This document shows positions 1-64,000 of a stretch of DNA of 64,000 nucleotides, piece by piece. This DNA is from an uncultured Selenomonadales bacterium (GTDB lineage Bacteria > Bacillota > Negativicutes > Acidaminococcales > Acidaminococcaceae): NCBI GenBank assembly GCA_900315345.1, contig OMYP01000002.1, positions 1-64,000 on the forward strand, in the 5' to 3' direction. The notes under the pieces were generated by a model. It searched no databases. It was not told where the DNA came from and worked only from the letters and a program-made list of their open reading frames with translations. The number at the start of each line of letters is the position of its first letter. The stretch's first letter is position 1. The translations under genes were made by a program, and so were the position numbers.

Positions 1-31
1 TTTCTTCAACAGAATACTTTTCTTTTCTCAT
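1..31 (-). CDS. 5' end of an unidentified gene leaving the window
   Basis: An ATG on the minus strand is preceded at a normal distance by GAAGGGAGC and opens a frame reading MRKEKYSVEE up to the window edge. Only ten codons are visible, so no function can be given. It follows the DUF362 gene on the same strand and its ribosome binding site lies inside an inverted repeat, described separately. Confidence 0.5.
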   Translation of the reverse strand, partial: MRKEKYSVEE

Positions 32-38
32 AAAAATA

Positions 39-92
39 GCTCCCTTCATAGAATTCAGTGTTTTTTATTTCACTGTTTCCTATAAAGGGAGC
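39..92 (-). promoter_or_regulatory. Inverted repeat spanning a ribosome binding site
   Basis: The arms at 39-51 and 80-92 are complementary over 13 positions with one mismatch, and an inner CAGTG/CACTG pair extends the stem around a T-rich loop. On the minus strand the 3' arm contains the GGGAG Shine-Dalgarno of the partial gene starting at 31, and a short T run follows. It may terminate the DUF362 transcript, hide the binding site of the next gene, or both. The sequence alone does not decide. Confidence 0.55.
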
Positions 93-130
93 ATATCAAT
101 CACGTCAGGGAGTGTTTTTTATAATTTGGT

Positions 131-1255
131 TTATTTAATCAGTTCGTAATCCCTTGTACCCATGCCGATCTTTTCCGCATGCTCCAGGCAGGTCTTCCAG
201 TCGGAGTCCGGGGTGGTGATATGGAAGAAATCATCGCCCTTTGCCGCTTCCGGATCTTTGTGGATATTTTTGTACAGCTGGGATCCCGGGCAGGGTTCCG
301 CCGCATTCACCAGATCCGCGCAGGCCTGGTCCAGGGCAACCATGTCCGTGGAACACAGCATGCCGATATCCGGCACGATAGGCACGTCATTTTCCGCATG
401 GCAGTCGCAGTTGGGGGAAACGTCCACGATGAGGCTGATGTGGAACTGGGGTTTCCCGTTGACGATAGCCGCCGCGTATTCCGCCATCTTTTTATTGAAA
501 GTAGTAGCTGCCTGCCAGGAAATGGGAGCGATGGCGTCCGTGGGGCACAGGGCCAGACAACGGCCGCAGCCCAGGCATTTATTGGTGTCAATGGTGCTCT
601 TCCGGTTGGTGATGCTGGGAGCCCCGTGGGCACAGATGTTCACACAGCGGCCGCAGCCTACGCATTTTTCCTGGTCTACAGCCACCTTGCCGTTGCTGTG
701 CTGTTCCATCTTGCCGGCCCGGCTGCCGCCGCCCATGCCTACGTTTTTAATGGCGCCGCCAAAGCCTGCCATCTCGTGGCCTTTAAAATGCGTCAGTGAA
801 ATGATAATATCCGCATCAGCCAGAGCCTTGCCGATTTTCGCTTCTTTCAGCACTTCCCCGTTGGGAACCGGCATCAGGGCTTCATCGGTTCCTTTCAGGC
901 CGTCGGCAATGATTACATGACAGCCGGTGCAAAGGGGGTTGAAACCATTGGTGTAGGCCGTGTCCAGATGTTCCAGGGCATGCTTGCGGCTGCCAACATA
1001 CAGAGTATTGCAGTCCGTCAGGAAAGGCCGGCCGCCGGCCGCTTTTACCATGTCTACCACTACTTTGGCGTAGTTGGGACGCAGATAAGCCAGGTTGCCC
1101 GCTTCACCGAAATGCATCTTGATGGCTACAAATTTGTCTTTGAAATCAATGTCATTGAAGCCCGCTTTTTTCATCAGCTTGGCCAGTTTAACCGGCAGCG
1201 GGTCGCCTCCGTAAGGCATGTGGAAATCGCTGAAATACACTTTGGACTTTGTCAT
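131..1255 (-). CDS. DUF362 domain protein with two [4Fe-4S] ferredoxin motifs
   Basis: The first ~180 residues match the DUF362 pattern (an HFGEAGN segment near residue 50, GFGGAIKNVGMG near 170). A ferredoxin module follows at about residues 190-245 with two full CxxCxxCxxxC clusters (CVGCGRCVNIC and CLGCGRCLALC), each able to ligate a [4Fe-4S] centre. There is no signal peptide or membrane segment, so the protein should be cytoplasmic. Proteins of this architecture are common in anaerobes and are presumed electron carriers; no specific reaction is established. The ATG is chosen because GGGGGA precedes it closely. It lies downstream of ftsH on the same strand with a 123-bp gap and may be transcribed alone. 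Confidence 0.85.
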   Translation of the reverse strand: MTKSKVYFSDFHMPYGGDPLPVKLAKLMKKAGFNDIDFKDKFVAIKMHFGEAGNLAYLRPNYAKVVVDMVKAAGGRPFLTDCNTLYVGSRKHALEHLDTAYTNGFNPLCTGCHVIIADGLKGTDEALMPVPNGEVLKEAKIGKALADADIIISLTHFKGHEMAGFGGAIKNVGMGGGSRAGKMEQHSNGKVAVDQEKCVGCGRCVNICAHGAPSITNRKSTIDTNKCLGCGRCLALCPTDAIAPISWQAATTFNKKMAEYAAAIVNGKPQFHISLIVDVSPNCDCHAENDVPIVPDIGMLCSTDMVALDQACADLVNAAEPCPGSQLYKNIHKDPEAAKGDDFFHITTPDSDWKTCLEHAEKIGMGTRDYELIK

Positions 1256-1378
1256 GATGATCCCCCTTTACTTTGGAACTCTTTCTCTTTGTTCCTTTCT
1301 GATAACAAGTGTATATTTTTCCCGAAAGCGCTACCTTAATTATTTCTGCTGCAACGCTTCCCTTTTATCCGAATTAAC

Positions 1379-3595
1379 TTACTCGTCTTTCTTCCCTTCA
1401 TCGGCCGGACGGAATTCCGCGTCCGTCAGCCCGCTGTTCTCTTTTACCGTACGGGCTTCCCGTTCCGCTTCTTCCGGATCGGCTTCCGCCCTGCGGATAG
1501 CTTCCCGGGTCTCCGCGTCTATCTCTGCCGCAGTCTTTTCCTTCACAGAGTAGCTGTCGCCCGAAAAGTTCTCAGCCTGGCTTCCGTCCTTCACTTCCGA
1601 TCCCAGAGCGCCGCCTGCCATACCGGCTGCTGCCGAAGCTGCCGTCCACTGGGCCTGTTTTGCCGCCAGTTCTTCCGCTTCCCGGCGGGATTTTTCCTCA
1701 TCCTTTACCCGCTGCTCCGCGTTACGGGCTTCCGCCGCTTCTGCCGCTCTCCGCACTGCTTCAACCGGGTCTTCGTTGTTCAGGATCGCCATAAATTCCA
1801 CGCCGGTAATGGTTTCCTTCTCCAGCAGGTAATTGGCCAGCCGGTCCAGGTCATCCCTATGCTCCCGCAAAATCGCCAGGGCTTTCTGATGGGCTTCTTT
1901 GATAATTTCCATCACCTTTACGTCCACCTTGGCCAGAGTGGTCTCGCTGCAGGTGAGGGTAGCATCCCCGCCCAGATAAGCATTCTGGATGGTCTCCATT
2001 CCCATCATGCCGAACTCTTCCGTCATACCGAACCGGGTCACCATGGCCCGGGCCAGACGGGTAGCCTGTTCAATATCGTTGGAAGCGCCTGCGGTCATGT
2101 GGTTGAACACCACTTCTTCCGCTGCACGGCCTCCGGTAAAGGTCACGATCTTAGTAAACAGGTCTTCCTTCGTGTAATTGACCTTTTCCTGTTCATCCAC
2201 CTGCATGGTGTAACCCAGGGAACCGTTGGTATGGGGAATGATCGTAATCTTTTCCACCGGGGCACTGTGGGTCTGGCTGGCTGCCACAAGGGCATGACCG
2301 ATCTCATGGTAAGCCGTGTTCTTCTTTTCCTCTTCGGAAATGACCATGCTCTTCCGCTGGTAGCCGGCAATGATGATATCCACCGCCTGTTCCAGGTCCA
2401 CATTGGTCACTTTGTCCCGTTTATTCCGCACCGCGCAGAGGGCCGCCTCGTTGATTATGTTGGCCAGTTCCGCGCCGCTGGCGCCGGGGGTAGAGCGGGC
2501 GATCTTTTTCAGGTCGATATCGTCGCTCATCTTCACATCTTTGGCATGAACCTTCAGGATAGCTTCACGGCCGTTCAGGTCAGGCAACTCCACCGGAATA
2601 CGGCGGTCAAACCGGCCCGGCCGCAACAGGGCCGCATCTAGGGATTCCGGACGGTTAGTAGCCGCCAGGATGATGACGCCCTTACTTCCGTCAAAACCGT
2701 CCATCTCCGACAGCAGCTGGTTCAGGGTCTGTTCCCGTTCATCGTTGCTACCGAAAGCACCGTTGTCACGTTTTTTGCCGATGGCATCAATTTCATCGAT
2801 AAATACGATACAAGGAGCCTTTTTCTGGGCTTCCTTGAACAGGTCACGGACACGGGCCGCACCCATTCCTACAAACATTTCAATAAATTCAGAACCGGAA
2901 ATGCTGAAGAACGGTACCTTGGCCTCACCGGCGATAGCCTTGGCCAGCAGGGTCTTACCGGTACCGGGAGGTCCTACCAGCAGGGCGCCTTTCGGCATGG
3001 TAGCGCCGATAGCGGAATATTTTCCGGGATTATGCAGGAAGTCCACCAGCTCCACCAGGGATTCCTTCGCCTCGTCCTGACCGGCCACATCCGCAAAGGT
3101 AACACCGGTCTGGGCCTGCATGTACACCTTGGCATTGCTCTTGCCGAAGTTGCCCATGCCGCCGAAACCTTTGCCGCCCATGTAACGCATCAGCAGCTGC
3201 CCGATGATAAAGAAAATAATAATAGGCAGGATCCAGTTTGTAAAAATGCTTTCCAGGGGACCGCTTTCCCGGGGAATAACCTGGGAAAACTCCACCTTGC
3301 TTTTAGTCAGCTTCTCTACCAGCTGGTTATCTTCCACCCGGCCGGTGACATAAATCTTTTTGTCATCCGGGTCCTTAGCCGTAGCCGCGATCCGCTTTTC
3401 GCTGATCTCAACCTTGCCAAACCGGCCTTCGTCCATCATCTGGATAAAGGAATTATAGGGCAGCTCGGTAACCTTCGTCTTGAACAGGGCCGGGAACACG
3501 TGGGTGTTCAGCAGCATCAGTACCACCAGCGCCAGGACATAGTAGTAATATAACGGACGTCTTCCGTTATCGTTGTTATTGTTGTTATTGTTCAT
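1379..3595 (-). CDS. ftsH: ATP-dependent zinc metalloprotease FtsH
   Basis: FtsH is a membrane-anchored AAA+ protease that unfolds and degrades membrane and regulatory proteins. After an asparagine run there are two membrane segments (about residues 17-38 and 121-137) flanking the extracytoplasmic FtsH-ext domain. The AAA domain has Walker A GPPGTGKT (208-215), Walker B IVFIDEID (263-270) and the second region of homology RPGRFDRR (325-332). The protease has HEIGH (zinc ligands H430 and H434, catalytic E431) and a likely third ligand D507. At 738 residues it is longer than typical 610-650-residue enzymes; the excess is a charged, Glu/Ala/Arg-rich tail after about residue 620. It has its own consensus promoter upstream. 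Confidence 0.98.
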   Translation of the reverse strand: MNNNNNNNDNGRRPLYYYYVLALVVLMLLNTHVFPALFKTKVTELPYNSFIQMMDEGRFGKVEISEKRIAATAKDPDDKKIYVTGRVEDNQLVEKLTKSKVEFSQVIPRESGPLESIFTNWILPIIIFFIIGQLLMRYMGGKGFGGMGNFGKSNAKVYMQAQTGVTFADVAGQDEAKESLVELVDFLHNPGKYSAIGATMPKGALLVGPPGTGKTLLAKAIAGEAKVPFFSISGSEFIEMFVGMGAARVRDLFKEAQKKAPCIVFIDEIDAIGKKRDNGAFGSNDEREQTLNQLLSEMDGFDGSKGVIILAATNRPESLDAALLRPGRFDRRIPVELPDLNGREAILKVHAKDVKMSDDIDLKKIARSTPGASGAELANIINEAALCAVRNKRDKVTNVDLEQAVDIIIAGYQRKSMVISEEEKKNTAYHEIGHALVAASQTHSAPVEKITIIPHTNGSLGYTMQVDEQEKVNYTKEDLFTKIVTFTGGRAAEEVVFNHMTAGASNDIEQATRLARAMVTRFGMTEEFGMMGMETIQNAYLGGDATLTCSETTLAKVDVKVMEIIKEAHQKALAILREHRDDLDRLANYLLEKETITGVEFMAILNNEDPVEAVRRAAEAAEARNAEQRVKDEEKSRREAEELAAKQAQWTAASAAAGMAGGALGSEVKDGSQAENFSGDSYSVKEKTAAEIDAETREAIRRAEADPEEAEREARTVKENSGLTDAEFRPADEGKKDE

Positions 3596-3660
3596 AGTAT
3601 GCCATCACCTCGAGAATATAATATGAATGCTTTTTTCAATAATATGTAATATGTCATTTT

Positions 3661-3689
3661 ATTCTATCGCGAAAGATAAGCCTTGACAA
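3661..3689 (-). promoter_or_regulatory. Sigma-70-type promoter of ftsH
   Basis: On the minus strand TTGTCA (3684-3689) and TAGAAT (3661-3666) are separated by exactly 17 bp, a near-consensus vegetative promoter about 65 bp upstream of the ftsH start. The site follows the pyc terminator, which supports separate transcription of ftsH. Confidence 0.75.
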
Positions 3690-3740
3690 TATGGAAGGCG
3701 TGAAATAATTGAAAAATAAAATTGAAGTTTATTTATATAC

Positions 3741-3774
3741 AAAAAAACAGCTGCAGAAAGAATCTGCAGCTGTT
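3741..3774 (-). terminator. Rho-independent terminator of pyc
   Basis: A perfect 11-bp stem (AACAGCTGCAG against CTGCAGCTGTT) closes a 7-nt loop and is followed on the minus strand by seven T residues. It lies a few bases after the pyruvate carboxylase stop codon. Confidence 0.9.
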
Positions 3775-3784
3775 CAGGTAATAC

Positions 3785-6700
3785 TTAGTTTTTCGATTCA
3801 ATCTCCAGCAGGCAGTCCCCGCTTTCAATGCGGCTGCCGGCCTGGACATGGATCTGGCTTACGATGCCGCTTACAGGAGCCGCGATGGTGGTCTCCATCT
3901 TCATGGCTTCCGTTACCAGAAGAGGCGTGCCCTTGGTTACGCTCTGGCCCTTTTCCACCAGCAGCTTCACTACGGAACCGGACAGGGTAGCGCCCACTTC
4001 GCCCGGGTTGGTTTTATCTGCTTTCTTCCGGGCCACGTTTTCCGTCTTCACATTCTTGTCGAAGATCTCCAGCTCACGGGGCATGCCGTTGAATTCAAAG
4101 GAAACGGTCCGTTTCCCGTTTTCGTTGGGTTCGCTGATATGGATCAGTTTAATGATGACCACTTTGCCCTTTTCAAGCTCAACGTCCACTTCTTCGCCGG
4201 GAGTCATGCCAAAGAAGAATGTCGGTGTATCCAGTACACTTACATCACCGTATTCTTCACAGCGGGTTACCCACTGTTTGAATACATCCGGATACAGGCA
4301 GTAGGAAGAAACCGCTTCATCGGTAGTAGGCGCATTCATTTCTTCCAGCTTTTTCCGTACTTCTTCAAAATCTACCGGAGGCAGTACGGCGCCGGGGCGC
4401 TGGGAAATAGGTTCTTTCCCTTTTAATACAATCTTCTGCAGTCGTTTGGGGAAGCCGCCGTAAGGCGTACCGATACGGCCTTCAAAGAATTCGATGACGG
4501 ATTTGGGGAAGTCCATGGTATCGCCCTTGGCGTACACATCTTCTTCCGTAATTTCATTCTGCACCATGAACAGGGTCATGTCGCCCACGACTTTAGAGGA
4601 AGGGGTGACCTTGATTACATCGCCGAACATCATGCTGACACGGTGGTACATATCTTTGATATCTTCCCAGCGGTCCAGCAGCCCCAGGGCGGCAGCCTGC
4701 TGTTTCAGGTTGGTGTACTGGCCCCCGGGCATCTCGTGTACATACACTTCCGGGTTGGGGAAGTTCTCCGTTTTGTCCGCCGCTTTGTAATAGGGGCGCA
4801 CAGTCTCCCAGTACCGGGAGAATTCGTTCAGGGCCCCAACGTCCAGACGGGGCTGGCGAGGATGCCCTTCCAGCGCATAATAGAGGCTGGCGGCAGAGGG
4901 CTGGCTGGTACCGTTACTCATGGCGCTCATGGCCACGTCTACAATATCCACGCCGGCGTCGATAGCCCGGGCATAAGTGTAAATGGTATTGCCGCTGCCT
5001 TCATGGCTGTGGAGGTGGATGGGCACGGTCACCGCATCCTTCATGGCGCTGATCAGCTCATAGGCTGCCTGAGGCTTCAGCAGACCGGCCATATCCTTGA
5101 TGCAGATGATGTTGGCCCCGGCCCGTTCCAGCTCTTTGGCCATATCCACAAAGTATTTCAGATTGTATTTATCCCGTTCCGGATCCAGAATGTCGCCGGT
5201 ATAGCACAATGCAGGTTCAGCTACCTTGTTGCATTCCCGTACCGCTTCAATGGAAAGGCGCATGTTGTCCAGGCTGTTCAGGGAGTCAAAGATACGGAAC
5301 ACGTCTACGCCGTTTTTGGCGGAGAGGCGGATGAATTCTTTTACCACATTGTCCGGATAGCTGGTGTATCCTACTGCGTTGGCGCCCCGGAGCAGCATCT
5401 GGAACAGCACGTTGGGAGCAGCTTCCTTAAATTCCTGCAGGCGCTTCCAGGGGCTTTCATCCAGGAAGCGGTAAGCCACGTCAAAGGTAGCGCCGCCCCA
5501 GCACTCAAAGGAGAACAGTTCCGGCAGTTTCCCGGCGGTATCACGGATCACCCGCAGCATATCCGCCGTACGGAGACGGGTAGCGAACAGGGACTGGTGG
5601 GCGTCACGGAAAGTTGTATCCGTAAGCAGTACTTCTTCCTGTTCCTGGACCCATTTTGCCAGACCTTCCGGCCCTCTGGCGTCCAGGATCTGTTTCGTCC
5701 CTTGCGGAAGCTGGCCGTTAAAGGGCTTGGGCATATTCAGGGGGGCGAATTCCGGTTTGGGCACAACCCCTACATTGGCATACCCGTTTACGGTAATGTC
5801 CCCGATATAATGGAGCAGCTTGGTACCACGGTCCCGGCCTTCCGGGAAGTGGAACAGTTCCGGCGTTTCATCCAGGAAATTAGTAGTATAGGTGCCGTTA
5901 ATGAAGCAGGGATGCTGCAGCAGGTTTTCCAGGAAAGCGATGTTGGTCTTAACACCGCGGATACGGAATTCCTTCAGGCACCGCAGCATTTTGGTAACGG
6001 CGATGGTATGGTTCAGGCCCCAGGTGGTTGCCTTAACCAGCAGGGAATCGTAGTAAGGAGTGATGACGGATCCGGTGAAAGCATTGCCTGCGTCCAGACG
6101 GATGCCCATGCCGCCGCCGCTGCGGTAGGCAATGAGCTTGCCTGTATCCGGCATAAAGTTGTTCACCGGGTCTTCCGTAGTGATACGGCACTGGATGGCC
6201 TCGCCCCGGATGCCGATCTTATCCTGTTCCGGAATCCCTACAATAGGATCATGCATGCTGTAGCCTTCCGCAATGCGGATCTGGCTCTGGACGATATCGA
6301 TACCCGTAATGGCTTCCGTTACGGTATGTTCTACCTGGATACGGGGGTTTACTTCAATAAAGTAGAATTCGTCATCGGCAGTGGCCAGGAATTCCACCGT
6401 GCCTGCGCTCACGTAATCCACGTTGCGCATCAGCTTCACAGCCGCATCGCAGATCCGTTTCCGCAGCTCAGGCTTCACAAAGGTAGCCGGAGCCATCTCC
6501 ACCACCTTCTGGTGGCGGCGCTGTACGGAGCAGTCGCGTTCATACAGGTGAACGATCTCGCCCTGCTCATCCCCCAGGATCTGCACTTCGATATGTTTCG
6601 GGTCTTTTAAATATTTCTCCAGATATATTTCATCATTGCCAAAGGCCTTCAGGGCTTCCGACTTGGCCAGGGCATAAGCTGTCTCCACTTCTTCCGGGCT

Positions 6701-7225
6701 GTTGACGGCACGCATGCCGCGTCCGCCGCCGCCGTTGACCGCCTTGATCAGGAGGGGGTAACCGTGCCTCTTCCCAAACTCCCGCACCTCTTCCACGGAG
6801 GAAATAGGTCCGTCACTGCCGGGAATCATGGGGATATCCGCCAGCTTGGCCTGGGCGCGGGCATTGACCTTGTCACCGAACATGATCAGGTGTTCCACCC
6901 GGGGACCAATGAAAATAAATCCTTCCTCGGCGCAGCGTTTTGCCAGCTCGGCATTTTCCGAAAGGAAACCGTAACCGGGATGGATGGCGTCTACATCGTG
7001 CTCGTGGGCGATGCGCATAATATCTTCAATATCCAGATAAGCCTCTACCGGGCCCTTGCCCCGGCCTACCAGGTACGCTTCATCGGCTTTGTTGCGATGC
7101 AGGGACAAAGTATCTTCCTTGGAAAAAATCGCAATGGTACGAATACCCAGCTCGTTACAGGCGCGGAACACGCGGATGGCGATCTCGCCCCGGTTAGCAA
7201 CCAAAACCGTATTGATCTTTCTCAT
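3785..7225 (-). CDS. pyc: Pyruvate carboxylase
   Basis: This biotin enzyme carboxylates pyruvate to oxaloacetate with ATP and bicarbonate. All parts are on one 1146-residue chain, the usual length of a single-chain carboxylase: biotin carboxylase (about 1-450, with a Gly-rich ATP loop NGGGGRGM and a conserved ECRDCS-like RDCSVQRR segment), carboxyltransferase (about 525-800, with LLTDTTFRDAHQS and a metal-binding HLHSHEGSG), the PYC/OADA conserved region, and a C-terminal biotinyl domain with EAMKMET, the biotin lysine near residue 1109. The start is the ATG of MRKINTV, because AAGGAGG precedes it by 7 bases; an upstream in-frame extension has no such site. With malic enzyme elsewhere in the window it links the C3 and C4 pools. 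Confidence 0.98.
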   Translation of the reverse strand: MRKINTVLVANRGEIAIRVFRACNELGIRTIAIFSKEDTLSLHRNKADEAYLVGRGKGPVEAYLDIEDIMRIAHEHDVDAIHPGYGFLSENAELAKRCAEEGFIFIGPRVEHLIMFGDKVNARAQAKLADIPMIPGSDGPISSVEEVREFGKRHGYPLLIKAVNGGGGRGMRAVNSPEEVETAYALAKSEALKAFGNDEIYLEKYLKDPKHIEVQILGDEQGEIVHLYERDCSVQRRHQKVVEMAPATFVKPELRKRICDAAVKLMRNVDYVSAGTVEFLATADDEFYFIEVNPRIQVEHTVTEAITGIDIVQSQIRIAEGYSMHDPIVGIPEQDKIGIRGEAIQCRITTEDPVNNFMPDTGKLIAYRSGGGMGIRLDAGNAFTGSVITPYYDSLLVKATTWGLNHTIAVTKMLRCLKEFRIRGVKTNIAFLENLLQHPCFINGTYTTNFLDETPELFHFPEGRDRGTKLLHYIGDITVNGYANVGVVPKPEFAPLNMPKPFNGQLPQGTKQILDARGPEGLAKWVQEQEEVLLTDTTFRDAHQSLFATRLRTADMLRVIRDTAGKLPELFSFECWGGATFDVAYRFLDESPWKRLQEFKEAAPNVLFQMLLRGANAVGYTSYPDNVVKEFIRLSAKNGVDVFRIFDSLNSLDNMRLSIEAVRECNKVAEPALCYTGDILDPERDKYNLKYFVDMAKELERAGANIICIKDMAGLLKPQAAYELISAMKDAVTVPIHLHSHEGSGNTIYTYARAIDAGVDIVDVAMSAMSNGTSQPSAASLYYALEGHPRQPRLDVGALNEFSRYWETVRPYYKAADKTENFPNPEVYVHEMPGGQYTNLKQQAAALGLLDRWEDIKDMYHRVSMMFGDVIKVTPSSKVVGDMTLFMVQNEITEEDVYAKGDTMDFPKSVIEFFEGRIGTPYGGFPKRLQKIVLKGKEPISQRPGAVLPPVDFEEVRKKLEEMNAPTTDEAVSSYCLYPDVFKQWVTRCEEYGDVSVLDTPTFFFGMTPGEEVDVELEKGKVVIIKLIHISEPNENGKRTVSFEFNGMPRELEIFDKNVKTENVARKKADKTNPGEVGATLSGSVVKLLVEKGQSVTKGTPLLVTEAMKMETTIAAPVSGIVSQIHVQAGSRIESGDCLLEIESKN

Positions 7226-7404
7226 AGTGAGTCCTCCTTGGATCAGATGCAGGAAGCCGCTGGAACACCGGCCCGCATACAATACAGGCATATCGAAACA
7301 ACGCTCCCGGAATATGTGGCTATATTGTATTATAATCGGTTTACAAATTCAACCATTCTACGTCATGTATACATTATTCTTGTAATCGATGGGCGATTCC
7401 CATT

Positions 7405-7428
7405 CCTGAATTGTCACCTGAATTGTCA
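7405..7428. repeat. 12-bp perfect tandem duplication
   Basis: CCTGAATTGTCA occurs twice back to back (7405-7416 and 7417-7428), about 45-70 bp upstream of the plus-strand -10 element. The position suits an activator or repressor site, but the repeat may be incidental. Confidence 0.6.
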
Positions 7429-7469
7429 CAATTCATTTACAAATTTATGTGTATTCTGCCGGATGAATG

Positions 7470-7478
7470 TGCTATAAT
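7470..7478 (+). promoter_or_regulatory. Extended -10 promoter (TGC-TATAAT) for the 532-aa gene
   Basis: A perfect TATAAT preceded by TGN is typical of extended -10 promoters that tolerate a weak -35. No good -35 hexamer is visible at 16-18 bp. Confidence 0.55.
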
Positions 7479-7649
7479 ATATCACACTAAAAAAACACCG
7501 AGCCTAATGACCACTGATCGATCCGTCGGCACGCTTACCCTGTATAAGCGATTTGCACAAACTCGTGTAATCAGTGTTTTCCAAAGCTTTCAAAACTCCT
7601 GTTATGCGCAGCCGTTCTTCAGAACCGGTTGCACCCGAGGTCATACACA

Positions 7650-9248
7650 ATGCCGGATAAAAAAGTGATTACCAATACCAATACAACTACAAATTACAAC
7701 AGCCTGTTCCTGTACGTGGTGGACCACCTGGACAAAAACGGGAGATATGACGCATCCCCCCTGCCCGACAACCTGATGCGGGAATACACCTACGGGGCAG
7801 AGGACGCCGCCATGTTCCACCCCGGGACAGACGATGAAGACATGGAAGAAGCAAAGGATATTTATTTGCTGCTGAAAGCCTGGCTGAAAAATCCTACCCA
7901 GAAGAACAAGGCTGCCCTTTACGATAAAATTTTCACAACGCCGCTGATCACGGTGTTTTTCCCTCTCGCCGCCCAGCTGCGGGGGGAAAAGCTGGACTAT
8001 GCCCTGCTGCATCTGGCGCAGGAATGGTTCTACACGGCCAAAGACAGGGAAGCCGTCAAGTTTTCCTATCTGATCTGCGGGCTTATCGGGCTGGACCAGG
8101 TACGCCGGTCCTTTTCGGAAAATCTGTACAAGGATCTGTTCACCCTGGCCCGCTGTGAAGAATTTACCATTTTCCTGTGCATGGCCTGCCAGCTCAGCGA
8201 GATCCGTCCCCAGAAAGAGCTCTGGTTCCTGGCCCGGCATACGGCAGGCTGGGGCAAGGCCATCACCCTGCTGATGTTGCAATACCGGACCCAGGCCCAG
8301 CGCACATGGCTTCTGAAAAAAGGTCTGGACATGCGGATCTTCTGGCCGCCGCTGGCTCCTGTCATCATCAAGGAAAGCCGGCTGGCAGAAACGCTGCGGC
8401 AGAAAGAAATTCCGGAAGATATCTATCTGGCTGCCGCCAATGCGATCATTACCTATCTGATCTTCCTGGTTCCCAACCAGCGGCCGGCGGAAAATCCCTT
8501 TGAACATTCCCTGATGATGCCCGTACAGATTTCACTGGAACCGCTGCTGCAGGATTTCCTCCGCCATGCGAAGACCTATGCGGTAACGCCGAAACACCTG
8601 CTGACAATCTTTGCCATCAAGGACCGGCTGGAACTGCTGGCCGTAGAAAAGAAGGGAACCGCCCTGACTGCAAACGGAGCCCAGCTGCTGATCGGGCAGT
8701 GCGACAGCCTGATCTACTGCAAGGACTGGGAACCGGAGATCCGTTCCTCCCTGTTCGACAGCCACGGACGCCTGAACTCTGAAATCGTGGATTTCGCGGC
8801 AGATCTTGATATCGATATCTGGCCGGATGTGATCCGGTTCTACAACAGCCATCCCAAGGACCATACGGCCCTGCGATACCTGATGTTCGCAGAAGCCGGC
8901 GCCGACGAAAAGCGGATCAATACCCGCCGCCATCTGTTCCTGGACTGTGCGGAAGCCCATCTGAAACAATACATGGAAAACGAGGACCTTCTGATCAACT
9001 TCGCCCATTACCTGAAAGATTACCCCGGTGAAGGGGAAGCATTGCTGGAAGCAGGTCTCACCTCCATTTATGAGCATGCCATCGGGGTAGCCGCCCTGTC
9101 TGTATCCACCTGGCCCCGGGAACAGGTTCCCATAAAGCTGAAAAAAGCTGTGATCCAGGCCATTCAGCTGAACCAAAATCCCTTCATCGATATGGTACTG
9201 AAGTCCATCATTGACGAGCGGGTGCAGCCGCCTATGGATTTTGAATAA
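7650..9248 (+). CDS. Hypothetical cytoplasmic protein, 532 residues
   Basis: I do not recognise this protein. The ATG is chosen because CGAGGT precedes it at about 9 bases; a TTG seven codons upstream has no binding site. There is no signal peptide or membrane segment. The sequence is strongly helical, with leucine- and alanine-rich amphipathic stretches typical of alpha-solenoid (TPR/HEAT-like) folds, but no clear repeat consensus. Cys residues are few and no nucleotide-binding or catalytic motif stands out. Base composition and codon use resemble the neighbours, so recent transfer is not indicated. It stands alone on the plus strand between two minus-strand genes, has its own promoter, and is followed by the fold-back repeat at 9291-9472. 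Confidence 0.8.
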   Translation: MPDKKVITNTNTTTNYNSLFLYVVDHLDKNGRYDASPLPDNLMREYTYGAEDAAMFHPGTDDEDMEEAKDIYLLLKAWLKNPTQKNKAALYDKIFTTPLITVFFPLAAQLRGEKLDYALLHLAQEWFYTAKDREAVKFSYLICGLIGLDQVRRSFSENLYKDLFTLARCEEFTIFLCMACQLSEIRPQKELWFLARHTAGWGKAITLLMLQYRTQAQRTWLLKKGLDMRIFWPPLAPVIIKESRLAETLRQKEIPEDIYLAAANAIITYLIFLVPNQRPAENPFEHSLMMPVQISLEPLLQDFLRHAKTYAVTPKHLLTIFAIKDRLELLAVEKKGTALTANGAQLLIGQCDSLIYCKDWEPEIRSSLFDSHGRLNSEIVDFAADLDIDIWPDVIRFYNSHPKDHTALRYLMFAEAGADEKRINTRRHLFLDCAEAHLKQYMENEDLLINFAHYLKDYPGEGEALLEAGLTSIYEHAIGVAALSVSTWPREQVPIKLKKAVIQAIQLNQNPFIDMVLKSIIDERVQPPMDFE

Positions 9249-9290
9249 GGGGACACGTAAATTTTGAACCTATAACTGTAACTTAATAGT

Positions 9291-9472
9291 AAAAATGCAA
9301 AGAAACGGCATGAGCAAAACGTCGGGAACGATTGCGTTATTTCATGAGACGAAATTTGCCGTCGTGGCGAGACTGTTTGAGGAGCGAAGCTCCGAGTTTC
9401 GAAGCCACAGGCAAATGAGTCCTTGAAATAGCAATCGTGTACGGTTTTGCGATGCCGTTTCTTTTGCATTTT
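9291..9472. repeat. 182-bp imperfect fold-back (MITE- or REP-like) element
   Basis: The outer arms are near-perfect inverted repeats: AAATGCAAAGAAACGGCAT on the left and its complement ATGCCGTTTCTTTTGCATTT on the right. The complementarity continues inward with small gaps (CGATTGC...TATTTCA, ATTTGCC, GTGGC) to a central GGAGCGAAGCTCC hairpin at 9381-9393. The whole element could form one long cruciform or RNA hairpin. It carries no coding sequence and lies between convergent genes, a usual site for REP/BIME-like or MITE elements. No second copy was seen in this window, so repeat status genome-wide is an inference from structure. Confidence 0.7.
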
Positions 9473-9533
9473 CTTATTCGATTGCAATATCATTTACAAT
9501 GATTGTACCAAAGGGTCTTTCTTCTGATTTTAC

Positions 9534-10988
9534 TTACTCCATCCACTCCGTATGGAAGCTTCCTTCTTTGTCCACCCTCTGGTAGGTATGGGCGCCGAAG
9601 TAATCCCGTTGTGCCTGAAGTACGTTGGCGTTGCCTCTGGCTGTGCGGTACGCATCGAAATAAGACAGGGCGCTGCTTAATGCCACTACCGATACGCCCC
9701 GCTCCGCTGCCAGGGCTACTACACGACCCCATCCAGCCCGGCCTTTTTTCAGGGCTTCCGCAAAGAAGTCGCTGAAGAGCAGGTTCTTCATGCCCTGCTG
9801 TTTTGCAAAGCTGTCGCTTACATCGTCCAGGAAACGGGCCCGGATGATGCAGCCGTTCCGCCAAATCTTGGCGATCTTATCCATCTGCAGATTCCAGCCG
9901 TAGGTATCGCTGGCAGTCCCCAGCAGGTTAAAGCCCTGGGCGTAGGCGCAGATCTTGGCTGCGTATAATGTATTGCGAAGGTCTTCCAGCAGTTTCGCTT
10001 TTTCTTCTTCCGTAAAAGTGTCCTTCCTGCAGCAGGCCGCGTCGGCCAGCACATCCTGCATTCCGGCGTATACCTTTTCCAGCTCTTTCCGTTCTTCTTT
10101 ATAGCAGCTCATGTTCCGGGCAAACACCGCCTCCGTAATGGTAGGGGTGGCAACCCCCAGCTCCAGGGCGCTCATGCTGGTCCAGCGGCCGGTGCCTTTC
10201 TGTTTTGCCACGTCCAGGATCACATCCACCATAGGCCTGCCGGTGTCCCCGTCTTTTTTCCGCAAAATGTTGGCTGTAATCTCCACCAGATAAGAGGACA
10301 GCTCCCCTTTATTCCATTCGTCCCAGACCTTGGCCATCTCTTCCGGCTCCATACCCAGCACATTACGCATAATGGTGTACACGTCGGCGATAAGCTGCAT
10401 GTCCGCGTACTCGATACCGTTATGGACCATCTTCACATAATGTCCGGCACCGTCTGTCCCAATATAGGCAACACAGGGTTCTTTACCGTCTTCCCCGGCC
10501 TTGGCGGAAATAGCCTGCAGCATGGGTTCCAGCTGCACATAGGCCTTCCGGCTGCAGCCCGACATAAGGCTGGGACCGTGAAGGGCCCCTTCTTCGCCGC
10601 CGCTGACACCCATGCCCACAAATTCCATGCCCAGCTGTGCCAGCTTTTCGCTGCGCCTGCGGGTATCTTCAAAATAAGAGTTGCCGCCGTCAATGACGAT
10701 GTCGCCGGCATCCAGCAAGGTCGTAAGGGTATCCAGCATGGCATCCACCGGCGCCCCTGCCTGGATCATCAGAATGATCTTCCGGGGCCGTTCCAGATTC
10801 TGTACCAGTTCTTCCAGACTGTAAGCCGCCTGCAGACAGGGATTGTTCCCAAAATCATGCATAAACTGTTCCGTTTTGGCAGCAGTGCGGTTAAACACCA
10901 GGGTCTGGATCTTGTTATTTGCCAGATTACGGGCCAGGTTAGCGCCCATAACCGCTAAACCGATCAAGCCAATTTTTGCTTTCTGCAT
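9534..10988 (-). CDS. gnd: 6-phosphogluconate dehydrogenase, decarboxylating
   Basis: It oxidises 6-phosphogluconate to ribulose 5-phosphate and CO2, reducing NADP+ (or NAD+) in the oxidative pentose phosphate pathway. The N-terminal Rossmann domain shows GLAVMGANLARN, the substrate region shows SGGEEGALHGPSLM and the catalytic-lysine segment HYVKMVHNGIEYADMQ; the C-terminal helical domain runs to residue 484. This is the usual length of the long homodimeric form. The start is MQKAKIG, with AAAGGGAG upstream; a 16-residue in-frame extension overlaps the preceding terminator and is unlikely to be translated. It is transcribed after the ABC-importer operon but separated from it by a terminator. 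Confidence 0.97.
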   Translation of the reverse strand: MQKAKIGLIGLAVMGANLARNLANNKIQTLVFNRTAAKTEQFMHDFGNNPCLQAAYSLEELVQNLERPRKIILMIQAGAPVDAMLDTLTTLLDAGDIVIDGGNSYFEDTRRRSEKLAQLGMEFVGMGVSGGEEGALHGPSLMSGCSRKAYVQLEPMLQAISAKAGEDGKEPCVAYIGTDGAGHYVKMVHNGIEYADMQLIADVYTIMRNVLGMEPEEMAKVWDEWNKGELSSYLVEITANILRKKDGDTGRPMVDVILDVAKQKGTGRWTSMSALELGVATPTITEAVFARNMSCYKEERKELEKVYAGMQDVLADAACCRKDTFTEEEKAKLLEDLRNTLYAAKICAYAQGFNLLGTASDTYGWNLQMDKIAKIWRNGCIIRARFLDDVSDSFAKQQGMKNLLFSDFFAEALKKGRAGWGRVVALAAERGVSVVALSSALSYFDAYRTARGNANVLQAQRDYFGAHTYQRVDKEGSFHTEWME

Positions 10989-11010
10989 ACTCGTACTCCC
11001 TTTACTTTTT

Positions 11011-11043
11011 TTAAAAAAGGCGCACGCAAAACGCATGCGCCTT
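11011..11043 (-). terminator. Rho-independent terminator after the ABC importer operon
   Basis: AAGGCGCA pairs with TGCGCCTT (8 bp, extendable inside) and a run of six T follows on the minus strand. It lies just past the solute-binding protein stop and upstream of gnd. Confidence 0.8.
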
Positions 11044-11056
11044 AACGGATCCTAAA

Positions 11057-12112
11057 TTATTTCTTAACAGCCTTGTTCCATGCTTCTAACAGACGGGCAC
11101 GGTTGTCGCCGGACCACTGGAAGTCATATTTCAGCAGCTTCGCGTCTTTGAAAGCCAGGGCTTCCTTAGGCGGATTGGCTTCCGGATTGGTCAGGAACTG
11201 GTAGGAATTATTGTGCTGGCCGATCTCCTGGGCTTTCTTGGTCAGGCACCAGTCGATGAACTTCTTGGCAGCTTCCTTCTGGGGGGCGTTCTTGATCATG
11301 GCAACGGCGCCTAATTCGTAAGCGGTGCCTTCTTCCGGCAGGGACAGAGCCACGTTCTTGTTGCCTTCCTTCATGAGGCGGATGCCGTTATGCAGGTAGG
11401 TAATGCCGATGGCGCATTCGCCCAGGGCAGCGGAACGTGCAGGAGCCGCGCCGGCTTTGGTGTACTGTTTCACCTGTTTGTCCAGTTTTGCCAGGTATTC
11501 CAGGCCTTTTTCCTCACCCAGGCGCTGTACGGTTGCGGAAACCAGTACATAACCGGTGGAAGCGGAACCCGGGTTGCCCATAACGATCTGGCCCTTGAAT
11601 TCCGGTTTCAGCAGGTCGTCCCAGGATTTCGGGGGCTGCGCTTTGTGTTCCTCAAACCAGCGTTTGTCCAGGATGAAGCCCAGATAGCCCTGGTAAATGC
11701 CGGTCCAGAATCCGTCGGGATCCTTGAATTCCGCTTTGATCTTTTCCGCGTTGGGGGATTTGTAAGCTTCCAGCAGGCCTTCTTTTTTAGCCATGATGAA
11801 GCTGTCGGCGCTGCCGCCGTACCACAGGCTGGCCTGGGGATTGTTCTTTTCCGCGCGGATACGGCTCAGGGTCTCGCCGCCGGACATACGAACGAATTTA
11901 ACTTTGATGCCGGTATCTTTTTCGAATTCAGCCGCAACCACTTTCGCAGCCTGTTCAACGATACCCATGTACATAACCAGTTCTTTGTCGTTGCCTTTCG
12001 GAGCAGCCTTTTTGTCGTCAGCCTTTTTGTCTCCGCCGCCGCAGCCTGCGAAAGAAACGGTCAGTGCTGCCATCGCTGCCATTGCAGCTGCTTTTTTCCA
12101 GGTAAATGTCAT
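11057..12112 (-). CDS. ABC importer solute-binding lipoprotein (Fe3+/2-aminoethylphosphonate type)
   Basis: A Lys-rich N-terminus, hydrophobic stretch and SFAGC lipobox (Cys24) mark an exported lipoprotein. The mature part is a type II periplasmic-binding fold of the AfuA/FbpA/PhnS group (COG1840-like): a first-strand segment LVMYMGIVEQAAKVV, then YGGSADSFIMAKKEGLL, and a hinge region around residue 180. The paired tyrosines that bind iron in FbpA are not evident (only ITYLHNG is seen), so ferric iron is not certain; polyamines, phosphonates or other small anions are possible. It is the last gene of a permease-ATPase-binding-protein operon and ends just before a terminator. Confidence 0.85.
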   Translation of the reverse strand: MTFTWKKAAAMAAMAALTVSFAGCGGGDKKADDKKAAPKGNDKELVMYMGIVEQAAKVVAAEFEKDTGIKVKFVRMSGGETLSRIRAEKNNPQASLWYGGSADSFIMAKKEGLLEAYKSPNAEKIKAEFKDPDGFWTGIYQGYLGFILDKRWFEEHKAQPPKSWDDLLKPEFKGQIVMGNPGSASTGYVLVSATVQRLGEEKGLEYLAKLDKQVKQYTKAGAAPARSAALGECAIGITYLHNGIRLMKEGNKNVALSLPEEGTAYELGAVAMIKNAPQKEAAKKFIDWCLTKKAQEIGQHNNSYQFLTNPEANPPKEALAFKDAKLLKYDFQWSGDNRARLLEAWNKAVKK

Positions 12113-12140
12113 TCTTCTTTTCCTCCCTTAAAAATTAATT

Positions 12141-13268
12141 TTATTTCTTAATCGCATGCAAACTTTCTCTTTGAATGCGCAAATAAACCGTATCTCCGGG
12201 TTTATAAACCTTTTTGCTGCTGGGGTTGTAGGTTTCCGTAACCAGTTCCTTGTCCCCCACATTCACCACATAGTCCTGCATCTGGCCCATGTAGGTAGAG
12301 CTTGCCACTTCCGCCTTCACGTCCCCGTCGTCTGCCAGTTCGATGGCTTCCGGACGGATCACCACTTCCACGCTGTCCCCGGGTGCCAGTTCCCCCTGGA
12401 TGCATTTGGTCGTAAATTCCTGACCGAACATTTCCACTACCGCCGTGCCGATCTCCAGACCGGGGCCCGCCTTACTTTCCAGCTTTTTGCCCTGGCTGCT
12501 GACGCTCTTCACTTTTGCCGGAACAAAGTTGGCGCTGCCGATAAAGTCCGCCACAAAGTGGGTGGCGGGATACTGGTAGATCTCCGTAGGGCTGCCTACC
12601 TGTTCGATATGGCCCCCGTTCATGATGATGACCTTGTCGGAAAGAGCCATGGCCTCGCTCTGGTCATGGGTCACATAGACGCTGGTGATACCGATGCGCT
12701 GCTGTATCTTCCGGATCTCCGTACGCATGTACACACGCAGCTTGGCATCCAGGTTGGACAGGGGTTCGTCAAAGAGCAGCACCGCCGGTTCCATAACCAG
12801 GGCCCGGGCTAACGCAACGCGCTGCTGCTGGCCGCCGGAAAGCTGGTTGGGCATCCGGTGTTCCATACCCTTCAGGCCTACCAGGTCCAGCATATTCATA
12901 ACCTTATCGGCGATGGTCTTTTTGTCCATCTTCTTATTGACAAGGCCGTAGCCTACGTTATCAAACACATCGTAATGGGGGAACAGGGCGTAGCTCTGGA
13001 ATACCATGCTGGAATCACGTTTGTCCGGGGTCAGTTCGTTGATCCGCACCCCGTCCAGCAGGATCTCCCCTTCGCTGATGCCTTCAAAGCCGGCGATCAT
13101 ACGGAGGGTGGTAGTCTTGCCGCAGCCGGAAGGTCCCAGCAGGGTCACGAACTGGCCGCTGGCGATATCCACGTTAATGTGGTCCACGGCTAAAAAGGTA
13201 CCGGTCCCTTCATGGGTCACATATTCTTTTGTGAGATTTTTTAACTGGATGCTGGCCTGTTTTGCCAT
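12141..13268 (-). CDS. ABC importer ATPase (PotA/FbpC type)
   Basis: This is the nucleotide-binding subunit of the adjacent importer. Visible motifs are Walker A GPSGCGKTT (near residue 45), a Q-loop, signature LSGGQQQR, Walker B VLLFDEPLSNLD, and H-loop VTHDQSEA. A C-terminal TOBE-type beta domain occupies about residues 240-375, as in the CysA/PotA/FbpC group that imports iron, polyamines or phosphonates. Two ATGs lie two codons apart; the second (MAKQAS) is preferred because GGAG is 8 bases away, against 2 for the first. It sits between the permease and binding-protein genes. Confidence 0.93.
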   Translation of the reverse strand: MAKQASIQLKNLTKEYVTHEGTGTFLAVDHINVDIASGQFVTLLGPSGCGKTTTLRMIAGFEGISEGEILLDGVRINELTPDKRDSSMVFQSYALFPHYDVFDNVGYGLVNKKMDKKTIADKVMNMLDLVGLKGMEHRMPNQLSGGQQQRVALARALVMEPAVLLFDEPLSNLDAKLRVYMRTEIRKIQQRIGITSVYVTHDQSEAMALSDKVIIMNGGHIEQVGSPTEIYQYPATHFVADFIGSANFVPAKVKSVSSQGKKLESKAGPGLEIGTAVVEMFGQEFTTKCIQGELAPGDSVEVVIRPEAIELADDGDVKAEVASSTYMGQMQDYVVNVGDKELVTETYNPSSKKVYKPGDTVYLRIQRESLHAIKK

Positions 13269-13385
13269 TTTCATTTCTCCTTCTCGTTTATCTGAATTTC
13301 CATGTACCGTGCGATATATTTACGTTACATAATTCCCTGTTTTACACGAATCATCTGCACATTATATTTATCTGTTGTAGATCTG

Positions 13386-15074
13386 TTAAGAATTCTTCTG
13401 GGGATTGCTGCCCAACCGGTTCAACAGCAGCTTAATCACGACAATTGCAACATATACGATGAGAATCAGGATGGTGGAGAAGGCCGAAGCCACACCAAAC
13501 TGGTTGTCTTCCACCTGGTCCAGGATCAGGACCGTCAAGAGACTGTAGTTGGCGGATACCAGGAAGATGACCGCGCTGATGGAGGTCATGCTGCGGATGA
13601 AGGAGTAGATCAGGCCGCCGAAGAAGGCGCTCTTGATGAGGGGCAGGGTCACCGTGGTGAAGACCCGGCTGGCGTTGGAGCCAAGGTCTGCCGCCGCTTC
13701 CTCGATACTGGGGTCGATCTGCTGGAGGCTGCTTTCACCGGCCCGGATGCCGATGGGCAGGGCCCGGATCACGAAAGCCGCAATGAGGATGGCCGCCGTA
13801 CCGGTAAGCTGGATGGGAGGCTCATTAAAGGTCAGGATGTAGCCGATACCGATAACGGTGCCCGGTACTGCGATACTCAGCAGGGACGAGAAGTTGATGA
13901 AGCCCCGGCCGATAAATTTCTTCCGCACTACCAGATAGGCGATGATCATGCCCAGGATACCGGCAATAGGCGTTGCGATGATGCTCAGCAGGGTGGTATC
14001 CTTGATGGCATCCTTGCCCACATCCAGTGCGTACTGGTAATGAGCAGTGGTGAGACTGTAGTCGACGCCCCACATCTTAATGAAGGAGGCCACAGGAATC
14101 AGGATATAGATGGCCAGCACGATAGCGGTGACCAGGAAGCAGAAGCCCCCTACCAGACCTACGATCTGGGGATCGTCGATCATGGTCCGTTCCCGGGATG
14201 CCTTGCCTGTTACGGTAACGTAAGTCTTCTTTTCGATCCAGTACTTGGACAGGACGAACAAGATAATAGCAATGTCCAGCAGCACTACCGCCACCGCGGC
14301 GCCGCCCTGTACATCGTAGCTGCCGATGGCCTGGAGGTAAACCTGGGTGGCCAGGGTGGAGAAGTTGCCGCCGATGGCCATGGGGTTGGCAAAGTCGGCT
14401 ACCGATTTAATAAACACCAGCAGGAAGGCGTTGGCGATACCGGGCCGCACCAGAGGGATGGTCACCGAGGTGAAGGTGCGCCACTTGGAAGAACCCAGGT
14501 CCCGGGCCGCGTCCTCAATGCTGGGGTCGATGGACTGAAGCATGCCTGCCAGCAGCAGGAAAGCGATGGGAAAATAGGAAATGGTCTGTACGAAGATCAG
14601 GCCTTTCAGCCCGTAGATGTTGGTGTTGCTCCAGCCTAAAAGGCTGTAGGTCACAAGGCCCCGGCTGCCGAAGAGCATGATGATGGACAGGGCCACCGAG
14701 AAAGGCGGCGATACCATAGGCAGCAGCGCCATCAGGTTGAAAAGTTTCTTGCCTTTAATGGCCAGATGGGATGAACAGTAAGCAAACAGGAAACCTACGC
14801 TGGTTGCCAGCACCCCGACAATGATGGCCAGCATCAGGGTGTTCACCAGGGCCTGATAAGTCTCGCTCATAGTAACGATGTTTATATAGGCCTGTAAGCT
14901 GAAATTGCCGTCCAGGTCCGTAAAGCTCTGCTTCACTACCATCAGCAGCGGCCAGACCACAAATACAAAAAGGGCCAGGATCATGCCCACCGAGACCGTC
15001 GCAATAATAGGATCCCGGAACGTATTCCTGGTCGTTTTGATCTGATTCGATATATATGCCCCTAACTTGCCCAT
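13386..15074 (-). CDS. ABC importer permease, two fused membrane domains (FbpB type)
   Basis: A 562-residue membrane protein with about 12 helices, built from two copies of the binding-protein-dependent transport inner-membrane domain. Each copy has an EAA loop that contacts the ATPase: SIEDAARDLGSSKWRTF in the first half and SIEEAAADLGSNASRVF in the second. The fused arrangement is typical of FbpB/ThiP/PhnV-like permeases, so a single chain supplies the whole channel. It is the first gene of the operon, preceded by a near-consensus promoter about 100 bp upstream. No Fur-box-like sequence was found there, so iron control is not supported by the sequence. Confidence 0.93.
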   Translation of the reverse strand: MGKLGAYISNQIKTTRNTFRDPIIATVSVGMILALFVFVVWPLLMVVKQSFTDLDGNFSLQAYINIVTMSETYQALVNTLMLAIIVGVLATSVGFLFAYCSSHLAIKGKKLFNLMALLPMVSPPFSVALSIIMLFGSRGLVTYSLLGWSNTNIYGLKGLIFVQTISYFPIAFLLLAGMLQSIDPSIEDAARDLGSSKWRTFTSVTIPLVRPGIANAFLLVFIKSVADFANPMAIGGNFSTLATQVYLQAIGSYDVQGGAAVAVVLLDIAIILFVLSKYWIEKKTYVTVTGKASRERTMIDDPQIVGLVGGFCFLVTAIVLAIYILIPVASFIKMWGVDYSLTTAHYQYALDVGKDAIKDTTLLSIIATPIAGILGMIIAYLVVRKKFIGRGFINFSSLLSIAVPGTVIGIGYILTFNEPPIQLTGTAAILIAAFVIRALPIGIRAGESSLQQIDPSIEEAAADLGSNASRVFTTVTLPLIKSAFFGGLIYSFIRSMTSISAVIFLVSANYSLLTVLILDQVEDNQFGVASAFSTILILIVYVAIVVIKLLLNRLGSNPQKNS

Positions 15075-15177
15075 TCAGGTGCCCTCCCCGCAAGATTTAT
15101 TTCTGATGCCAGAATTATATATTGAATATTTTATTTCTTTTTTTATTGTTAAAATGAATAGTTTTATTCTTTTCTCA

Positions 15178-15206
15178 ATTCTATCCATATATAGGTTTTC
15201 TGTCAA
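15178..15206 (-). promoter_or_regulatory. Promoter of the ABC importer operon
   Basis: On the minus strand a perfect TTGACA (15201-15206) and TAGAAT (15178-15183) are spaced by 17 bp. The expected start leaves a leader of about 100 nt before the permease gene. It lies in an AT-rich gap after mutY. Confidence 0.85.
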
Positions 15207-15312
15207 GGCAAAAAATGGGGTTCAGGAGCATTTATAACACAATTCGTTAAATTTTTCGAAAATTTAATGAAATGTGTTTAATTGTCAATTTTTACGCTCA
15301 ATTTCATAAATT

Positions 15313-16470
15313 TTATACAAAATTTTTCCCTATTTTATTATGGGGCCCTGCAAGATTATATTCTTTCATCCTGTCAGCGGATACCCACTGCCACTCCGGA
15401 GGCAAAGGTATACTTCCCATGACTGCCTCCACCGGATACACTTCCATGTCCCACACCTTATGGGAAAACACGTGGCGGATCTTCTGCACCGGCTTACTTT
15501 TCCGCAAATCCCCAACCAGCTGCAGTCCCAATCCTTTCAATACATCTGCAAGGGACTCCTTTCCTTCCGTTCCCTTTCCCGGACAATCAGGGAACTCCCA
15601 CATGCCAGCCAGAAGACCTTTTTCCGGACGGCGATGCAACAAGAAAAAATCTGTATCTGCCACGGCTCCATCCATTGCCTGCCCTGTAAAACGCTGCTGT
15701 TTTTCCCCGTCTGTATCCAAAACACCGTGGCAGCTTCCTGCTGCTTTCACTACAAACACCGTCAGATGTTCCACAGGTACTTCCTTTTTGGTGATCCGCA
15801 GCGGGATCTCCGTTTCCTTCCCTGCAGCCCTTGCCATACATACGGCAGCCAACGGGCAAACCTCACACCGGGGCTGGCCGGGAATGCACACCGTGGCCCC
15901 CAGGTCCATCAGGGCTTCGTTGAAATCGCCGGGCCGTTCTGCATCCTGCCGGGCTTTCACCAGCTCCGTGATCTCTTTTTTCACTTTGGCGGAAAGAATA
16001 TTTTCTTCAATATTGTAGATGCGGGCAAACACACGGAGCACGTTTCCGTCCACCGCCGTCTCCCGTTTCCCATAGGCCATGCTGAGGATGGCCCCTGCAG
16101 TGTAATCGCCGATGCCTTTTAATTTACTAATCTCTTCCCGGGTCTCCGGCACATGGCCCCCGTAGTTTTCCATAACTTCCCGCACCGCAGTGTGCAGGTT
16201 CCGTACCCGGGAATAATAACCCAGGCCCTGCCACTGGCGTACTGCTTCCTCTTCTTCGGCTGCAGCCAGGGAAGGAATATCCGGGAAATGTTCCATCCAG
16301 TTTGTATAATAAGCCTTTACCGCTTCCACCCGTGTCTGCTGCAGCATGATCTCCGACACCCACACCTTATAGGGATCCCGGGGAGATTCCGTCCGCCAGG
16401 GAAGTTCCCGTTTGTTTTTGTCATACCACTGCATCAGCAAAGGCGTCCAGTTTTCGTTAAATAAATCCAT
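15313..16470 (-). CDS. mutY: A/G-specific adenine DNA glycosylase MutY
   Basis: MutY removes adenine mispaired with 8-oxoguanine. The HhH-GPD domain shows the catalytic glutamate in SEIMLQQTRVEAV (E40), the helix-hairpin-helix LKGIGDYTAGAI (117-128) and the catalytic aspartate in VDGNVLRV (D141). The [4Fe-4S] ligands follow as C195, C202, C205 and C211 with the classical C-x6-C-x2-C-x5-C spacing. The C-terminal part (about 235-385) is the MutT-like 8-oxoG recognition domain, including LLHRRPEKGLLAGMWEFP. Total length of 385 is usual. It starts only two bases after the stop of the rpiR-family gene, so the two are probably co-transcribed. Confidence 0.97.
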   Translation of the reverse strand: MDLFNENWTPLLMQWYDKNKRELPWRTESPRDPYKVWVSEIMLQQTRVEAVKAYYTNWMEHFPDIPSLAAAEEEEAVRQWQGLGYYSRVRNLHTAVREVMENYGGHVPETREEISKLKGIGDYTAGAILSMAYGKRETAVDGNVLRVFARIYNIEENILSAKVKKEITELVKARQDAERPGDFNEALMDLGATVCIPGQPRCEVCPLAAVCMARAAGKETEIPLRITKKEVPVEHLTVFVVKAAGSCHGVLDTDGEKQQRFTGQAMDGAVADTDFFLLHRRPEKGLLAGMWEFPDCPGKGTEGKESLADVLKGLGLQLVGDLRKSKPVQKIRHVFSHKVWDMEVYPVEAVMGSIPLPPEWQWVSADRMKEYNLAGPHNKIGKNFV

Positions 16471-16472
16471 AG

Positions 16473-17330
16473 TTACATCTTCTGTGCAGCGATTGCTTTC
16501 CGCACCTGCTTCATATTATCAATATAATCGTCCATACGCCGCAGCATGACGCCGGTGTACAGGCAGTCCAGAATAGCCAGGTGCACCAGCCGGGACGCCA
16601 TGGCCTCGCTGCGGTAATTTGTCTCCCGGGCCATGCCCGTCAGCACCACGTCCGCCAGTTTCGTAGCCGGGGATTTCAGATAGCTGGTAATCAGAATAAT
16701 TTTGCTGCCCCGTGACCGGGCCATCTCCAGCACCTTCAGCAAATCAATACTGGCCCCCGTATGGGAAATGGCAATGACCACATCCTCCGGCTTTAACAAA
16801 GACGCCGACGCAATCTGCAGATGGGGATCGCTATAAGCATGAACGTCCATTCCGAACCGCATGAAACGGTGGGCAATATCCTGGGCCACTACCCCGCTGC
16901 CACCGTATCCGTATGCATCTACCCGGTTTGCCCGGGAAATGATATCCATGGCCTGTTCCAGAGCACGGTAATCCAGCATCTTGCCGGTGGTCTGCAGGGC
17001 GTCGATCATATCCTGAAACACTTTCCGGGTGATCTCCTGAGGCGTATCCTCCGGCCCCACTTCCTGGGACAGGGATTCTGCCGGGGAAAAGAGGTCCCCC
17101 GCCAGAGCCTGCTTCAGCCCCTGAAAGCCGCTGAAGCCCAGTTTCTGGCAGAACCGGAACACGGTGGCGTCAGCGCTGGAAGTAGCGTCTGCCAGCTCGC
17201 TCATGGTCATGTGCATCACGTCCGACGGGTTCTTCAAAATATAATCTGCCAGCTTCTGCTCTGACTTTGTAAGCCCGTTATAACTGCTGCGCAAGAGCGG
17301 CAGGCAGGTTGTCTGCTGAAAATTTGCCAT
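16473..17330 (-). CDS. RpiR/MurR-family transcriptional regulator (HTH + SIS)
   Basis: The N-terminal ~80 residues form an RpiR-type helix-turn-helix (LTKSEQKLADYIL... then TSSADATVFRFCQKLGF), and residues ~120-260 a SIS domain that binds phosphosugars (GYGGSGVVAQDIAHRF and AISHTGAS). Such proteins sense sugar phosphates or amino-sugar intermediates. The start MANFQQ is preceded by a G-rich Shine-Dalgarno; a longer in-frame extension would overlap the operator palindrome upstream. The gene follows phosphoglucomutase beyond a terminator and precedes mutY with almost no gap. Autoregulation through the 14-bp-arm palindrome 29 bp upstream is likely. Confidence 0.92.
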   Translation of the reverse strand: MANFQQTTCLPLLRSSYNGLTKSEQKLADYILKNPSDVMHMTMSELADATSSADATVFRFCQKLGFSGFQGLKQALAGDLFSPAESLSQEVGPEDTPQEITRKVFQDMIDALQTTGKMLDYRALEQAMDIISRANRVDAYGYGGSGVVAQDIAHRFMRFGMDVHAYSDPHLQIASASLLKPEDVVIAISHTGASIDLLKVLEMARSRGSKIILITSYLKSPATKLADVVLTGMARETNYRSEAMASRLVHLAILDCLYTGVMLRRMDDYIDNMKQVRKAIAAQKM

Positions 17331-17358
17331 GGAAATCCCCCCTGAAAAAAACTGCAAA

Positions 17359-17394
17359 AATAATATCAAAAGGATAATCACTTTTGATATTATT
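17359..17394. promoter_or_regulatory. Perfect 14-bp inverted repeat, likely operator of the RpiR-family gene
   Basis: AATAATATCAAAAG (17359-17372) and its exact complement CTTTTGATATTATT (17381-17394) surround an 8-bp spacer. A TATAAT-like -10 reading toward the regulator gene overlaps the outer arm. No T run follows the stem on the relevant strand, so a protein-binding site is more likely than a terminator. Confidence 0.75.
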
Positions 17395-17432
17395 ATATCA
17401 TACTAAGAGGCCCTTTCCTTTTTTTCTTCATA

Positions 17433-17462
17433 AAAAAACTCCGGCACCCGGCCGGAGTTTTT
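17433..17462 (-). terminator. Terminator after phosphoglucomutase
   Basis: AAACTCCGG pairs with CCGGAGTTT around a small loop; seven T residues follow on the minus strand, just beyond the phosphoglucomutase stop. Confidence 0.85.
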
Positions 17463-17473
17463 AATTCTGCAGT

Positions 17474-19171
17474 TTAGCCCTTAATTCTCTTCTTCAGATC
17501 TTCCACGATTTTCTGTTCAATGGCTTCCGCGGCCGCTTTATCGGTTGCGCTGACGGTCACATAGGTCTTCAGCTTCGGTTCGGTGCCGGAAGGACGAACC
17601 ACTACGGAGCCGTGGCCTTCCAGCAAGAACTTCAGCACATTTTCTTTGGGCAGCCCGTCGATACCGGTGTTGTAGTCCAGCAGGGTCTCCACCTTCCGTC
17701 CGCCGAATTCCTGAATGCCCGCAGTCTGGAAATCTTTCATGATCTCCTGCATTTTTGCAAAGCCTGCGGCGCCCTCGAACTGATAGGAATACAAGGTGTT
17801 CAGGCAGTAGCCGTAGGTCTTGTACAGTTCATCCAGTTTTTCCAGCAGGCTGATGCCCCTTGTCTTATAGTAACAGAACATTTCACAGATCAGGAAGGCC
17901 GCGTCCACCGCATCCTTGTCCCGCACGTAGGAACCGCTCAGGTAACCGTAGCTTTCTTCAAAGCCAAAGATGTAGGAATCGGCTTTCCCCTGCTTTTCCA
18001 GAAGGCCGATCTGTTCGCCGATATATTTAAAGCCCGTAAGCACATTCACTGTGCGCACACCGTAATGGCTGGCAATCTGTTCCACCATATCTGTAGTGAC
18101 AATGGTCTTAATCACCACCGGGTCTTTAGGCATGGTGCCGTTTTCCGTACGGCGGGCACAGACGTAGTCCGTCAGCAGCATCCCCGTCTGGTTGCCGGAA
18201 AGGAGCTGGTAACTGCCGTCTTTATCCTTAACCGCAATACCTACCCGGTCCGAGTCCGGGTCCGTGGCCAGCAGCAGGTCCGCATTGTACTTTGCCGCAT
18301 ATTCCATACCCAGGGCCATGGCCTCGTGGATCTCCGGGTTAGGATAGGGACAGGTGGGGAAATTCCCGTCAGGCTGTTCCTGTTCTTTTACTACCGTAAT
18401 GTTGGTATAACCGGTTTCTTTCAAAGTACGCAGCACTGGTTTCAGACCCGCCCCGTTCAAAGGCGAGTAAACGATAGCCACGTCTTTGTTGATCTCCGCA
18501 TCACCCACTACAGACTGCTTCTTCACCTCTTCCACGAAAGCAGTGTACACCTCTTCCGGGATCCATTCAATGCTGCCGGCTTTCAGGCCCTCTTCAAAAG
18601 GAATCTTTTTGCTGTCCGCAAACAGGTCCAGCTTTTCGATCTCGCCCAGCACTTCATTGGCAGCCGCGGTGGTCATCTGGCAGCCGTCAGCCCCATACAC
18701 CTTGTAGCCGTTGTACTTGGAAGGGTTGTGGGAAGCCGTTACCATAATGCCCGCTGCGCATTTCAGATACCGTGTAGCGTAGGAAACACAGGGTACAGGC
18801 ATAAGCTGTGGGAAAATATAAGCTTTGATGCCGTTAGCCGCGAAGACTTCCGCCGCAATTTTCGCGAATACATCGCTCTTGATGCGGCTGTCGTAGCTGA
18901 TGGCAATGCGCCTCTCTTCCGGAGCATAGTGGTTGATCACATAATTGCTGAGACCCTGAGAAGCCCGGGCCACAATATACACATTCATCCGATTGGTACC
19001 GGCGCCGATCACACCCCGAAGGCCCGCGGTACCGAACTCCAGGTCCTTGTAAAAGGCATCTTCGATCTTCGCCTCATCCCCAGCCATGGCCTCCAGTTCC
19101 GGTTTTAAATCCGGGTCCGCCACCGCCTTTTCCAGCCAGGTTTCATATTTTGCCTGTAATGCACTGTTCAT
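17474..19171 (-). CDS. pgcA: Phospho-sugar mutase (alpha-phosphoglucomutase/phosphomannomutase)
   Basis: It interconverts hexose 1- and 6-phosphates through a phosphoserine intermediate. The four family landmarks are present: the active-site serine loop TASHNPSKYNGYKV (near residue 145), the metal-binding loop DPDSDR (near 305), the sugar-binding GFEESYGYL (near 405) and the phosphate-binding RPSGTEPK (near 535). The 565-residue length and N-terminal sequence fit the PgcA/PGM2-like subgroup that makes glucose 1-phosphate for UDP-glucose and surface glycans; mannose use cannot be excluded. Its stop is followed by a strong terminator. Confidence 0.93.
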   Translation of the reverse strand: MNSALQAKYETWLEKAVADPDLKPELEAMAGDEAKIEDAFYKDLEFGTAGLRGVIGAGTNRMNVYIVARASQGLSNYVINHYAPEERRIAISYDSRIKSDVFAKIAAEVFAANGIKAYIFPQLMPVPCVSYATRYLKCAAGIMVTASHNPSKYNGYKVYGADGCQMTTAAANEVLGEIEKLDLFADSKKIPFEEGLKAGSIEWIPEEVYTAFVEEVKKQSVVGDAEINKDVAIVYSPLNGAGLKPVLRTLKETGYTNITVVKEQEQPDGNFPTCPYPNPEIHEAMALGMEYAAKYNADLLLATDPDSDRVGIAVKDKDGSYQLLSGNQTGMLLTDYVCARRTENGTMPKDPVVIKTIVTTDMVEQIASHYGVRTVNVLTGFKYIGEQIGLLEKQGKADSYIFGFEESYGYLSGSYVRDKDAVDAAFLICEMFCYYKTRGISLLEKLDELYKTYGYCLNTLYSYQFEGAAGFAKMQEIMKDFQTAGIQEFGGRKVETLLDYNTGIDGLPKENVLKFLLEGHGSVVVRPSGTEPKLKTYVTVSATDKAAAEAIEQKIVEDLKKRIKG

Positions 19172-19186
19172 GTCGCACCTCGTTGT

Positions 19187-19217
19187 TAAAACCCGTCAGG
19201 CAAAGGGCCTGACGGGT
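19187..19217 (-). terminator. Rho-independent terminator of the malic enzyme gene
   Basis: An 11-bp perfect stem (ACCCGTCAGGC against GCCTGACGGGT) with a 5-nt loop is followed on the minus strand by TTTT. It separates malic enzyme from phosphoglucomutase. Confidence 0.85.
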
Positions 19218-19250
19218 CGTATCACTTGACGTTATTATTCTATTACCGTA

Positions 19251-20486
19251 TCAATACCCGGCCAGCAGTTCCTCCGTATGTTTCCGGACTTCTTCCGGAT
19301 CCATAATCTTCCGGGCTACGCCGGTTTCTATAGCTGCTTTGGCAACCGCTGCCGCAACAGCCGGTGCTACCCGTTTGTCAAAGGCGTCGGCCACCACGTA
19401 ATCTTCGCGCAGATCCTTATCGTCGATGAGGTTAGCGATGGCGTAAGCAGCCGCAATCTTCATCTGTTCATTGATCTCGCTGGCGCGAACATCAATAGCG
19501 CCGCGGAAGACGCCCGGGAAAACGTTAACGTTATTGACCTGGTTGGGAGCGTCACTGCGGCCTGTGCCCGCTACCCGCGCGCCTGCCGCCTTGGCAAAGT
19601 CATACATGGCTTCCGGAACCGGATTGGCCAGTGCGAATACGATAGAGTCCGGAGCCATAGATTTAATAATTTCTTCTGTAAATACGCCGGGAGAAGACGC
19701 GCCAATCAATACGTCCGCACCAACTGCTACATCTTTCAGTTTGCCGCTGATTTTATTTTTATTGGTGGTCTTGGCCAGCATTTCCTGAATGCGGTCCAAA
19801 GGTTTGCCCCAATGGCAGCCTTCGTACAAGGTATCGTTACGTCCTGCCATAATGAGGTTTTCAGCGCCCATTTCCGCCAGCAGACGACCAATGGCAGTGC
19901 CTGCAGCGCCGCAGCCGTTCATAATGATCTTGGCCGTTTTGATATCCTTTTTCACAAAGCGCAATGCCCCCAATACCGCACTGACCGCCGCTATAGCCGT
20001 GCCATGCTGGTCATCGTGGAATACGGGGATATTCATGATTTCTTTCAATTTATCTTCGATATCATAGCATTTGGGGGAAGAAATATCTTCCAGATTGATT
20101 GCCGCAAAGGTAGTTTCCAGGGATTTTACGATAGCAACAAATTTATCCGGATCCTTCTCGTCAATGCAGACCGGAATCGCATCCACTCCGCCGAACCGTT
20201 TGAACAGGACAGCCTTGCCTTCCATAACCGGCATGGCTGCTGCCGCGCCAATATCGCCCAGACCCAACACCCGGGTGCCGTCAGTACAAATGCCGGCCAT
20301 GTTGCCGCGGCAAGTGTACTCAAAAGCCATTTCCGGATGTTTCTTGATCTCTTTGCAGGGCTCTGCAACGCCCGGCGTATAGGCTACCGCCAGATCATGC
20401 CGGTCATTCAGGGGCGCTTTGCAACGGATCTCCATTTTCCCGTGATTATCCAGATGCATTTTCAAAGACTCTTGCTGTAAATCCAT
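19251..20486 (-). CDS. NAD(P)-dependent malic enzyme (decarboxylating)
   Basis: It converts malate to pyruvate and CO2. The catalytic tyrosine segment AVAYTPGVAEPC lies near residue 35, the lysine/metal region GMEGKAVLFKRFGG-like (MEGKAVLFKRFGGVDAIP) near 90, and metal ligands in IVFHDDQHGTAIA-like VFHDDQHGTA near 155. A Rossmann NAD(P) domain follows (MNGCGAAGTAIGRLL near 190). At 411 residues it is the short bacterial form without the phosphotransacetylase-like extension. Cofactor preference cannot be read reliably. A TTGCTA/TATTAT promoter precedes it and a terminator follows, so it is monocistronic. Confidence 0.95.
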   Translation of the reverse strand: MDLQQESLKMHLDNHGKMEIRCKAPLNDRHDLAVAYTPGVAEPCKEIKKHPEMAFEYTCRGNMAGICTDGTRVLGLGDIGAAAAMPVMEGKAVLFKRFGGVDAIPVCIDEKDPDKFVAIVKSLETTFAAINLEDISSPKCYDIEDKLKEIMNIPVFHDDQHGTAIAAVSAVLGALRFVKKDIKTAKIIMNGCGAAGTAIGRLLAEMGAENLIMAGRNDTLYEGCHWGKPLDRIQEMLAKTTNKNKISGKLKDVAVGADVLIGASSPGVFTEEIIKSMAPDSIVFALANPVPEAMYDFAKAAGARVAGTGRSDAPNQVNNVNVFPGVFRGAIDVRASEINEQMKIAAAYAIANLIDDKDLREDYVVADAFDKRVAPAVAAAVAKAAIETGVARKIMDPEEVRKHTEELLAGY

Positions 20487-20574
20487 TACTCATTCCTCCT
20501 ACCCTTTCAATATTTTTTCTGTTTTCCCTTCAGACATAGTAATAGCGTACACTACTACTATATTATATATTATT

Positions 20575-20603
20575 ATAATACTATACCAAGCGGTTTTTAG
20601 CAA
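20575..20603 (-). promoter_or_regulatory. Promoter of the malic enzyme gene
   Basis: TTGCTA (20598-20603) and TATTAT (20575-20580) lie 17 bp apart on the minus strand, about 90 bp upstream of the start codon in a very AT-rich stretch that contains further TATAAT-like sequences. Confidence 0.65.
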
Positions 20604-20619
20604 TATATGCACAGAAATT

Positions 20620-21003
20620 TTATCCTTTAACCGCCTTCCGTTTCATCACGTAATTCCAAAACATAACGATGAAGGTGGCGCCAATCTTGGCCAGCATATA
20701 GTGCAAGCCGAATTTTTCCACGAACAGCCACATGCATACCTGGTTGATGCCCAACCCCGCAATACTGGAACCGATGAACAGAGCAGCCTGCCGTCCCGTC
20801 TGCTTTCCGGCCCCCCTGAACACAAATACCACGCAGAGCCAATAATTCACGATTACCGAAACGGTAAAGGAAATGGCTGCGGAATATAAATAATGTATCC
20901 CCAGCCATTCGGTACAGATGTACAGCAGGGCGTAATCCACCACAAAGGAAGCGCCCCCAACCAGTGCAAAGCGGATAATTTCATAGAGACGATCTTTTTC
21001 CAT
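20620..21003 (-). CDS. GtrA-family membrane protein
   Basis: A 127-residue protein with four predicted membrane helices and the family N-terminus FALVGGASFVVDYALLY. GtrA-like proteins are thought to move or help move lipid-linked sugars across the membrane in O-antigen, teichoic or arabinogalactan pathways. It starts six bases after the gpsA stop codon, so gpsA and this gene form an operon. The link to glycerol phosphate and to the surface-polysaccharide genes on the other side of gpsA fits an envelope role, but the substrate is unknown. Confidence 0.9.
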   Translation of the reverse strand: MEKDRLYEIIRFALVGGASFVVDYALLYICTEWLGIHYLYSAAISFTVSVIVNYWLCVVFVFRGAGKQTGRQAALFIGSSIAGLGINQVCMWLFVEKFGLHYMLAKIGATFIVMFWNYVMKRKAVKG

Positions 21004-21026
21004 ATTTTCTCAATACACTTCCGTCC
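21004..21026. repeat. Copy 1 of a 23-bp exact repeat (gpsA 3' end)
   Basis: This segment covers the gpsA-gtrA junction, including the last codons of gpsA (KRTEVY-stop). The identical 23 bp recur at 29584-29606 in an intergenic region, in the same orientation, with partial similarity continuing for about 12 bp on the gpsA side. Confidence 0.8.
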
Positions 21027-22002
21027 TTTTATCCCGTTCCATCAGGGATGCCACAACGGCCCTGGGATCCGCCTGGTGGTTTACAATGGCATCCACCGCC
21101 CGGACAATGGGCATATCTACATTGTATTTATCCGCAAAGGCAACGGCGGCGGGGATGGCGTTGATCCCTTCCACCACCATGCCCACCCGTTTAATGGCGT
21201 CCTTCGTCTCGTACCCCTGACCGATCAGGTAGCCGCAGCGGTTATTCCGACTGTGCATGCTGGTGGCCGTAACGATCAGGTCACCCATGCCGGCCAGGCC
21301 CGCAAAGGTCTCCCGGCGGCAGCCCAGCTTTTCCCCAAGGCGTGTGATCTCCGCCAGGCCCCGGGTGATCAGGGCCGCTTTGGCATTGTCCCCATAGCCA
21401 AGACCGGCGGACATGCCGGAAGCCAGGGCGATGATATTTTTCAGGGCACCGCAAAGCTCCACGCCTTTTACATCTGTATTGGTGTACACCCGCATGCAGG
21501 AATTCATAAATGCATCCTGTACCTTTTCCGCAATGGCTATGTCCTTACAGGCAGAAATAATGGCCGAAGGCAGGTCCTGGGCCACCTCTTCCGCATGGGT
21601 GGGGCCGGAAAGGGCTACCACATGAATATCTGCCTTCACTTCATCGGCAATGACTTCCGACAGGGTCATCAAAGTCTCCGCCTCAATGCCCTTGCCCACG
21701 TCCACTATGATCTGGCCGTCCGTAATATAGGGATTAGCCAGTCTCGCCGCTTCCCTGACGTACACAGAAGGCACCGCAAACACCAGCATGTCCTTGCCGG
21801 TGCAGACTTCTTTCATTTCTTTTGTAAACGTTACCGCTTCGGGAATGATCATATTAGGCAGGTTCTTCTGCACCCTTGTAGCGGCCAGCCGGTCCAACTC
21901 CGGACCGTTTGCCGACCACACCTGCACCTGGTGACCGCTGTTGGAAAGCATCCGAGCCAGGGCCATGCCCCAGGTTCCTGCTCCGATTATACCTAAGTTC
22001 AT
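21010..22002 (-). CDS. gpsA: NAD(P)-dependent glycerol-3-phosphate dehydrogenase
   Basis: GpsA reduces dihydroxyacetone phosphate to sn-glycerol 3-phosphate for phospholipid synthesis. The N-terminal Rossmann loop reads GAGTWGMALA, the substrate/catalytic segments include ALSGPTHAEE and CGALKNIIALASG (catalytic-type lysine), and GLAGMGDLIVTATS lies in the C-terminal helical domain. The 330-residue length is typical. It is followed at six bases by a GtrA-family gene and preceded by an extended -10 promoter. Confidence 0.97.
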   Translation of the reverse strand: MNLGIIGAGTWGMALARMLSNSGHQVQVWSANGPELDRLAATRVQKNLPNMIIPEAVTFTKEMKEVCTGKDMLVFAVPSVYVREAARLANPYITDGQIIVDVGKGIEAETLMTLSEVIADEVKADIHVVALSGPTHAEEVAQDLPSAIISACKDIAIAEKVQDAFMNSCMRVYTNTDVKGVELCGALKNIIALASGMSAGLGYGDNAKAALITRGLAEITRLGEKLGCRRETFAGLAGMGDLIVTATSMHSRNNRCGYLIGQGYETKDAIKRVGMVVEGINAIPAAVAFADKYNVDMPIVRAVDAIVNHQADPRAVVASLMERDKRTEVY

Positions 22003-22108
22003 ATTTTAAGCTCCTCGTACTGACATAAATTATCTGTGCAGAACCCTTCTGCAATTATCCCGTTACCCATAAAATTTTTCAGGTTCTCTTTTCAGGATAT
22101 ATATTGTT

Positions 22109-22117
22109 ATTATACCA
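22109..22117 (-). promoter_or_regulatory. Extended -10 promoter (TGG-TATAAT) of gpsA
   Basis: The minus strand shows TGG directly before TATAAT, about 105 bp upstream of the gpsA start. The -35 region is weak. It diverges from the promoter of the DUF535 gene. Confidence 0.55.
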
Positions 22118-22165
22118 TATACAGGGCATTTTCTTATACAAATTCTGCCAAAACAGACGGATATA

Positions 22166-22174
22166 TGCTATAAT
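22166..22174 (+). promoter_or_regulatory. Extended -10 promoter (TGC-TATAAT) of the DUF535 gene
   Basis: TATAAT preceded by TGC lies about 63 bp upstream of the start codon, with a poor -35. Confidence 0.55.
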
Positions 22175-22236
22175 AATTCTACAAACCTTACTTCACCTTT
22201 ATCTTATTTTTTATACCAACATTTCAGGAGAACCTA

Positions 22237-23166
22237 ATGGACGAATCGATTTTACGCGCCGCAGGCCACAGACTATATGTTACCAGCCGCTTAAAAGAAA
22301 TGAAGCGCTACCTGGTGTTCCGGGCGCGCTGCCGTATGCATAAAGATATTATTGAAGATGTACTGGATTTTTTTGCAGCCACGGAGCTGCGAAAAAGAAT
22401 ATTGGAAGGAACACCTTCCTTTATTGAACAGGTGACCCGGGCCTTTTTTTACAAAGGGTCCGACTACCCGGACCGGGCTGCGCTGGTTAAGAACCATATA
22501 CTTTTTATGGAAAAGCATTTTACCCCGGAAAGCATTGCAAAGCTGTATGCAGAGGCAGACGAAAATACAAATTCCGGAAAGCGCCTGACCTTATGGGAAG
22601 ATGTATTCGAAGACAGACCGCTGCGCATGAACCTGTTGTTTTATGCAGGACAGCGCAAGGAAGGCTGCCTCTCTTTAGCCTTAACATGGGACGACGAAGA
22701 TTTATACCAGATCATGTTTTGGTTCGGCCCCGACATGGAAAAAACAGGCGACGCTATCTGGATCGGCGCCATGCAGGGGACGCCTAACGGAAGTGATGTC
22801 ATAAAGCGACTGACCAAAGCGTTCTTTGGCTACCGTCCCAAGAATTTAATCTTTTATGGTATTCGTAATCTGGCCCGTTGTTTAAGACTGCAAAGAATTT
22901 ACGCAGTAACAAACGAAGGATATTACGCCATGAACCATGTACGCAGTGACAGAAAGCTGAAAACAGATTTTGCCGCTTTCTGGCAGGAATGCGAAGGAAT
23001 CGAGTGCGCCGGGGATCCACGCTTCTATGCGATTCCGGTGGAGGAACACCGTAAGGACATGAGTGAATTAAAGCCCTCGAAGCGGGCACAGCACCGCCGG
23101 CGTTTTGAAAAGATGGACCAGATTAACGAAGCCTTCGACGCCTCATGCTCTAAGTATCTAAAGTAA
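22237..23166 (+). CDS. VirK/YbjX-family protein (DUF535)
   Basis: The 309-residue protein matches the DUF535 pattern: LYTLSFxL-like and SLALTWDDEDLYQIMFWFG central segments, GAMQG, the KAFFGYRPKNLIFYGIRNLAR block and the conserved YAVTNEGYY. No signal peptide or membrane segment is seen. Members of this family (E. coli YbjX, Shigella and Salmonella VirK) have been linked to envelope integrity, surface-protein localisation and resistance to antimicrobial peptides, but no biochemical activity is established. The start is supported by CAGGAG upstream. Its place at the edge of the surface-glycan region and opposite gpsA fits an envelope role. Confidence 0.88.
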   Translation: MDESILRAAGHRLYVTSRLKEMKRYLVFRARCRMHKDIIEDVLDFFAATELRKRILEGTPSFIEQVTRAFFYKGSDYPDRAALVKNHILFMEKHFTPESIAKLYAEADENTNSGKRLTLWEDVFEDRPLRMNLLFYAGQRKEGCLSLALTWDDEDLYQIMFWFGPDMEKTGDAIWIGAMQGTPNGSDVIKRLTKAFFGYRPKNLIFYGIRNLARCLRLQRIYAVTNEGYYAMNHVRSDRKLKTDFAAFWQECEGIECAGDPRFYAIPVEEHRKDMSELKPSKRAQHRRRFEKMDQINEAFDASCSKYLK

Positions 23167-23199
23167 AAGATAGTTTTTGTGTTACAAAGAATATCTGAT

Positions 23200-23242
23200 A
23201 AAAGTCAGTTGCCAGGAATTCAATTCTCGCTAACTGACTTTT
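23200..23242 (+). terminator. Stem-loop after the DUF535 gene
   Basis: An 11-bp perfect stem (AAAAGTCAGTT against AACTGACTTTT) closes a 21-nt loop 34 bp after the stop codon. The run of T is short (four, inside the stem), so termination is probable rather than certain. Confidence 0.6.
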
Positions 23243-23333
23243 GCAGATTGTCTTGCAATTAAGATGAATTTCATATACGCTCATTATCATACAAACTTTT
23301 GTAATTTTTATATATAAAATTGAGGTGTTTCGT

Positions 23334-24304
23334 TTGAAAAAGTTGGCATCAATTATTATTCCTGTTTATAATGTTGAACCATTTTTAAGAAAATGTCTGG
23401 ATTCTGTTATAAACCAAACATATGAAAACATAGAAATACTGATTGTTGATGACGGTTCAACTGACCAATCAGGAATGATATGCAACGATTATTCTGTTGA
23501 TTCCCGAGTTACTGTTTTTCACCAAGCTAACAGAGGCTTAAGCGCGGCCCGGAACACTGCGCTAAATCACGCTAAGGGGGAATATCTATTTTTTGTAGAT
23601 TCTGATGATTTTGTATCACCAACGTTTGTTTCAGATGCGGTTACTGTATTAGAAAAAGAGAACTCTGACATCGTTATTTTTAATTATACAGAAACCGGTA
23701 TGAGAAATGAAGAAAAAAATATTTACAATCAAATAGAAAAATTGTCAGCATACGAAATAAAGCAGAGAATCATATCTGATGATATAGGTAATTATGTTTG
23801 GAATAAAGCATATCGGAGGTTTCTTTTTTTAAAGTTGCGTTTTCCTGAAGGCGAATGGTTTGAAGATATTGCTGTTATGGATCAGCTATTTGTGCAGGCA
23901 AAACATATTTCTCGCCTAAACAAATCTTTGTATTTTATCGAATCCAAAATACATCTTATTTGCACAGGCGTACATTTGATCCTTCAAGAGACTATTTAAA
24001 AATAAGAAGGCTATATGGAAGACTTCAATTAGCCTTGTCTTTAAATGACAATAAACTTTATCAAAAATTACAGGCAAAAATTTTAGATAGTGCCATTGAA
24101 CTCACATATCTAAATTATTTCTGCGAAGAACTTGACACTAAAGAAAGAAAATTTTTAGAACATATACTGTCTCAGCATTATGAAGAAACAGTCTTAACAC
24201 AATTAAGCAAAAAAGTTAGCATTATGTACTGGCTTATACTACACATGCCTTCTTTAGCAAAATTTTTGGGAAAAAGCCATTATAAGAGAAAATGTAAAGA
24301 TTGA
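23334..24304 (+). pseudogene. Glycosyltransferase family 2 gene interrupted by a frameshift
   Basis: The first part encodes a GT-A family 2 domain: SIIIPVYNVEPFLRKCLDS, VDDGSTDQSG, and the metal-binding DSDD in YLFFVDSDDFVSP. The frame then runs into an unrelated tail and a stop at 23999. Reading from 23936 in the other frame restores a normal continuation (YRIQNTSYLHRR, then a helical C-terminus) to 24304, giving about 322 residues in total, a usual length for EpsH/WcaA-like enzymes. A single missing T in the TTTT run at 23933-23936 would explain it. TTG at 23334 is the likely start (GAGG 8 bases upstream); a GTG three codons earlier overlaps that site. Base composition is very AT-rich compared with flanking genes. 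It may be a true pseudogene or an assembly error. Confidence 0.8.
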
Positions 24305-24314
24305 AAAATTTACT

Positions 24315-25493
24315 TTACCGTTTCTTAGCATGTGCACAAAGGCCGGTCAACAAATCCTCCCATTGTTGCCACACAACTTCCGGTGCATACTTCTTCATGG
24401 CTTCATGCGCATTGGCGCCAAACCGAACCCGCAGATTCCTGTCTTTCATTAATCTCTCCAATTGGTGTGTAAAGTCAGCTTCATCCGATGCCAGTAACCC
24501 TGTTTTTTCATGTTCAATCAATTCCCCAACAGATGGTGCGTGTGAAAATCCGAGTACTGGCAGTCCGGCTCCCATGGCTTCTGTCAGTGCCAAGGAAAAG
24601 CCTTCATAAGCAGACGGAAAAGCAAAAATGTCAGCTTGTCTCAATATTTCAAGAGAGTTTTCTATAATTCCTTTATAGCATATCCTGCAACCCAGTTTCT
24701 CCTCTTTAATAAATCTGTCAATTTCTTTCCTATAATTTATATCTCCTACAGGGCCGTATAAATCTACATACCAATCCGGATATTTATCTGCCAGCCGGGC
24801 AAACGCTTTCAGTAAAATCAACTGCCTCTTCTGATGCCCTTCTATTCTTCCAATATGCACAATACTATATTTACTTTTTTCTAATCTTAACTCGGCTATA
24901 TCATCATCCGAAACTTGAGGTACAACATTCGGAATAAAAACAATCCGTGTCTTAAGTAATGATTCAGCCTGTTCCACATAGCTTGGCATCAATACTTGGT
25001 AAACATCGGCTTTGTTTGCTTCCAGCCTCTGTAATTTCGTCAACTTTCCAATCTGATCTGCAACGGAGTTATGAACCATTACAACAACAGGAATATTTCC
25101 TTTTGAGACAATATTCGCCACCATGACGCTGTTAAATTCAAAACAAATGATAATATCTAAACTTTTTATATCTACACTTTCTGACAAAGCTGCCACAAGC
25201 TTATTGGTTTTATACCAATCGACTTTATTTTTCGTGTCGCAATGTACTGATTTAGCCAGTTCCCGTTGCAGCTTATATAAAAACGGAACTTTTATTTTAC
25301 CCAAGTTCAAATTAACCTGATACACGTTTTCTTCGAATTTATAAAAAGGCTCTATTCCCGGTTCGTCATTCCATACAGCCCACACCTCATGGCCGCGATT
25401 TGTAAAGGCATTTGCCATCTCAACAAAGACCTTTTCCATACCCGAAACATTTGCAATCGTCCCAATACCAAAACACAATAAAGCGATTCGCAT
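24315..25493 (-). CDS. Glycosyltransferase family 4 (GT-B)
   Basis: The protein opens with a GT-B acceptor domain (FGIGTIANVSGMEKVFVEMANAF-type loop with NRGHEVWAV) and continues with a GT4 donor domain: IVHIGRIEGHQKRQLILLKAF near residue 220, and the family EX7E motif in AYEGFSLALTEAMGAGLPVL near 320. It should transfer a sugar from a nucleotide-sugar donor to a lipid-linked or surface glycan on the cytoplasmic face. The ATG is chosen because GGAGG lies 6 bases upstream. It converges on the frameshifted GT2, ten bases apart. GC content is lower than in the flanking core genes, as across this cluster. Confidence 0.92.
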   Translation of the reverse strand: MRIALLCFGIGTIANVSGMEKVFVEMANAFTNRGHEVWAVWNDEPGIEPFYKFEENVYQVNLNLGKIKVPFLYKLQRELAKSVHCDTKNKVDWYKTNKLVAALSESVDIKSLDIIICFEFNSVMVANIVSKGNIPVVVMVHNSVADQIGKLTKLQRLEANKADVYQVLMPSYVEQAESLLKTRIVFIPNVVPQVSDDDIAELRLEKSKYSIVHIGRIEGHQKRQLILLKAFARLADKYPDWYVDLYGPVGDINYRKEIDRFIKEEKLGCRICYKGIIENSLEILRQADIFAFPSAYEGFSLALTEAMGAGLPVLGFSHAPSVGELIEHEKTGLLASDEADFTHQLERLMKDRNLRVRFGANAHEAMKKYAPEVVWQQWEDLLTGLCAHAKKR

Positions 25494-25555
25494 CAAAATC
25501 CTCCAGATCCCATTGCTAAAAAGTTATTATATTTTAAAATTTAAAAACATAATAA

Positions 25556-27232
25556 CTATTTCAAAAGGTTAAAAAGTTTTTTCTTTTCAATTACCTTTTC
25601 CAAATATTTAAATTTTTTTAATTTCAATTCAATTTCTCGTTCCATTCGTCCTAAATCAGTATATTTTAATTTTTTTCTTTCTTCAAATCGCGGGAAATAT
25701 AGTAAAAATTGAAGCAAGTCGTTATCCGGGAACTCATTAATACGTTTAATATACCAGAACAGAATATCTTGTATACTAGATTTATTATATTTCCAATCAG
25801 GCTCAGTCAATATAAAACTCAAAGCAAAGTTTACAATTCCATTTAAATAGTCATCAAAGCCGAATTCTTGAATTAACTTACCTTCACTTTCCTCACAAAC
25901 AGGAACTACTTTATTATTAATTTCTTTGTATGCTAAACATTGGCCTTCCGGTGCTTTGCAAAATAGCTCAATATTATCCCAAATATCCAAAAAATGCATG
26001 CAATCTATCTTTGTAACAAGGTTCTTTGTTTCCGTTCCTTTTTTTCTAGTCCCTCTATAAATATAAAATGCAGTTATAGGAAGTTGCCAGAAGTCTTGCA
26101 TTAATTCTGTTATATTATCCAACGTGTAACCTGATCCAAACGAATCTACAAAAGCAAAATTTTTAGAACCCTTTGGAATTTCCTGAAGTAAATACTTTTT
26201 TAACAGGTCAGCGTCATCATTCTGCCGCCAATTCACAAGCCAAGTCTTACGGGAACCATAAATATAATCCGTCCTTATAGGAATCTGGCAATGCCGAATT
26301 ATAATATCTACAATTCTTTTAACTATATAGCCATCTCTGGCAATAAAATATATTGTATCTATGCATCTCAATTTACATTGTTCTAATATCCAACATGCGA
26401 AAGCAGTTAATATTGGACCAGCATAATTGCAACCTACTCGATACATAAAGCTTTGTTTATCATACAAACGTGCTACTTTAGAAGATCCCAGAAAAACCTG
26501 AGCATTGACATTATATTTCAGCTCTTTATCCAGATATTTTTCAAAAAAAGTTTCTTTAACAAGTTGCTTATGAAAAGCTTGCAATCCTAAACTTTTAGGT
26601 ATTTTATAATCAGAAAATTTATTATCTCCAATATGGATCCATGAAGAAAGAGTTAAATGCTCTTTCCCCTGAACAAAAGTAAAAAGCGTTCCTTCTGATT
26701 TAGTCTTTTGACATTCACTGGATAAATATGTCGGCAACCGAGCAAACATCATATCAGCTTTATTTAACATTTTTTTTACAGCTGAATATGGAAGATAAAT
26801 ATCAGAAATTAATAACACCTTTTTTCCGATAGAAACAAGCACTTTAATTTCTTCAATTGTGTCAGTCAGAGCTATACTGTAATTGTATTCAATTTCTAAT
26901 TCTAATGTTTTCAAAGTTTCAATTTGTGCTTCAGTTAAGGCGTAATTCTGGGCTATTTCAATATAAATATCTTCCAGTGTAATTTCTCCCCGGTTTTCTG
27001 GTAGATGTTTTCTCGAATAATCTTCGTAATTACGACGAATACGTGCAAAATCACAAGAAAGACTTTGGGGCAAACTGGCAAAAGATACATCATTCTGAAT
27101 ACGCTGTTGCATAATTGTAAAGATACCTTCAGGAGAACCAGTTATTCTCGTAAGTATTGTATCAAATATATTAAAAGAATATGCTTGATAATCACCATAT
27201 TTATTTAATACGTCCTTACCCTCTTTAATCAT
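25556..27232 (-). CDS. Large HAD-superfamily protein of polysaccharide clusters (COG5610-like)
   Basis: Residues ~15-215 resemble the HAD-like domain of COG5610 proteins found in capsule and O-antigen loci: motif I SFNIFDTILTR, motif II in VLLISDIYLP (a conserved LISDIYLP block), and motif III/IV in WIHIGDNKFSDYKIPKSLG. The C-terminal ~340 residues hold a second conserved region (YIARDGYIVKRI and FVDSFGSGYTLDNI), also typical. In the family motif I normally reads FDxFDT; here the first Asp, the expected nucleophile, is Asn (AAT codon). Activity is therefore doubtful. The gene is the most AT-rich of the window. The start is supported by GAGGTG upstream. Confidence 0.75.
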   Translation of the reverse strand: MIKEGKDVLNKYGDYQAYSFNIFDTILTRITGSPEGIFTIMQQRIQNDVSFASLPQSLSCDFARIRRNYEDYSRKHLPENRGEITLEDIYIEIAQNYALTEAQIETLKTLELEIEYNYSIALTDTIEEIKVLVSIGKKVLLISDIYLPYSAVKKMLNKADMMFARLPTYLSSECQKTKSEGTLFTFVQGKEHLTLSSWIHIGDNKFSDYKIPKSLGLQAFHKQLVKETFFEKYLDKELKYNVNAQVFLGSSKVARLYDKQSFMYRVGCNYAGPILTAFACWILEQCKLRCIDTIYFIARDGYIVKRIVDIIIRHCQIPIRTDYIYGSRKTWLVNWRQNDDADLLKKYLLQEIPKGSKNFAFVDSFGSGYTLDNITELMQDFWQLPITAFYIYRGTRKKGTETKNLVTKIDCMHFLDIWDNIELFCKAPEGQCLAYKEINNKVVPVCEESEGKLIQEFGFDDYLNGIVNFALSFILTEPDWKYNKSSIQDILFWYIKRINEFPDNDLLQFLLYFPRFEERKKLKYTDLGRMEREIELKLKKFKYLEKVIEKKKLFNLLK

Positions 27233-27444
27233 AGAGCACCTCTAAAATACTATTCTTGTAGCATAAAATCAATTGACGTTTTAAAAGACCTGCAATTTGA
27301 CCAATACGGATAATAAATGTAATTGCTTTTTTCTCTTACTAATACTAATAAAATTCATAACTAACAATTCAAAGCCTATTCTGTCATGCTATTTCAAACT
27401 TTTGAATGAATTGCAAAACCTGTAATTCAAACCTTAAGGGCTAA

Positions 27445-28584
27445 CTAAGACAATATATCCACAATTTTTTCTATCAGTGTGTCTTGTCCATATTTCTTGT
27501 TGGCGCCAATCAGTCCTTGACGGTATTCTTCCGAGCGGTTCTCAAAGCAGTTGATAAATTCTTCTAACTGCCTTGAAAAACTTTCCACACTATCCAACTT
27601 CACCGCTTGTCCGATCTTAAATTTCTGTAATATTTCCGGATTCATTTCTGGGGACTGCAGTACAGGCTTAAAATATCCTATAGCTGTAAAGAGCATAGCA
27701 CTGGGCTGATAACGGTAACGCTCCGCTCCATAAGGCATCAAAATAATATCGCAATCCATTAGAGCTTTCTGCCATTCAATTCCCAACAGATTTTTATGCC
27801 AGAAAGAAATATTATCATACTGCGCGTATTTTTTTGCTAGTCTTTCGAAATCGTCGCTATCCTCTTGTGTAACGGTTGCCCCCTGTACCATAAAATGAAC
27901 CTTCCGCGTAAATTTAGCTTTCACAAAAGCATCCAATAAAAATTCCAGATTCTTTTCTTTCCGGTACTGTCCAAAGAATCCTAACCGTAATGGATCATGA
28001 AATTTAAAATCCGGCGTGACTTCCAGATCCAGTGGTCGATAAACAGGCGCCATAATTACATGAAAATTAGCACAATCCGCCAGTTCCGGAAATTTCGTCT
28101 GGAGTCCCAAAGCGCCTAAATGTATATTTGCATAAGTCTTTAAGCTTTTGACACCATCCACAAAGCGCGACCTGTCCCCCGGCATGATACCATGGAACAT
28201 GAAGAGCACCGGTACAGGGCTATTTTTGATTTTACTGCTACGGATCGAACGCATCACCCGCCAGCTGTTGGTAGGAACAATAATCGCATCACATAAGCCC
28301 TGACTTGCTTTTTTACAGGCATCGTCAAGCCATGCAATACGTCTCTTTTCACGCAGTACTGATAAATATATCTTCTTCAGTCTCCCTGCGCCTGCATAAC
28401 TGACAGCTTCGCCCCCTGCCAAATAGGTTACCGGAACATGATAATCAAGTTTAAACGGATATTTTTCAGGGACAAAAAACACCGGCTCGTGTCCCTGTTT
28501 TTTTAGCTCTTCCACCAGGATACGATCAAATTCTACTTCATGCCCTGCCGGCATGACGATTGTTTCCAGAATAGCGATACGCAT
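27445..28584 (-). CDS. Glycosyltransferase, GT-B fold (GT4-like)
   Basis: The N-terminal half has the pattern of a GT-B acceptor domain (ILETIVMPAGHEVEFDRILVEEL then KKQGHEPVFFVP). The C-terminal half shows LGFFGQYRKEKNLEFLLDAF near residue 200, a typical start of the GT1/GT4 donor domain, and DIILMPYGAERYRYQPSAML near 300 in place of the usual EX7E region. Donor and acceptor cannot be predicted. The ATG of MRIAILET is preferred (GGAG 6 bases upstream) to a TTG four codons earlier. It follows the WaaE-like gene by 44 bases and is likely co-transcribed with it. A 212-bp AT-rich gap separates it from the HAD gene. Confidence 0.85.
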   Translation of the reverse strand: MRIAILETIVMPAGHEVEFDRILVEELKKQGHEPVFFVPEKYPFKLDYHVPVTYLAGGEAVSYAGAGRLKKIYLSVLREKRRIAWLDDACKKASQGLCDAIIVPTNSWRVMRSIRSSKIKNSPVPVLFMFHGIMPGDRSRFVDGVKSLKTYANIHLGALGLQTKFPELADCANFHVIMAPVYRPLDLEVTPDFKFHDPLRLGFFGQYRKEKNLEFLLDAFVKAKFTRKVHFMVQGATVTQEDSDDFERLAKKYAQYDNISFWHKNLLGIEWQKALMDCDIILMPYGAERYRYQPSAMLFTAIGYFKPVLQSPEMNPEILQKFKIGQAVKLDSVESFSRQLEEFINCFENRSEEYRQGLIGANKKYGQDTLIEKIVDILS

Positions 28585-28628
28585 TTTTGTCTCCAATCAG
28601 GTAATAATCTATAAGAAAATAAAATATT

Positions 28629-29429
28629 TTATTTTCTTTGCAATTCATACAGTTTCAAATATTTCAGCAGCGTATAAAAGAAATGGGTAATGCTCAGGCA
28701 TACGCCCATCCAGCCATCCATGAATCCGCGGCGGACGATTAACATTTTAAATACGCCGCCCACACTGTGAAGCAACGCACCCGGTAACGTGGTGCGTTTT
28801 CCTTTTTTATAAGCGTCTTCAGCCCAGATAGTAGTGTAACGGCAAAGTTTTTCTTCCCATTCCTGCCAGTTCTTATAAGTAAAATGCTCGATGTGGCCGT
28901 TCAGCTTTTCCATAAGCAGACTGCATTCCGGTCGCTCGTGCACCTTTCCTTCCCATTTGACGCATTTCCTGGGAAATAGCCGGGGCACCCAATCCGGATA
29001 CAGCACCCCATAGCTGAATTTTGTTCCAAATGCCACCGATTTGCGATGAATACTGTACTGTTTCAGCTTTCCTTCTGATACAGCATTATGACTTCCGATA
29101 CCGTTTATATTGACAGTTGGCAAACTTTCCGTTACAACTTTTTTTATTGCCTTCACCAGTTCATGGTTCAGATGCTCGTCTGCATCCAGATACAACACCC
29201 ACTCGGCTTCTGTCTGCGACAATGCAAAATTACGCTGGGCCGAAAAGTCATTATCCCAGGCACGGTAGACCACACGGGCCCCGCTGTTTTTCGCCAGCTC
29301 CACCGTCCGATCCGTACTGCCGGAATCCACTACCAGCACTTCATCGGCGCACTGCAAAGCATTCTTTACGGTTGCTTCTATGTTGTTTTCTTCGTTTTTA
29401 GTCAGAATAATCGCGCTTAAGGAAGCCAT
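28629..29429 (-). CDS. WaaE/KdtX-like glycosyltransferase family 2
   Basis: A GT-A protein with the WaaE-type signature: LSAIILTKNEENNIEATVKNA, then DEVLVVDSGSTDRTVELAK, then FSAQRNFAL and WVLYLDADEHL, the DXD metal site. Family members transfer glucose or heptose to the LPS inner core. The C-terminal ~100 residues contain the typical HFTYKNWQEWEEKLCRYTTIWA segment and a hydrophobic end. The ATG of MASLSA has AGGTG about 8 bases upstream; GTG codons further up are alternatives. GC content here is closer to the core genome than that of its neighbours. It supports an outer membrane with LPS. Confidence 0.9.
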   Translation of the reverse strand: MASLSAIILTKNEENNIEATVKNALQCADEVLVVDSGSTDRTVELAKNSGARVVYRAWDNDFSAQRNFALSQTEAEWVLYLDADEHLNHELVKAIKKVVTESLPTVNINGIGSHNAVSEGKLKQYSIHRKSVAFGTKFSYGVLYPDWVPRLFPRKCVKWEGKVHERPECSLLMEKLNGHIEHFTYKNWQEWEEKLCRYTTIWAEDAYKKGKRTTLPGALLHSVGGVFKMLIVRRGFMDGWMGVCLSITHFFYTLLKYLKLYELQRK

Positions 29430-29824
29430 TCCTTGCACCTGCACTCATTTAAACAAAATAATTTTGCGGATTTATCAAAGCCTTCTCATTTTATTATCTC
29501 AATTCTGTTTTCCAAAAATATTTTTTATGGTTTCGTATTGCTGACATGGTTTTCATTCATTTACAGCGGAATTCTTACTCAGCATTTTCTCAATACACTT
29601 CCGTCCGCTTATCCTGTAAAGGACTTTCAGATTCATTTGCTAAACAAACCTGCTTATTATTGTATTATACCACATTTCCTACCCTGTTCCAATCGCAACC
29701 ACCTACCGCTGCACCATCAGTTTTTCTTGCCGCATAATACTAAGTACTATACAAAAACTAAAATTTGTTATAATATGTAGTTATCTGTTATCAAAAGTGC
29801 AATCATCACAAGGAGCCTTCATTT
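29430..29824. other. 395-bp divergent intergenic region with a gpsA remnant
   Basis: The region separates the glycosyltransferase genes (minus) from the phosphoethanolamine transferase (plus). It contains the second copy of the 23-bp gpsA 3'-end repeat. Read on the minus strand, the frame there ends PLQDKRTEVY-stop, against RDKRTEVY-stop in gpsA, with no start codon upstream. A TATAAT at 29769-29774 can serve the plus-strand gene. The rest is AT-rich with no further feature recognised. Confidence 0.6.
29584..29606. repeat. Copy 2 of the 23-bp exact repeat (gpsA 3'-end remnant)
   Basis: Identical over 23 bp to 21004-21026, followed by TTATCC-GT shared with gpsA over the next dozen positions. 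It is non-coding here and marks the right side of the glycan cluster. Confidence 0.8.
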
Positions 29825-31645
29825 ATGAAATCTAAAATATCCTCTTTTTGTCCTATATTTGCTTTGTTTCTGATCATTCATTTTTTCCTTTACGGTTTTT
29901 ATTTATGCATGAGCGTAGGTATTCCCGATAAAACTATCTATCTTCAGCTACGACGGTATATTCCCTGTGCACTGGTCGTTGCCTTTTCCGTGACATTGTG
30001 GCGTCACGCAGGGCTTCCAACTGTAAAACTTTGGCCCCACAGTACCGTTGCACTGTTATGGATTCTGACCTATCCCCTCAGCTATTGGATTGCTTTTCAT
30101 CTAAATACCAATTTTATTGATAACCATTATGATATTGCTATCGGCGCCTATCTTTTTTGTTGCATGGTTTGCTTGCACTTGCTTTTGCTTCGATATTACA
30201 AGTATAGTCGTCAATCAAGTATTATTATAGGTGTTCTTTTAACAGTACTATCAATCCTGCCGGTAACACAGATTGTGTATTTTTTCAACTACGGAACACC
30301 CGTTTCCCCGGCAGCATGTCTTGCCCTTCTGCAAACCAATGGTTCGGAAGCACGGGAATTTATTTTGCAGAACATTGGATATGGCGGTATAGGTTTTATC
30401 ATCATCTTTTTTGGGGCGTTACTGATTCTTTTTACAAAAGGAGCATCCGTCAAAAAAAACACTGTACCTTTGAATAAAAAGACATTGATCATTATCTTGG
30501 TTTTGCTTCTGACTTCCGGCGCATACGGTTTCGTAACCATCAAAAAAACCGGAGCATTGTATGCATTCTATAGTGCCAAAGATTATTTATACAATGCCAC
30601 ACTGTTCAATAAACTGCATGATAAGAATTTTTCGGATCTTGAGGTGGCCTTGCCCGCTAACCGCCCAAGCAGGCCTTCAACGGTTATTATGGTGATTGGA
30701 GAATCTGCTTCCAGATATTACATGAGTGCCTATAGAGATACAGAAAGAGACAATTCTCCCTGGATGCGCACCCAGTCTGAAAACAGGGACTTTATTCTTT
30801 TCAGGCACGCCTATGCTAGTTGGGGACAAACAGTACCGTCACTGGAACGTGCACTGACTGAAAAAAATCAGTATAACACAAAAGAATTCCACGACTCCCT
30901 TACCATCCTTGACCTTGCCAAAAAAGCCGGTTACGAAACCTGGTGGTTCAGCGGGCAAGGTACTATTGATGCAGCAGATACGCCTATTACACTGGTAGCC
31001 AAGACAGCCGATCACAGCGCCTGGCTGGAAGATACCCTTGTTGGCACTACAGAAAAAAAATATGACGGAGATCTGTTACCCTGGCTGAAACAAATAGATC
31101 CGTCAAAAAACAATTTTATTGTACTGCATATTATGGGGAGCCACGACAATTATATCAATCGCTATCCACCTGAATTCACCCGTTGGAAAATTGCCGGAGC
31201 AGAGGAACGCATCGATGAATATGATAATTCCCTGGCTTACACAGACAAATTTTTGCAAGATGTACATGAATACGGTGTCAGGTACCTAAACCTGCAGGCT
31301 ATGCTGTATTTTTCAGATCATGGCGCTAATCCTTTATATAAACGCCACCCTGAACTGTCCGACTTTATCAGTCTTCGTATTCCCATGTTTTTGTATCTGT
31401 CCCCCGAGTATCAAAAGCTATATCCGGAAACAACCGATTCACTTCGTTCCCATGCAAACAGTTACTTTACTAATGACCTGATTTATGAGATGGTTGCCGG
31501 TATTTTAAATATTAAATCCAATCATTATGATGAAACTAACAGTTTTGCCAGTCCTCAATACAAATACACAAGGGAAACATTGAAAACACGACTGGGCAAA
31601 AACAGTTTAGCAGAAGATGTTGATGAAGATTATTCTCAAAAATAG
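29825..31645 (+). CDS. Phosphoethanolamine transferase (EptA/CptA family)
   Basis: An inner-membrane enzyme with five N-terminal helices within residues ~8-240 and a periplasmic sulfatase/alkaline-phosphatase-like domain. Metal- and phosphate-binding landmarks are MVIGES (289-294), a candidate nucleophile Thr336 in SWGQTVPS, LHIMGSHDNY and FSDHG. These enzymes move phosphoethanolamine from phosphatidylethanolamine to lipid A or core sugars, altering surface charge and cationic-peptide sensitivity. Its presence implies LPS. A TATAAT lies about 50 bp upstream and AAGGAG is close to the ATG. The next gene, an unknown membrane protein, may be functionally linked. Confidence 0.9.
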   Translation: MKSKISSFCPIFALFLIIHFFLYGFYLCMSVGIPDKTIYLQLRRYIPCALVVAFSVTLWRHAGLPTVKLWPHSTVALLWILTYPLSYWIAFHLNTNFIDNHYDIAIGAYLFCCMVCLHLLLLRYYKYSRQSSIIIGVLLTVLSILPVTQIVYFFNYGTPVSPAACLALLQTNGSEAREFILQNIGYGGIGFIIIFFGALLILFTKGASVKKNTVPLNKKTLIIILVLLLTSGAYGFVTIKKTGALYAFYSAKDYLYNATLFNKLHDKNFSDLEVALPANRPSRPSTVIMVIGESASRYYMSAYRDTERDNSPWMRTQSENRDFILFRHAYASWGQTVPSLERALTEKNQYNTKEFHDSLTILDLAKKAGYETWWFSGQGTIDAADTPITLVAKTADHSAWLEDTLVGTTEKKYDGDLLPWLKQIDPSKNNFIVLHIMGSHDNYINRYPPEFTRWKIAGAEERIDEYDNSLAYTDKFLQDVHEYGVRYLNLQAMLYFSDHGANPLYKRHPELSDFISLRIPMFLYLSPEYQKLYPETTDSLRSHANSYFTNDLIYEMVAGILNIKSNHYDETNSFASPQYKYTRETLKTRLGKNSLAEDVDEDYSQK

Positions 31646-31860
31646 TCCTTAACTCCGCTGTCTGTTTTCAGGCGCTCTTTTATCTGCAGTTTTAATTAAT
31701 TATGATAACAGAAAATAACGGTTGATTTTTAGCGAAAAACGTGATGTAATTATTATATACAAAGAGTTGGTTTTTATTGCTCCGTCTTTCAGAAGTTTCT
31801 TTCTTCCACCGACATCAGACTTCCCTTCAATTGAAGAAAGGTTTATTATTTAGTCATAAC

Positions 31861-32607
31861 ATGAACTCACAATTAAATCAGCATAATAAGACCCATAGCA
31901 GTTATTTTATTGATAAAATTTTTCTTTCCCCCTTTTTTACCGGGCTCTTTATACTTTCAGCTATGGCCGCTTATTTTATTCTCTGCTATGCATTGCGGGC
32001 ACGGCTGGGCGTGTTCGACGTGGAAAAAATCGGCCTCACGGAAACCCTTACCTATCTGTTTTATGGTCTGGGAGGCGGTATAGTGTTTATGCTATATGAG
32101 GATCATCTCAATACGCCCCGCCAGAAAACTTACTATTACATGTGTTTTTTGTGGTTTTGCGCCCTGTTGCGGGAAATGGGAGTCCAGCATTGGCTCACCA
32201 CTCACGATTCCACGGCTATCAAAATCCGTTTTTTTACGAATCCCAATAACCCCCTGTACGAAAAGGTTTTTACTTTCATCCTGCTCCTGATAGTTGCCAG
32301 AGTTGTCATCCGCCTGCTGTATCGTTATGTGAAACCGGTGGTTTCCGGATTTCTAAAGATGCACCCTGTCCACTGGTCTATTGTTTCATTCAGTATCTGG
32401 GTTGTTGTTACGCAAATTGCCGACCGCTTTCCGTCAAAATATAGGCATGCCACCGGTGTAGATCTTTCCGAGCCCGTCCGTTTTTTTCTTAAAATTCTGG
32501 AAGAAGGCGGGGAGTCATTGCTTCCACTGATTTTTGCCATTGCCATGCTCCAGTTCCATTTCCTGCTGCAAAAAGAGAATTCTGCTGAAGAAAAATGTAG
32601 TGAATGA
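31861..32607 (+). CDS. Unknown integral membrane protein, about 248 residues
   Basis: I do not recognise a family. From the chosen start (MNSQLNQ) there are about six hydrophobic segments, beginning near residues 22-45, with charged loops including a conserved-looking ALREMGVQHWLTTHDS. The motif arrangement does not match a transporter or phosphatase family known to me. The start is uncertain: this ATG lacks a good Shine-Dalgarno, while a TTG 28 codons upstream would add a non-hydrophobic extension. It follows the phosphoethanolamine transferase by 215 bp on the same strand and is followed by a strong terminator, so a shared envelope role is plausible. Confidence 0.65.
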   Translation: MNSQLNQHNKTHSSYFIDKIFLSPFFTGLFILSAMAAYFILCYALRARLGVFDVEKIGLTETLTYLFYGLGGGIVFMLYEDHLNTPRQKTYYYMCFLWFCALLREMGVQHWLTTHDSTAIKIRFFTNPNNPLYEKVFTFILLLIVARVVIRLLYRYVKPVVSGFLKMHPVHWSIVSFSIWVVVTQIADRFPSKYRHATGVDLSEPVRFFLKILEEGGESLLPLIFAIAMLQFHFLLQKENSAEEKCSE

Positions 32608-32683
32608 AAACGGAATGTAAAATAAAAACAGTGCAAAAGGAAAACGCAATTAATATAAACGAAAACGTAATACCATAAAAAAC

Positions 32684-32739
32684 AAAGCCTTCTGTCAACG
32701 AACAGGTTACAGTAACCTTACATGACAGAAGGCTTTTTT
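32684..32739. terminator. Bidirectional rho-independent terminator
   Basis: A 14-bp stem (AAAGCCTTCTGTCA against its complement) encloses a second small hairpin (GGTTAC/GTAACC). T runs follow on both strands (TTTTTT on plus, TTTGTTTTTT on minus). It can end both the plus-strand membrane-protein transcript and the convergent larA-like transcript. Confidence 0.9.
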
Positions 32740-32774
32740 CATTTATATTAATTCAATATGTTTAAAACAGCCCT

Positions 32775-34061
32775 TTATTCCACCAACGGCACTGTCAGGC
32801 TGCCGGTAGGCATCAGGATCACGCTGTAATCCTTGCCAACATATTTTTCCGCTGCCGCCAGTGCTTCTTCCACTGTATCCACGGCCCCGTCAAAGAGCAT
32901 GTCTTTGGCCATCTGCCGGTCCAGCCCCGTAACTAAAATGAAGTGGGCTTTCCGGAACAGGCGGGTCACCGCGTAAGCCTTGTTGGCCCCGATGACGAAC
33001 CGGTCTTTGATCTCTTTTTCAATGGCGTCGATACTGCCCAGACGTTTGCAGGTCTCTTCCAGCACGGCGCTGCCGCTGCCTTCCTCGCATTCCGCCAGCA
33101 GGATCACTGCGCCCCCTTCACGGCAGGCCAGCACAGCGTTGTCCATGGTCTTCTGCATCTGATATACGTTAATGTCTTTTGGATAACCGCCACATGAAGC
33201 AATGACCACGTCTGCCTTTTGGGGGATCTTTACCCCGTAGACCTGGTCCACGAACTTGCAGGCTTCTTTATGAGCGGCTATATAATCCCCTGCAAACATC
33301 CGCAGGAAACGGTGTTCCGCATCCAGAATGGCGTTGAACAGGAAAACGCTGCTGCCCCGTTTCTTCATGGCGTCGGCCCACAGGGCCACCCCTTCCATTT
33401 GGTCGTCGTAGACCGGGTTTCCTTCCATGGCCCCTAAACCGGATGCGGGATCCAACATGAAACTGTGGTTGTGGCGAACGGTTTCCATGGCGGCGCAGCC
33501 CGGCAGCACGGCCTTACGGCCTCCGCCGTAACCGGCGAAATAATGGAATACGATGGTGCCCGTTAAAATCACATGGTCGCTGTGGCAGATCCGTTTGTTG
33601 ATCAGCACCGGGGTAAAGCGGCTGGTGGTACCGAAATATTCAAAGTCTTCCGCGATCTTGGCGTCGCTGTTGAACATTTTGATGCGGGAAGCTACTTCTT
33701 CACCAACGCCTTCTACCATTTCCTCGTGGGTCATAAGCCGGTGGGTACCCAGGCTGAACACGATCTGCATGTTCTCGTCGGGAATCCCCAGTTTGTTCAT
33801 TTCGTTTACCAGCACCGGCATAAAGTCAAAGCTGTTGGCTACCCGGGTGGGATCGTTGCAGATGAAAGTCACGGTCTGGCCCGGTTTGATAATTTTATTG
33901 ATGGGTTCCGTACCGATGGGATTGTAGATGGCGTCCAGCACCCCCTGCTGTACGTTTTCCATAACCGGGGTCTCAGGCATACGGACTTCTTTCAGGATAC
34001 GGCTTTCATCCAGGGAAAAGCTTTTGGTTCCACGGCCATAGTGGAATGTAAATTCTTTCAT
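32775..34061 (-). CDS. larA: LarA-family nickel-pincer enzyme (lactate racemase-like)
   Basis: The 428-residue protein matches the LarA fold (DUF2088). The residues that hold the nickel-pincer nucleotide cofactor are all present: H107 in SLGTHRLM, H173 in IVFHYFAGYG and K183 in GGGRKAVLPG, at the same spacing as H108/H174/K184 of Lactobacillus plantarum LarA. Family members racemise or epimerise alpha-hydroxy acids, of which lactate is only one, so the substrate is unproven. The cofactor-making genes larB, larC and larE are not next to it. It lies downstream of the V-ATPase operon but beyond a terminator, and ends at a bidirectional terminator. Confidence 0.88.
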   Translation of the reverse strand: MKEFTFHYGRGTKSFSLDESRILKEVRMPETPVMENVQQGVLDAIYNPIGTEPINKIIKPGQTVTFICNDPTRVANSFDFMPVLVNEMNKLGIPDENMQIVFSLGTHRLMTHEEMVEGVGEEVASRIKMFNSDAKIAEDFEYFGTTSRFTPVLINKRICHSDHVILTGTIVFHYFAGYGGGRKAVLPGCAAMETVRHNHSFMLDPASGLGAMEGNPVYDDQMEGVALWADAMKKRGSSVFLFNAILDAEHRFLRMFAGDYIAAHKEACKFVDQVYGVKIPQKADVVIASCGGYPKDINVYQMQKTMDNAVLACREGGAVILLAECEEGSGSAVLEETCKRLGSIDAIEKEIKDRFVIGANKAYAVTRLFRKAHFILVTGLDRQMAKDMLFDGAVDTVEEALAAAEKYVGKDYSVILMPTGSLTVPLVE

Positions 34062-34260
34062 GTTGCGCCTCCTTGTGTTTCTGTAACGATTCTGAAAATT
34101 GAAGCAATGGTTATTGATTTTGCATCCGTACTATACATCTGCATATCAGCACTTCAGCATTGAAAATATTCTTTCTATTATTTTACCAAAAAATGCCTTT
34201 AAAAGATAGCAGAAAATCTGAAAACCACCCTGCCTGAAATATGGCAGCGCGTTCAACGCA

Positions 34261-34291
34261 AAAGGGAGTTCCCCCAAGGAGAACTCCCTTT
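34261..34291 (-). terminator. Terminator of the V-ATPase operon
   Basis: AAAGGGAGTTC pairs perfectly with GAACTCCCTTT around a short loop, followed on the minus strand by TTTT. It lies about 47 bp after the ntpD stop. Confidence 0.8.
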
Positions 34292-34337
34292 ATTATTGGA
34301 TCCTGTATTTAATTATACAAATTCGTTCCAACTCAGC

Positions 34338-35006
34338 TTATACTGCCTGTTTGGCTGCTCTTTCAGCCTGGGCTTTGGCTTCCTGGGCGGCCATCATGTC
34401 CTTGGCCTTCATAAGGCGTACGGTGCTGGCCCGTTCGTTTTCTGCCAGTTTCATGGTGATGAACTTGATGTTGGTCTGCATCTCGGGGATCATGACGTAT
34501 TCCAGGGCGTTTACCCTGCGGCGGGTCTTTTCGATTTCATCCGCCAGCAGGTTGCAGGTCTTTTCCACTTCGGCCAGCTCCAGCAGCTTGGGCAGCAGGG
34601 AGGAAAGCTCAACCACCGCGTTATCCAGTGAACTGGAGGTGAAGGTGAAGGCGTAGGGAATTTCCGTAGCCTCGTCCCCGCCGGTAAATTTAATGGTGGG
34701 AACGTCCACGCTCATCACGTTTTTCATGCCTACCTCGTATACAGCGGCACGGGCCGGATAAAGCAGGGCCTCGCTGATCCGCAGGGCCCCCATCTGGGCC
34801 TTGGCCATGGCAAAACGGGTGGACACGCCCTGCAGCGCCTTTTCTACTTCCAGGCGCAGCGCGTGGTTGCGGCGGATGTGCAGCATAAACTGGCGGACCA
34901 TTTCATCCCGTTTATCCTTCAGCAGCTTATGGCCGCGGGTAGCGGTCACCAGGCGTTTTTTCAGCCTGGTAAGCTCCATTCGGGTCGGGTTAATCTGGGT
35001 TGCCAT
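34338..35006 (-). CDS. ntpD: V-type ATPase subunit D (central stalk)
   Basis: Subunit D is the long coiled-coil rotor axle that turns inside the A3B3 head and passes torque to the membrane ring. The sequence begins with the family pattern (INPTRMELTRLKKRLVTATRGHKLLKDKRDEM is continuous from residue 5) and ends with a second helical arm rich in Ala, Lys and Glu (NALEYVMIPEM near residue 170). At 222 residues it is of usual size. It is the last gene of the nine-gene operon, four bases after ntpB, and is followed by a terminator. Confidence 0.96.
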   Translation of the reverse strand: MATQINPTRMELTRLKKRLVTATRGHKLLKDKRDEMVRQFMLHIRRNHALRLEVEKALQGVSTRFAMAKAQMGALRISEALLYPARAAVYEVGMKNVMSVDVPTIKFTGGDEATEIPYAFTFTSSSLDNAVVELSSLLPKLLELAEVEKTCNLLADEIEKTRRRVNALEYVMIPEMQTNIKFITMKLAENERASTVRLMKAKDMMAAQEAKAQAERAAKQAV

Positions 35007-35009
35007 CGA

Positions 35010-36407
35010 TTATTCCCCCTCGTTATCTTCTGTAGCAGCAGGAACATAGTATTTGTCCAGATATTCGTCGCGGATACGTTTCAGCTCGCTGCGGGGCAGG
35101 ATGCCAAGGAGCTTCCAGCCCAGATCAAGGGTCTCGATGATGCTCCGGTTGGTTTCGTAGCCCTGGGAAACGTATTCCTTTTCAAATGCGTCGGCGAACT
35201 TGGCGTACAGCTTATCTATCTTGGAAAGGGCAGCCTCGCCCAGGATGGTAGCCAGTTCCTTGGCCTGTTTGCCCTGTGCATAGGCGGCAAACAGCTGGTT
35301 CATGGTATCTGCATGGTCTTCACGGGTCTTGCCTTTGCCTACGCCCTTATCCTTCAGACGGGACAGGGAAGGCAGAACGTCGATAGGAGGCGTCAGGCCC
35401 TTGCGGTAGAGCTCACGGGACAGGATGATCTGCCCTTCGGTGATGTACCCTGTTAAGTCAGGGATCGGATGGGTCTTGTCATCTTCCGGCATGGACAGGA
35501 TCGGGATCTGGGTAATGGAACCTTTCTTGCCCTTGATACGGCCGGCCCGTTCGTACATGGTTGCAAGGTCGGTGTACAGGTAACCGGGGTAGCCGCGGCG
35601 GCCGGGAACTTCTTTACGGGCTGCGGAAATTTCACGGAGGGCATCGGCGTAGTTGGTGATATCGGTGATGATGACCAGTACGTGCATGCCCAGCTCGTAA
35701 GCCAGGTATTCCGCAGCGGTAATGGCCATACGGGGGGTAGAAATACGTTCTACCGCCGGGTCGTTGGCCAGGTTGATGAACATAACGGCACGGGCCAGAG
35801 CGCCGGTGCGGTTAAAGTCTTCCATGAAGAAGTTGGCTTCTTCGAAGGTGATACCTACGGCAGCGAATACTACGGCGAAACCTTCGCCGGTACCCAGTAC
35901 CTTGGCCTGACGGGCGATCTGTGCCGCCAGCTGGGCGTGGGGCAGACCGGAACCGGAGAATACCGGCAGCTTCTGGCCGCGGACCAGGGTGTTCAGGCCG
36001 TCGATGGCGCTGACGCCGGTCTGGATAAATTCTGCGGGGTAGTCACGGGCGGCCGGGTTCATAGGCTCGCCGTTGATGTCCCGGTATTCGTCGGGGATAA
36101 TATCCGCGCCGCCGTCGATAGGACGGCCCATGCCGTCAAAAACGCGGCCCAGCATGGCCGGGGACACGCCCAGGCGTACCCCGTGGCCCAGGAAACGGGC
36201 CTTGGCATCGTCGATCTTCAGGCCCTGGGAACTTTCAAAGAGCTGTACCAGCGCCTTGTCGCCGTCGATAACCAACACCTTGCCGCTGCGGATCTCACCG
36301 TTAGCCTGCTGAATTTCAACCAGCTCGTCGTATTTGACGCCTTCGACCTGGTCTACCAGCATCAGGGGGCCGACGACTTCGCGAATTGTCTTGTAATCCT
36401 TACGCAT
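35010..36407 (-). CDS. ntpB: V-type ATPase subunit B (non-catalytic head subunit)
   Basis: Subunit B alternates with A in the A3B3 hexamer. Its nucleotide site lacks the Walker A lysine motif; the equivalent region reads [14 protein letters not shown]. Other landmarks are the N-terminal barrel ([20 protein letters not shown] region), FVVFAAVGI-like [15 protein letters not shown], and [20 protein letters not shown], all typical. Length 465 is standard. It overlaps the end of ntpA by 8 bp and precedes ntpD by four bases, so translation of the three head and stalk genes is coupled. Confidence 0.98.
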
Positions 36408-38172
36408 TGAGCTCGCCTCCCTCTGTCAGCGCTGCAAAGGCAGCATCCAAATTTTTGGCGATTGCGCCAAACTTTTCCTCACGTTCCTTTTCAGGAATGT
36501 ATTTCATACGGCCGATTTCCTCACGGACCGGCATATCAATGAGCTTATCCAGATGTACGTGCTGTTCCAGGGCGGCTTCCGCCTTGTCGTACCAGGTCAG
36601 GATCAGCTTCATCATGTCGTGCTGTTTTTCCAGGGAAGAGTAGGTATCTACTTCGTGGAAAGAGTTCTGGTGCAGGAAGTCTTCGCGGATGGACCGGGCG
36701 CATTCCAGGGTGATACGGTCCTTGAAGCTCAGGGCATCCACACCTACCAGACGTACGATTTCGTTCAGTTCCGCTTCCTCCTGGAGGATGTTCATCATCT
36801 TGGTGACCATGCCCGCCCAGTCGGGGGATACGGAAGTGTTGTAGTAGTTACGCAGGCGGTCGCTGTACAGGGAGTAGCTCTGCAGCCAGTCGATAGCCGG
36901 GAAGTGACGGGCGTAAGCCAGGGCAGCGGACAGGCACCAGAATACCTTTACGATACGAAGGGTCGCCTGGGATACAGGCTCGGAAATATCACCGCCGGGA
37001 GGGGATACGGCCCCGATAGCGGAAACAGCGCCGGTACGGTCTTCGTTGCCGATACATTTTACGATGCCGGCCCGTTCGTAGAATTCCGCCAGACGGGAGC
37101 TCAGGTAAGCAGGATAGCCTTCGTCACCGGGCATTTCTTCCAGACGGGAGCTCATTTCACGCATAGCTTCGGCCCAGCGGGAGGTGGAGTCTGCCATGAT
37201 GGCTACCTTGTAGCCCATGTCACGGAAATATTCCGCAATGGTGATGCCTGTATAAATGGATGCTTCACGGGCCGCAACGGGCATATCGGAAGTGTTGGCG
37301 ATCAGTACGGTACGCTTCATCAGAGGCAGTCCCGTACGGGGGTCGCTCAGTTCCGGGAATTCCATCAGAACGTCTGTCATCTCGTTGCCGCGTTCGCCGC
37401 AGCCTACGTAAATGATGATGTCGGCGTCAGCCCACTTGGCCAGCTGGTGCTGGATAACGGTCTTGCCGCTGCCGAAGGGGCCCGGTACAGCCGCCACGCC
37501 GCCTTTGGCGATGGGGAACAGGGCGTCCACAACACGCTGGCCGGTAACCATGGGTTCCGTCGGAGGCAGTTTTTCCTTATAGGGACGGCTGCGGCGTACA
37601 GGCCAGGTCTGGAGCATGGGATACTCCGTCACATTGCCGTCTTTGTCCTTGATTTTGTAAACGGGATCCAGAATGGTGGCCTCGCCGTTGTACACCCATT
37701 CCACGGTGCCTTCCTTCCGGGGCGGCAGCATGATCTTGTGCAGTACGGCCGGGGTCTCCTGGACCACGCCGATGATGTCGCCGCCCACTACCTGGTCACC
37801 GACTTTCACCTTGGGTTCAAATTTCCATTTTTTCTCACGGTTCAGCTTGGGAACCTCAACGCCGCGGGTGATACGGTCGCCCGCTTTCTCATACAGCACG
37901 TCCAGGGGTCGCTGGATACCGTCGAAGATACCTTCGATCAGTCCCGGCGCCAGCTCTACGGACAACGGGGAGCCGGTGGATTCCACCGGTTCGCCGGGTC
38001 CAAGGCCGGCCGTTTCTTCATATACCTGGATAGAGGCCATGTCGCCTCTCAGTTCTATTACCTCGCCGATCAGATGCTTTTCGCTGACACGGACCACGTC
38101 ATACAGTTCTACGTCGCCCATGCCGCTGGCAACGATCAGCGGGCCTGATACTTTTACTATAGTTCCACTCAT
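36400..38172 (-). CDS. ntpA: V-type ATPase subunit A (catalytic)
   Basis: Subunit A hydrolyses (or makes) ATP. The P-loop is GPFGSGKT (231-238), preceded by the long non-homologous insert that distinguishes V/A-type A subunits from F-type beta (roughly 110-200). Further motifs are [11 protein letters not shown]-like [17 protein letters not shown], the DSTSRWAEA segment and [11 protein letters not shown]. The 590-residue length is standard. It is eleven bases downstream of ntpG and overlaps ntpB, as in Enterococcus hirae. Confidence 0.98.
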
Positions 38173-38183
38173 CGGCTACTTAC

Positions 38184-38513
38184 CTACCCTTCCTTGAAAA
38201 GAATGTCTGCGCCCACGGCCTTTTCCACATTGCCCTTCAGCCGTTTCATGCCCAGCCCCAGGCTGCCCTTGGCGGACGGGATGGGGATAATGGCAGGAAA
38301 TGTCGCAGTAGTGTAATAATCGATTGCTTCGGGTACCAGCTGGGCGGCTTCTTCGGTGATGTAGATCACCGCGTAACCGTCATCCGCCAGCTTGTGTATC
38401 CTTTTTTCTATCATGGGAGCCTGTTCCTCGTAATACACATCCAGACCGATAGCCTTGAAGATCATTACGGAACCGGGATCACCAATTACCGCGATTTTTC
38501 TCTGTTTCTTCAT
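38184..38513 (-). CDS. ntpG: V-type ATPase subunit F (NtpG)
   Basis: A 109-residue Rossmann-like subunit of the central stalk that binds subunit D. The start KIAVIGDPGSVMIFKAIGLDV and the central GYAVIYITEEAAQLV are typical of the family, and the C-terminal helix follows a Pro/Ser-rich link (IPIPSAKGSLG). It sits between ntpC and ntpA, the conserved place for this gene. Confidence 0.95.
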   Translation of the reverse strand: MKKQRKIAVIGDPGSVMIFKAIGLDVYYEEQAPMIEKRIHKLADDGYAVIYITEEAAQLVPEAIDYYTTATFPAIIPIPSAKGSLGLGMKRLKGNVEKAVGADILFKEG

Positions 38514-38527
38514 TGATATCCGCCTTT

Positions 38528-39520
38528 CTATGCGTACAGCTCGGGCAGCTCGTATTCAAAGCCGCCCCGCTTGGCCCCGAAGATCACCCTGAGAGCCTTG
38601 GCTTCCGCCTCACGGCCCATAAGGTATCCGATGATGGGGCCCAGGGAAAACATGTCCCATTTCACACTGCGCAGAACATTCATCAGCGCCGTTTCCATTT
38701 TACGTTTCAGAACAGATGCATCGCCGGTGGTTACATATTCCTCTATGCTCTGGGAAATAAGCTTGCCGTTTTTGCCTCTGTTTAATTTTGCTCCCAGCTG
38801 TTCCATGGGGGTATCCATCCCCTCCATGAACACGTTGAAATCAATTTCGCCGCCCTCCAGGAGCATAAGGCGCAGCTTGTCCACGTCCCAGTTCAGGAGC
38901 CTTGCCCTTACCACGCTGCGGGCGTTCTGGAAGTCAGCCTGCAGGGAGAAATAATCCCGTACGAAGCTGTGGTCGTTCTTTTTATCCAGCACGCTTTTAA
39001 TGTGACGGAACATGGCCCCGTCAATTTCAGCGCTGAACTTCAGGGGATCGATCCCCCGGGCCAGTTCTGCCTCGATCTTGTTCATGGTATTGCGATAGGC
39101 GTCCGGCAGGGACTCGTAGTTGGCGCCGGCCACGCACTCCTTCAGTGTATCCAGAGGGAATGACCCGCCGTCGATGAGCACATCCGGGGCCTCCACTCCC
39201 AGAAGACGCGCCTTCAGCAGCGTCTTAAGGTTGTGGCCGTCCACTTCCAGCAGGAAAAGGCTGGTAAGTTCCGGAGCGGGAGTGACCTCCCACACGATCT
39301 TTCTGGATGTCTGCAGCTGTTCCCGGATGACATAGTCGATTTCTTCCGAAGCCATCTGTTCGGGGGTCAGGTTTCCGCCGTAGCCGGTCTCCAGCAGCAG
39401 CGCCAGGGACTCCTGGACGGAACCTGCCTCGTAGATACGTCTCAGCTTGGTCGCGTCCAGCATCTTTGTGGAAAGCTGGCTGATGCGGCCTACTGCGTAT
39501 TCGTAACTTGCCTGCGGCAT
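38528..39520 (-). CDS. ntpC: V-type ATPase subunit C (rotor cap, d-like)
   Basis: Subunit C forms the funnel that joins the central stalk to the K ring. The protein (330 residues) begins YEYAVGRISQLSTKMLD, and contains the family pattern of three helical repeats with LLLETGYGG and the DGHNLKTLLKARLLG segment near residue 115. GAGGTGA precedes the ATG by 8 bases and overlaps the end of ntpE, so the two genes are coupled. Confidence 0.95.
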   Translation of the reverse strand: MPQASYEYAVGRISQLSTKMLDATKLRRIYEAGSVQESLALLLETGYGGNLTPEQMASEEIDYVIREQLQTSRKIVWEVTPAPELTSLFLLEVDGHNLKTLLKARLLGVEAPDVLIDGGSFPLDTLKECVAGANYESLPDAYRNTMNKIEAELARGIDPLKFSAEIDGAMFRHIKSVLDKKNDHSFVRDYFSLQADFQNARSVVRARLLNWDVDKLRLMLLEGGEIDFNVFMEGMDTPMEQLGAKLNRGKNGKLISQSIEEYVTTGDASVLKRKMETALMNVLRSVKWDMFSLGPIIGYLMGREAEAKALRVIFGAKRGGFEYELPELYA

Positions 39521-39521
39521 G

Positions 39522-40130
39522 TTATTTCACCTCCGCGGCGAAGAGCATGTCCGCCACGTCCTTTTCGATCCGGGTGCGGACATCCCTCAGTATAGTTGCA
39601 AAGGATCCGTCGAAATCACTTGTTTTGCCCTGCAGGAGAATTCCCCCGGCAAACTTCGCCGCTTCGTCAGACAGCGTCAGTCCGCCCTGCTTGCCTGCCT
39701 TGACAAGGGCCGCGTTCAGTCTGGCCAGGAAGCCTCCCTCGTATTTTGCCCGGTCCGCTGCCGGTACGCAGAGTTTTTCCGTACCGGTCTCGGCAGCCTT
39801 CACCACGATGGAGGTAATGAGCTGTTCCCACTTATCCTCCGGCATGGCGGCTACAGTCTGTTCCGCCTGGGAGAAGGCCATCTCCAGTACCTTACGCTTG
39901 CTGTCCAGGGAGTTTTTCCTGGCTTCCAGTTCGGCGATCAGGATCTGGCGGCGGGCTGCCTCATCGGCATCGGCCGCGGCCTGGGCGTTGATTTCTTCAA
40001 TTTTCACCTTTGCAGCAGCTGTAATTTTTTCAGCAGAGGCGGCAGCCTTTTTCTTAGCGGCATCAATGATTTCAGCCGCTTCCCGGGCGCCTTCTTCCTC
40101 TATCTTGAGAATAATCTTGTTTGCTGCCAT
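39522..40130 (-). CDS. ntpE: V-type ATPase subunit E (peripheral stalk)
   Basis: Subunit E pairs with the G/H-type subunit (NtpF) as the outer stator. The first ~110 residues are a charged alanine-rich coiled coil, followed by a globular C-terminal domain that caps the head (ILLQGKTSDFDGSFATIL and DVRTRIEKDVADMLF at the end). Length 202 is usual. It lies 17 bases downstream of the ring-subunit gene. Confidence 0.93.
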   Translation of the reverse strand: MAANKIILKIEEEGAREAAEIIDAAKKKAAASAEKITAAAKVKIEEINAQAAADADEAARRQILIAELEARKNSLDSKRKVLEMAFSQAEQTVAAMPEDKWEQLITSIVVKAAETGTEKLCVPAADRAKYEGGFLARLNAALVKAGKQGGLTLSDEAAKFAGGILLQGKTSDFDGSFATILRDVRTRIEKDVADMLFAAEVK

Positions 40131-40147
40131 CGGTCTACCTCCCTGTG

Positions 40148-40639
<492 letters not shown>

Positions 40640-40666
40640 TTAAATTCGTTTCTATAAAATAATTTT

Positions 40667-42526
40667 TTATTTGGTTACGTTCATGTATTTAGTTCTGATA
40701 GCCAGAGGAACAAATGCCTTGCCGCCGGCTTCATAGAACTTGCCGAAGAATTCGATGTACTGCAGACGGCTGCTGTGTACGAAGGCGCCCAGTACGTTGA
40801 TGACGATGTTGAAGAGATGTCCTCCCAGAAGTACTACCACGGCTACGGCGGTACCAATCGGTCCTGCCTCCATAAGCATCTGGGCTATGGTGTTGATGAC
40901 CATGGCGATAACGCCTGTGGCCAGACCCAGTGCAAAGAGCCGAGAGTAACTCAGCAGGTCGCTCATGTAACCGCTGATGTTGTAGAGGGAAAGGAGACCT
41001 CCCATGGCCTTGCCTACGATACCCTTCTTTTCCCGTCCGCCTGTGAGTACGATGATGGCGGCGCCTGCGATGGCCAGATACTTGCCTACAGGTCCCGGCA
41101 CAAAGGCCATGCAGAAGAAGCCCGCGAACATGATCAGCCAGCTGATCTCGTCACAGAAGGCTCCCAGAACGTCCCCGTCCCGGATGAGCATGTAGGCCTT
41201 CAACAGCATGCCGCAGACAAGGTGCAGGGCACCGAGGCCGAAGCAGAGGGCCAGCATCTTCAGCGGTTCCTTCATGGGAACAAAGAGCAGCGGATGCAGC
41301 TCCAGTCCGAACCAGCCTCCGAAGAGGGCACCCCAGATAATAGTCGAGATGCTGCCGAAGAGGATGACCATGGCCAGTTTGCCGCCGAATCCCTGGGGTT
41401 TCACCAGTTTCATGGCGATAAGCAGCCCTATGGTGAGGACCAGGCCGTAGCCTGCGTCCGAAAGCATCATGCCGAAGAAGATAAAGTGGAAAGGCGCCAT
41501 CAGGAAATCCGGGTCGATGCTGCCCGCCTGAGGCCTGGAATACAGCTCGATGACCGATTCATAAGGCCTTACGAAGGAATTGTTTTCCATTTCCGTAGGC
41601 GGAATCTCCCCTTCTTCCGGATCCCGGAACTCGATCTGGTAGGCATCCGTCGCGCTCCGTACCGCCCGTTCCACCTGGGCCGTGCGATCCTTCCTTACCC
41701 AGCCTTCCAGACAGAAGGTCTTTTCTGTTTCCACGCCGCCGTTGGCCAGGCGTTCTTCCTTGGCCGCCAGCTGGTCGTAATATAATTGAAGCTCGGCTTT
41801 GTTTTCAGAAATCTTTTTAGCCTCTGCTTCCAGTTCGTCTGCCCGCAGGTTTTTCACCCGGGCGGCTTCCGTAAGATCGATGGCGATCTCAGAAACCAGT
41901 CCCGTACGCTTGGGAAAGACTACATCGGTAAAGTCATGCGCTTTGAGGAAATGCTTAAGCCTGGCTGCGTCTTCATTGAGACAGAAGAGCAGCATGGCGC
42001 GTCCCTCAGGTGCTTCACGGAGCACGATGGGCTCTACCGCCAGCTCTTTGATATCCTCCAGAAAGGCTTCCTTTTCCAGTTCCGGAAGATACCCTGCGAA
42101 ATATACGCTCCGTTCCGTAGGAGCCAGCTGCTCCAGCGGAATGTCCAGGTCTATCCAGGGCTGCAGGGCATCTACCTGGCTTGTCATGGTGGCCGCCTCA
42201 TTCCTGAGGGACATGATCTTGCCGGAGAGCACCTCTACCTGGTCGGCCAGGTCCGAGCCTTCCTTGGATTCGTGAAGGAAGGAATCGTAGGAAACCGGAA
42301 GGCGGGGCGCAAACAGGGAATCCTTTTTCCCGTGGAGGTCAACGAATTTCAGGGCGTCCTTTGCCTTGGCAATCTGGTCGCCTACCTTATCCGCTCCTTC
42401 CAGGGCCTGGGTCTTCTCCCCTTCCGAAATGAGCATGATGTTGCCGTCTTTCTGCAGCGCAAGTAAAATGGCGTCGCGGTCTTCTTTCAACGCGAACAGC
42501 GTCGCCTTTTTCATTGCAATAAGCAT
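40667..42526 (-). CDS. ntpI: V-type ATPase subunit I (a-type stator membrane subunit)
   Basis: The N-terminal ~300 residues form the cytoplasmic arm with coiled-coil stretches (around 100-140 and 220-280). The C-terminal half carries seven to eight membrane helices, beginning near ADFLMAPFHFIFFGMMLSDAGYG, the family signature, and including the conserved SYMSDLLSYSRLFALGLATGV segment with the essential arginine that faces the K ring. Start choice: an ATG (MLIAMKK) just after the ntpF stop, with AAAGGG upstream; the next ATG four codons later is also possible. It overlaps or abuts ntpF. Confidence 0.95.
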   Translation of the reverse strand: MLIAMKKATLFALKEDRDAILLALQKDGNIMLISEGEKTQALEGADKVGDQIAKAKDALKFVDLHGKKDSLFAPRLPVSYDSFLHESKEGSDLADQVEVLSGKIMSLRNEAATMTSQVDALQPWIDLDIPLEQLAPTERSVYFAGYLPELEKEAFLEDIKELAVEPIVLREAPEGRAMLLFCLNEDAARLKHFLKAHDFTDVVFPKRTGLVSEIAIDLTEAARVKNLRADELEAEAKKISENKAELQLYYDQLAAKEERLANGGVETEKTFCLEGWVRKDRTAQVERAVRSATDAYQIEFRDPEEGEIPPTEMENNSFVRPYESVIELYSRPQAGSIDPDFLMAPFHFIFFGMMLSDAGYGLVLTIGLLIAMKLVKPQGFGGKLAMVILFGSISTIIWGALFGGWFGLELHPLLFVPMKEPLKMLALCFGLGALHLVCGMLLKAYMLIRDGDVLGAFCDEISWLIMFAGFFCMAFVPGPVGKYLAIAGAAIIVLTGGREKKGIVGKAMGGLLSLYNISGYMSDLLSYSRLFALGLATGVIAMVINTIAQMLMEAGPIGTAVAVVVLLGGHLFNIVINVLGAFVHSSRLQYIEFFGKFYEAGGKAFVPLAIRTKYMNVTK

Positions 42527-42527
42527 A

Positions 42528-42833
42528 TTAAACCACAACCCTTTCTACAATGTAAGCTACAGCATCGGAGAGCTTCTCCTCAGCGGCTGCCGCCACTGCC
42601 CGATCGGCTCTGGCCCGTTCTGCCACCAGATCTTTCGCCTTTACCCTGGCGTGTGCTTCCGCCTTGGCAACGGTGTCTTTGGCAGCGGCCCGGGCATCGG
42701 ATATCATGGCAGCGGCCTCACGGTTGGCTGCCTCCTCCGCATCCCGCAGGATATTGCGGCTGGTCAGGGCAGCTTCTTTCTTTGCCTGTGCGGCAGCGGC
42801 CTCGGCCGCCTTGATTTCATCCAGCATGGACAT
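42528..42833 (-). CDS. ntpF: V-type ATPase peripheral stalk subunit G/H (NtpF)
   Basis: A 101-residue, almost wholly helical protein rich in Ala, Glu, Lys and Arg, with the right-handed coiled-coil character of the stator subunit that pairs with subunit E. It is the first gene of the operon, whose order F-I-K-E-C-G-A-B-D is exactly that of the E. hirae ntp operon. Low sequence complexity means the assignment rests partly on position. AAGGTGG lies upstream of the ATG. Confidence 0.85.
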   Translation of the reverse strand: MSMLDEIKAAEAAAAQAKKEAALTSRNILRDAEEAANREAAAMISDARAAAKDTVAKAEAHARVKAKDLVAERARADRAVAAAAEEKLSDAVAYIVERVVV

Positions 42834-42984
42834 TCACATCTCACCACCTTTATGATTATATAATTTTATATCAGAAAATACAGAAAAGACTAATAGAGCC
42901 AATTTATCCCATATTCGATAGAGGTAAATTCGACATGGTTCTGTATAATTCCTGCACGAGATAAAATTTTTTTATGAAACTCCG

Positions 42985-43012
42985 GTCAGGCAGGTTTCTT
43001 TTCCGCCTGCCG
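42985..43012 (-). terminator. Possible terminator after murI
   Basis: GGCAGG pairs with CCTGCC around an 11-nt loop shortly after the murI stop. The following minus-strand sequence is T/A-rich but lacks a clean T run, so this may be weak. Confidence 0.45.
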
Positions 43013-43031
43013 GGCTCCACGGAACACAATG

Positions 43032-43826
43032 TTACAGGCGGACCTGTTCAAAATTGCACTGCCCGGTATCCAGCATCCGGGATGCCAGCAGTTTTCCTTT
43101 TTCCAGATCACCTGTAAAGCAGATGGTGCACCTTCCGGCGCCATCCGTCTGCAGCAGGTTCCGGGCTTCCAGATTGGCTTTGGCCTGCAGGGCCGTGGCT
43201 TCCGCCGGGTCGATGACCGTTACTTCCGGGCCGAAGGCTTCTTCCAGATACTCCCGTACAAAGGGGTAATGGGTACAGCCCAGGATGACCGTATCCACGT
43301 CTTTTTCCTGCAGGGCCTCTGCATACTCGCCAATGGCTTCCTTCAGTTCCGGCGAACCGAACCGGTTCCCTTCAATGAGTGGTACAAATTTTGTACAGCC
43401 CACGCCGAAGACTTCCGCCTCTGGGTCGGCCGCCTTGATTTCGTTACGGTGGGCCCCGGTGCTTACCGTGAAATCGGTAGCCATGAGCCCGATCCGTTTA
43501 TTTTTGGTAGCCTTCAGCACCTGGTCCACACCTTTGGACATGCCAATGACGGGAAAAGTATGGCTGCCCCGGATCACATCTGTCCCCAATACCGTGATGG
43601 TATTGCAGGCCGTTACCAGCTGCTTGACCTGATGCTGTTCCATCCAGTCAGTCATCTGGGCTACGAAAGCCGTAATGGTTTCCCTTGTACGGACCCCATA
43701 GGGCGCCCGGGCCGTGTCTCCCAGATATAAAAACGTTTCCGACGGCATCACCCGCTGCAGCGCCCGCAGTACGGTGAGCCCCCCCACACCGGAATCAAGG
43801 ACGCCGATGGGCCGGTTTTTATCCAT
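43032..43826 (-). CDS. murI: Glutamate racemase
   Basis: MurI supplies D-glutamate for peptidoglycan. The motifs GVLDSGVGGLTVL (catalytic Asp11), TACNT (catalytic C74) and ILGCTHYPF (catalytic C184 and H186) are all present, in a 264-residue chain of normal length. The start MDKNRP is preceded by GGAGGG at 7 bases; a longer in-frame start would run into the SDR gene's end. It is the last gene of a probable operon after the response regulator, kinase and SDR genes, 58 bp from the SDR stop. Confidence 0.97.
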   Translation of the reverse strand: MDKNRPIGVLDSGVGGLTVLRALQRVMPSETFLYLGDTARAPYGVRTRETITAFVAQMTDWMEQHQVKQLVTACNTITVLGTDVIRGSHTFPVIGMSKGVDQVLKATKNKRIGLMATDFTVSTGAHRNEIKAADPEAEVFGVGCTKFVPLIEGNRFGSPELKEAIGEYAEALQEKDVDTVILGCTHYPFVREYLEEAFGPEVTVIDPAEATALQAKANLEARNLLQTDGAGRCTICFTGDLEKGKLLASRMLDTGQCNFEQVRL

Positions 43827-43884
43827 ATACATCCCTCCCGTTTGCCGCTTATTGACACATTCGGTCACGAAAAGCACCGGCAAT

Positions 43885-44853
43885 CTATCCGATGGCCGTC
43901 AGGCCCCCGTCCACCGGTACCACCGCTCCCGTCATGAAGGAGTTGGCAGGGGACGCCACGCTGCAGATCACATGGGCAACTTCTTCCGGCAAAGCCACCC
44001 GTCCCAGGGGATACTCTGCCGCCATATCTTCTTTCGTATATCCGTCTCCGGCCGCCTTCAACTGTGCCTCCATCAGGGGCGTGTCCACGTCTCCCGGGCA
44101 GATGCAGTTGACCCGGATGTCTGGCGACATGTCCAGGGCCAGGGCTCTGGTCAGGGATACCACGGCGCCCTTGGAAGCGCAATACACCGGGCATCCGTAA
44201 TTTCCGCCGATACCTGCATCGCTGGCAATGTTGATTATGCAGCGGTCCTTTTTGCCGGGCAGGGTCTTCGCTGCTTCTGTTTCTTCAGACAAATTCCCGC
44301 CGGATCCGCTGCCGGGGATTTCCGCTTCTTCCCCGTGGGGCAGCATATAGGGCTGACAGGCCTGGATCATAAGCAGTGTCCCTTTTACATTTACATCCAT
44401 GATGCGGTTATAGTCTGCCGCCGTTACCTGTTCGATCCGTTTTTCCTGATACAGGCCGGCGCTGTTCACCAGAATGTGGATCCGTTCTTTTCCGTAATGG
44501 GCCGCAATGACGGCTGCCATACGGCAGTCCGCCTGTTTTGTTACGTCTGCCCGGATAAACCGCAGCCGTTCCAGGGCACTGTTTTCTGCGAAATCAGGGT
44601 CACTGCAGTTTTCTTCCTTTATTCCTTCCGCGGCAGTAAAGGTTTCCTTTCCTTCTTTTGCCCCCGGAAAGACGACACGCTCCGGATCTTTGCAGCCCGC
44701 TATCGCTGCCAGGGCCTTCATGCCCCGGACCCGGTCCCTTCCCACGATACTGACGCTGGCGCCGTCCAGCCAGAAGGCCCGGGCAGCTGCCAGTCCGATA
44801 CCGCTGGTGCCTCCGGTTATTAAAACGACCCTGTCGTTACATCCATACTCCAT
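43885..44853 (-). CDS. Short-chain dehydrogenase/reductase with two insertions
   Basis: A classical-type SDR: cofactor loop TGGTSGIG (13-20), NSAG, catalytic Ser in INIASDAG and the YCASK catalytic pair, then CPGDVDTP and a normal C-terminus (MTGAVVPVDGGLTAIG). At 322 residues it is about 70 longer than usual. The excess lies in two hydrophilic segments: about residues 54-86 after the second beta strand, and about 164-195 between the NSAG helix and the catalytic serine, the latter Gly/Ser/Glu-rich. Substrate unknown. The ATG is chosen for GAGG at 6 bases; it lies 28 bp after the sensor-kinase stop, suggesting co-transcription with the two-component system. Confidence 0.9.
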   Translation of the reverse strand: MEYGCNDRVVLITGGTSGIGLAAARAFWLDGASVSIVGRDRVRGMKALAAIAGCKDPERVVFPGAKEGKETFTAAEGIKEENCSDPDFAENSALERLRFIRADVTKQADCRMAAVIAAHYGKERIHILVNSAGLYQEKRIEQVTAADYNRIMDVNVKGTLLMIQACQPYMLPHGEEAEIPGSGSGGNLSEETEAAKTLPGKKDRCIINIASDAGIGGNYGCPVYCASKGAVVSLTRALALDMSPDIRVNCICPGDVDTPLMEAQLKAAGDGYTKEDMAAEYPLGRVALPEEVAHVICSVASPANSFMTGAVVPVDGGLTAIG

Positions 44854-44881
44854 ATTGAGCCTCGTATTTTCTGTAGCCGGC

Positions 44882-46588
44882 TTACACCGACCCTTCCATT
44901 TCCGCTTCACTGAATTCTTCCGGCTTAGGCAGTTCCATAATGGCAGTCGCTCCTTTGCCGTATTCGCTCTTCATGCTGACGGCGATGGCATGGCGTTCCG
45001 CTATTTCCCGGGAAATGGCCAGCCCCAGTCCGCTGCCGGACTTGTTCTGTTCGCCCCGGGTCTTATAAAATCTGTCAAACACATGAAGCAGGTCTTCCGG
45101 TTTGATGCCGGGGCCGTGATCGGTCACGGTCAGCCTCCGGTTAGCCAGTTTGACTTCAACCGAAGAATTTTCCGGACTGAATTTTACGGCATTGTCCAGG
45201 AAGATCATCAGCATCTGGTTCAGCCGTCCGTAATCCCCCGTCATTTTATATACCGGCACATCCGTTTCGCATTTTACGGTGATGTTCTTTTCCCGGGCCA
45301 GATGTCTGGCGCTGCGTACCGCGTTCTGCACCACCTCGCAGAAGTTCAGCGGTTTCTTTTCAATAGGAAAGTCCGCGTTCTGCAGACGGGACAGGTCCAG
45401 CAGGTCGTTGATAAGCCGCTGCAGGAACAGGGTCTCGTCATACATAGTCTCATGATACCGTTCCACATCGGCAGGATCCGTTACCACTTTATCCCGCAGG
45501 GCTTCCAGACTGCCCCGGACCACCGTTACCGGCGTGCGCAGCTCGTGGGAGATGTTGGCGATAAACTCCTTCCGGATCTTTTCCGTCTGCTTCGTCTCCC
45601 GGTCTGCTTCTTCCAGCCGGCCGGCCATACCGTCCAAAGTTTCTGCCAGATCCCCGATCTCGTCCTTCTGCTGGACATAGCTGCGGGCTGTATAGTCTCC
45701 GGACGCCAGTTTCTCTGCCGTATCCTTCATCTTGTTCAGCGGTTTTGTAAATTTGTTGGACAGGAACCAGGCTACCGCCAGGGCCAGCACCAGGGCCAGT
45801 ACCAGGCATCCGCCGAATACTTCCAGGGCTTCACGGAAAGACTGCCGCAGGCCGAACACCGGGACCCGCAGCATCAGAACCCCTTCCACGCCGCCGTTTT
45901 TATCATATATGGGCGCCGTTGCCAGCACCATCATCTCATTGATCCGTTTATCAAATTCTTCCTGTACGGATGCTTCCCCTTTGAATCCTTTCCGGAACAT
46001 GTCCCGGTAGACCTGGGGCAGGGAACTGACCGTTGCGGTTCCCTCAAATACTTTGGGAATATCCCGTCCCTGGGGCCCTTTATGTTCTTCCACCCGTCCC
46101 CGGAAGTTCTGGGGGACTTCTTTCATATCCCCTTCCGGCAGATGGGTCCGTATATAGATGTTGCCATCTTTCCCCGCTACCCATACGTCATCGGCCGTAA
46201 TGATATTCACATAGGCGATGAGCCTGCGGGAACGCAGCAGTTCTCCGGGGTTAACAGCTTTGTCGGCATTTTCCCCGGAAGTTTTGGATTCCTGCCCGGA
46301 AGAGGCTGCGGACCTGTTATGATGGTCCTTCCCCTGCTGCCCGGAAGGCGTCTCCGGGGTATTTCGTTTTTCCTCCGCCCGTCTTTCTTCCCTGTGGCGG
46401 GAACGTTCCAGGTTATCCCCCATAATGGCGGCCACACTGGCAGCCCTGTGGCTCAGGGCCCGCTGCTGCCGTTCAATAAAGCTTTCCCTGAAAAAGTGTC
46501 CGAAAGAAAAGGCCATGACAAATGCGAAAACCAAAATGGCCAGCGCAAAATAGGCCGCCAGTTTCGCAGCTATTTTACTCTTAAACAT
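44882..46588 (-). CDS. Membrane sensor histidine kinase
   Basis: Architecture: membrane segment (about 10-30), extracytoplasmic sensor region (31-255), second segment (256-276), HAMP (277-330), HisKA with phospho-acceptor H348 in IANISHELRTPV, and HATPase with the N-box MIFLDNAVKFSP, DHGPGIKPEDL and GSGLGLAISREIAERH. The sensor region contains a highly hydrophilic, low-complexity stretch at about 62-115, then a PAS/Cache-like part (LIAYVNIITADDVWVAGKDG, then VLATAPIYDKNGGVEGVLML). The signal is not predictable from this. It follows its response regulator by 133 bp, a gap that contains a GC-rich hairpin (46604-46624). The partner operon of secreted His-rich protein suggests envelope or metal stress. 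Confidence 0.95.
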   Translation of the reverse strand: MFKSKIAAKLAAYFALAILVFAFVMAFSFGHFFRESFIERQQRALSHRAASVAAIMGDNLERSRHREERRAEEKRNTPETPSGQQGKDHHNRSAASSGQESKTSGENADKAVNPGELLRSRRLIAYVNIITADDVWVAGKDGNIYIRTHLPEGDMKEVPQNFRGRVEEHKGPQGRDIPKVFEGTATVSSLPQVYRDMFRKGFKGEASVQEEFDKRINEMMVLATAPIYDKNGGVEGVLMLRVPVFGLRQSFREALEVFGGCLVLALVLALAVAWFLSNKFTKPLNKMKDTAEKLASGDYTARSYVQQKDEIGDLAETLDGMAGRLEEADRETKQTEKIRKEFIANISHELRTPVTVVRGSLEALRDKVVTDPADVERYHETMYDETLFLQRLINDLLDLSRLQNADFPIEKKPLNFCEVVQNAVRSARHLAREKNITVKCETDVPVYKMTGDYGRLNQMLMIFLDNAVKFSPENSSVEVKLANRRLTVTDHGPGIKPEDLLHVFDRFYKTRGEQNKSGSGLGLAISREIAERHAIAVSMKSEYGKGATAIMELPKPEEFSEAEMEGSV

Positions 46589-46603
46589 GTTACTTCTCCA
46601 TTC

Positions 46604-46624
46604 TGCCGCCTGTATCCGGCGGCA
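46604..46624. other. GC-rich hairpin between regulator and kinase genes
   Basis: TGCCGCC and GGCGGCA form a perfect 7-bp stem with a 7-nt loop just upstream of the kinase start. No T run follows, so it may tune the kinase-to-regulator ratio by mRNA processing or attenuation rather than terminate fully. Confidence 0.4.
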
Positions 46625-46721
46625 AAGGCGAATCTGTAAAACGAAGGAGTGGAAGGAAATTTCCCTCAGGCCGGTTCCCCGGCCCCTGTGCCGCCGCTAA
46701 ACGATCCGCAAGTCAGAAAAA

Positions 46722-47420
46722 TCAGGGGGTCTCTGTAATTTCAAACCGGTACCCTACGCCCCAGATGGTCTTCACCGCCCACCCGGGATGTTCGAAGGCG
46801 TCCAGCTTGGCCCGGAGCCGTTTGATATGGGAGTCTACGGTCCGGCTGTCTCCGAAGTAATCGTAGCCCCACAGGCTGTCCAGCAGGTTGTCCCGGGAAA
46901 AAACCTTCTTGGAATTGGAGGCCAGCAGCCAGAGCAGCTCTTTTTCCCGCTTGGTCAGCGAAACCTCCTGGCCGTCTATGGTCACCATATAATTATCGAT
47001 ATCGATCATCAGGTTGCCGACCGTAAGTTTCCGGGAACTGATCTCCTCCTGCTGGGGCATCCGCCTGAGGATCGCCCGGGCCCGGGCCATTACCTCCGCC
47101 GCGCTGAAGGGCTTGACGATGTAATCGTCGGCGCCGATATCAAGGCCCAGTATTTTATCGGCGTCTTCCCCCCGGGCCGTGATCATGATCACCGGTACCT
47201 GGGATGATGCGCGAATAGCCTTGCATACGGAGAACCCGTCCTTCTTCGGCATCATCACGTCCAGGAACACGATGGATATCTCTTTTGAAAATTCCCGGAA
47301 CACCCGCAATGCTTCTTCCCCGTCATAGGCAATATAGCAGCCCCATCCTTCTTTTGTGGCGTAATCTCTCAGCACTTTTGTAATCTGCGCGTTATCGTCC
47401 GCGATCAATACCTTGTTCAT
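46722..47420 (-). CDS. OmpR-family response regulator
   Basis: The receiver domain has the acidic pair D8/D9, phospho-acceptor D54 in IVFLDVMMPKKDG and K103 in DYIVKPFSA. The C-terminal winged helix spans about 130-230 (LTKREKELLWLLASN, then VFSRDNLLDSLWGYDYFGDSRTVDSHIKRLRAKL). The start MNKVLIADD has a G-rich Shine-Dalgarno; an 11-codon in-frame extension upstream is less likely. A near-consensus promoter precedes it, divergent from the promoter of the His-rich secreted protein, so regulator binding in the ~60 bp between them could control both. Confidence 0.96.
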   Translation of the reverse strand: MNKVLIADDNAQITKVLRDYATKEGWGCYIAYDGEEALRVFREFSKEISIVFLDVMMPKKDGFSVCKAIRASSQVPVIMITARGEDADKILGLDIGADDYIVKPFSAAEVMARARAILRRMPQQEEISSRKLTVGNLMIDIDNYMVTIDGQEVSLTKREKELLWLLASNSKKVFSRDNLLDSLWGYDYFGDSRTVDSHIKRLRAKLDAFEHPGWAVKTIWGVGYRFEITETP

Positions 47421-47457
47421 AAACACGCCCCCCAAATATAGACACTTATACAAAGTA

Positions 47458-47486
47458 ATTATACATCAAAAATTTCGTCCTTACAA
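47458..47486 (-). promoter_or_regulatory. Promoter of the response regulator operon
   Basis: TTGTAA (47481-47486) and TATAAT (47458-47463) are 17 bp apart on the minus strand, about 40 bp before the start codon. Confidence 0.75.
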
Positions 47487-47526
47487 ATTGTAAAAAACAT
47501 TTTTTTGTTAAGAAAAAAACACGGTT

Positions 47527-47554
47527 TAGACATAAATCGAAGTTATGATATACT
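47527..47554 (+). promoter_or_regulatory. Promoter of the His-rich secreted protein gene
   Basis: TAGACA (47527-47532) is followed after 16 bp by TATACT (47549-47554), which is preceded by TGA, an extended -10. It lies about 60 bp upstream of the gene and 40 bp from the divergent regulator promoter. Confidence 0.65.
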
Positions 47555-47614
47555 CAAACCCGGAAACCAAAAATAAATAAGGCCAACAGATAACAGAAAA
47601 GGAGTGAAGATATC

Positions 47615-48499
47615 ATGATGAACTGGAAAAAAAGCTTACTGACAGCAGGTATTTTGGCAACCGTTCTGGCCGGCACCGCTTTTGCGGCTACCGAAGCGGA
47701 AGATGCCGCAACACAGCAGAACGGACTGGACTACAATAACAAGATCGAGCAACAGGCTCCGGATACGGAAAAGGGCCGTCCCCCCTTTGCAATGGATAAA
47801 GACGGACATGGCCACCGCCGCCATCACGATGGCAAATTACACCGGCACCATGGGGGTCCCGGTCACCATCACGACGGGGAATTCCGCGGTCCGAAAGGCG
47901 GCCCGGGACACCATAAATTCCACGGCGAACATGGCAAGAAGATGCACAAACCCGGCAAACTGACTCCGAAACAGCGCCAGAAGCTGGCAAAAGAACGGGA
48001 AGAGTTCTTTGCCAACTGGAGCAGCATGTCTGACCGGGAACGCCGTGAAGTAACGGAACGTTTCATCAGCCGCGTCAACGAAGAACGCATGAAGAACATG
48101 ACGGAAGACGAAAAGAAGGTCTTTGAGAAACGCCAGGCCGAAAGAAAGGCAGAGCGGGAGAAGATCGCCAAGATGACCGAAGACGAACGTCATGATTATT
48201 TTAAGAAAAAACATGACGAAATGGTGAAGGAACGCACCAAAAACATGACCAAGGAAGAAAAGGAACGGTTCCTGGAGCGGGATAAACGCCAGCAGGAACG
48301 GATGGAAGAATTCTGGAAGAAATGGAAACAGATGACGCCTGAAGAAAAAGAGCAGTGGAAGAAAGATCATCAGCGTTTCGGTCCCCGGCACGGCGGCCCG
48401 GGACACGGACCCCGTCACGGTCACGGACCCGGACCGGAAGGTCCGCGGCACGGCCAGGGTCCCGAAGAGTCACGCCAGATGACGCCTCCGACAGCCTAA
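47615..48499 (+). CDS. Secreted His-rich protein with six LTxxQ-like motifs
   Basis: A Sec signal peptide (MMNWKKSLLTAG... cleaved after AFA near residue 24) precedes a His/Gly-rich stretch at about 65-111. The centre is charged and helical, with the motif (L/M)-(T/S)-x-x-(Q/E) recurring at residues 116 (LTPKQ), 138 (MSDRE), 162 and 187 (MTEDE), 211 (MTKEE) and 240 (MTPEE), spaced 22-29 residues. A second His/Pro/Gly-rich tail follows from about 255. CpxP, Spy and ZraP are small periplasmic helical proteins with LTxxQ motifs; this resembles their logic but is longer and I cannot confirm homology. Metal binding by the His segments is inferred. The divergent two-component operon is the likely regulator. 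A double ATG leaves the exact start open by one codon. Confidence 0.8.
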   Translation: MMNWKKSLLTAGILATVLAGTAFAATEAEDAATQQNGLDYNNKIEQQAPDTEKGRPPFAMDKDGHGHRRHHDGKLHRHHGGPGHHHDGEFRGPKGGPGHHKFHGEHGKKMHKPGKLTPKQRQKLAKEREEFFANWSSMSDRERREVTERFISRVNEERMKNMTEDEKKVFEKRQAERKAEREKIAKMTEDERHDYFKKKHDEMVKERTKNMTKEEKERFLERDKRQQERMEEFWKKWKQMTPEEKEQWKKDHQRFGPRHGGPGHGPRHGHGPGPEGPRHGQGPEESRQMTPPTA

Positions 48500-48834
48500 G
48501 GCCCGTTTCCCAAAGCTTCCGGGGATAATTTTGGAAGTTCCTGCAGATATGTACGGAAGCTTCTCAGGCATTCGGAAGTTCCCTGCAGCTGCATAATTTA
48601 TTCCCGATTGGTTCAATGAACAGAAATCCTGTGCCTTTGGTTCGAAGGAACGCCCACCAAAGCGCACAGGATTTTTTCGTAAGGCTCATTACCGGGTTTT
48701 CTTTTTCCGGTTCAGAAAAATCATTTTATCTTTGTTGTGATTTTATATTATAATGTAATCAACAAAATGATTTCGATATATTCAACAAATTTATTCCGAA
48801 GGCGCGGACAAATTTTTCTGGGGGTGTAGATGTT
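48500..48834. other. 335-bp intergenic region between two secreted-protein genes
   Basis: It contains a short imperfect duplication (GGAAGTTC-CTGCAG at 48533-48546 and 48574-48588), a strong terminator at 48625-48677, and a TATAAT at 48749-48754 about 80 bp before the next gene. No small gene or RNA is recognised. Confidence 0.55.
48625..48677 (+). terminator. Rho-independent terminator downstream of the His-rich gene
   Basis: AATCCTGTGC-CTTTGG pairs with CCAAAG-C-GCACAGGATT and six T residues follow on the plus strand. Confidence 0.85.
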
Positions 48835-49677
48835 ATGAAAAAACGGAATTTACTGGCAGCAGGTTTTCTTGCATTTTCTGTCGTTACGGCAGGCTTCTGT
48901 TTCCCATATGGCGCCGATGCCGCAGCCGCAGGGGAAACCTATAAGGAAGGCGCCGTCGTTCCTGCGGATAAAGCGTCCGCCGTACGGAACGCCGCCCGGG
49001 AAAAGGCCATGGCTTCCTATTACATAACCGACGGTGAAAAATTCGATAAAGCCGTTTCCCTGCTGAAGGGCCTTGACCCGGAGGTAACAGGACTGGAACC
49101 CGGCGTAAGGTATTCCTTCCGTATGGATAAGACGTTGACCGGAGACTATTTTTATCATGTAAAGGCCTTTCGTCCCGGCTCTTCCAATACGGCCGGGGAT
49201 TATCTTCTGGCCAAAGATGACAGCTGCGCCTACCGCCGTTTTCCCGGTGAAAACCGGACGGAACTGATGGCCGGTACCACCGACAAGCTGCTGGAAAAGA
49301 CGGAAATTTACGCCCTTTACCGTAAAATTCCCATGGAAACCCCAATCCGGGTTTTTGTACGGGTTCCCGGAAACATCCCCTACACGCTGTCGGTGACCAG
49401 TTTAAACGAAAATATGATCTCTGTCAGTGAGGATGAAAGCGGACAACCCGTTATCTTTGGCATCGGACGGGGAAAAGCCGACGTGCTGGCGGAAGTTACC
49501 ATCGGCGGATTCAGTAAATCCAAGAAGGTAAATTACATCATTATGGATGATAAAGACCTGGAGCAGGAGGAGAACCGCTCCTCCGGCGGAGGGTTCCCCA
49601 TTGGCATCGGCATAGGTATCGGCATTGGCAGGGGACATCATCACGGCCACAGGGGCGGAGTCGTTATCGGAATTTAG
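48835..49677 (+). CDS. Secreted protein with Ig-like (Big_2-like) domain and Gly/His tail
   Basis: A 280-residue exported protein: signal peptide with a predicted cut after GADA (near residue 29), a central domain of unknown type (about 40-160, with GLEPGVRYSFRM and YFYHVKAFRPG), then about 175-238 a segment that reads like a bacterial Ig-like group 2 domain (SVTSLNENMISVSEDESG then FGIGRGKADVLAEV). The C-terminus is unusual: alternating Gly-Ile (IGIGIGIGIG at about 258-267) followed by RGHHHGHRGG. Function unknown; surface or wall association and metal binding by the tail are possible. GGGGGTG lies 8 bases before the ATG. A terminator follows. Confidence 0.8.
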   Translation: MKKRNLLAAGFLAFSVVTAGFCFPYGADAAAAGETYKEGAVVPADKASAVRNAAREKAMASYYITDGEKFDKAVSLLKGLDPEVTGLEPGVRYSFRMDKTLTGDYFYHVKAFRPGSSNTAGDYLLAKDDSCAYRRFPGENRTELMAGTTDKLLEKTEIYALYRKIPMETPIRVFVRVPGNIPYTLSVTSLNENMISVSEDESGQPVIFGIGRGKADVLAEVTIGGFSKSKKVNYIIMDDKDLEQEENRSSGGGFPIGIGIGIGIGRGHHHGHRGGVVIGI

Positions 49678-49763
49678 AGCTCCGTGAAAAAGGAAGTGGA
49701 GAAAACCGATAAACGGAGCGGAAGTATCCTGTTCTGAGTAATTGCGGGATCCGGACTAAAAGG

Positions 49764-49797
49764 AAAGGCGTGCAGAGTTCAGCTGCACGCCTTTTTG
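49764..49797. terminator. Bidirectional terminator between convergent genes
   Basis: AAAGGCGTGCA pairs with TGCACGCCTTT around a 9-nt loop; TTTTTGTTTT follows on the plus strand and TTTCCTTTT on the minus strand. It serves the secreted-protein gene and folD. Confidence 0.88.
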
Positions 49798-49845
49798 TTT
49801 TGCATTTTTCTGTTTTCAATGCCAGAACCGCCGGGGCATCATTCA

Positions 49846-50676
49846 TTACAGGCCGGCCGTCAGGGCGTCCATCATCATCACGTTGCTGACAACGCCTACG
49901 CCGCCCGGTACCGGAGTATAGGCAGAGGCCTTTTCCAAAGCCTCCGGAGCCACATCCCCTGTGATACCGTGGTCCGTCACGTTGATCCCCACATCAACGA
50001 TGACCGCGCCGGGTTTAACCATTTCCTCTGTCACAAAGCCGGCTTTCCCTACAGCAGCCACAATAATATCCGCCTGCTGTAAAAGCTCCGGCAGGTTTTT
50101 TGTGCGGGAATGACAGATGGTCACCGTACAGTTTTCCTGCAGCAGAAGCAGGGCGGCAGGTTTTCCTACCACATTACTGCGTCCCAGTACTACCGCGTGT
50201 TTTCCCTCCATGGGGATATTGTAAAATTTCAGGATGGCCAGACAGGCCCGTGGCGTACAGGCAGCCCTGCGCCCCTGTCCCATGAGCAAAGCGCCTCCGT
50301 TGGCCGGGTTCAGGCAGTCCATATCCTTTTCCGGAGCCAGGGCCGACCCTACGGCCTTTTGGTCAACATGGGGGGGCATGGGCATCATGGGAAGGATACC
50401 GGTAATTGTATCGTCATGGTTCAGTTTTTGGATCTCCGCCACCACTTCTGCCGTAGTGGAGGTTTCCGCCAGTTCCACACAACGGCTTTCGGCGCCCAGG
50501 CTTTCCGCCATTTTCAGCAGCCTTCCCCGGTAGACAAAGGACGCGGGATCCTTTCCCACCGTCAGGATCGCCAGAGCAACAGATTTACCGGCGGCTTTTG
50601 CGGCATCGATCTTCTTTTTTATTGTTTCCTTATAGGCATCGGCAACAGGCCGGCCGCTTAGAATTAATTGTTCCAT
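49846..50676 (-). CDS. folD: Methylenetetrahydrofolate dehydrogenase/cyclohydrolase FolD
   Basis: FolD interconverts methylene-, methenyl- and formyl-THF. The NADP-binding signature GRSNVVGKPAALLL (near residue 165) and the C-terminal PVPGGVGVVSNVMMMDA are clear, and the length of 276 is normal. In the substrate site the family usually has Tyr-x-x-x-Lys; here the aligned stretch is Y49-R-G-R-L53, with a lysine at 55 instead. I recall a clostridial FolD subgroup with a similarly shifted lysine, so this may be a variant rather than a loss. The ATG lies one base after the fhs stop, so translation is coupled to fhs, its pathway partner. Confidence 0.93.
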   Translation of the reverse strand: MEQLILSGRPVADAYKETIKKKIDAAKAAGKSVALAILTVGKDPASFVYRGRLLKMAESLGAESRCVELAETSTTAEVVAEIQKLNHDDTITGILPMMPMPPHVDQKAVGSALAPEKDMDCLNPANGGALLMGQGRRAACTPRACLAILKFYNIPMEGKHAVVLGRSNVVGKPAALLLLQENCTVTICHSRTKNLPELLQQADIIVAAVGKAGFVTEEMVKPGAVIVDVGINVTDHGITGDVAPEALEKASAYTPVPGGVGVVSNVMMMDALTAGL

Positions 50677-50677
50677 A

Positions 50678-52348
50678 TCAGAACAGCCCGCTGATCTTTC
50701 CGTCATCCGTTACATCGATCTTTTCCGCGGCGGGCTTCTTAGGCAGCCCGGGCATGGTCATGATGTCGCCGGTATAAATTACGATAAATCCCGCGCCGGC
50801 GCTGATCTTTGCATTCTTGACATTGACCGTGAAGCCGGAAGGAGCCCCCAGCAAAGCCGGATTATCCGACAGGGAATACTGGGTCTTTGCCATGCAGACA
50901 GGCAGGTTTCCGTAGCCTTCTTTTTCGTACTGGTCCAGTGCCTGGGCCGCTTTGGTCTGGAATTCCACCTTGTCTCCGCCGTACACTTCCTTAACGATAG
51001 TAGCGACTTTTTCACGCAGGGACAGTTCCAACGGGTAAATGGGTTTGAACCGGGCCATGCCGCTTTCCGCCAGGGCAACCACTTCTTTGGCCAGTTCCGT
51101 GCCGCCTTCGCCGCCTTTGGCAAACACGTCGCTGAGAGCCACGTTGACGCCCATGCCGGCACAGAAATCGTACACTGCCTGCAGTTCTTCCTTTGTGTCC
51201 TGCTGGAAAATATTGATGGCAACCACTACCGGAACGCCAAACTTAAAGATATTTTCAATGTGTTTGCCCAGGTTCGGCAAACCTCTCTTCACTGCGTCTA
51301 CATTAGGCTCTTTCAGATCCGTCTTGGCCACTCCGCCATGCATCTTCAGCGCACGTACTGTTGCTACCAGCACGCAGGCGTCAGGAGCCAGGCCTGCCTG
51401 GCGGCATTTGATGTCGAAGAATTTTTCTGCTCCCAGATCCGCGCCGAAGCCAGCTTCCGTAATGGTATAATCCGCCAGGCGCAGGGCTGTGCGGGTAGCC
51501 ATGACGCTGTTGCAGCCGTGGGCGATGTTGGCAAAGGGACCTCCGTGGATGATGGCCGGCACGTGTTCCAGGGTCTGTACCAGGTTCGGTTTTACCGCAT
51601 CTTTCAGCAGGGCCGCCATGGCGCCGGCTGCGTTCAGGTCTTCCGCCGTCACGGGCTTTCCGTCATAGTTATAGGCAACTACGATCTTTTTCAGCCGTTC
51701 TTTTAAGTCATGCAGGTTGGATGCCAGGCACAGGATGGCCATGACTTCGCTGGCCACGGTAATGTCAAAACCGTCTTCCCGGGGAACGCCGTGGGCTTTT
51801 CCCCCAAGGCCGATGACGATGTTGCGCAGGGCCCGGTCATTCATATCTACCACGCGCTTCCAAATGATCCGCCGGGGATCGATGTTCAGGGGATTCCCCT
51901 GCTGGATGGAGTTGTCAAGCATGGCGGACAGCAGCATATGGGCCGAAGTGATGGCATGGAAGTCTCCCGTAAAATGAAGGTTGATATCTTCCATGGGGAC
52001 CACCTGGGAATAACCGCCGCCGGCAGCGCCGCCCTTAATGCCGAAACAGGGCCCCAGAGAAGGCTCGCGCAGTGCTACGATAACCTTTTTCCCGATCTTC
52101 TGCAGGCCCTGGGCCAGGCCAACTGTTGTGGTGGATTTGCCTTCACCGGCCGGTGTGGGCGTAATAGCCGTAACCAGCACCAGTTTCCCCGGTTTCCGCT
52201 CTTCTACTTTACGGATCAGGTCATAGGAAAGTTTTGCTTTATACTTTCCGTACAGTTCCAGGTCATCCTGATCAATTCCTAATTTTTCCGCTACCTCGGT
52301 AATCGGAAGCATCTTCACCTGCTGGGCAATCTCGATGTCAGATAACAT
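50678..52348 (-). CDS. fhs: Formate-tetrahydrofolate ligase
   Basis: It joins formate to THF using ATP, giving 10-formyl-THF for purine and one-carbon metabolism. The P-loop-like [14 protein letters not shown] (64-77), the [21 protein letters not shown] region continuous from about residue 95 and the conserved [13 protein letters not shown] near 270 identify the family. The 556-residue length is standard. A very strong AAGGAGG precedes the ATG. It is the first gene of an fhs-folD pair. No THF riboswitch fold is evident in the 179-bp leader region. Confidence 0.98.
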
Positions 52349-52527
52349 AATTCCTACCTCCTTTTTTTAGCCATACAGTTATAATTTTAGACACAGTTAC
52401 AATGTTCGAACCGCTATATAACATATTTAAAGAAGCCCTGATCAAATAATTTTCAATACTGTTGCGGCTCCGGCTGCATTTTTCTTTCACAGCCACCATT
52501 CTATCACATTATACCCTAAAAGTCTGT

Positions 52528-54549
52528 TTACCGAAACCAGATTTCTATTTTTGCTCCCGGCTCCGCCGCCGAACCGCCGGCAGGCCTTTGCTTATAGGCC
52601 TTTCCGGAACCGTAGGGTTCCAGGATCATCTGTCCCTTCTCCAGCTGTTCCGTAATGGCCCTGGCGTCAAATCCCGTGAAATCCGGAATGATCCACTTGT
52701 TGCCTTCCTGCTTAAGGGCCGGCACCGGCGCCGCCGGTTTTTGCGACTGCCCCGGTTTCACATGGGCCTCAAAGCTGGGAAGTCCTTCGCTGCTGCTGGG
52801 CTGTATGCCCTTGGCCACCAGTATCTGCTGGAGGGTATCCCGGAAGATAGGCGCCGAGACCTGGGATCCGTAAAAGGCTCCCCGGGGCGTATCCAGCATG
52901 ACCAGCATGGCGTACTGGGGCTTATCAGCCGGCACAAAACCGACAAAGGATGCAATATATTTTCCCGGAGCGTACCCGCCGCCCTCGGCAATCTTCTGGG
53001 CAGTACCGGTCTTCCCGGCGATACGGTAGCCTTTGATCCGGGCCGTTTTACCGCCACCCTCGCTGACTACCTTTTCCATCATGGTGCGCATCTGGGATGC
53101 CACTTCCGGCGTAATAACGTTCCGTACCACCTGCTTTTTCCCTTTCCGGATCACTTCCCCGTTAGGAGCCACGATACGGTCAATAATATAGGGACGCAGC
53201 AGTTCGCCTCCGTTGGCGATGGCGCAGATGGCCCGCAGTTCCTGCAGCGGGGTGACTGCAATACCCTGGCCGATGGCCAGCGTGGCGATATCCGGTTCGT
53301 ACATATTCTTCGGATCGTACAGGATGCCGTCTTCTTCGCTGGGCAGCTCAATGCCTGTGGCCGTACCGAAACCGTATTTTTTGGCCCAGTCTATCTCTTT
53401 TTGGGCTCCCAGCTTCATCCCAAGCTGTACCATGCCGGTGTTAATGGAATATTTAATAACATCCTCAAATTTTACCAGTCCCATACCGCTGCCGTCCCAG
53501 TTACTGATGACCCGGTCCGCGATGCGGATGGAACCTGTGTCGTTCACCGGGGTATCCGGCGTGATCAGGCCTTCCGAAAGGCCCATGGTCCCAACGATAG
53601 GTTTAAATACTGAGCCCGGTTCGTAAATGATGGAGATGGCCCGGTTCAGCCAGTTGGCTGCCGGATATTCCCCGAAATTATTGGGATCAAAGGTTGGCCG
53701 GCTGCCCATGGCCAGGATCGCCCCCGTATGGGGATCCATGATCAGTACCGCCGCCCCCGCCGAATGGGTCCGCTTCATGGCGTCATCCAGGGCGTCCTCA
53801 ATGACAAACTGCATCTTGCTGTCAATGGTCAGATAGACCGTGGACACCATGGTCTTTTCTTTCGTCTCTTCCGGGTCAGTATTTTTATCGGCAATGATCC
53901 TTCCCATGGCATCGGTCTTAAAGGTCTGCCGGGTCTCCGCCCCTTTCAGGATGCTGTCCAGGGCCAGTTCCAGGCCGGACAGGCCGCTGTCGTCCGTTCC
54001 TACAAAGCCCAGCACCTGGGCCGCCATGGATTTTTTCGTATAATACCGTTTACTTTCGGAAATAAAATGCAGGCCGGCCAGCTTATGATCCTTAATGATC
54101 TTAACGACCTTTTCATAGTCTTTGGGTTCCAGCATGCGTTTGACCCATACAAACTGGCCTTTCAGCGTAAAATCTTCATATAATGCCGCCTCGCTGATGT
54201 TCAGCACGGGAGCCAGCTGTTGGGCAGCGATGCGGGCAATGTCCCGGACCTCCCCGCCTTTTCCGGGTTTTGCGCTTTTGTTCATCTCATCCGGGTTCAC
54301 ATAAAGGGAATGGACCATGATGCTGACCGCAAGCTCTTCCCCGTTCCGGTCCACGATGCGTCCCCGGGGCGTATGCCGTTTTATCTTTTCCGTAACCTGG
54401 GTCACAGCCCGTTTTCCCAGCTCCGTTCCGCTGATGACCTGTATCCACAACAACCGGACCGCCACCAGCAGAAAGGCTCCCAGGATGATATATCCTACCA
54501 GCATCAGCCGTTTCCGGCTGTCTCCCAGCGTAAATTTCGTCTTTTTCAT
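52528..54549 (-). CDS. ftsI: Class B penicillin-binding protein (FtsI/SpoVD-like) with PASTA domain
   Basis: A transpeptidase that crosslinks peptidoglycan at the septum. One N-terminal anchor (about 15-38) precedes the pedestal domain and the transpeptidase domain with the three active-site motifs: SVFK (S313 to K316), SIN (368-370) and KTG (513-515). Residues ~605-673 form a single PASTA domain (WIIPDFTGFDARAITEQL), as in SpoVD and Gram-positive PBP2x relatives. Its start overlaps the end of the ftsW-like gene by 4 bp, so it is translationally coupled to its cognate SEDS glycosyltransferase. Confidence 0.95.
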   Translation of the reverse strand: MKKTKFTLGDSRKRLMLVGYIILGAFLLVAVRLLWIQVISGTELGKRAVTQVTEKIKRHTPRGRIVDRNGEELAVSIMVHSLYVNPDEMNKSAKPGKGGEVRDIARIAAQQLAPVLNISEAALYEDFTLKGQFVWVKRMLEPKDYEKVVKIIKDHKLAGLHFISESKRYYTKKSMAAQVLGFVGTDDSGLSGLELALDSILKGAETRQTFKTDAMGRIIADKNTDPEETKEKTMVSTVYLTIDSKMQFVIEDALDDAMKRTHSAGAAVLIMDPHTGAILAMGSRPTFDPNNFGEYPAANWLNRAISIIYEPGSVFKPIVGTMGLSEGLITPDTPVNDTGSIRIADRVISNWDGSGMGLVKFEDVIKYSINTGMVQLGMKLGAQKEIDWAKKYGFGTATGIELPSEEDGILYDPKNMYEPDIATLAIGQGIAVTPLQELRAICAIANGGELLRPYIIDRIVAPNGEVIRKGKKQVVRNVITPEVASQMRTMMEKVVSEGGGKTARIKGYRIAGKTGTAQKIAEGGGYAPGKYIASFVGFVPADKPQYAMLVMLDTPRGAFYGSQVSAPIFRDTLQQILVAKGIQPSSSEGLPSFEAHVKPGQSQKPAAPVPALKQEGNKWIIPDFTGFDARAITEQLEKGQMILEPYGSGKAYKQRPAGGSAAEPGAKIEIWFR

Positions 54550-55763
54550 CGGAAGGGCCTCCCGCTTCTGCCTGAGGATACTACCCGCAGCCGGCCCTCT
54601 TCTACAGGGGGCAGTCCTGCCGCGATCCGCTCTTCCATAATTTCACGGGCGCATTCGCTGCGATATACGGAAACCACAAGGCCCAGGGCAAACATATTGG
54701 CCAGCAGGGACGTTCCGCCGTAGCTGATAAAAAGCAACGGTACCCCGATGACAGGCAGTACGCCGGTAACCATGGCCATATTGGCCGCAGACTGGCCGAT
54801 CAGGAACATGGTAGAGCCCGCTACCAGCAGATATCCCTTCCGGTCCTTCGTATTCATGGCAATACAGAAGAGGGCCCGGGCCAGAATCAGAAAACAGGCA
54901 ATCAGGAAGAGGGCGCCTACATAACCCCATTCCTGGCAGAAAATGGCAAAAGCAAAATCCGTATGGGCTTCCGGCAGGAAAAAGAATTTACCGGAGCCCT
55001 GTCCCCAGGGCAGCCCCGTCAGCCCGCCGCTGCCGATAGCGGTCAGTGACTGGGCCATCTGGTATCCGCCTCCCTGTGCGTCTTTCCAGGGGTTCAGCCA
55101 CAGGGCGAACCGGGCCCGGCGGTATGGCGCCATAAGGGCCAGAGCGCCGATTGCTATTCCTATGAGCCCGATGTAAGTAACCTGCCGCATGGGGATCCCC
55201 GCCAGGAAATACATGCCCAGCATCAGGCTGAATACGATGGTAGCCGTACCCATATCGGGCTGAAGAAAGATCAGTCCCGCAAAAGCCAGGGCTATGAGCA
55301 GAGCCTGATTGGAAGGATAGCCCAGCAGGCTTACCTTCAGTCCCCGCTGAAGCCGGTCCCCCAGATAGGATGCCGACATCAGAATGACCGAGACTTTCGC
55401 GATCTCTGAGGCCTGCAGTGAAAATCCGCCGATATAGATCCATCGCCTGGAACCGTTGACCACGGTCCCGATACCCAGCGTAGCCGCCAGCAGCAATATG
55501 GTAACGACTGCAATGACCATATAGAACCGGGGGCTCATGAGACGCTTATAATTCAGTTTAAACCCCGTAAACCAGAATACCGCAAGACCCGCAGCCGCAT
55601 ATCCGATGTACCGGATCAGGAAATGATACTGGTTCCCTGTCATAGCTTCCGCCGTAACAAAGCTGGCGCTGAACACATTGATACAGCCTATGCCCATAAG
55701 AAGGACCATAAGCGTGATAATGGCATCTTTCGGATTTTCCCACAACATGAAACGTTCTCGCAT
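54546..55763 (-). CDS. ftsW: SEDS-family peptidoglycan polymerase FtsW (SpoVE/RodA family)
   Basis: A membrane protein of about ten helices (405 residues) of the SEDS family. Landmarks: NGSRRWIYIGGFSLQASEIAKVSVIL (the conserved Trp-Ile and Glu region near residue 115), FLQPDMGTATIVFSLML with the essential-type Asp near 170, and the loop with GSGGLTGLPWGQGSGKFFFLPEAHTDFAFA near 255, all read as separate neighbouring blocks. Pairing with a PASTA-bearing FtsI by a 4-bp overlap favours the division enzyme over RodA. Confidence 0.95.
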   Translation of the reverse strand: MRERFMLWENPKDAIITLMVLLMGIGCINVFSASFVTAEAMTGNQYHFLIRYIGYAAAGLAVFWFTGFKLNYKRLMSPRFYMVIAVVTILLLAATLGIGTVVNGSRRWIYIGGFSLQASEIAKVSVILMSASYLGDRLQRGLKVSLLGYPSNQALLIALAFAGLIFLQPDMGTATIVFSLMLGMYFLAGIPMRQVTYIGLIGIAIGALALMAPYRRARFALWLNPWKDAQGGGYQMAQSLTAIGSGGLTGLPWGQGSGKFFFLPEAHTDFAFAIFCQEWGYVGALFLIACFLILARALFCIAMNTKDRKGYLLVAGSTMFLIGQSAANMAMVTGVLPVIGVPLLFISYGGTSLLANMFALGLVVSVYRSECAREIMEERIAAGLPPVEEGRLRVVSSGRSGRPFR

Positions 55764-55844
55764 GGTTTATCGTTTCCTCACAAATAAAAGAACCGTATAA
55801 CTGTTAATCTATATTCCGGAGACAGTACCCGTTCCCCCAATTGC

Positions 55845-56558
55845 TTATTCCCGTTCCGCCGGTACGGCAGGACGGATATTTTTCGGGGAGCGGGTCTCCA
55901 CCTTCCCGCAGTCAGCCGTAAACACGGCTTCACAATAATTGATAGGAGTCCCAAGGGCGCTGAATTTTTTCTCATATTCCGTCTGCACTTCGTTGGGATA
56001 GGAACTGTTATGGAGATCATAGGAAAGACCGCGGATCTCCATTCCGAAAGCGCGGAACTCTTCTACGGAAAAATCAAACAGTTTCCGGTTGTCCGTCTTA
56101 AAAAACAGGCGGCCGCCGGGACCCAGCAGCTTATAGTACAGGCCGAGGAAATTCCGGTGGGTCAGCCTCCGTTTTGCCTGTTTTGCCTTGGGCCAGGGAT
56201 CGCTGAAATTAAGATAAAGGGTCCTTACTTCCCCCGGAGCAAACCAGTCCTCCATAAACGCAGCGTTGCCGCTGATAATAACTACATTGCCCAGCCCGGT
56301 TTCCATTGCCTTTTTTGCAGGATAATAGGCAATATCCGACTGGGTCTCGATTCCGATAAAGGCCTTTTCCGGATGGATTTGAGCCATGCCGGTTATAAAA
56401 CCGCCTTTGCCGCACCCGATCTCCAGGCACAGCTCCTTGCCGGGGAACCGTTCCTGCCAGTGCCCTCTGCAACATTCCATTCCGTCATTGATAAGCATGC
56501 CTGCCGCAATAACCTCAGGCAGTGCTTTTTCGATCCAGGGCTTCTTCCGTAAACGCAT
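55845..56558 (-). CDS. trmB: tRNA (guanine-N7)-methyltransferase TrmB
   Basis: TrmB methylates G46 in the tRNA variable loop using S-adenosylmethionine. The SAM-binding start LCLEIGCGKGGFITGMA (near residue 42), the family NFSDPWPKAKQAKRRLTH (near 118) and the C-terminal region with SSYPNEVQTEYEKKFSALG are all typical; 237 residues is a normal length. It begins one base after the stop of the upstream AAA+ regulator, so the two are co-transcribed, though no functional link is known. Confidence 0.96.
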   Translation of the reverse strand: MRLRKKPWIEKALPEVIAAGMLINDGMECCRGHWQERFPGKELCLEIGCGKGGFITGMAQIHPEKAFIGIETQSDIAYYPAKKAMETGLGNVVIISGNAAFMEDWFAPGEVRTLYLNFSDPWPKAKQAKRRLTHRNFLGLYYKLLGPGGRLFFKTDNRKLFDFSVEEFRAFGMEIRGLSYDLHNSSYPNEVQTEYEKKFSALGTPINYCEAVFTADCGKVETRSPKNIRPAVPAERE

Positions 56559-56559
56559 G

Positions 56560-58458
56560 TCACTTACCTTTTTTCTCTCTCCCCTGTTCCGGCCCCAGCT
56601 CGTATTTCTTCAGATAACGGTATAACGTTACCCGGCTGACGTCAAGCATGGTGGCCAGCCGGGAAATATTTCCACCGGCCGCTTTCCACACGGAAATAAA
56701 GGAGTCTTTATCATATTTCCAGGATCTTTCCATTGTTCTGTCTACCGGCATCTTGATATCTTCTTCTTCGATAATGCTGCCCGGAACATGGAAAAACGCC
56801 CTTTCAATAACACCCTGCAGCTGCTTGATGTTACCGGGCCAGCTGTAACCTGTCAGCACCTGCAGCGCGTCCGGCGTCAGACGTTTCTGGGGCACGTTAT
56901 ACTGGGCACTCATTTCAGCCAGTATATGGTTTGTAAGAACTGCTATATCCTTGACCCGTTCCCGTAACGGCGGTATCCTCACAACAGTACCAAGTACCAG
57001 GTCAAACAGGCTGTGACTGAAAAGTCCCTTATCCGCCAACCGTTTCAGATTGCTGTCACAGGCAGCGATGACACGTATATTCAGCTTTTTCCTTTCTGCC
57101 GAACCACGCACCGGCAAACCGTTTTGCAGCGCGTCTGCCACCCGGTCTCCCAATTCTACCGGCATCTTTTCCACTTCATCAATGAACAGAGTGCCTCCCA
57201 TGGCAAGTTCCAGTTTCCCGGCGCACGGCAGCCCGTCTCCGTCTGTCCGTCCGAAAAATTCTTCTTCCATAGTATCCACAGATTCATCTGAGCATTTAAC
57301 CACGATCAGGGGCGCTGCAGCCCTGGGACTGGCCTGATGGATACCGTGGGCCAACCGCTGCTTTCCGGTTCCCGGTTCCCCCTGGAGAAGGATGTTATTG
57401 TCCAGACGGGCAATGCGTGTGGCCTTATGCTGCAATGAAAGAAATTCCGCTGTGTCCCCAACCATGCTGTACAGGCTGTAACGGCTGCTGTATCCGGTAG
57501 CATGGGCTATCGTTGTCTTCAGATCCTCAATGGACATGGAAAGGATGACAGCCCCATCCACACTGTCGCCTATCCTGACGGGCAGTGTCGTTGTTACATC
57601 CTCATAGGTACGTTCCTGCGTGATCCAGGTAATTTCCCTGCGATAGGAGGGTTTCCCGGACAGCGCCCTCCGGACAGGTATATGTTCATAATTAAGAAAT
57701 ACATCGGCCAGGGATGTTTTTCCGTCCAGCCGCCTTCTTCCGTTCTCATTGCAATACTGGATCTTTTCGTCCCGGTTCAGCCAGAACACACTGACAGGCA
57801 TCTCATCCAGGACCATTCTCTGCACACTCTGGGAAATGAGCATCTCCAGATACCGCTCTACCGAGTATTTCATGGTCAGGAGAAGGGACAGCAGAAGATC
57901 GTAGGGAAGTTCGTTCTGATCAACCGAGCAAAAAGACAGGATATAACGGATTTTTCCCTGCACGCAGATAGGAGCGCTGCAGGCGTCCCCGTTATGGCTT
58001 TCCCGGATCCACATTTCCGGCCCGAACATCAGGAACGGCACGTTATGTTCCCGGGCTACGCTGATACTGGATGTACCCACATCGCTTTCAAGGACCCGTA
58101 TACCCTGAATATCGTCAATGGCCCGCTGGAAAAAAGGCATGGCGTAATTTTTGATGACGTATCCGTTTTCATCGATCAGCAGCATGCTCAGGTTATGGGT
58201 ATTGAAATGCTGTTTGTTCTGCTCATACAGCCCGTCAACATATTCAACCACCTGTATATGTTCTTTCTGATGTTCAATGAGCTGCTCATTAGTCAGACGG
58301 TTCATCTTGGGCATGGTCTCATGGGGTATCCGCATATTCCGGCACCGCTGCCAGGATTCCGCCACCCACGGGTGCACATTGGGATCCAGGATCCCCTCAT
58401 CCATAAATTTATTGTAATAAGCCGTAAGTTTTTCCTTGTTTCTTTTTTCACGAATCAT
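56560..58458 (-). CDS. AcoR-like regulator: GAF-PAS-AAA+-Fis, with degenerate sigma-54 contact motifs
   Basis: Residues ~50-210 look like the GAF-type sensor of AcoR/DhaR proteins, ~215-320 like a PAS domain, ~330-570 like the AAA+ domain of bacterial enhancer-binding proteins, and ~585-622 like a Fis-type HTH (GGNISRLATMLDVSRVTLYRYL). Walker A (GEPGTGKQ, 360-367) and Walker B (TLFIDEVE) are present. However, where EEFFG is normally followed by xxxGAFTGA, the sequence reads RTDGDGLPCAG, and both arginine fingers of the FRxDLxxRL motif are replaced (FSHSLFDLV, 480-488). The protein therefore probably does not activate sigma-54 polymerase; it may work as a sigma-70 repressor or activator, as TyrR does. 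It is followed directly by trmB. Confidence 0.88.
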   Translation of the reverse strand: MIREKRNKEKLTAYYNKFMDEGILDPNVHPWVAESWQRCRNMRIPHETMPKMNRLTNEQLIEHQKEHIQVVEYVDGLYEQNKQHFNTHNLSMLLIDENGYVIKNYAMPFFQRAIDDIQGIRVLESDVGTSSISVAREHNVPFLMFGPEMWIRESHNGDACSAPICVQGKIRYILSFCSVDQNELPYDLLLSLLLTMKYSVERYLEMLISQSVQRMVLDEMPVSVFWLNRDEKIQYCNENGRRRLDGKTSLADVFLNYEHIPVRRALSGKPSYRREITWITQERTYEDVTTTLPVRIGDSVDGAVILSMSIEDLKTTIAHATGYSSRYSLYSMVGDTAEFLSLQHKATRIARLDNNILLQGEPGTGKQRLAHGIHQASPRAAAPLIVVKCSDESVDTMEEEFFGRTDGDGLPCAGKLELAMGGTLFIDEVEKMPVELGDRVADALQNGLPVRGSAERKKLNIRVIAACDSNLKRLADKGLFSHSLFDLVLGTVVRIPPLRERVKDIAVLTNHILAEMSAQYNVPQKRLTPDALQVLTGYSWPGNIKQLQGVIERAFFHVPGSIIEEEDIKMPVDRTMERSWKYDKDSFISVWKAAGGNISRLATMLDVSRVTLYRYLKKYELGPEQGREKKGK

Positions 58459-58576
58459 CTTGCCTGTCCTTCTTTCCCTCCAAATTAAGGAACCACTGAT
58501 CAGTCAGCATCTGTACTTTCCGAAGTATCTGCCACTGACAGCGCGTCAACGTCTTCCGGCACGGCGGAAGCATCCG

Positions 58577-59980
58577 TTATCTTCCCGTCAGTATCCTGCG
58601 GGCCGTATAATACCGGGGGCCCCAGTAACTGTCAGTCAGATCGCTGAGCATAACTCCCCTGGAACTGGTAGCGTTCCAGAATTTATTATTTCCTGCATAT
58701 ATTCCTACATGGGAAGCACCCGGTTCATAAGTGGTAAAAAACACCAGGTCCCCCGGCTTCAGGGCTTTTCTGGAAACGTACTTTCCTTCCAGGGCCTGGG
58801 TATCCGCCGTCCTTGTCAGCCGTATCCCGTTCTTTGCAAATACGTACTGGACGTAGCCGGAACAGTCAAACCCGCTGGGAGTTGTACCTCCGAAAACGTA
58901 CCTGACTCCTTTGTACTGGGCCGCCGTCTTCAAGATTTTGGTAGTGGCAACGTTTCCGCCGTATTCTTTCGCTTCCACCTGGAACTTCAGCTCTTCGTAG
59001 GTAGCGTTGTCCAGGTTGCCTGTTTCTTTCAGTTTATATTTTTTCTGGAATTTCCGAAGGGCCTTACGTGTCGATTTTGTAAAACGTCCGTCGGTCTCGT
59101 CCGGGTCAAACCCCAGTTTGAGAAGGTATTGCTGGGCCTGTTTGATCTTCCAGCCCTTATCCCCAACCTGGTAAACGGATTTTACCTGTTCCTGCTTCTT
59201 CTCTTTCCCGGGCGTTTTTTCCCGTTCCTTTTCTTTTTCCTTTTTCTGCTTTCCCGTCTCCCAGCCCGGAGGCTTCGTGGGAAGCTTCGCTGCTGCGACA
59301 CCGGTTGCAACAGGCTTCGCGGGTTCCGCTTTTGGTACGGGCTTTACTGCCGGCACCGCAGGGTTCACCGGTTCCGCTTTCGGTACGGGCTTTACTGCCG
59401 GCACCGCCGGTTTTACCGGCTCCGTTTTCGGTACGGGCTGCACCGCTGGCACCGCCGGTTTCACCGGTTCCGTTTTCGGTACGGGCTTTGCCGCTGGCAC
59501 CGCCGGTTTCACCGGCTCCGTTTTCGGCACGGGCTTTGCCACCGGCACAGCTGGTTTTACCGGCTCCGTTTTCGGTACGGGCTGCACCGCTGGCACCGCC
59601 GGTTTCACCGGTTCCGTTTTCGGTACGGGCTGTACTGTCTGTACTGCAGGTTTCACTGGTTCCGTTTTCGGTACGGGCTGTACTGCCGGTACCGCAGATT
59701 TCACCGGTTCCGTTTTCGGTACGGGCTGCACTGTCTGTACTGCAGGTTTTGCCGGTTCCGTTTTTGCAGCGGGCTGTACCGCCGGTGTTTTTGTCTTAAC
59801 TACTACATCCCCGGGCATCCCTTTGGGTACGCTCTGGTTTCCCGTGATCCGCGATCCATCTGCCTTATGAGGCATATTGGCAATTACCGGGGCAGCCATT
59901 ACCGCCGGCTGCAGGCATCCCATATATAACACAGCCAGCAGTCCGATCATCAGCTTTCCGGCTATTTGCTTTTTTCGCAT
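58577..59980 (-). CDS. Secreted NlpC/P60 endopeptidase with PG-binding domain and Pro-rich repeats
   Basis: A signal peptide (about 1-30) is followed by ten tandem 16-residue repeats of the form KTEPVKPAVPAVQPVP (73-232), a Lys/Glu-rich linker, a PG_binding_1 domain (about 272-335: GWKIKQAQQYLLKLGF and DGRFTKSTRKALRKFQ), and an NlpC/P60 domain (about 345-467). The catalytic cysteine is C373 in FDCSGYVQYVF and the histidine H424 in SHVGIYAG; the third position, often His, is N436. It should cut stem peptides in peptidoglycan, with the repeats acting as a wall-spanning spacer. A promoter overlapped by a palindrome precedes it. Long open frames on the opposite strand are by-products of the repeat composition. 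Confidence 0.93.
   Translation of the reverse strand: MRKKQIAGKLMIGLLAVLYMGCLQPAVMAAPVIANMPHKADGSRITGNQSVPKGMPGDVVVKTKTPAVQPAAKTEPAKPAVQTVQPVPKTEPVKSAVPAVQPVPKTEPVKPAVQTVQPVPKTEPVKPAVPAVQPVPKTEPVKPAVPVAKPVPKTEPVKPAVPAAKPVPKTEPVKPAVPAVQPVPKTEPVKPAVPAVKPVPKAEPVNPAVPAVKPVPKAEPAKPVATGVAAAKLPTKPPGWETGKQKKEKEKEREKTPGKEKKQEQVKSVYQVGDKGWKIKQAQQYLLKLGFDPDETDGRFTKSTRKALRKFQKKYKLKETGNLDNATYEELKFQVEAKEYGGNVATTKILKTAAQYKGVRYVFGGTTPSGFDCSGYVQYVFAKNGIRLTRTADTQALEGKYVSRKALKPGDLVFFTTYEPGASHVGIYAGNNKFWNATSSRGVMLSDLTDSYWGPRYYTARRILTGR
59285..59764 (-). repeat. Ten tandem 48-bp repeats within the NlpC/P60 gene
   Basis: Each 48-bp unit encodes one 16-residue Pro/Lys/Val-rich repeat. The central units are nearly identical at the DNA level; the first and last are degenerate (AKPVATGVAAAK at the end). 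The unit length is a multiple of three, so copy-number change would keep the frame. Confidence 0.9.
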
Positions 59981-60058
59981 AAAACCACTCCACTGCCATA
60001 TTTACATTTTTTAAAAATTGCTTTTCATCTTATAACATTTAAAACACTTTTTAATTGT

Positions 60059-60089
60059 ATTATATAACAGTTTACACTTCATTGTAAAC
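60059..60089 (-). promoter_or_regulatory. Promoter of the NlpC/P60 gene with palindrome over the -35
   Basis: On the minus strand TTTACA (60083-60088) and TATAAT (60059-60064) are 18 bp apart. A perfect inverted repeat GTTTACA-6-TGTAAAC (60070-60089) covers the -35 and the upstream half of the spacer, a usual repressor position. Confidence 0.65.
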
Positions 60090-60224
60090 TTTTCCCCTTT
60101 CATTTTATCAAGATTTTTTTCTGCCGGCAGCTTTCCCGTTCACAGAAAAAACGTTTTTTTATGTTACCATGTGACAACAGGCAAAAAATGTACTACAATC
60201 GTATCAGGAAGGTACTGTTTATTT

Positions 60225-61145
60225 ATGAAAAAATTTTGTATGCTGTGTGCATTGCTTTGCATTTTATTTACAACAGCCTGCAGCAGCCCCAAAACAACAG
60301 AAAAGGATATAAAATTGCAGGGACAGACCGAAGCGGTCTGGTACACGGTGAAAGCCCCTGTGGAAGGAGAGATCCGGGGTCTGATCCTGGATAAAGGGGA
60401 ACGGATCCGGAAAAGCCAGCCCCTGTTCGGCCTTGGCACACAGGATGCCAGCCCGGAAGTGGAAAAAGCGGCCACAGAACTTGCCAGAGTCCAGGCACAG
60501 CTGAACCGCGCCTCCCGGGAAAACAATGAAAGGGAACGGGCATCGGCCGTTGCAGCCCTGCAAACTGCCCAAAGCGAAGTGCAGACGGCGGAGCAGAGTT
60601 ATGCAAAGATGCAGCGGCTGTTTGCCATTGGCGGCGTCAGCCGGCAGAAAACGGAGCAGGCACGGCTGAATCTTGAAGCAGCCAACGCCGGCCTTGCTGC
60701 CGCACAGGCCCGTTTGCAACAGGTAAGCCGGGAGTATACGCCGGAAGAGCTGGAAAAACTGAAACAGGACGTAGAGCAGGCCAAAACCGCCTATGACGCA
60801 ACGGTCCTTACCGTGGAGGGCAGTGAAATTGCCAGCCCTGCGACCGGAATCGTAAAGGAAATTTTAGTTAAGAACGGCGAACAGGTCCAAAAAGACCAGC
60901 CTGTAATGAAACTTCTGTCCTCTACGGAATGCACTGTAAAAATCAGCGTGTCCCTTTCCGATCCCCGCATAAGGGAAGGCACGGAAGCCACCGTTACCCC
61001 GGCTGGAAGCAAAAAATCCTTTCCTGCCGTTATCCGCCAGGTGGGGCAAAACAGCCTGGTCCTGTTCTCCGACAGGAAACCGGAAGACCTTCCGGAAGGA
61101 GCCTCTGTAGACGTCAGGATTAATGTTAAAGGAACCGCCGATTAA
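60225..61145 (+). CDS. HlyD-family periplasmic adaptor lipoprotein
   Basis: A 306-residue exported lipoprotein with lipobox LFTTACSS (Cys18-19 region). The layout is that of a membrane-fusion protein: a biotinyl-lipoyl half (VKAPVEGEIRGLILDKGERIRKSQPLFGL), a long alpha-helical hairpin (about 65-190, Ala/Glu/Gln-rich coiled coil), the second lipoyl half (IASPATGIVKEILVKNGEQVQKDQPVMKL) and a beta-barrel start (VKISVSLSDPRIREGTEATV). No transporter partner gene is adjacent, so the pump it serves must lie elsewhere. The ATG of MKKFCML is chosen for the signal peptide and an AGGAAGG site 12 bases upstream. Confidence 0.87.
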   Translation: MKKFCMLCALLCILFTTACSSPKTTEKDIKLQGQTEAVWYTVKAPVEGEIRGLILDKGERIRKSQPLFGLGTQDASPEVEKAATELARVQAQLNRASRENNERERASAVAALQTAQSEVQTAEQSYAKMQRLFAIGGVSRQKTEQARLNLEAANAGLAAAQARLQQVSREYTPEELEKLKQDVEQAKTAYDATVLTVEGSEIASPATGIVKEILVKNGEQVQKDQPVMKLLSSTECTVKISVSLSDPRIREGTEATVTPAGSKKSFPAVIRQVGQNSLVLFSDRKPEDLPEGASVDVRINVKGTAD

Positions 61146-61198
61146 ATGAGGGCCGTTTCCCACTGTTTTTGATTACCTGTACCAAAACCCAAAATAAA

Positions 61199-61232
61199 AA
61201 ACTCCCGCCGTTTCGGCAGGAGTTGTTTTTTT
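61199..61232. terminator. Bidirectional terminator shared by the HlyD-like gene and tRNA-Gly
   Basis: ACTCC-GCCG pairs with CGGC-GGAGT around a TTT loop. On the plus strand TTGTTTTTTT follows; on the minus strand TTTTTTATTTT follows, directly after the tRNA 3' end. Confidence 0.88.
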
Positions 61233-61233
61233 A

Positions 61234-61307
61234 TGGAGCGGGCAATGGGAATCGAACCCACCTCTAAAGCTTGGGAAGCTTTCATTCTACCAATGAACTA
61301 TGCCCGC
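61234..61307 (-). tRNA. tRNA-Gly (anticodon CCC)
   Basis: Read on the minus strand the 74-nt sequence folds into a full cloverleaf: 7-bp acceptor GCGGGCA/TGCCCGC, D arm GTTC-ATTGGTA-GAAT, anticodon stem AAAGC/GCTTT with loop TTCCCAA (anticodon CCC), T arm GTGGG-TTCGATT-CCCAT, discriminator T and an encoded CCA. A consensus promoter lies about 40 bp upstream and a terminator immediately downstream, so it is transcribed alone. Confidence 0.97.
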
Positions 61308-61345
61308 AATAGTATGTACACTGCTGTTTTAAAGGGTACTGTAAA

Positions 61346-61374
61346 ATAATAGCATGTTTTGGGAAATTTTGCAA
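61346..61374 (-). promoter_or_regulatory. Promoter of tRNA-Gly
   Basis: TTGCAA (61369-61374) and TATTAT (61346-61351) are 17 bp apart on the minus strand, and TGC precedes the -10 hexamer. Confidence 0.8.
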
Positions 61375-61479
61375 CACCGGACTTGCAAAAGCACCGGTCA
61401 AACGAATTTGCGGACCATGGAAAAAAGAGTTTAAGGAACAGCTGATCGATTTCTGTTTCCTGAGGAAGTGACAATTTTT

Positions 61480-62424
61480 TCAGAATACGCCTAACGCTTT
61501 AAAGAGCACTACCCAGAAAAAGAGGGTAATACTGGAAAAAGCGGAAGTCACCACTACGCCGTTTCCTGCCAGCTCCGCATTACTGCCCAGCTGCTGCGCC
61601 ATTGCAAAGCTGGCTACCGCGCAGGGCGTGGCGAAGATGCAGAGGATGGTCACGAAATCCACTCCCCGGAAACCCATATAATATGCCGTTCCCATCACCA
61701 GAGCCGGTATTACCAGAAGACGGCCCAGTACGAGGATCGCCAGGTTACGCTTTTCTTCACTGACAGTTCCGAAACGGAAGGACGCGCCCAGGATCAGCAA
61801 CGCTACCGGGGAGGTACAGTAGGCGATCTGGCGGACCGGTTTTAACAACGGCTCCGGAACGGAAATGCCTGTAATTACAAAAAACAGTCCCAGTAAGGCG
61901 CCTACGATCATAGGGTTTTGCAGTACCTTCGCAAAGGATGATGCCAGGGAAAAATGCCCCTTACCCCGAAAGCTTTCCAGTATAAATATACTGACGATGT
62001 TGTATATAGGAGAAACCACGGCTATCATCATTGTCGGCACCGCTACAGCCTCCGGCCCGAAAATATTTTCCACCAGCGGCAGGCCCAGCAGGACAAAATT
62101 GCTCCGGAACAGCCCCTGGAGCATAGCCCCTCTGGAACGGTTATCTTTTTCCACGGTGCACACTACAATACCGGAAACAAGCAGCATGACAAACAGCGCG
62201 GTAACAGTGAATGCCATGAGCCGGGGACGAAAAGCCGTGGCAATTGTAGTCGTATACATGTTATAAAACATCATGCAGAAAAAAAACACATGGAACACCA
62301 TGGCATTCACATGCTGCAATTCCGTATCCGTCAGCATCTTCCGCCAGCGGACATAGATCCCCATCCCGATTAGGATAAAAAGGGGGATGATCGCTTTTAC
62401 CGCTACAATAAAATGTTGTTCCAC
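61480..62424 (-). CDS. AEC-family (auxin efflux carrier-like) transporter
   Basis: A 314-residue membrane protein with about ten helices in two inverted halves, broken by the glycine/proline and polar residues typical of the family. Recognisable blocks include FILIGMGIYVRWRKMLTD near the start, LPLVENIFGPEAVAVPTMM near 115 and the C-terminal CIFATPCAVASFAMAQQLG. Characterised bacterial AEC proteins carry malate, malonate or other organic anions; the substrate here is unknown. The start is GTG with AAAGGA upstream. It diverges from the MocR-type regulator gene, which is its likely controller. Confidence 0.9.
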   Translation of the reverse strand: MEQHFIVAVKAIIPLFILIGMGIYVRWRKMLTDTELQHVNAMVFHVFFFCMMFYNMYTTTIATAFRPRLMAFTVTALFVMLLVSGIVVCTVEKDNRSRGAMLQGLFRSNFVLLGLPLVENIFGPEAVAVPTMMIAVVSPIYNIVSIFILESFRGKGHFSLASSFAKVLQNPMIVGALLGLFFVITGISVPEPLLKPVRQIAYCTSPVALLILGASFRFGTVSEEKRNLAILVLGRLLVIPALVMGTAYYMGFRGVDFVTILCIFATPCAVASFAMAQQLGSNAELAGNGVVVTSAFSSITLFFWVVLFKALGVF

Positions 62425-62505
62425 AAGCCCACGTCCTTTAATACAGCATACAGATTTTTTCGGTTTCTCTTAATTTTTCTTTCTATCTATAGTATAATAA
62501 TTAAG

Positions 62506-62519
62506 TAAGGATGTCCTTA
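62506..62519. promoter_or_regulatory. Small palindrome in the AEC-MocR divergent region
   Basis: TAAGGA-TG-TCCTTA is a perfect inverted repeat just downstream of a plus-strand TATAAT (62493-62498), between the divergent transporter and regulator genes. It could be the regulator's operator; evidence is positional only. Confidence 0.4.
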
Positions 62520-62660
62520 TTACGTACCAGCGTATCCAAATTCGGTTTTAAAGCTGGTGTAAAAGAATTTTCCTGCAATATATTATTTATCTTACCATAA
62601 TTTATAATTTTTAAGAAGATAAGACGACATGAGTCTGTCAGAAAAATTGCGGTATATATC

Positions 62661-64000
62661 ATGTTGATTGAAAATTTTCTTCCTGACATTTTCAGCAAGG
62701 AACCTCTTTACGTACAGATCGGGCAGTTTATCAAGCAGCAGATCCGTTCGGGCCAGCTGCCTCCGGGAACGAAGCTCCCGTCCCTGCGCCGCCTTGCCGC
62801 AGTACTGCAGATCAGCCGGACAACAGCGGAGACCTGTTACAACCAGCTGATGGCGGAAGGTTTTGTAGAAAGCCTTCCCCAAAAGGGATATTATGCGGCG
62901 GATATACTGCTGTCCGAAAAAAAGCCTGCGGCGAAACCTGCCGGGGGAAAGACCTCCCCTGACGTACAATATGATTTCGCCAACAATTATATCGACGCTA
63001 CTACTTTTCCCGCAGCCTTATGGCGGCGGCATATCAGCCGCGCCCTCCGGGACCGGGAGCTTCTGTCCGGTTACGGAGATCCCCAGGGGGAACTGGCCCT
63101 GCGCCAGGCTTTGGCCGAATACAGCCACGAAAGCCGCGGCGTATCCTGCGCACCGGAGCAGATCATTATCGGCGCCGGCGTACAGAGCCTGCTGGAAATC
63201 ATTTCTGCTGTGCTGCTGGACTCTGTTTTTGCAGAATCCGCTCCCTGTGTTTCCCTGGAAGAGCCGGGCTTTCCCCAGGCAGAAGAGATATTCCGCCGCA
63301 ACCACTGGAATGTCAGCCATTTTACAATCGAAGCCATGCAGCCGGAACTTCCCCGCCTGTTATACGTCAGCCCCTCCAACCCCTACAAAGGCCGCTCCCT
63401 TACCCCGGAACAGCGCCGGAACCTGCTGCGGTGGAGCCGTGAACACCAGACTTATATTCTGGAAGACGATTATAACGGAGAGTTCCGTTATTTTTCCACT
63501 CCGGTCACATCCCTCCAGGGAATGAGCGACGGGGATCATATCCTTTACCTTGGTTCCTTTTCCAGACTGCTCCTGCCCAGTCTTCGGCTGAGTTATGCGG
63601 TACTGCCCCCCGGGCTCCTTCCCGCATACGAAAAAAACCGGATGTTATATAATCAGACTGCCAGTACCATCGAACAACTGGCCCTGGCCGGTTTTATTAC
63701 AGAGGGCAGCCTGCGAAGGCACGTTAAAAAGCTGAAGCACCTTTATAAAGAAAAAAATACCCTGCTGCGCCAGTGTTTGCAACGGTATTTTGAAGGCCAG
63801 GTCCATATTCTGTCCTACGAGTCGGGACTCCATATGCGTATTGCTCTCCGGAATCCGGAAAGTTCCCTCATATTGGCCGGCAAGGCCCTTGAAAAAGGGG
63901 TAAAGGTGATTCCCATAAAGACAGAACCCCCTCACCCTGAATTCCTGCTTTCTTTCGCCGGCATCCGGATGCAGGACATCGAACCGGCGGTAAAATTATT
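62661..64000 (+). CDS. MocR/PdxR-type regulator (GntR HTH + aminotransferase-like), 3' end outside the window
   Basis: The open frame runs from the ATG to the window end (446 codons seen). Residues ~12-80 are a GntR winged helix (EPLYVQIGQFIKQQIRSG, then GTKLPSLRRLAAVLQISRTT). From ~115 on it is a fold-type I aminotransferase-like domain (YGDPQGELALRQALAEY, the Asp/Tyr of ILEDDYNGEFRY). The position of the PLP Schiff-base lysine, normally in a SFSK-L-P-S-LRL context, reads SFSRLLLPSLRLSY: R302, encoded AGA. The effector domain is thus unlikely to form an internal aldimine. It diverges from the AEC transporter and probably regulates it. Near-complete, since MocR proteins are usually 450-500 residues. 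Confidence 0.92.
   Translation, partial: MLIENFLPDIFSKEPLYVQIGQFIKQQIRSGQLPPGTKLPSLRRLAAVLQISRTTAETCYNQLMAEGFVESLPQKGYYAADILLSEKKPAAKPAGGKTSPDVQYDFANNYIDATTFPAALWRRHISRALRDRELLSGYGDPQGELALRQALAEYSHESRGVSCAPEQIIIGAGVQSLLEIISAVLLDSVFAESAPCVSLEEPGFPQAEEIFRRNHWNVSHFTIEAMQPELPRLLYVSPSNPYKGRSLTPEQRRNLLRWSREHQTYILEDDYNGEFRYFSTPVTSLQGMSDGDHILYLGSFSRLLLPSLRLSYAVLPPGLLPAYEKNRMLYNQTASTIEQLALAGFITEGSLRRHVKKLKHLYKEKNTLLRQCLQRYFEGQVHILSYESGLHMRIALRNPESSLILAGKALEKGVKVIPIKTEPPHPEFLLSFAGIRMQDIEPAVKL

Follow-up and report, generated by a model that had tools for sequence, protein, structure and literature searches.

The gene at positions 47615 to 48499 of the window, by which we mean the whole stretch of 64,000 nucleotides analysed (positions 1-64,000 of contig OMYP01000002.1, assembly GCA_900315345.1, from an uncultured rumen bacterium of the Selenomonadales, family Acidaminococcaceae), encodes P0001, a secreted His-rich protein of 294 amino acids. 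Named matches place the genome in the genus Succiniclasticum (S. ruminis DSM 9236, L081), with a relative in Phascolarctobacterium faecium DSM 14760 (L087). P0001 is 69-77% identical to nine other copies from the genus, and because of this conservation we take its open reading frame to be a real gene. The features of the locus are as follows.

43885-44847, minus strand: gene resembling short-chain dehydrogenases (by eye), kept downstream of the kinase gene in the locus comparison
44882-46588, minus strand: P0002, a HAMP/HisKA sensor histidine kinase whose long extracytoplasmic part has no assigned domain (domain and family profiles)
46722-47420, minus strand: OmpR-family response regulator P0003 (domain and family profiles)
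47458-47486, minus strand: sigma70-like promoter of the regulator gene (site search), within a conserved block of the aligned gaps
47494-47507, plus strand: further AAAACATnnTTTTG copy, 22 bp upstream of the proximal one and kept in the genus (gap alignment)
47519-47549, plus strand: candidate operator/promoter element before P0001, one mismatch (pattern match)
47615-48499, plus strand: P0001, secreted His-rich partner protein, 294 amino acids (open reading frame and orthologues)
47615-47686, plus strand: P0001 signal peptide, residues ~1-24, ending TAFA|A (read by eye)
47798-47950, plus strand: P0001 His/Gly-rich zone 1, residues ~62-112 of a zone that spans ~59-112, predicted disordered (AlphaFold2 and composition)
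47960-48370, plus strand: P0001 helical core, residues 116-252, six motif-capped helices (AlphaFold2 pLDDT ~90 and motif statistics)
48380-48496, plus strand: P0001 Gly/Pro/His-rich tail, residues 256-294, predicted disordered (AlphaFold2 and composition)
48835-49677, plus strand: second secreted protein P0004, with a Gly-Ile repeat and a His/Gly-rich C-terminus (open reading frame and relatives); it matches no Pfam family above cut-off

Regulator and P0001 genes are separated by a gap of 194 bp, in which a partner-side sigma70-like site (47527-47554, plus strand) faces away from that of the regulator (47486-47458, minus strand), the nearest ends of the two lying ~40 bp apart. The initial annotation had placed the P0001 promoter at about this distance from a divergent regulator promoter, opposite a two-component system, and the layout is as it described.

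Motifs and predicted build of P0001

From its N-terminus P0001 comprises the signal peptide, a short conserved segment, a His/Gly zone, a charged helical core and the tail, with the His/Gly zones flanking the core; 15 of its 23 His lie in residues 1-111 and 5 in the tail. The core carries six (L/M)(T/S)xx(Q/E) motifs, at residues 116, 138, 162, 187, 211 and 240, spaced by 22, 24, 25, 24 and 29 residues; shuffled cores held 0.21 motifs on average and three at most, and none of 20,000 reached six. One of the six is a strict LTxxQ (LTPKQ, residue 116) and the other five are loose variants; proteins of the LTXXQ/Spy-CpxP kind usually have two strict motifs. Thus the signal peptide (as read by eye), the two His/Gly-rich zones and the six motifs at 22-29 residues, all claimed by the initial annotation, were found again here.

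The same annotation had pictured the core as one long charged helix, in place of which AlphaFold2, run on an input of 14 sequences and read for confidence and secondary structure with the coordinates left uninspected, predicts several shorter, capped helices (118-132, 140-160, 164-186, 189-208, 213-239 and 242-252), with pLDDT ~90 across residues 112-255. Since each predicted helix begins directly after the T or S of a motif, the motifs are, in the model, helix N-caps. Such a role accounts for their regular spacing, and means that resemblance to LTxxQ could arise without common ancestry. A model of a compact relative of P0001 (type B, below) has helices at 72-87, 90-117, 121-147 and 150-159, with pLDDT ~95. 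Foldseek gave no match at E<=0.001 for either model; Z was low, neither Spy nor CpxP, with their hook-shaped helical hairpin, was retrieved (also with VIA-align), and the long charged helices matched many unrelated chains.

Partner genes across the Acidaminococcaceae

P0001 itself has matches in 14 of 61 related genomes, namely 13 of the 14 of its own genus (itself included) and one other. At the first 13 of these loci the regulator gene is present in all and the kinase gene in 12, the remaining contig ending inside the regulator gene. An orthologous kinase (match E<=1e-70) is found much more widely, in 49 of 59 family genomes, and we read its surroundings in all 49, in G007 around the regulator only, as the contig stops short of the kinase. 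Of the 49, 46 have a secreted partner gene; these 46 come from 16 genera, genomes of one genus not being independent of each other. The partner is divergent from the regulator in 33, just 5′ of the kinase gene and co-oriented with it in three divergent members of the P0001 genus (G008, G003, G009), within 4 kb in two (G015, G154), and on a contig other than that of the two-component system in eight (G227, G019, G032, G190, G252, G027, G022, G018). In two of the three kinase genomes where we found no partner (G020, G021) the contig breaks off, 161 and 194 bp upstream of the regulator respectively, and in the third (G187) the kinase is 32% identical. The comparison of neighbourhoods proposed with the initial annotation came out in its favour within this family: the partner is linked to the two-component genes well beyond the genus.

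The partners fall into four types, the labels being our own (assignment was by eye for G016, G018 and G247, of which G247 offered just 43 residues). Type A, to which P0001 belongs, is elongated and His-rich (10, plus the 3 in the kinase operon); type B is compact, mostly of 146-216 residues, with LTPEQ/MTPEQR motifs (26), and is tandemly expanded in two genomes; type C is built from a different helical unit, present twice (6); and type D is a repeat protein without the motifs (1; G030, L070). The expanded frames (L174 and L175, in G019 and G032) are of 321-448 residues with repeated helical units. Two small secreted proteins (L071:7138-7665, minus strand; L074:3890-4216, plus strand), with repeated QDKATQxxxLxxNKxYDxxHGYxN units, resemble the type D partner of G030. 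In P. faecium (L028), genes that by eye are superoxide dismutase-like and Dps-like stand between partner and regulator. The regions 3′ of the partner genes do not align, and we dropped the idea of a conserved CpxQ-like RNA there.

Types A and B are related in their cores (hhalign probability 98.6%, score 90, against 18 for the best of 60 column shuffles), and it is the compact type B relatives that reach towards LTXXQ: against a comparison set of Spy, CpxP, ZraP and two Negativicutes proteins, their profile aligned with 61% probability (score 32.7; best of 200 column shuffles 15.9), a link that we regard as borderline. The type A profile, that of P0001, gave 0.3% against the same set. P0001 had no match to the LTXXQ family PF07813 (Pfam cut-off 24.3 bits) at E<=1; nor did any protein of the 59 family genomes at E<=0.001, with a positive E. 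coli control, and among class genomes three of 250 had matches. We therefore rejected P0001 as a direct LTXXQ homologue, and the homology to Spy/CpxP for which the initial annotation had suggested a profile check of residues 112-255 is not borne out.

With DUF3106 (PF11304) P0001 scores 13.0 bits (E 0.15), under the cut-off of 24.3 that four type B members exceed (L028 31.4, L060 29.3, L059 26.3 and L064 26.0 bits). Across 250 Negativicutes genomes DUF3106 has eight matches, every one a partner gene, and our literature search found no paper naming this family. Two type C proteins exceed the cut-off of 25 for DUF2680 (PF10925; L160 25.4, L208 26.5 bits), and no alignment of the type C body with types A and B clearly exceeded shuffles. 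An N-terminal ‘MRxxV’ peptide common to types B and C was also discarded, its score (11.6) being below that of the best of 80 shuffles (14.0).

The composition of P0001, with most of its 23 His in two Gly-rich zones around the core, might suggest a metal-responsive system, with these zones as ligands of Zn, Cu or Ni and the whole as a metal sensor in the manner of ZraPSR or CnrYXH. The His/Gly arrangement of E. coli ZraP is similar, and many compact relatives have His-rich tails. However, three divergent copies from the same genus as P0001 (L025-L027) have no such zones, which makes metal binding unlikely as a conserved core function. P0001 likewise has no match to the Metal_resist/ZraP-CnrX family (PF13801; in set A2, 3 of 15 members, best E 0.24), profile similarity to E. 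coli ZraP was not found, and the other candidate targets described below are efflux, lipid-transport and envelope genes, not metal transporters. We consider a metal response unlikely, and prefer to see in P0001 an accessory protein of the envelope.

A candidate promoter element and its putative targets

Alignment of the regulator-partner gaps gave a candidate element, CAT-N8-CATA-N9-TAnnAT, in which a CAT repeat at 11 bp is followed by a -10 at fixed distance. With at most one mismatch it precedes 40 of the 46 partner genes (type A 10/10, type B 25/26, type C 4/6, type D 1/1), against 13 of 900 dinucleotide shuffles of 45 of the 46 upstream regions; the three kinase-operon copies have neither the element nor His zones. 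As the pattern was fixed on divergent gaps, nine displaced partner genes could serve as an out-of-sample trial: eight have the element close before their start with at most one mismatch, and the ninth has it with two. In the genomes with a displaced partner the element is absent, where sequence is available, from the regulator's own upstream region. Judged by these comparisons, the element appears to follow the partner gene when this is moved, or replaced by an unrelated secreted type.

This mobility bears on whether P0001 touches the kinase at all. It could instead be an effector only, a Spy-like or ZraP-like chaperone or metal buffer whose adjacency to the kinase reflects co-regulation. The eight genomes with the partner on another contig keep the element (with 0-2 mismatches), replacement of the body by unrelated types would be odd for a specific kinase ligand, and E. 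coli spy is away from cpxRA, with no two-component system in its neighbourhood. Against this, 33 of 46 partners are divergently adjacent and three immediately precede the kinase gene, an arrangement that is typical for CpxP and ZraP. A role as effector only is thus a serious, if tentative, possibility; we keep as our working proposal an accessory protein that may also act back on the kinase.

In a family-wide scan a stricter form of the pattern matched 80 times, compared with 11 times when reversed (our own sums), and occurred in 45 of the 49 kinase-positive genomes and none of the 10 kinase-negative ones. The statement that kinase-negative genomes are without the element holds for this stricter pattern only, as g13 genomes and G010 retain a form of it before macA, and we do not maintain it more generally. 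In the genome of P0001 itself, 16 matches with at most two mismatches compare with 8 for reversed controls, and most of them are probably due to chance.

Among other candidate targets, 25 macA-like genes out of 30 have the element with at most one mismatch, against 2 of 600 shuffles. They include the first gene of a macAB-like operon of the P0001 genome (L247:1096-4104, minus strand; operon assigned by eye), which encodes a membrane-fusion protein with HlyD domains, an ABC ATPase and a permease. In 20 further macA-like genes the element, again with at most one mismatch, was found in 9/9 from g13 and 2/11 others. The g13 copies (L308-L316) have TTCAT half-sites where (G/A)(T/C)CATA is usual, which suggests a shifted regulator specificity. 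The element is likewise found ahead of MlaE permease genes in G032, G019 and G190 (one tested against Pfam, the other two assigned by eye), and four g16 genomes have it before the gene of the regulator. In six genomes it precedes genes for small basic secreted proteins. L207, L215, L222 and L206, which are secreted, short, basic and rich in His and Arg, stand right after good elements in several genera, and several of them end in GLIxGxxxGAxIANNT, which is glycine-zipper-like. Of 10 genomes of the Succiniclasticum genus, 4 (that of the window not among them) have the element, with one mismatch at most, upstream of P0004. The M23 peptidase was rejected as a general target, with the element in only 2 of 28.

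The regulator P0003 would be the likely protein to bind this element. Direct repeats at such a distance from a -10 are the geometry of PhoB/OmpR-type activation, and this geometry, together with the element before the regulator gene in g16, is the ground on which we infer binding. The element might instead be a generic strong promoter or another regulator's site, the neighbouring two-component system being incidental. In G010 (93% complete) a perfect element precedes the macA-like gene and we found no orthologous kinase, the kinase match at 1e-70 is missing in 8 of 9 g13 genomes, and the TTTNG core between the half-sites varies among targets; another or a diverged regulator may thus bind the element in G010 and g13. 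Yet most copies lack, by eye, a sigma70 -35 at the usual spacing, the stricter pattern separates kinase-positive from kinase-negative genomes as given above (though g13 keeps a variant), and in g16 the element stands before the gene of the regulator. Such an incidental association is decidedly unlikely in our judgement.

The half-site TTTTGYCATAA resembles the E. coli pho box, and P0003 scores 195 bits against PhoB (TIGR02154), with no response regulator of the genome above the cut-off of 296. One could therefore picture a PhoBR-type phosphate response, with P0001 as a secreted protein induced by starvation. However, a different regulator of the genome scores higher against the same model (232.7 bits; both are under 296), and we saw no pst, phoU or phosphatase genes among the targets examined. 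A phosphate response is very unlikely, and we return to control of the partner by its adjacent regulator in an envelope-stress setting.

Proposed role and known systems

At the level of sequence comparison, the conservation of kinase and regulator, the linkage of the genes and the common promoter element are established. With moderate confidence we propose that P0001 is the regulator-controlled, Spy/CpxP/ZraP-like accessory protein of an undescribed Acidaminococcaceae envelope-stress system; our literature search found no paper on CpxP in Negativicutes, nor on two-component envelope stress there. The adjacent regulator would bind the element and activate the P0001 gene, and might co-activate the macAB-like efflux operon and, in some genera, the MlaE permease, its own gene and the small basic secreted proteins. 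Once exported, P0001 would fold into a helical, strongly charged body, which may bind damaged envelope proteins or the sensor domain of the kinase, and so might buffer damage and damp the signal in the way that CpxP is reported to do. The tails rich in His and Gly would be a lineage-specific addition and may bind metal, as in ZraP. That the system senses envelope damage is suggested by the kind of its co-targets; feedback on the kinase, metal binding by the tails and chaperone activity are the least certain parts of the proposal.

The initial annotation had called P0001 a lineage-specific, elongated analogue of CpxP, Spy and ZraP tied to the adjacent system. The linkage, the element and the E. 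coli-like divergent layout speak for this, and the part that is not supported is homology, with no PF07813 match. The description is thus partly supported: P0001 appears to be an analogue in position, regulation and general build, its membership of the family being undemonstrated.

We also consider, at slightly short of an even chance, that in this family one regulatory slot, defined by an operator and the conserved regulator that uses it, has several times been filled anew with unrelated secreted proteins (DUF3106-like, DUF2680-like, elongated His-rich and QDxxTQ-repeat). If so, the accessory job would be selected for physical properties and not for sequence family. If our main proposal is right, it would define, for diderm Firmicutes of rumen and gut, a kinase, a regulator, an operator and a candidate regulon (accessory protein, macAB-like efflux, MlaE), and a Spy/CpxP-type partner could be traced via its operator once the protein sequence has become unrecognisable.

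Considering known families and systems, compact partners of other genera pass the DUF3106 cut-off, and P0001 does not; type C partners with the same element pass that of DUF2680, and their bodies are not clearly alignable with types A or B. ZraP/ZraSR is like the P0001 system in having His/Gly-rich segments around a helical core, encoded divergently from a two-component system (the E. coli cpxP/cpxRA and zraP/zraSR loci both have the divergent layout of the P0001 locus). It differs in that P0003 is of OmpR type whereas ZraR is a sigma54-dependent regulator (PMC7657598), and in the missing profile similarity.

CpxP/CpxRA shares with the P0001 system a secreted helical protein encoded divergently from an OmpR-type regulator and a kinase, and fast sequence drift: CpxP is reported to be 21.6% identical between V. 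cholerae and E. coli (PMC6737893). CpxP is an inhibitor of CpxA which misfolded proteins are believed to titrate away (PMC7657598, PMC12046405, PMC6737893). Compared with CpxP, P0001 is longer (294 against 166 amino acids), has six loose motifs with one strict LTxxQ among them, bears His/Gly tails, and is without detectable PF07813 homology. The kinase and regulator in turn stay under the equivalog cut-offs of BaeS (NCBIfam; P0002 174.7 bits, cut-off 500), BaeR (P0003 201.8, cut-off 380) and CpxR (P0003 174.4, cut-off 341).

In E. coli, BaeR is described as controlling both spy and the mdtABC efflux operon (PMC7657598, PMC12046405). The P0001 system differs from Spy/BaeSR in that its pump is MacAB-like and not RND, its partner gene is usually linked to the two-component system, and no match to the Spy fold was retrieved. 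In both, an exported helical protein and an efflux operon are apparently placed under one regulator, and in this Spy/BaeSR is, with Cpx, the closest parallel to the system proposed here.
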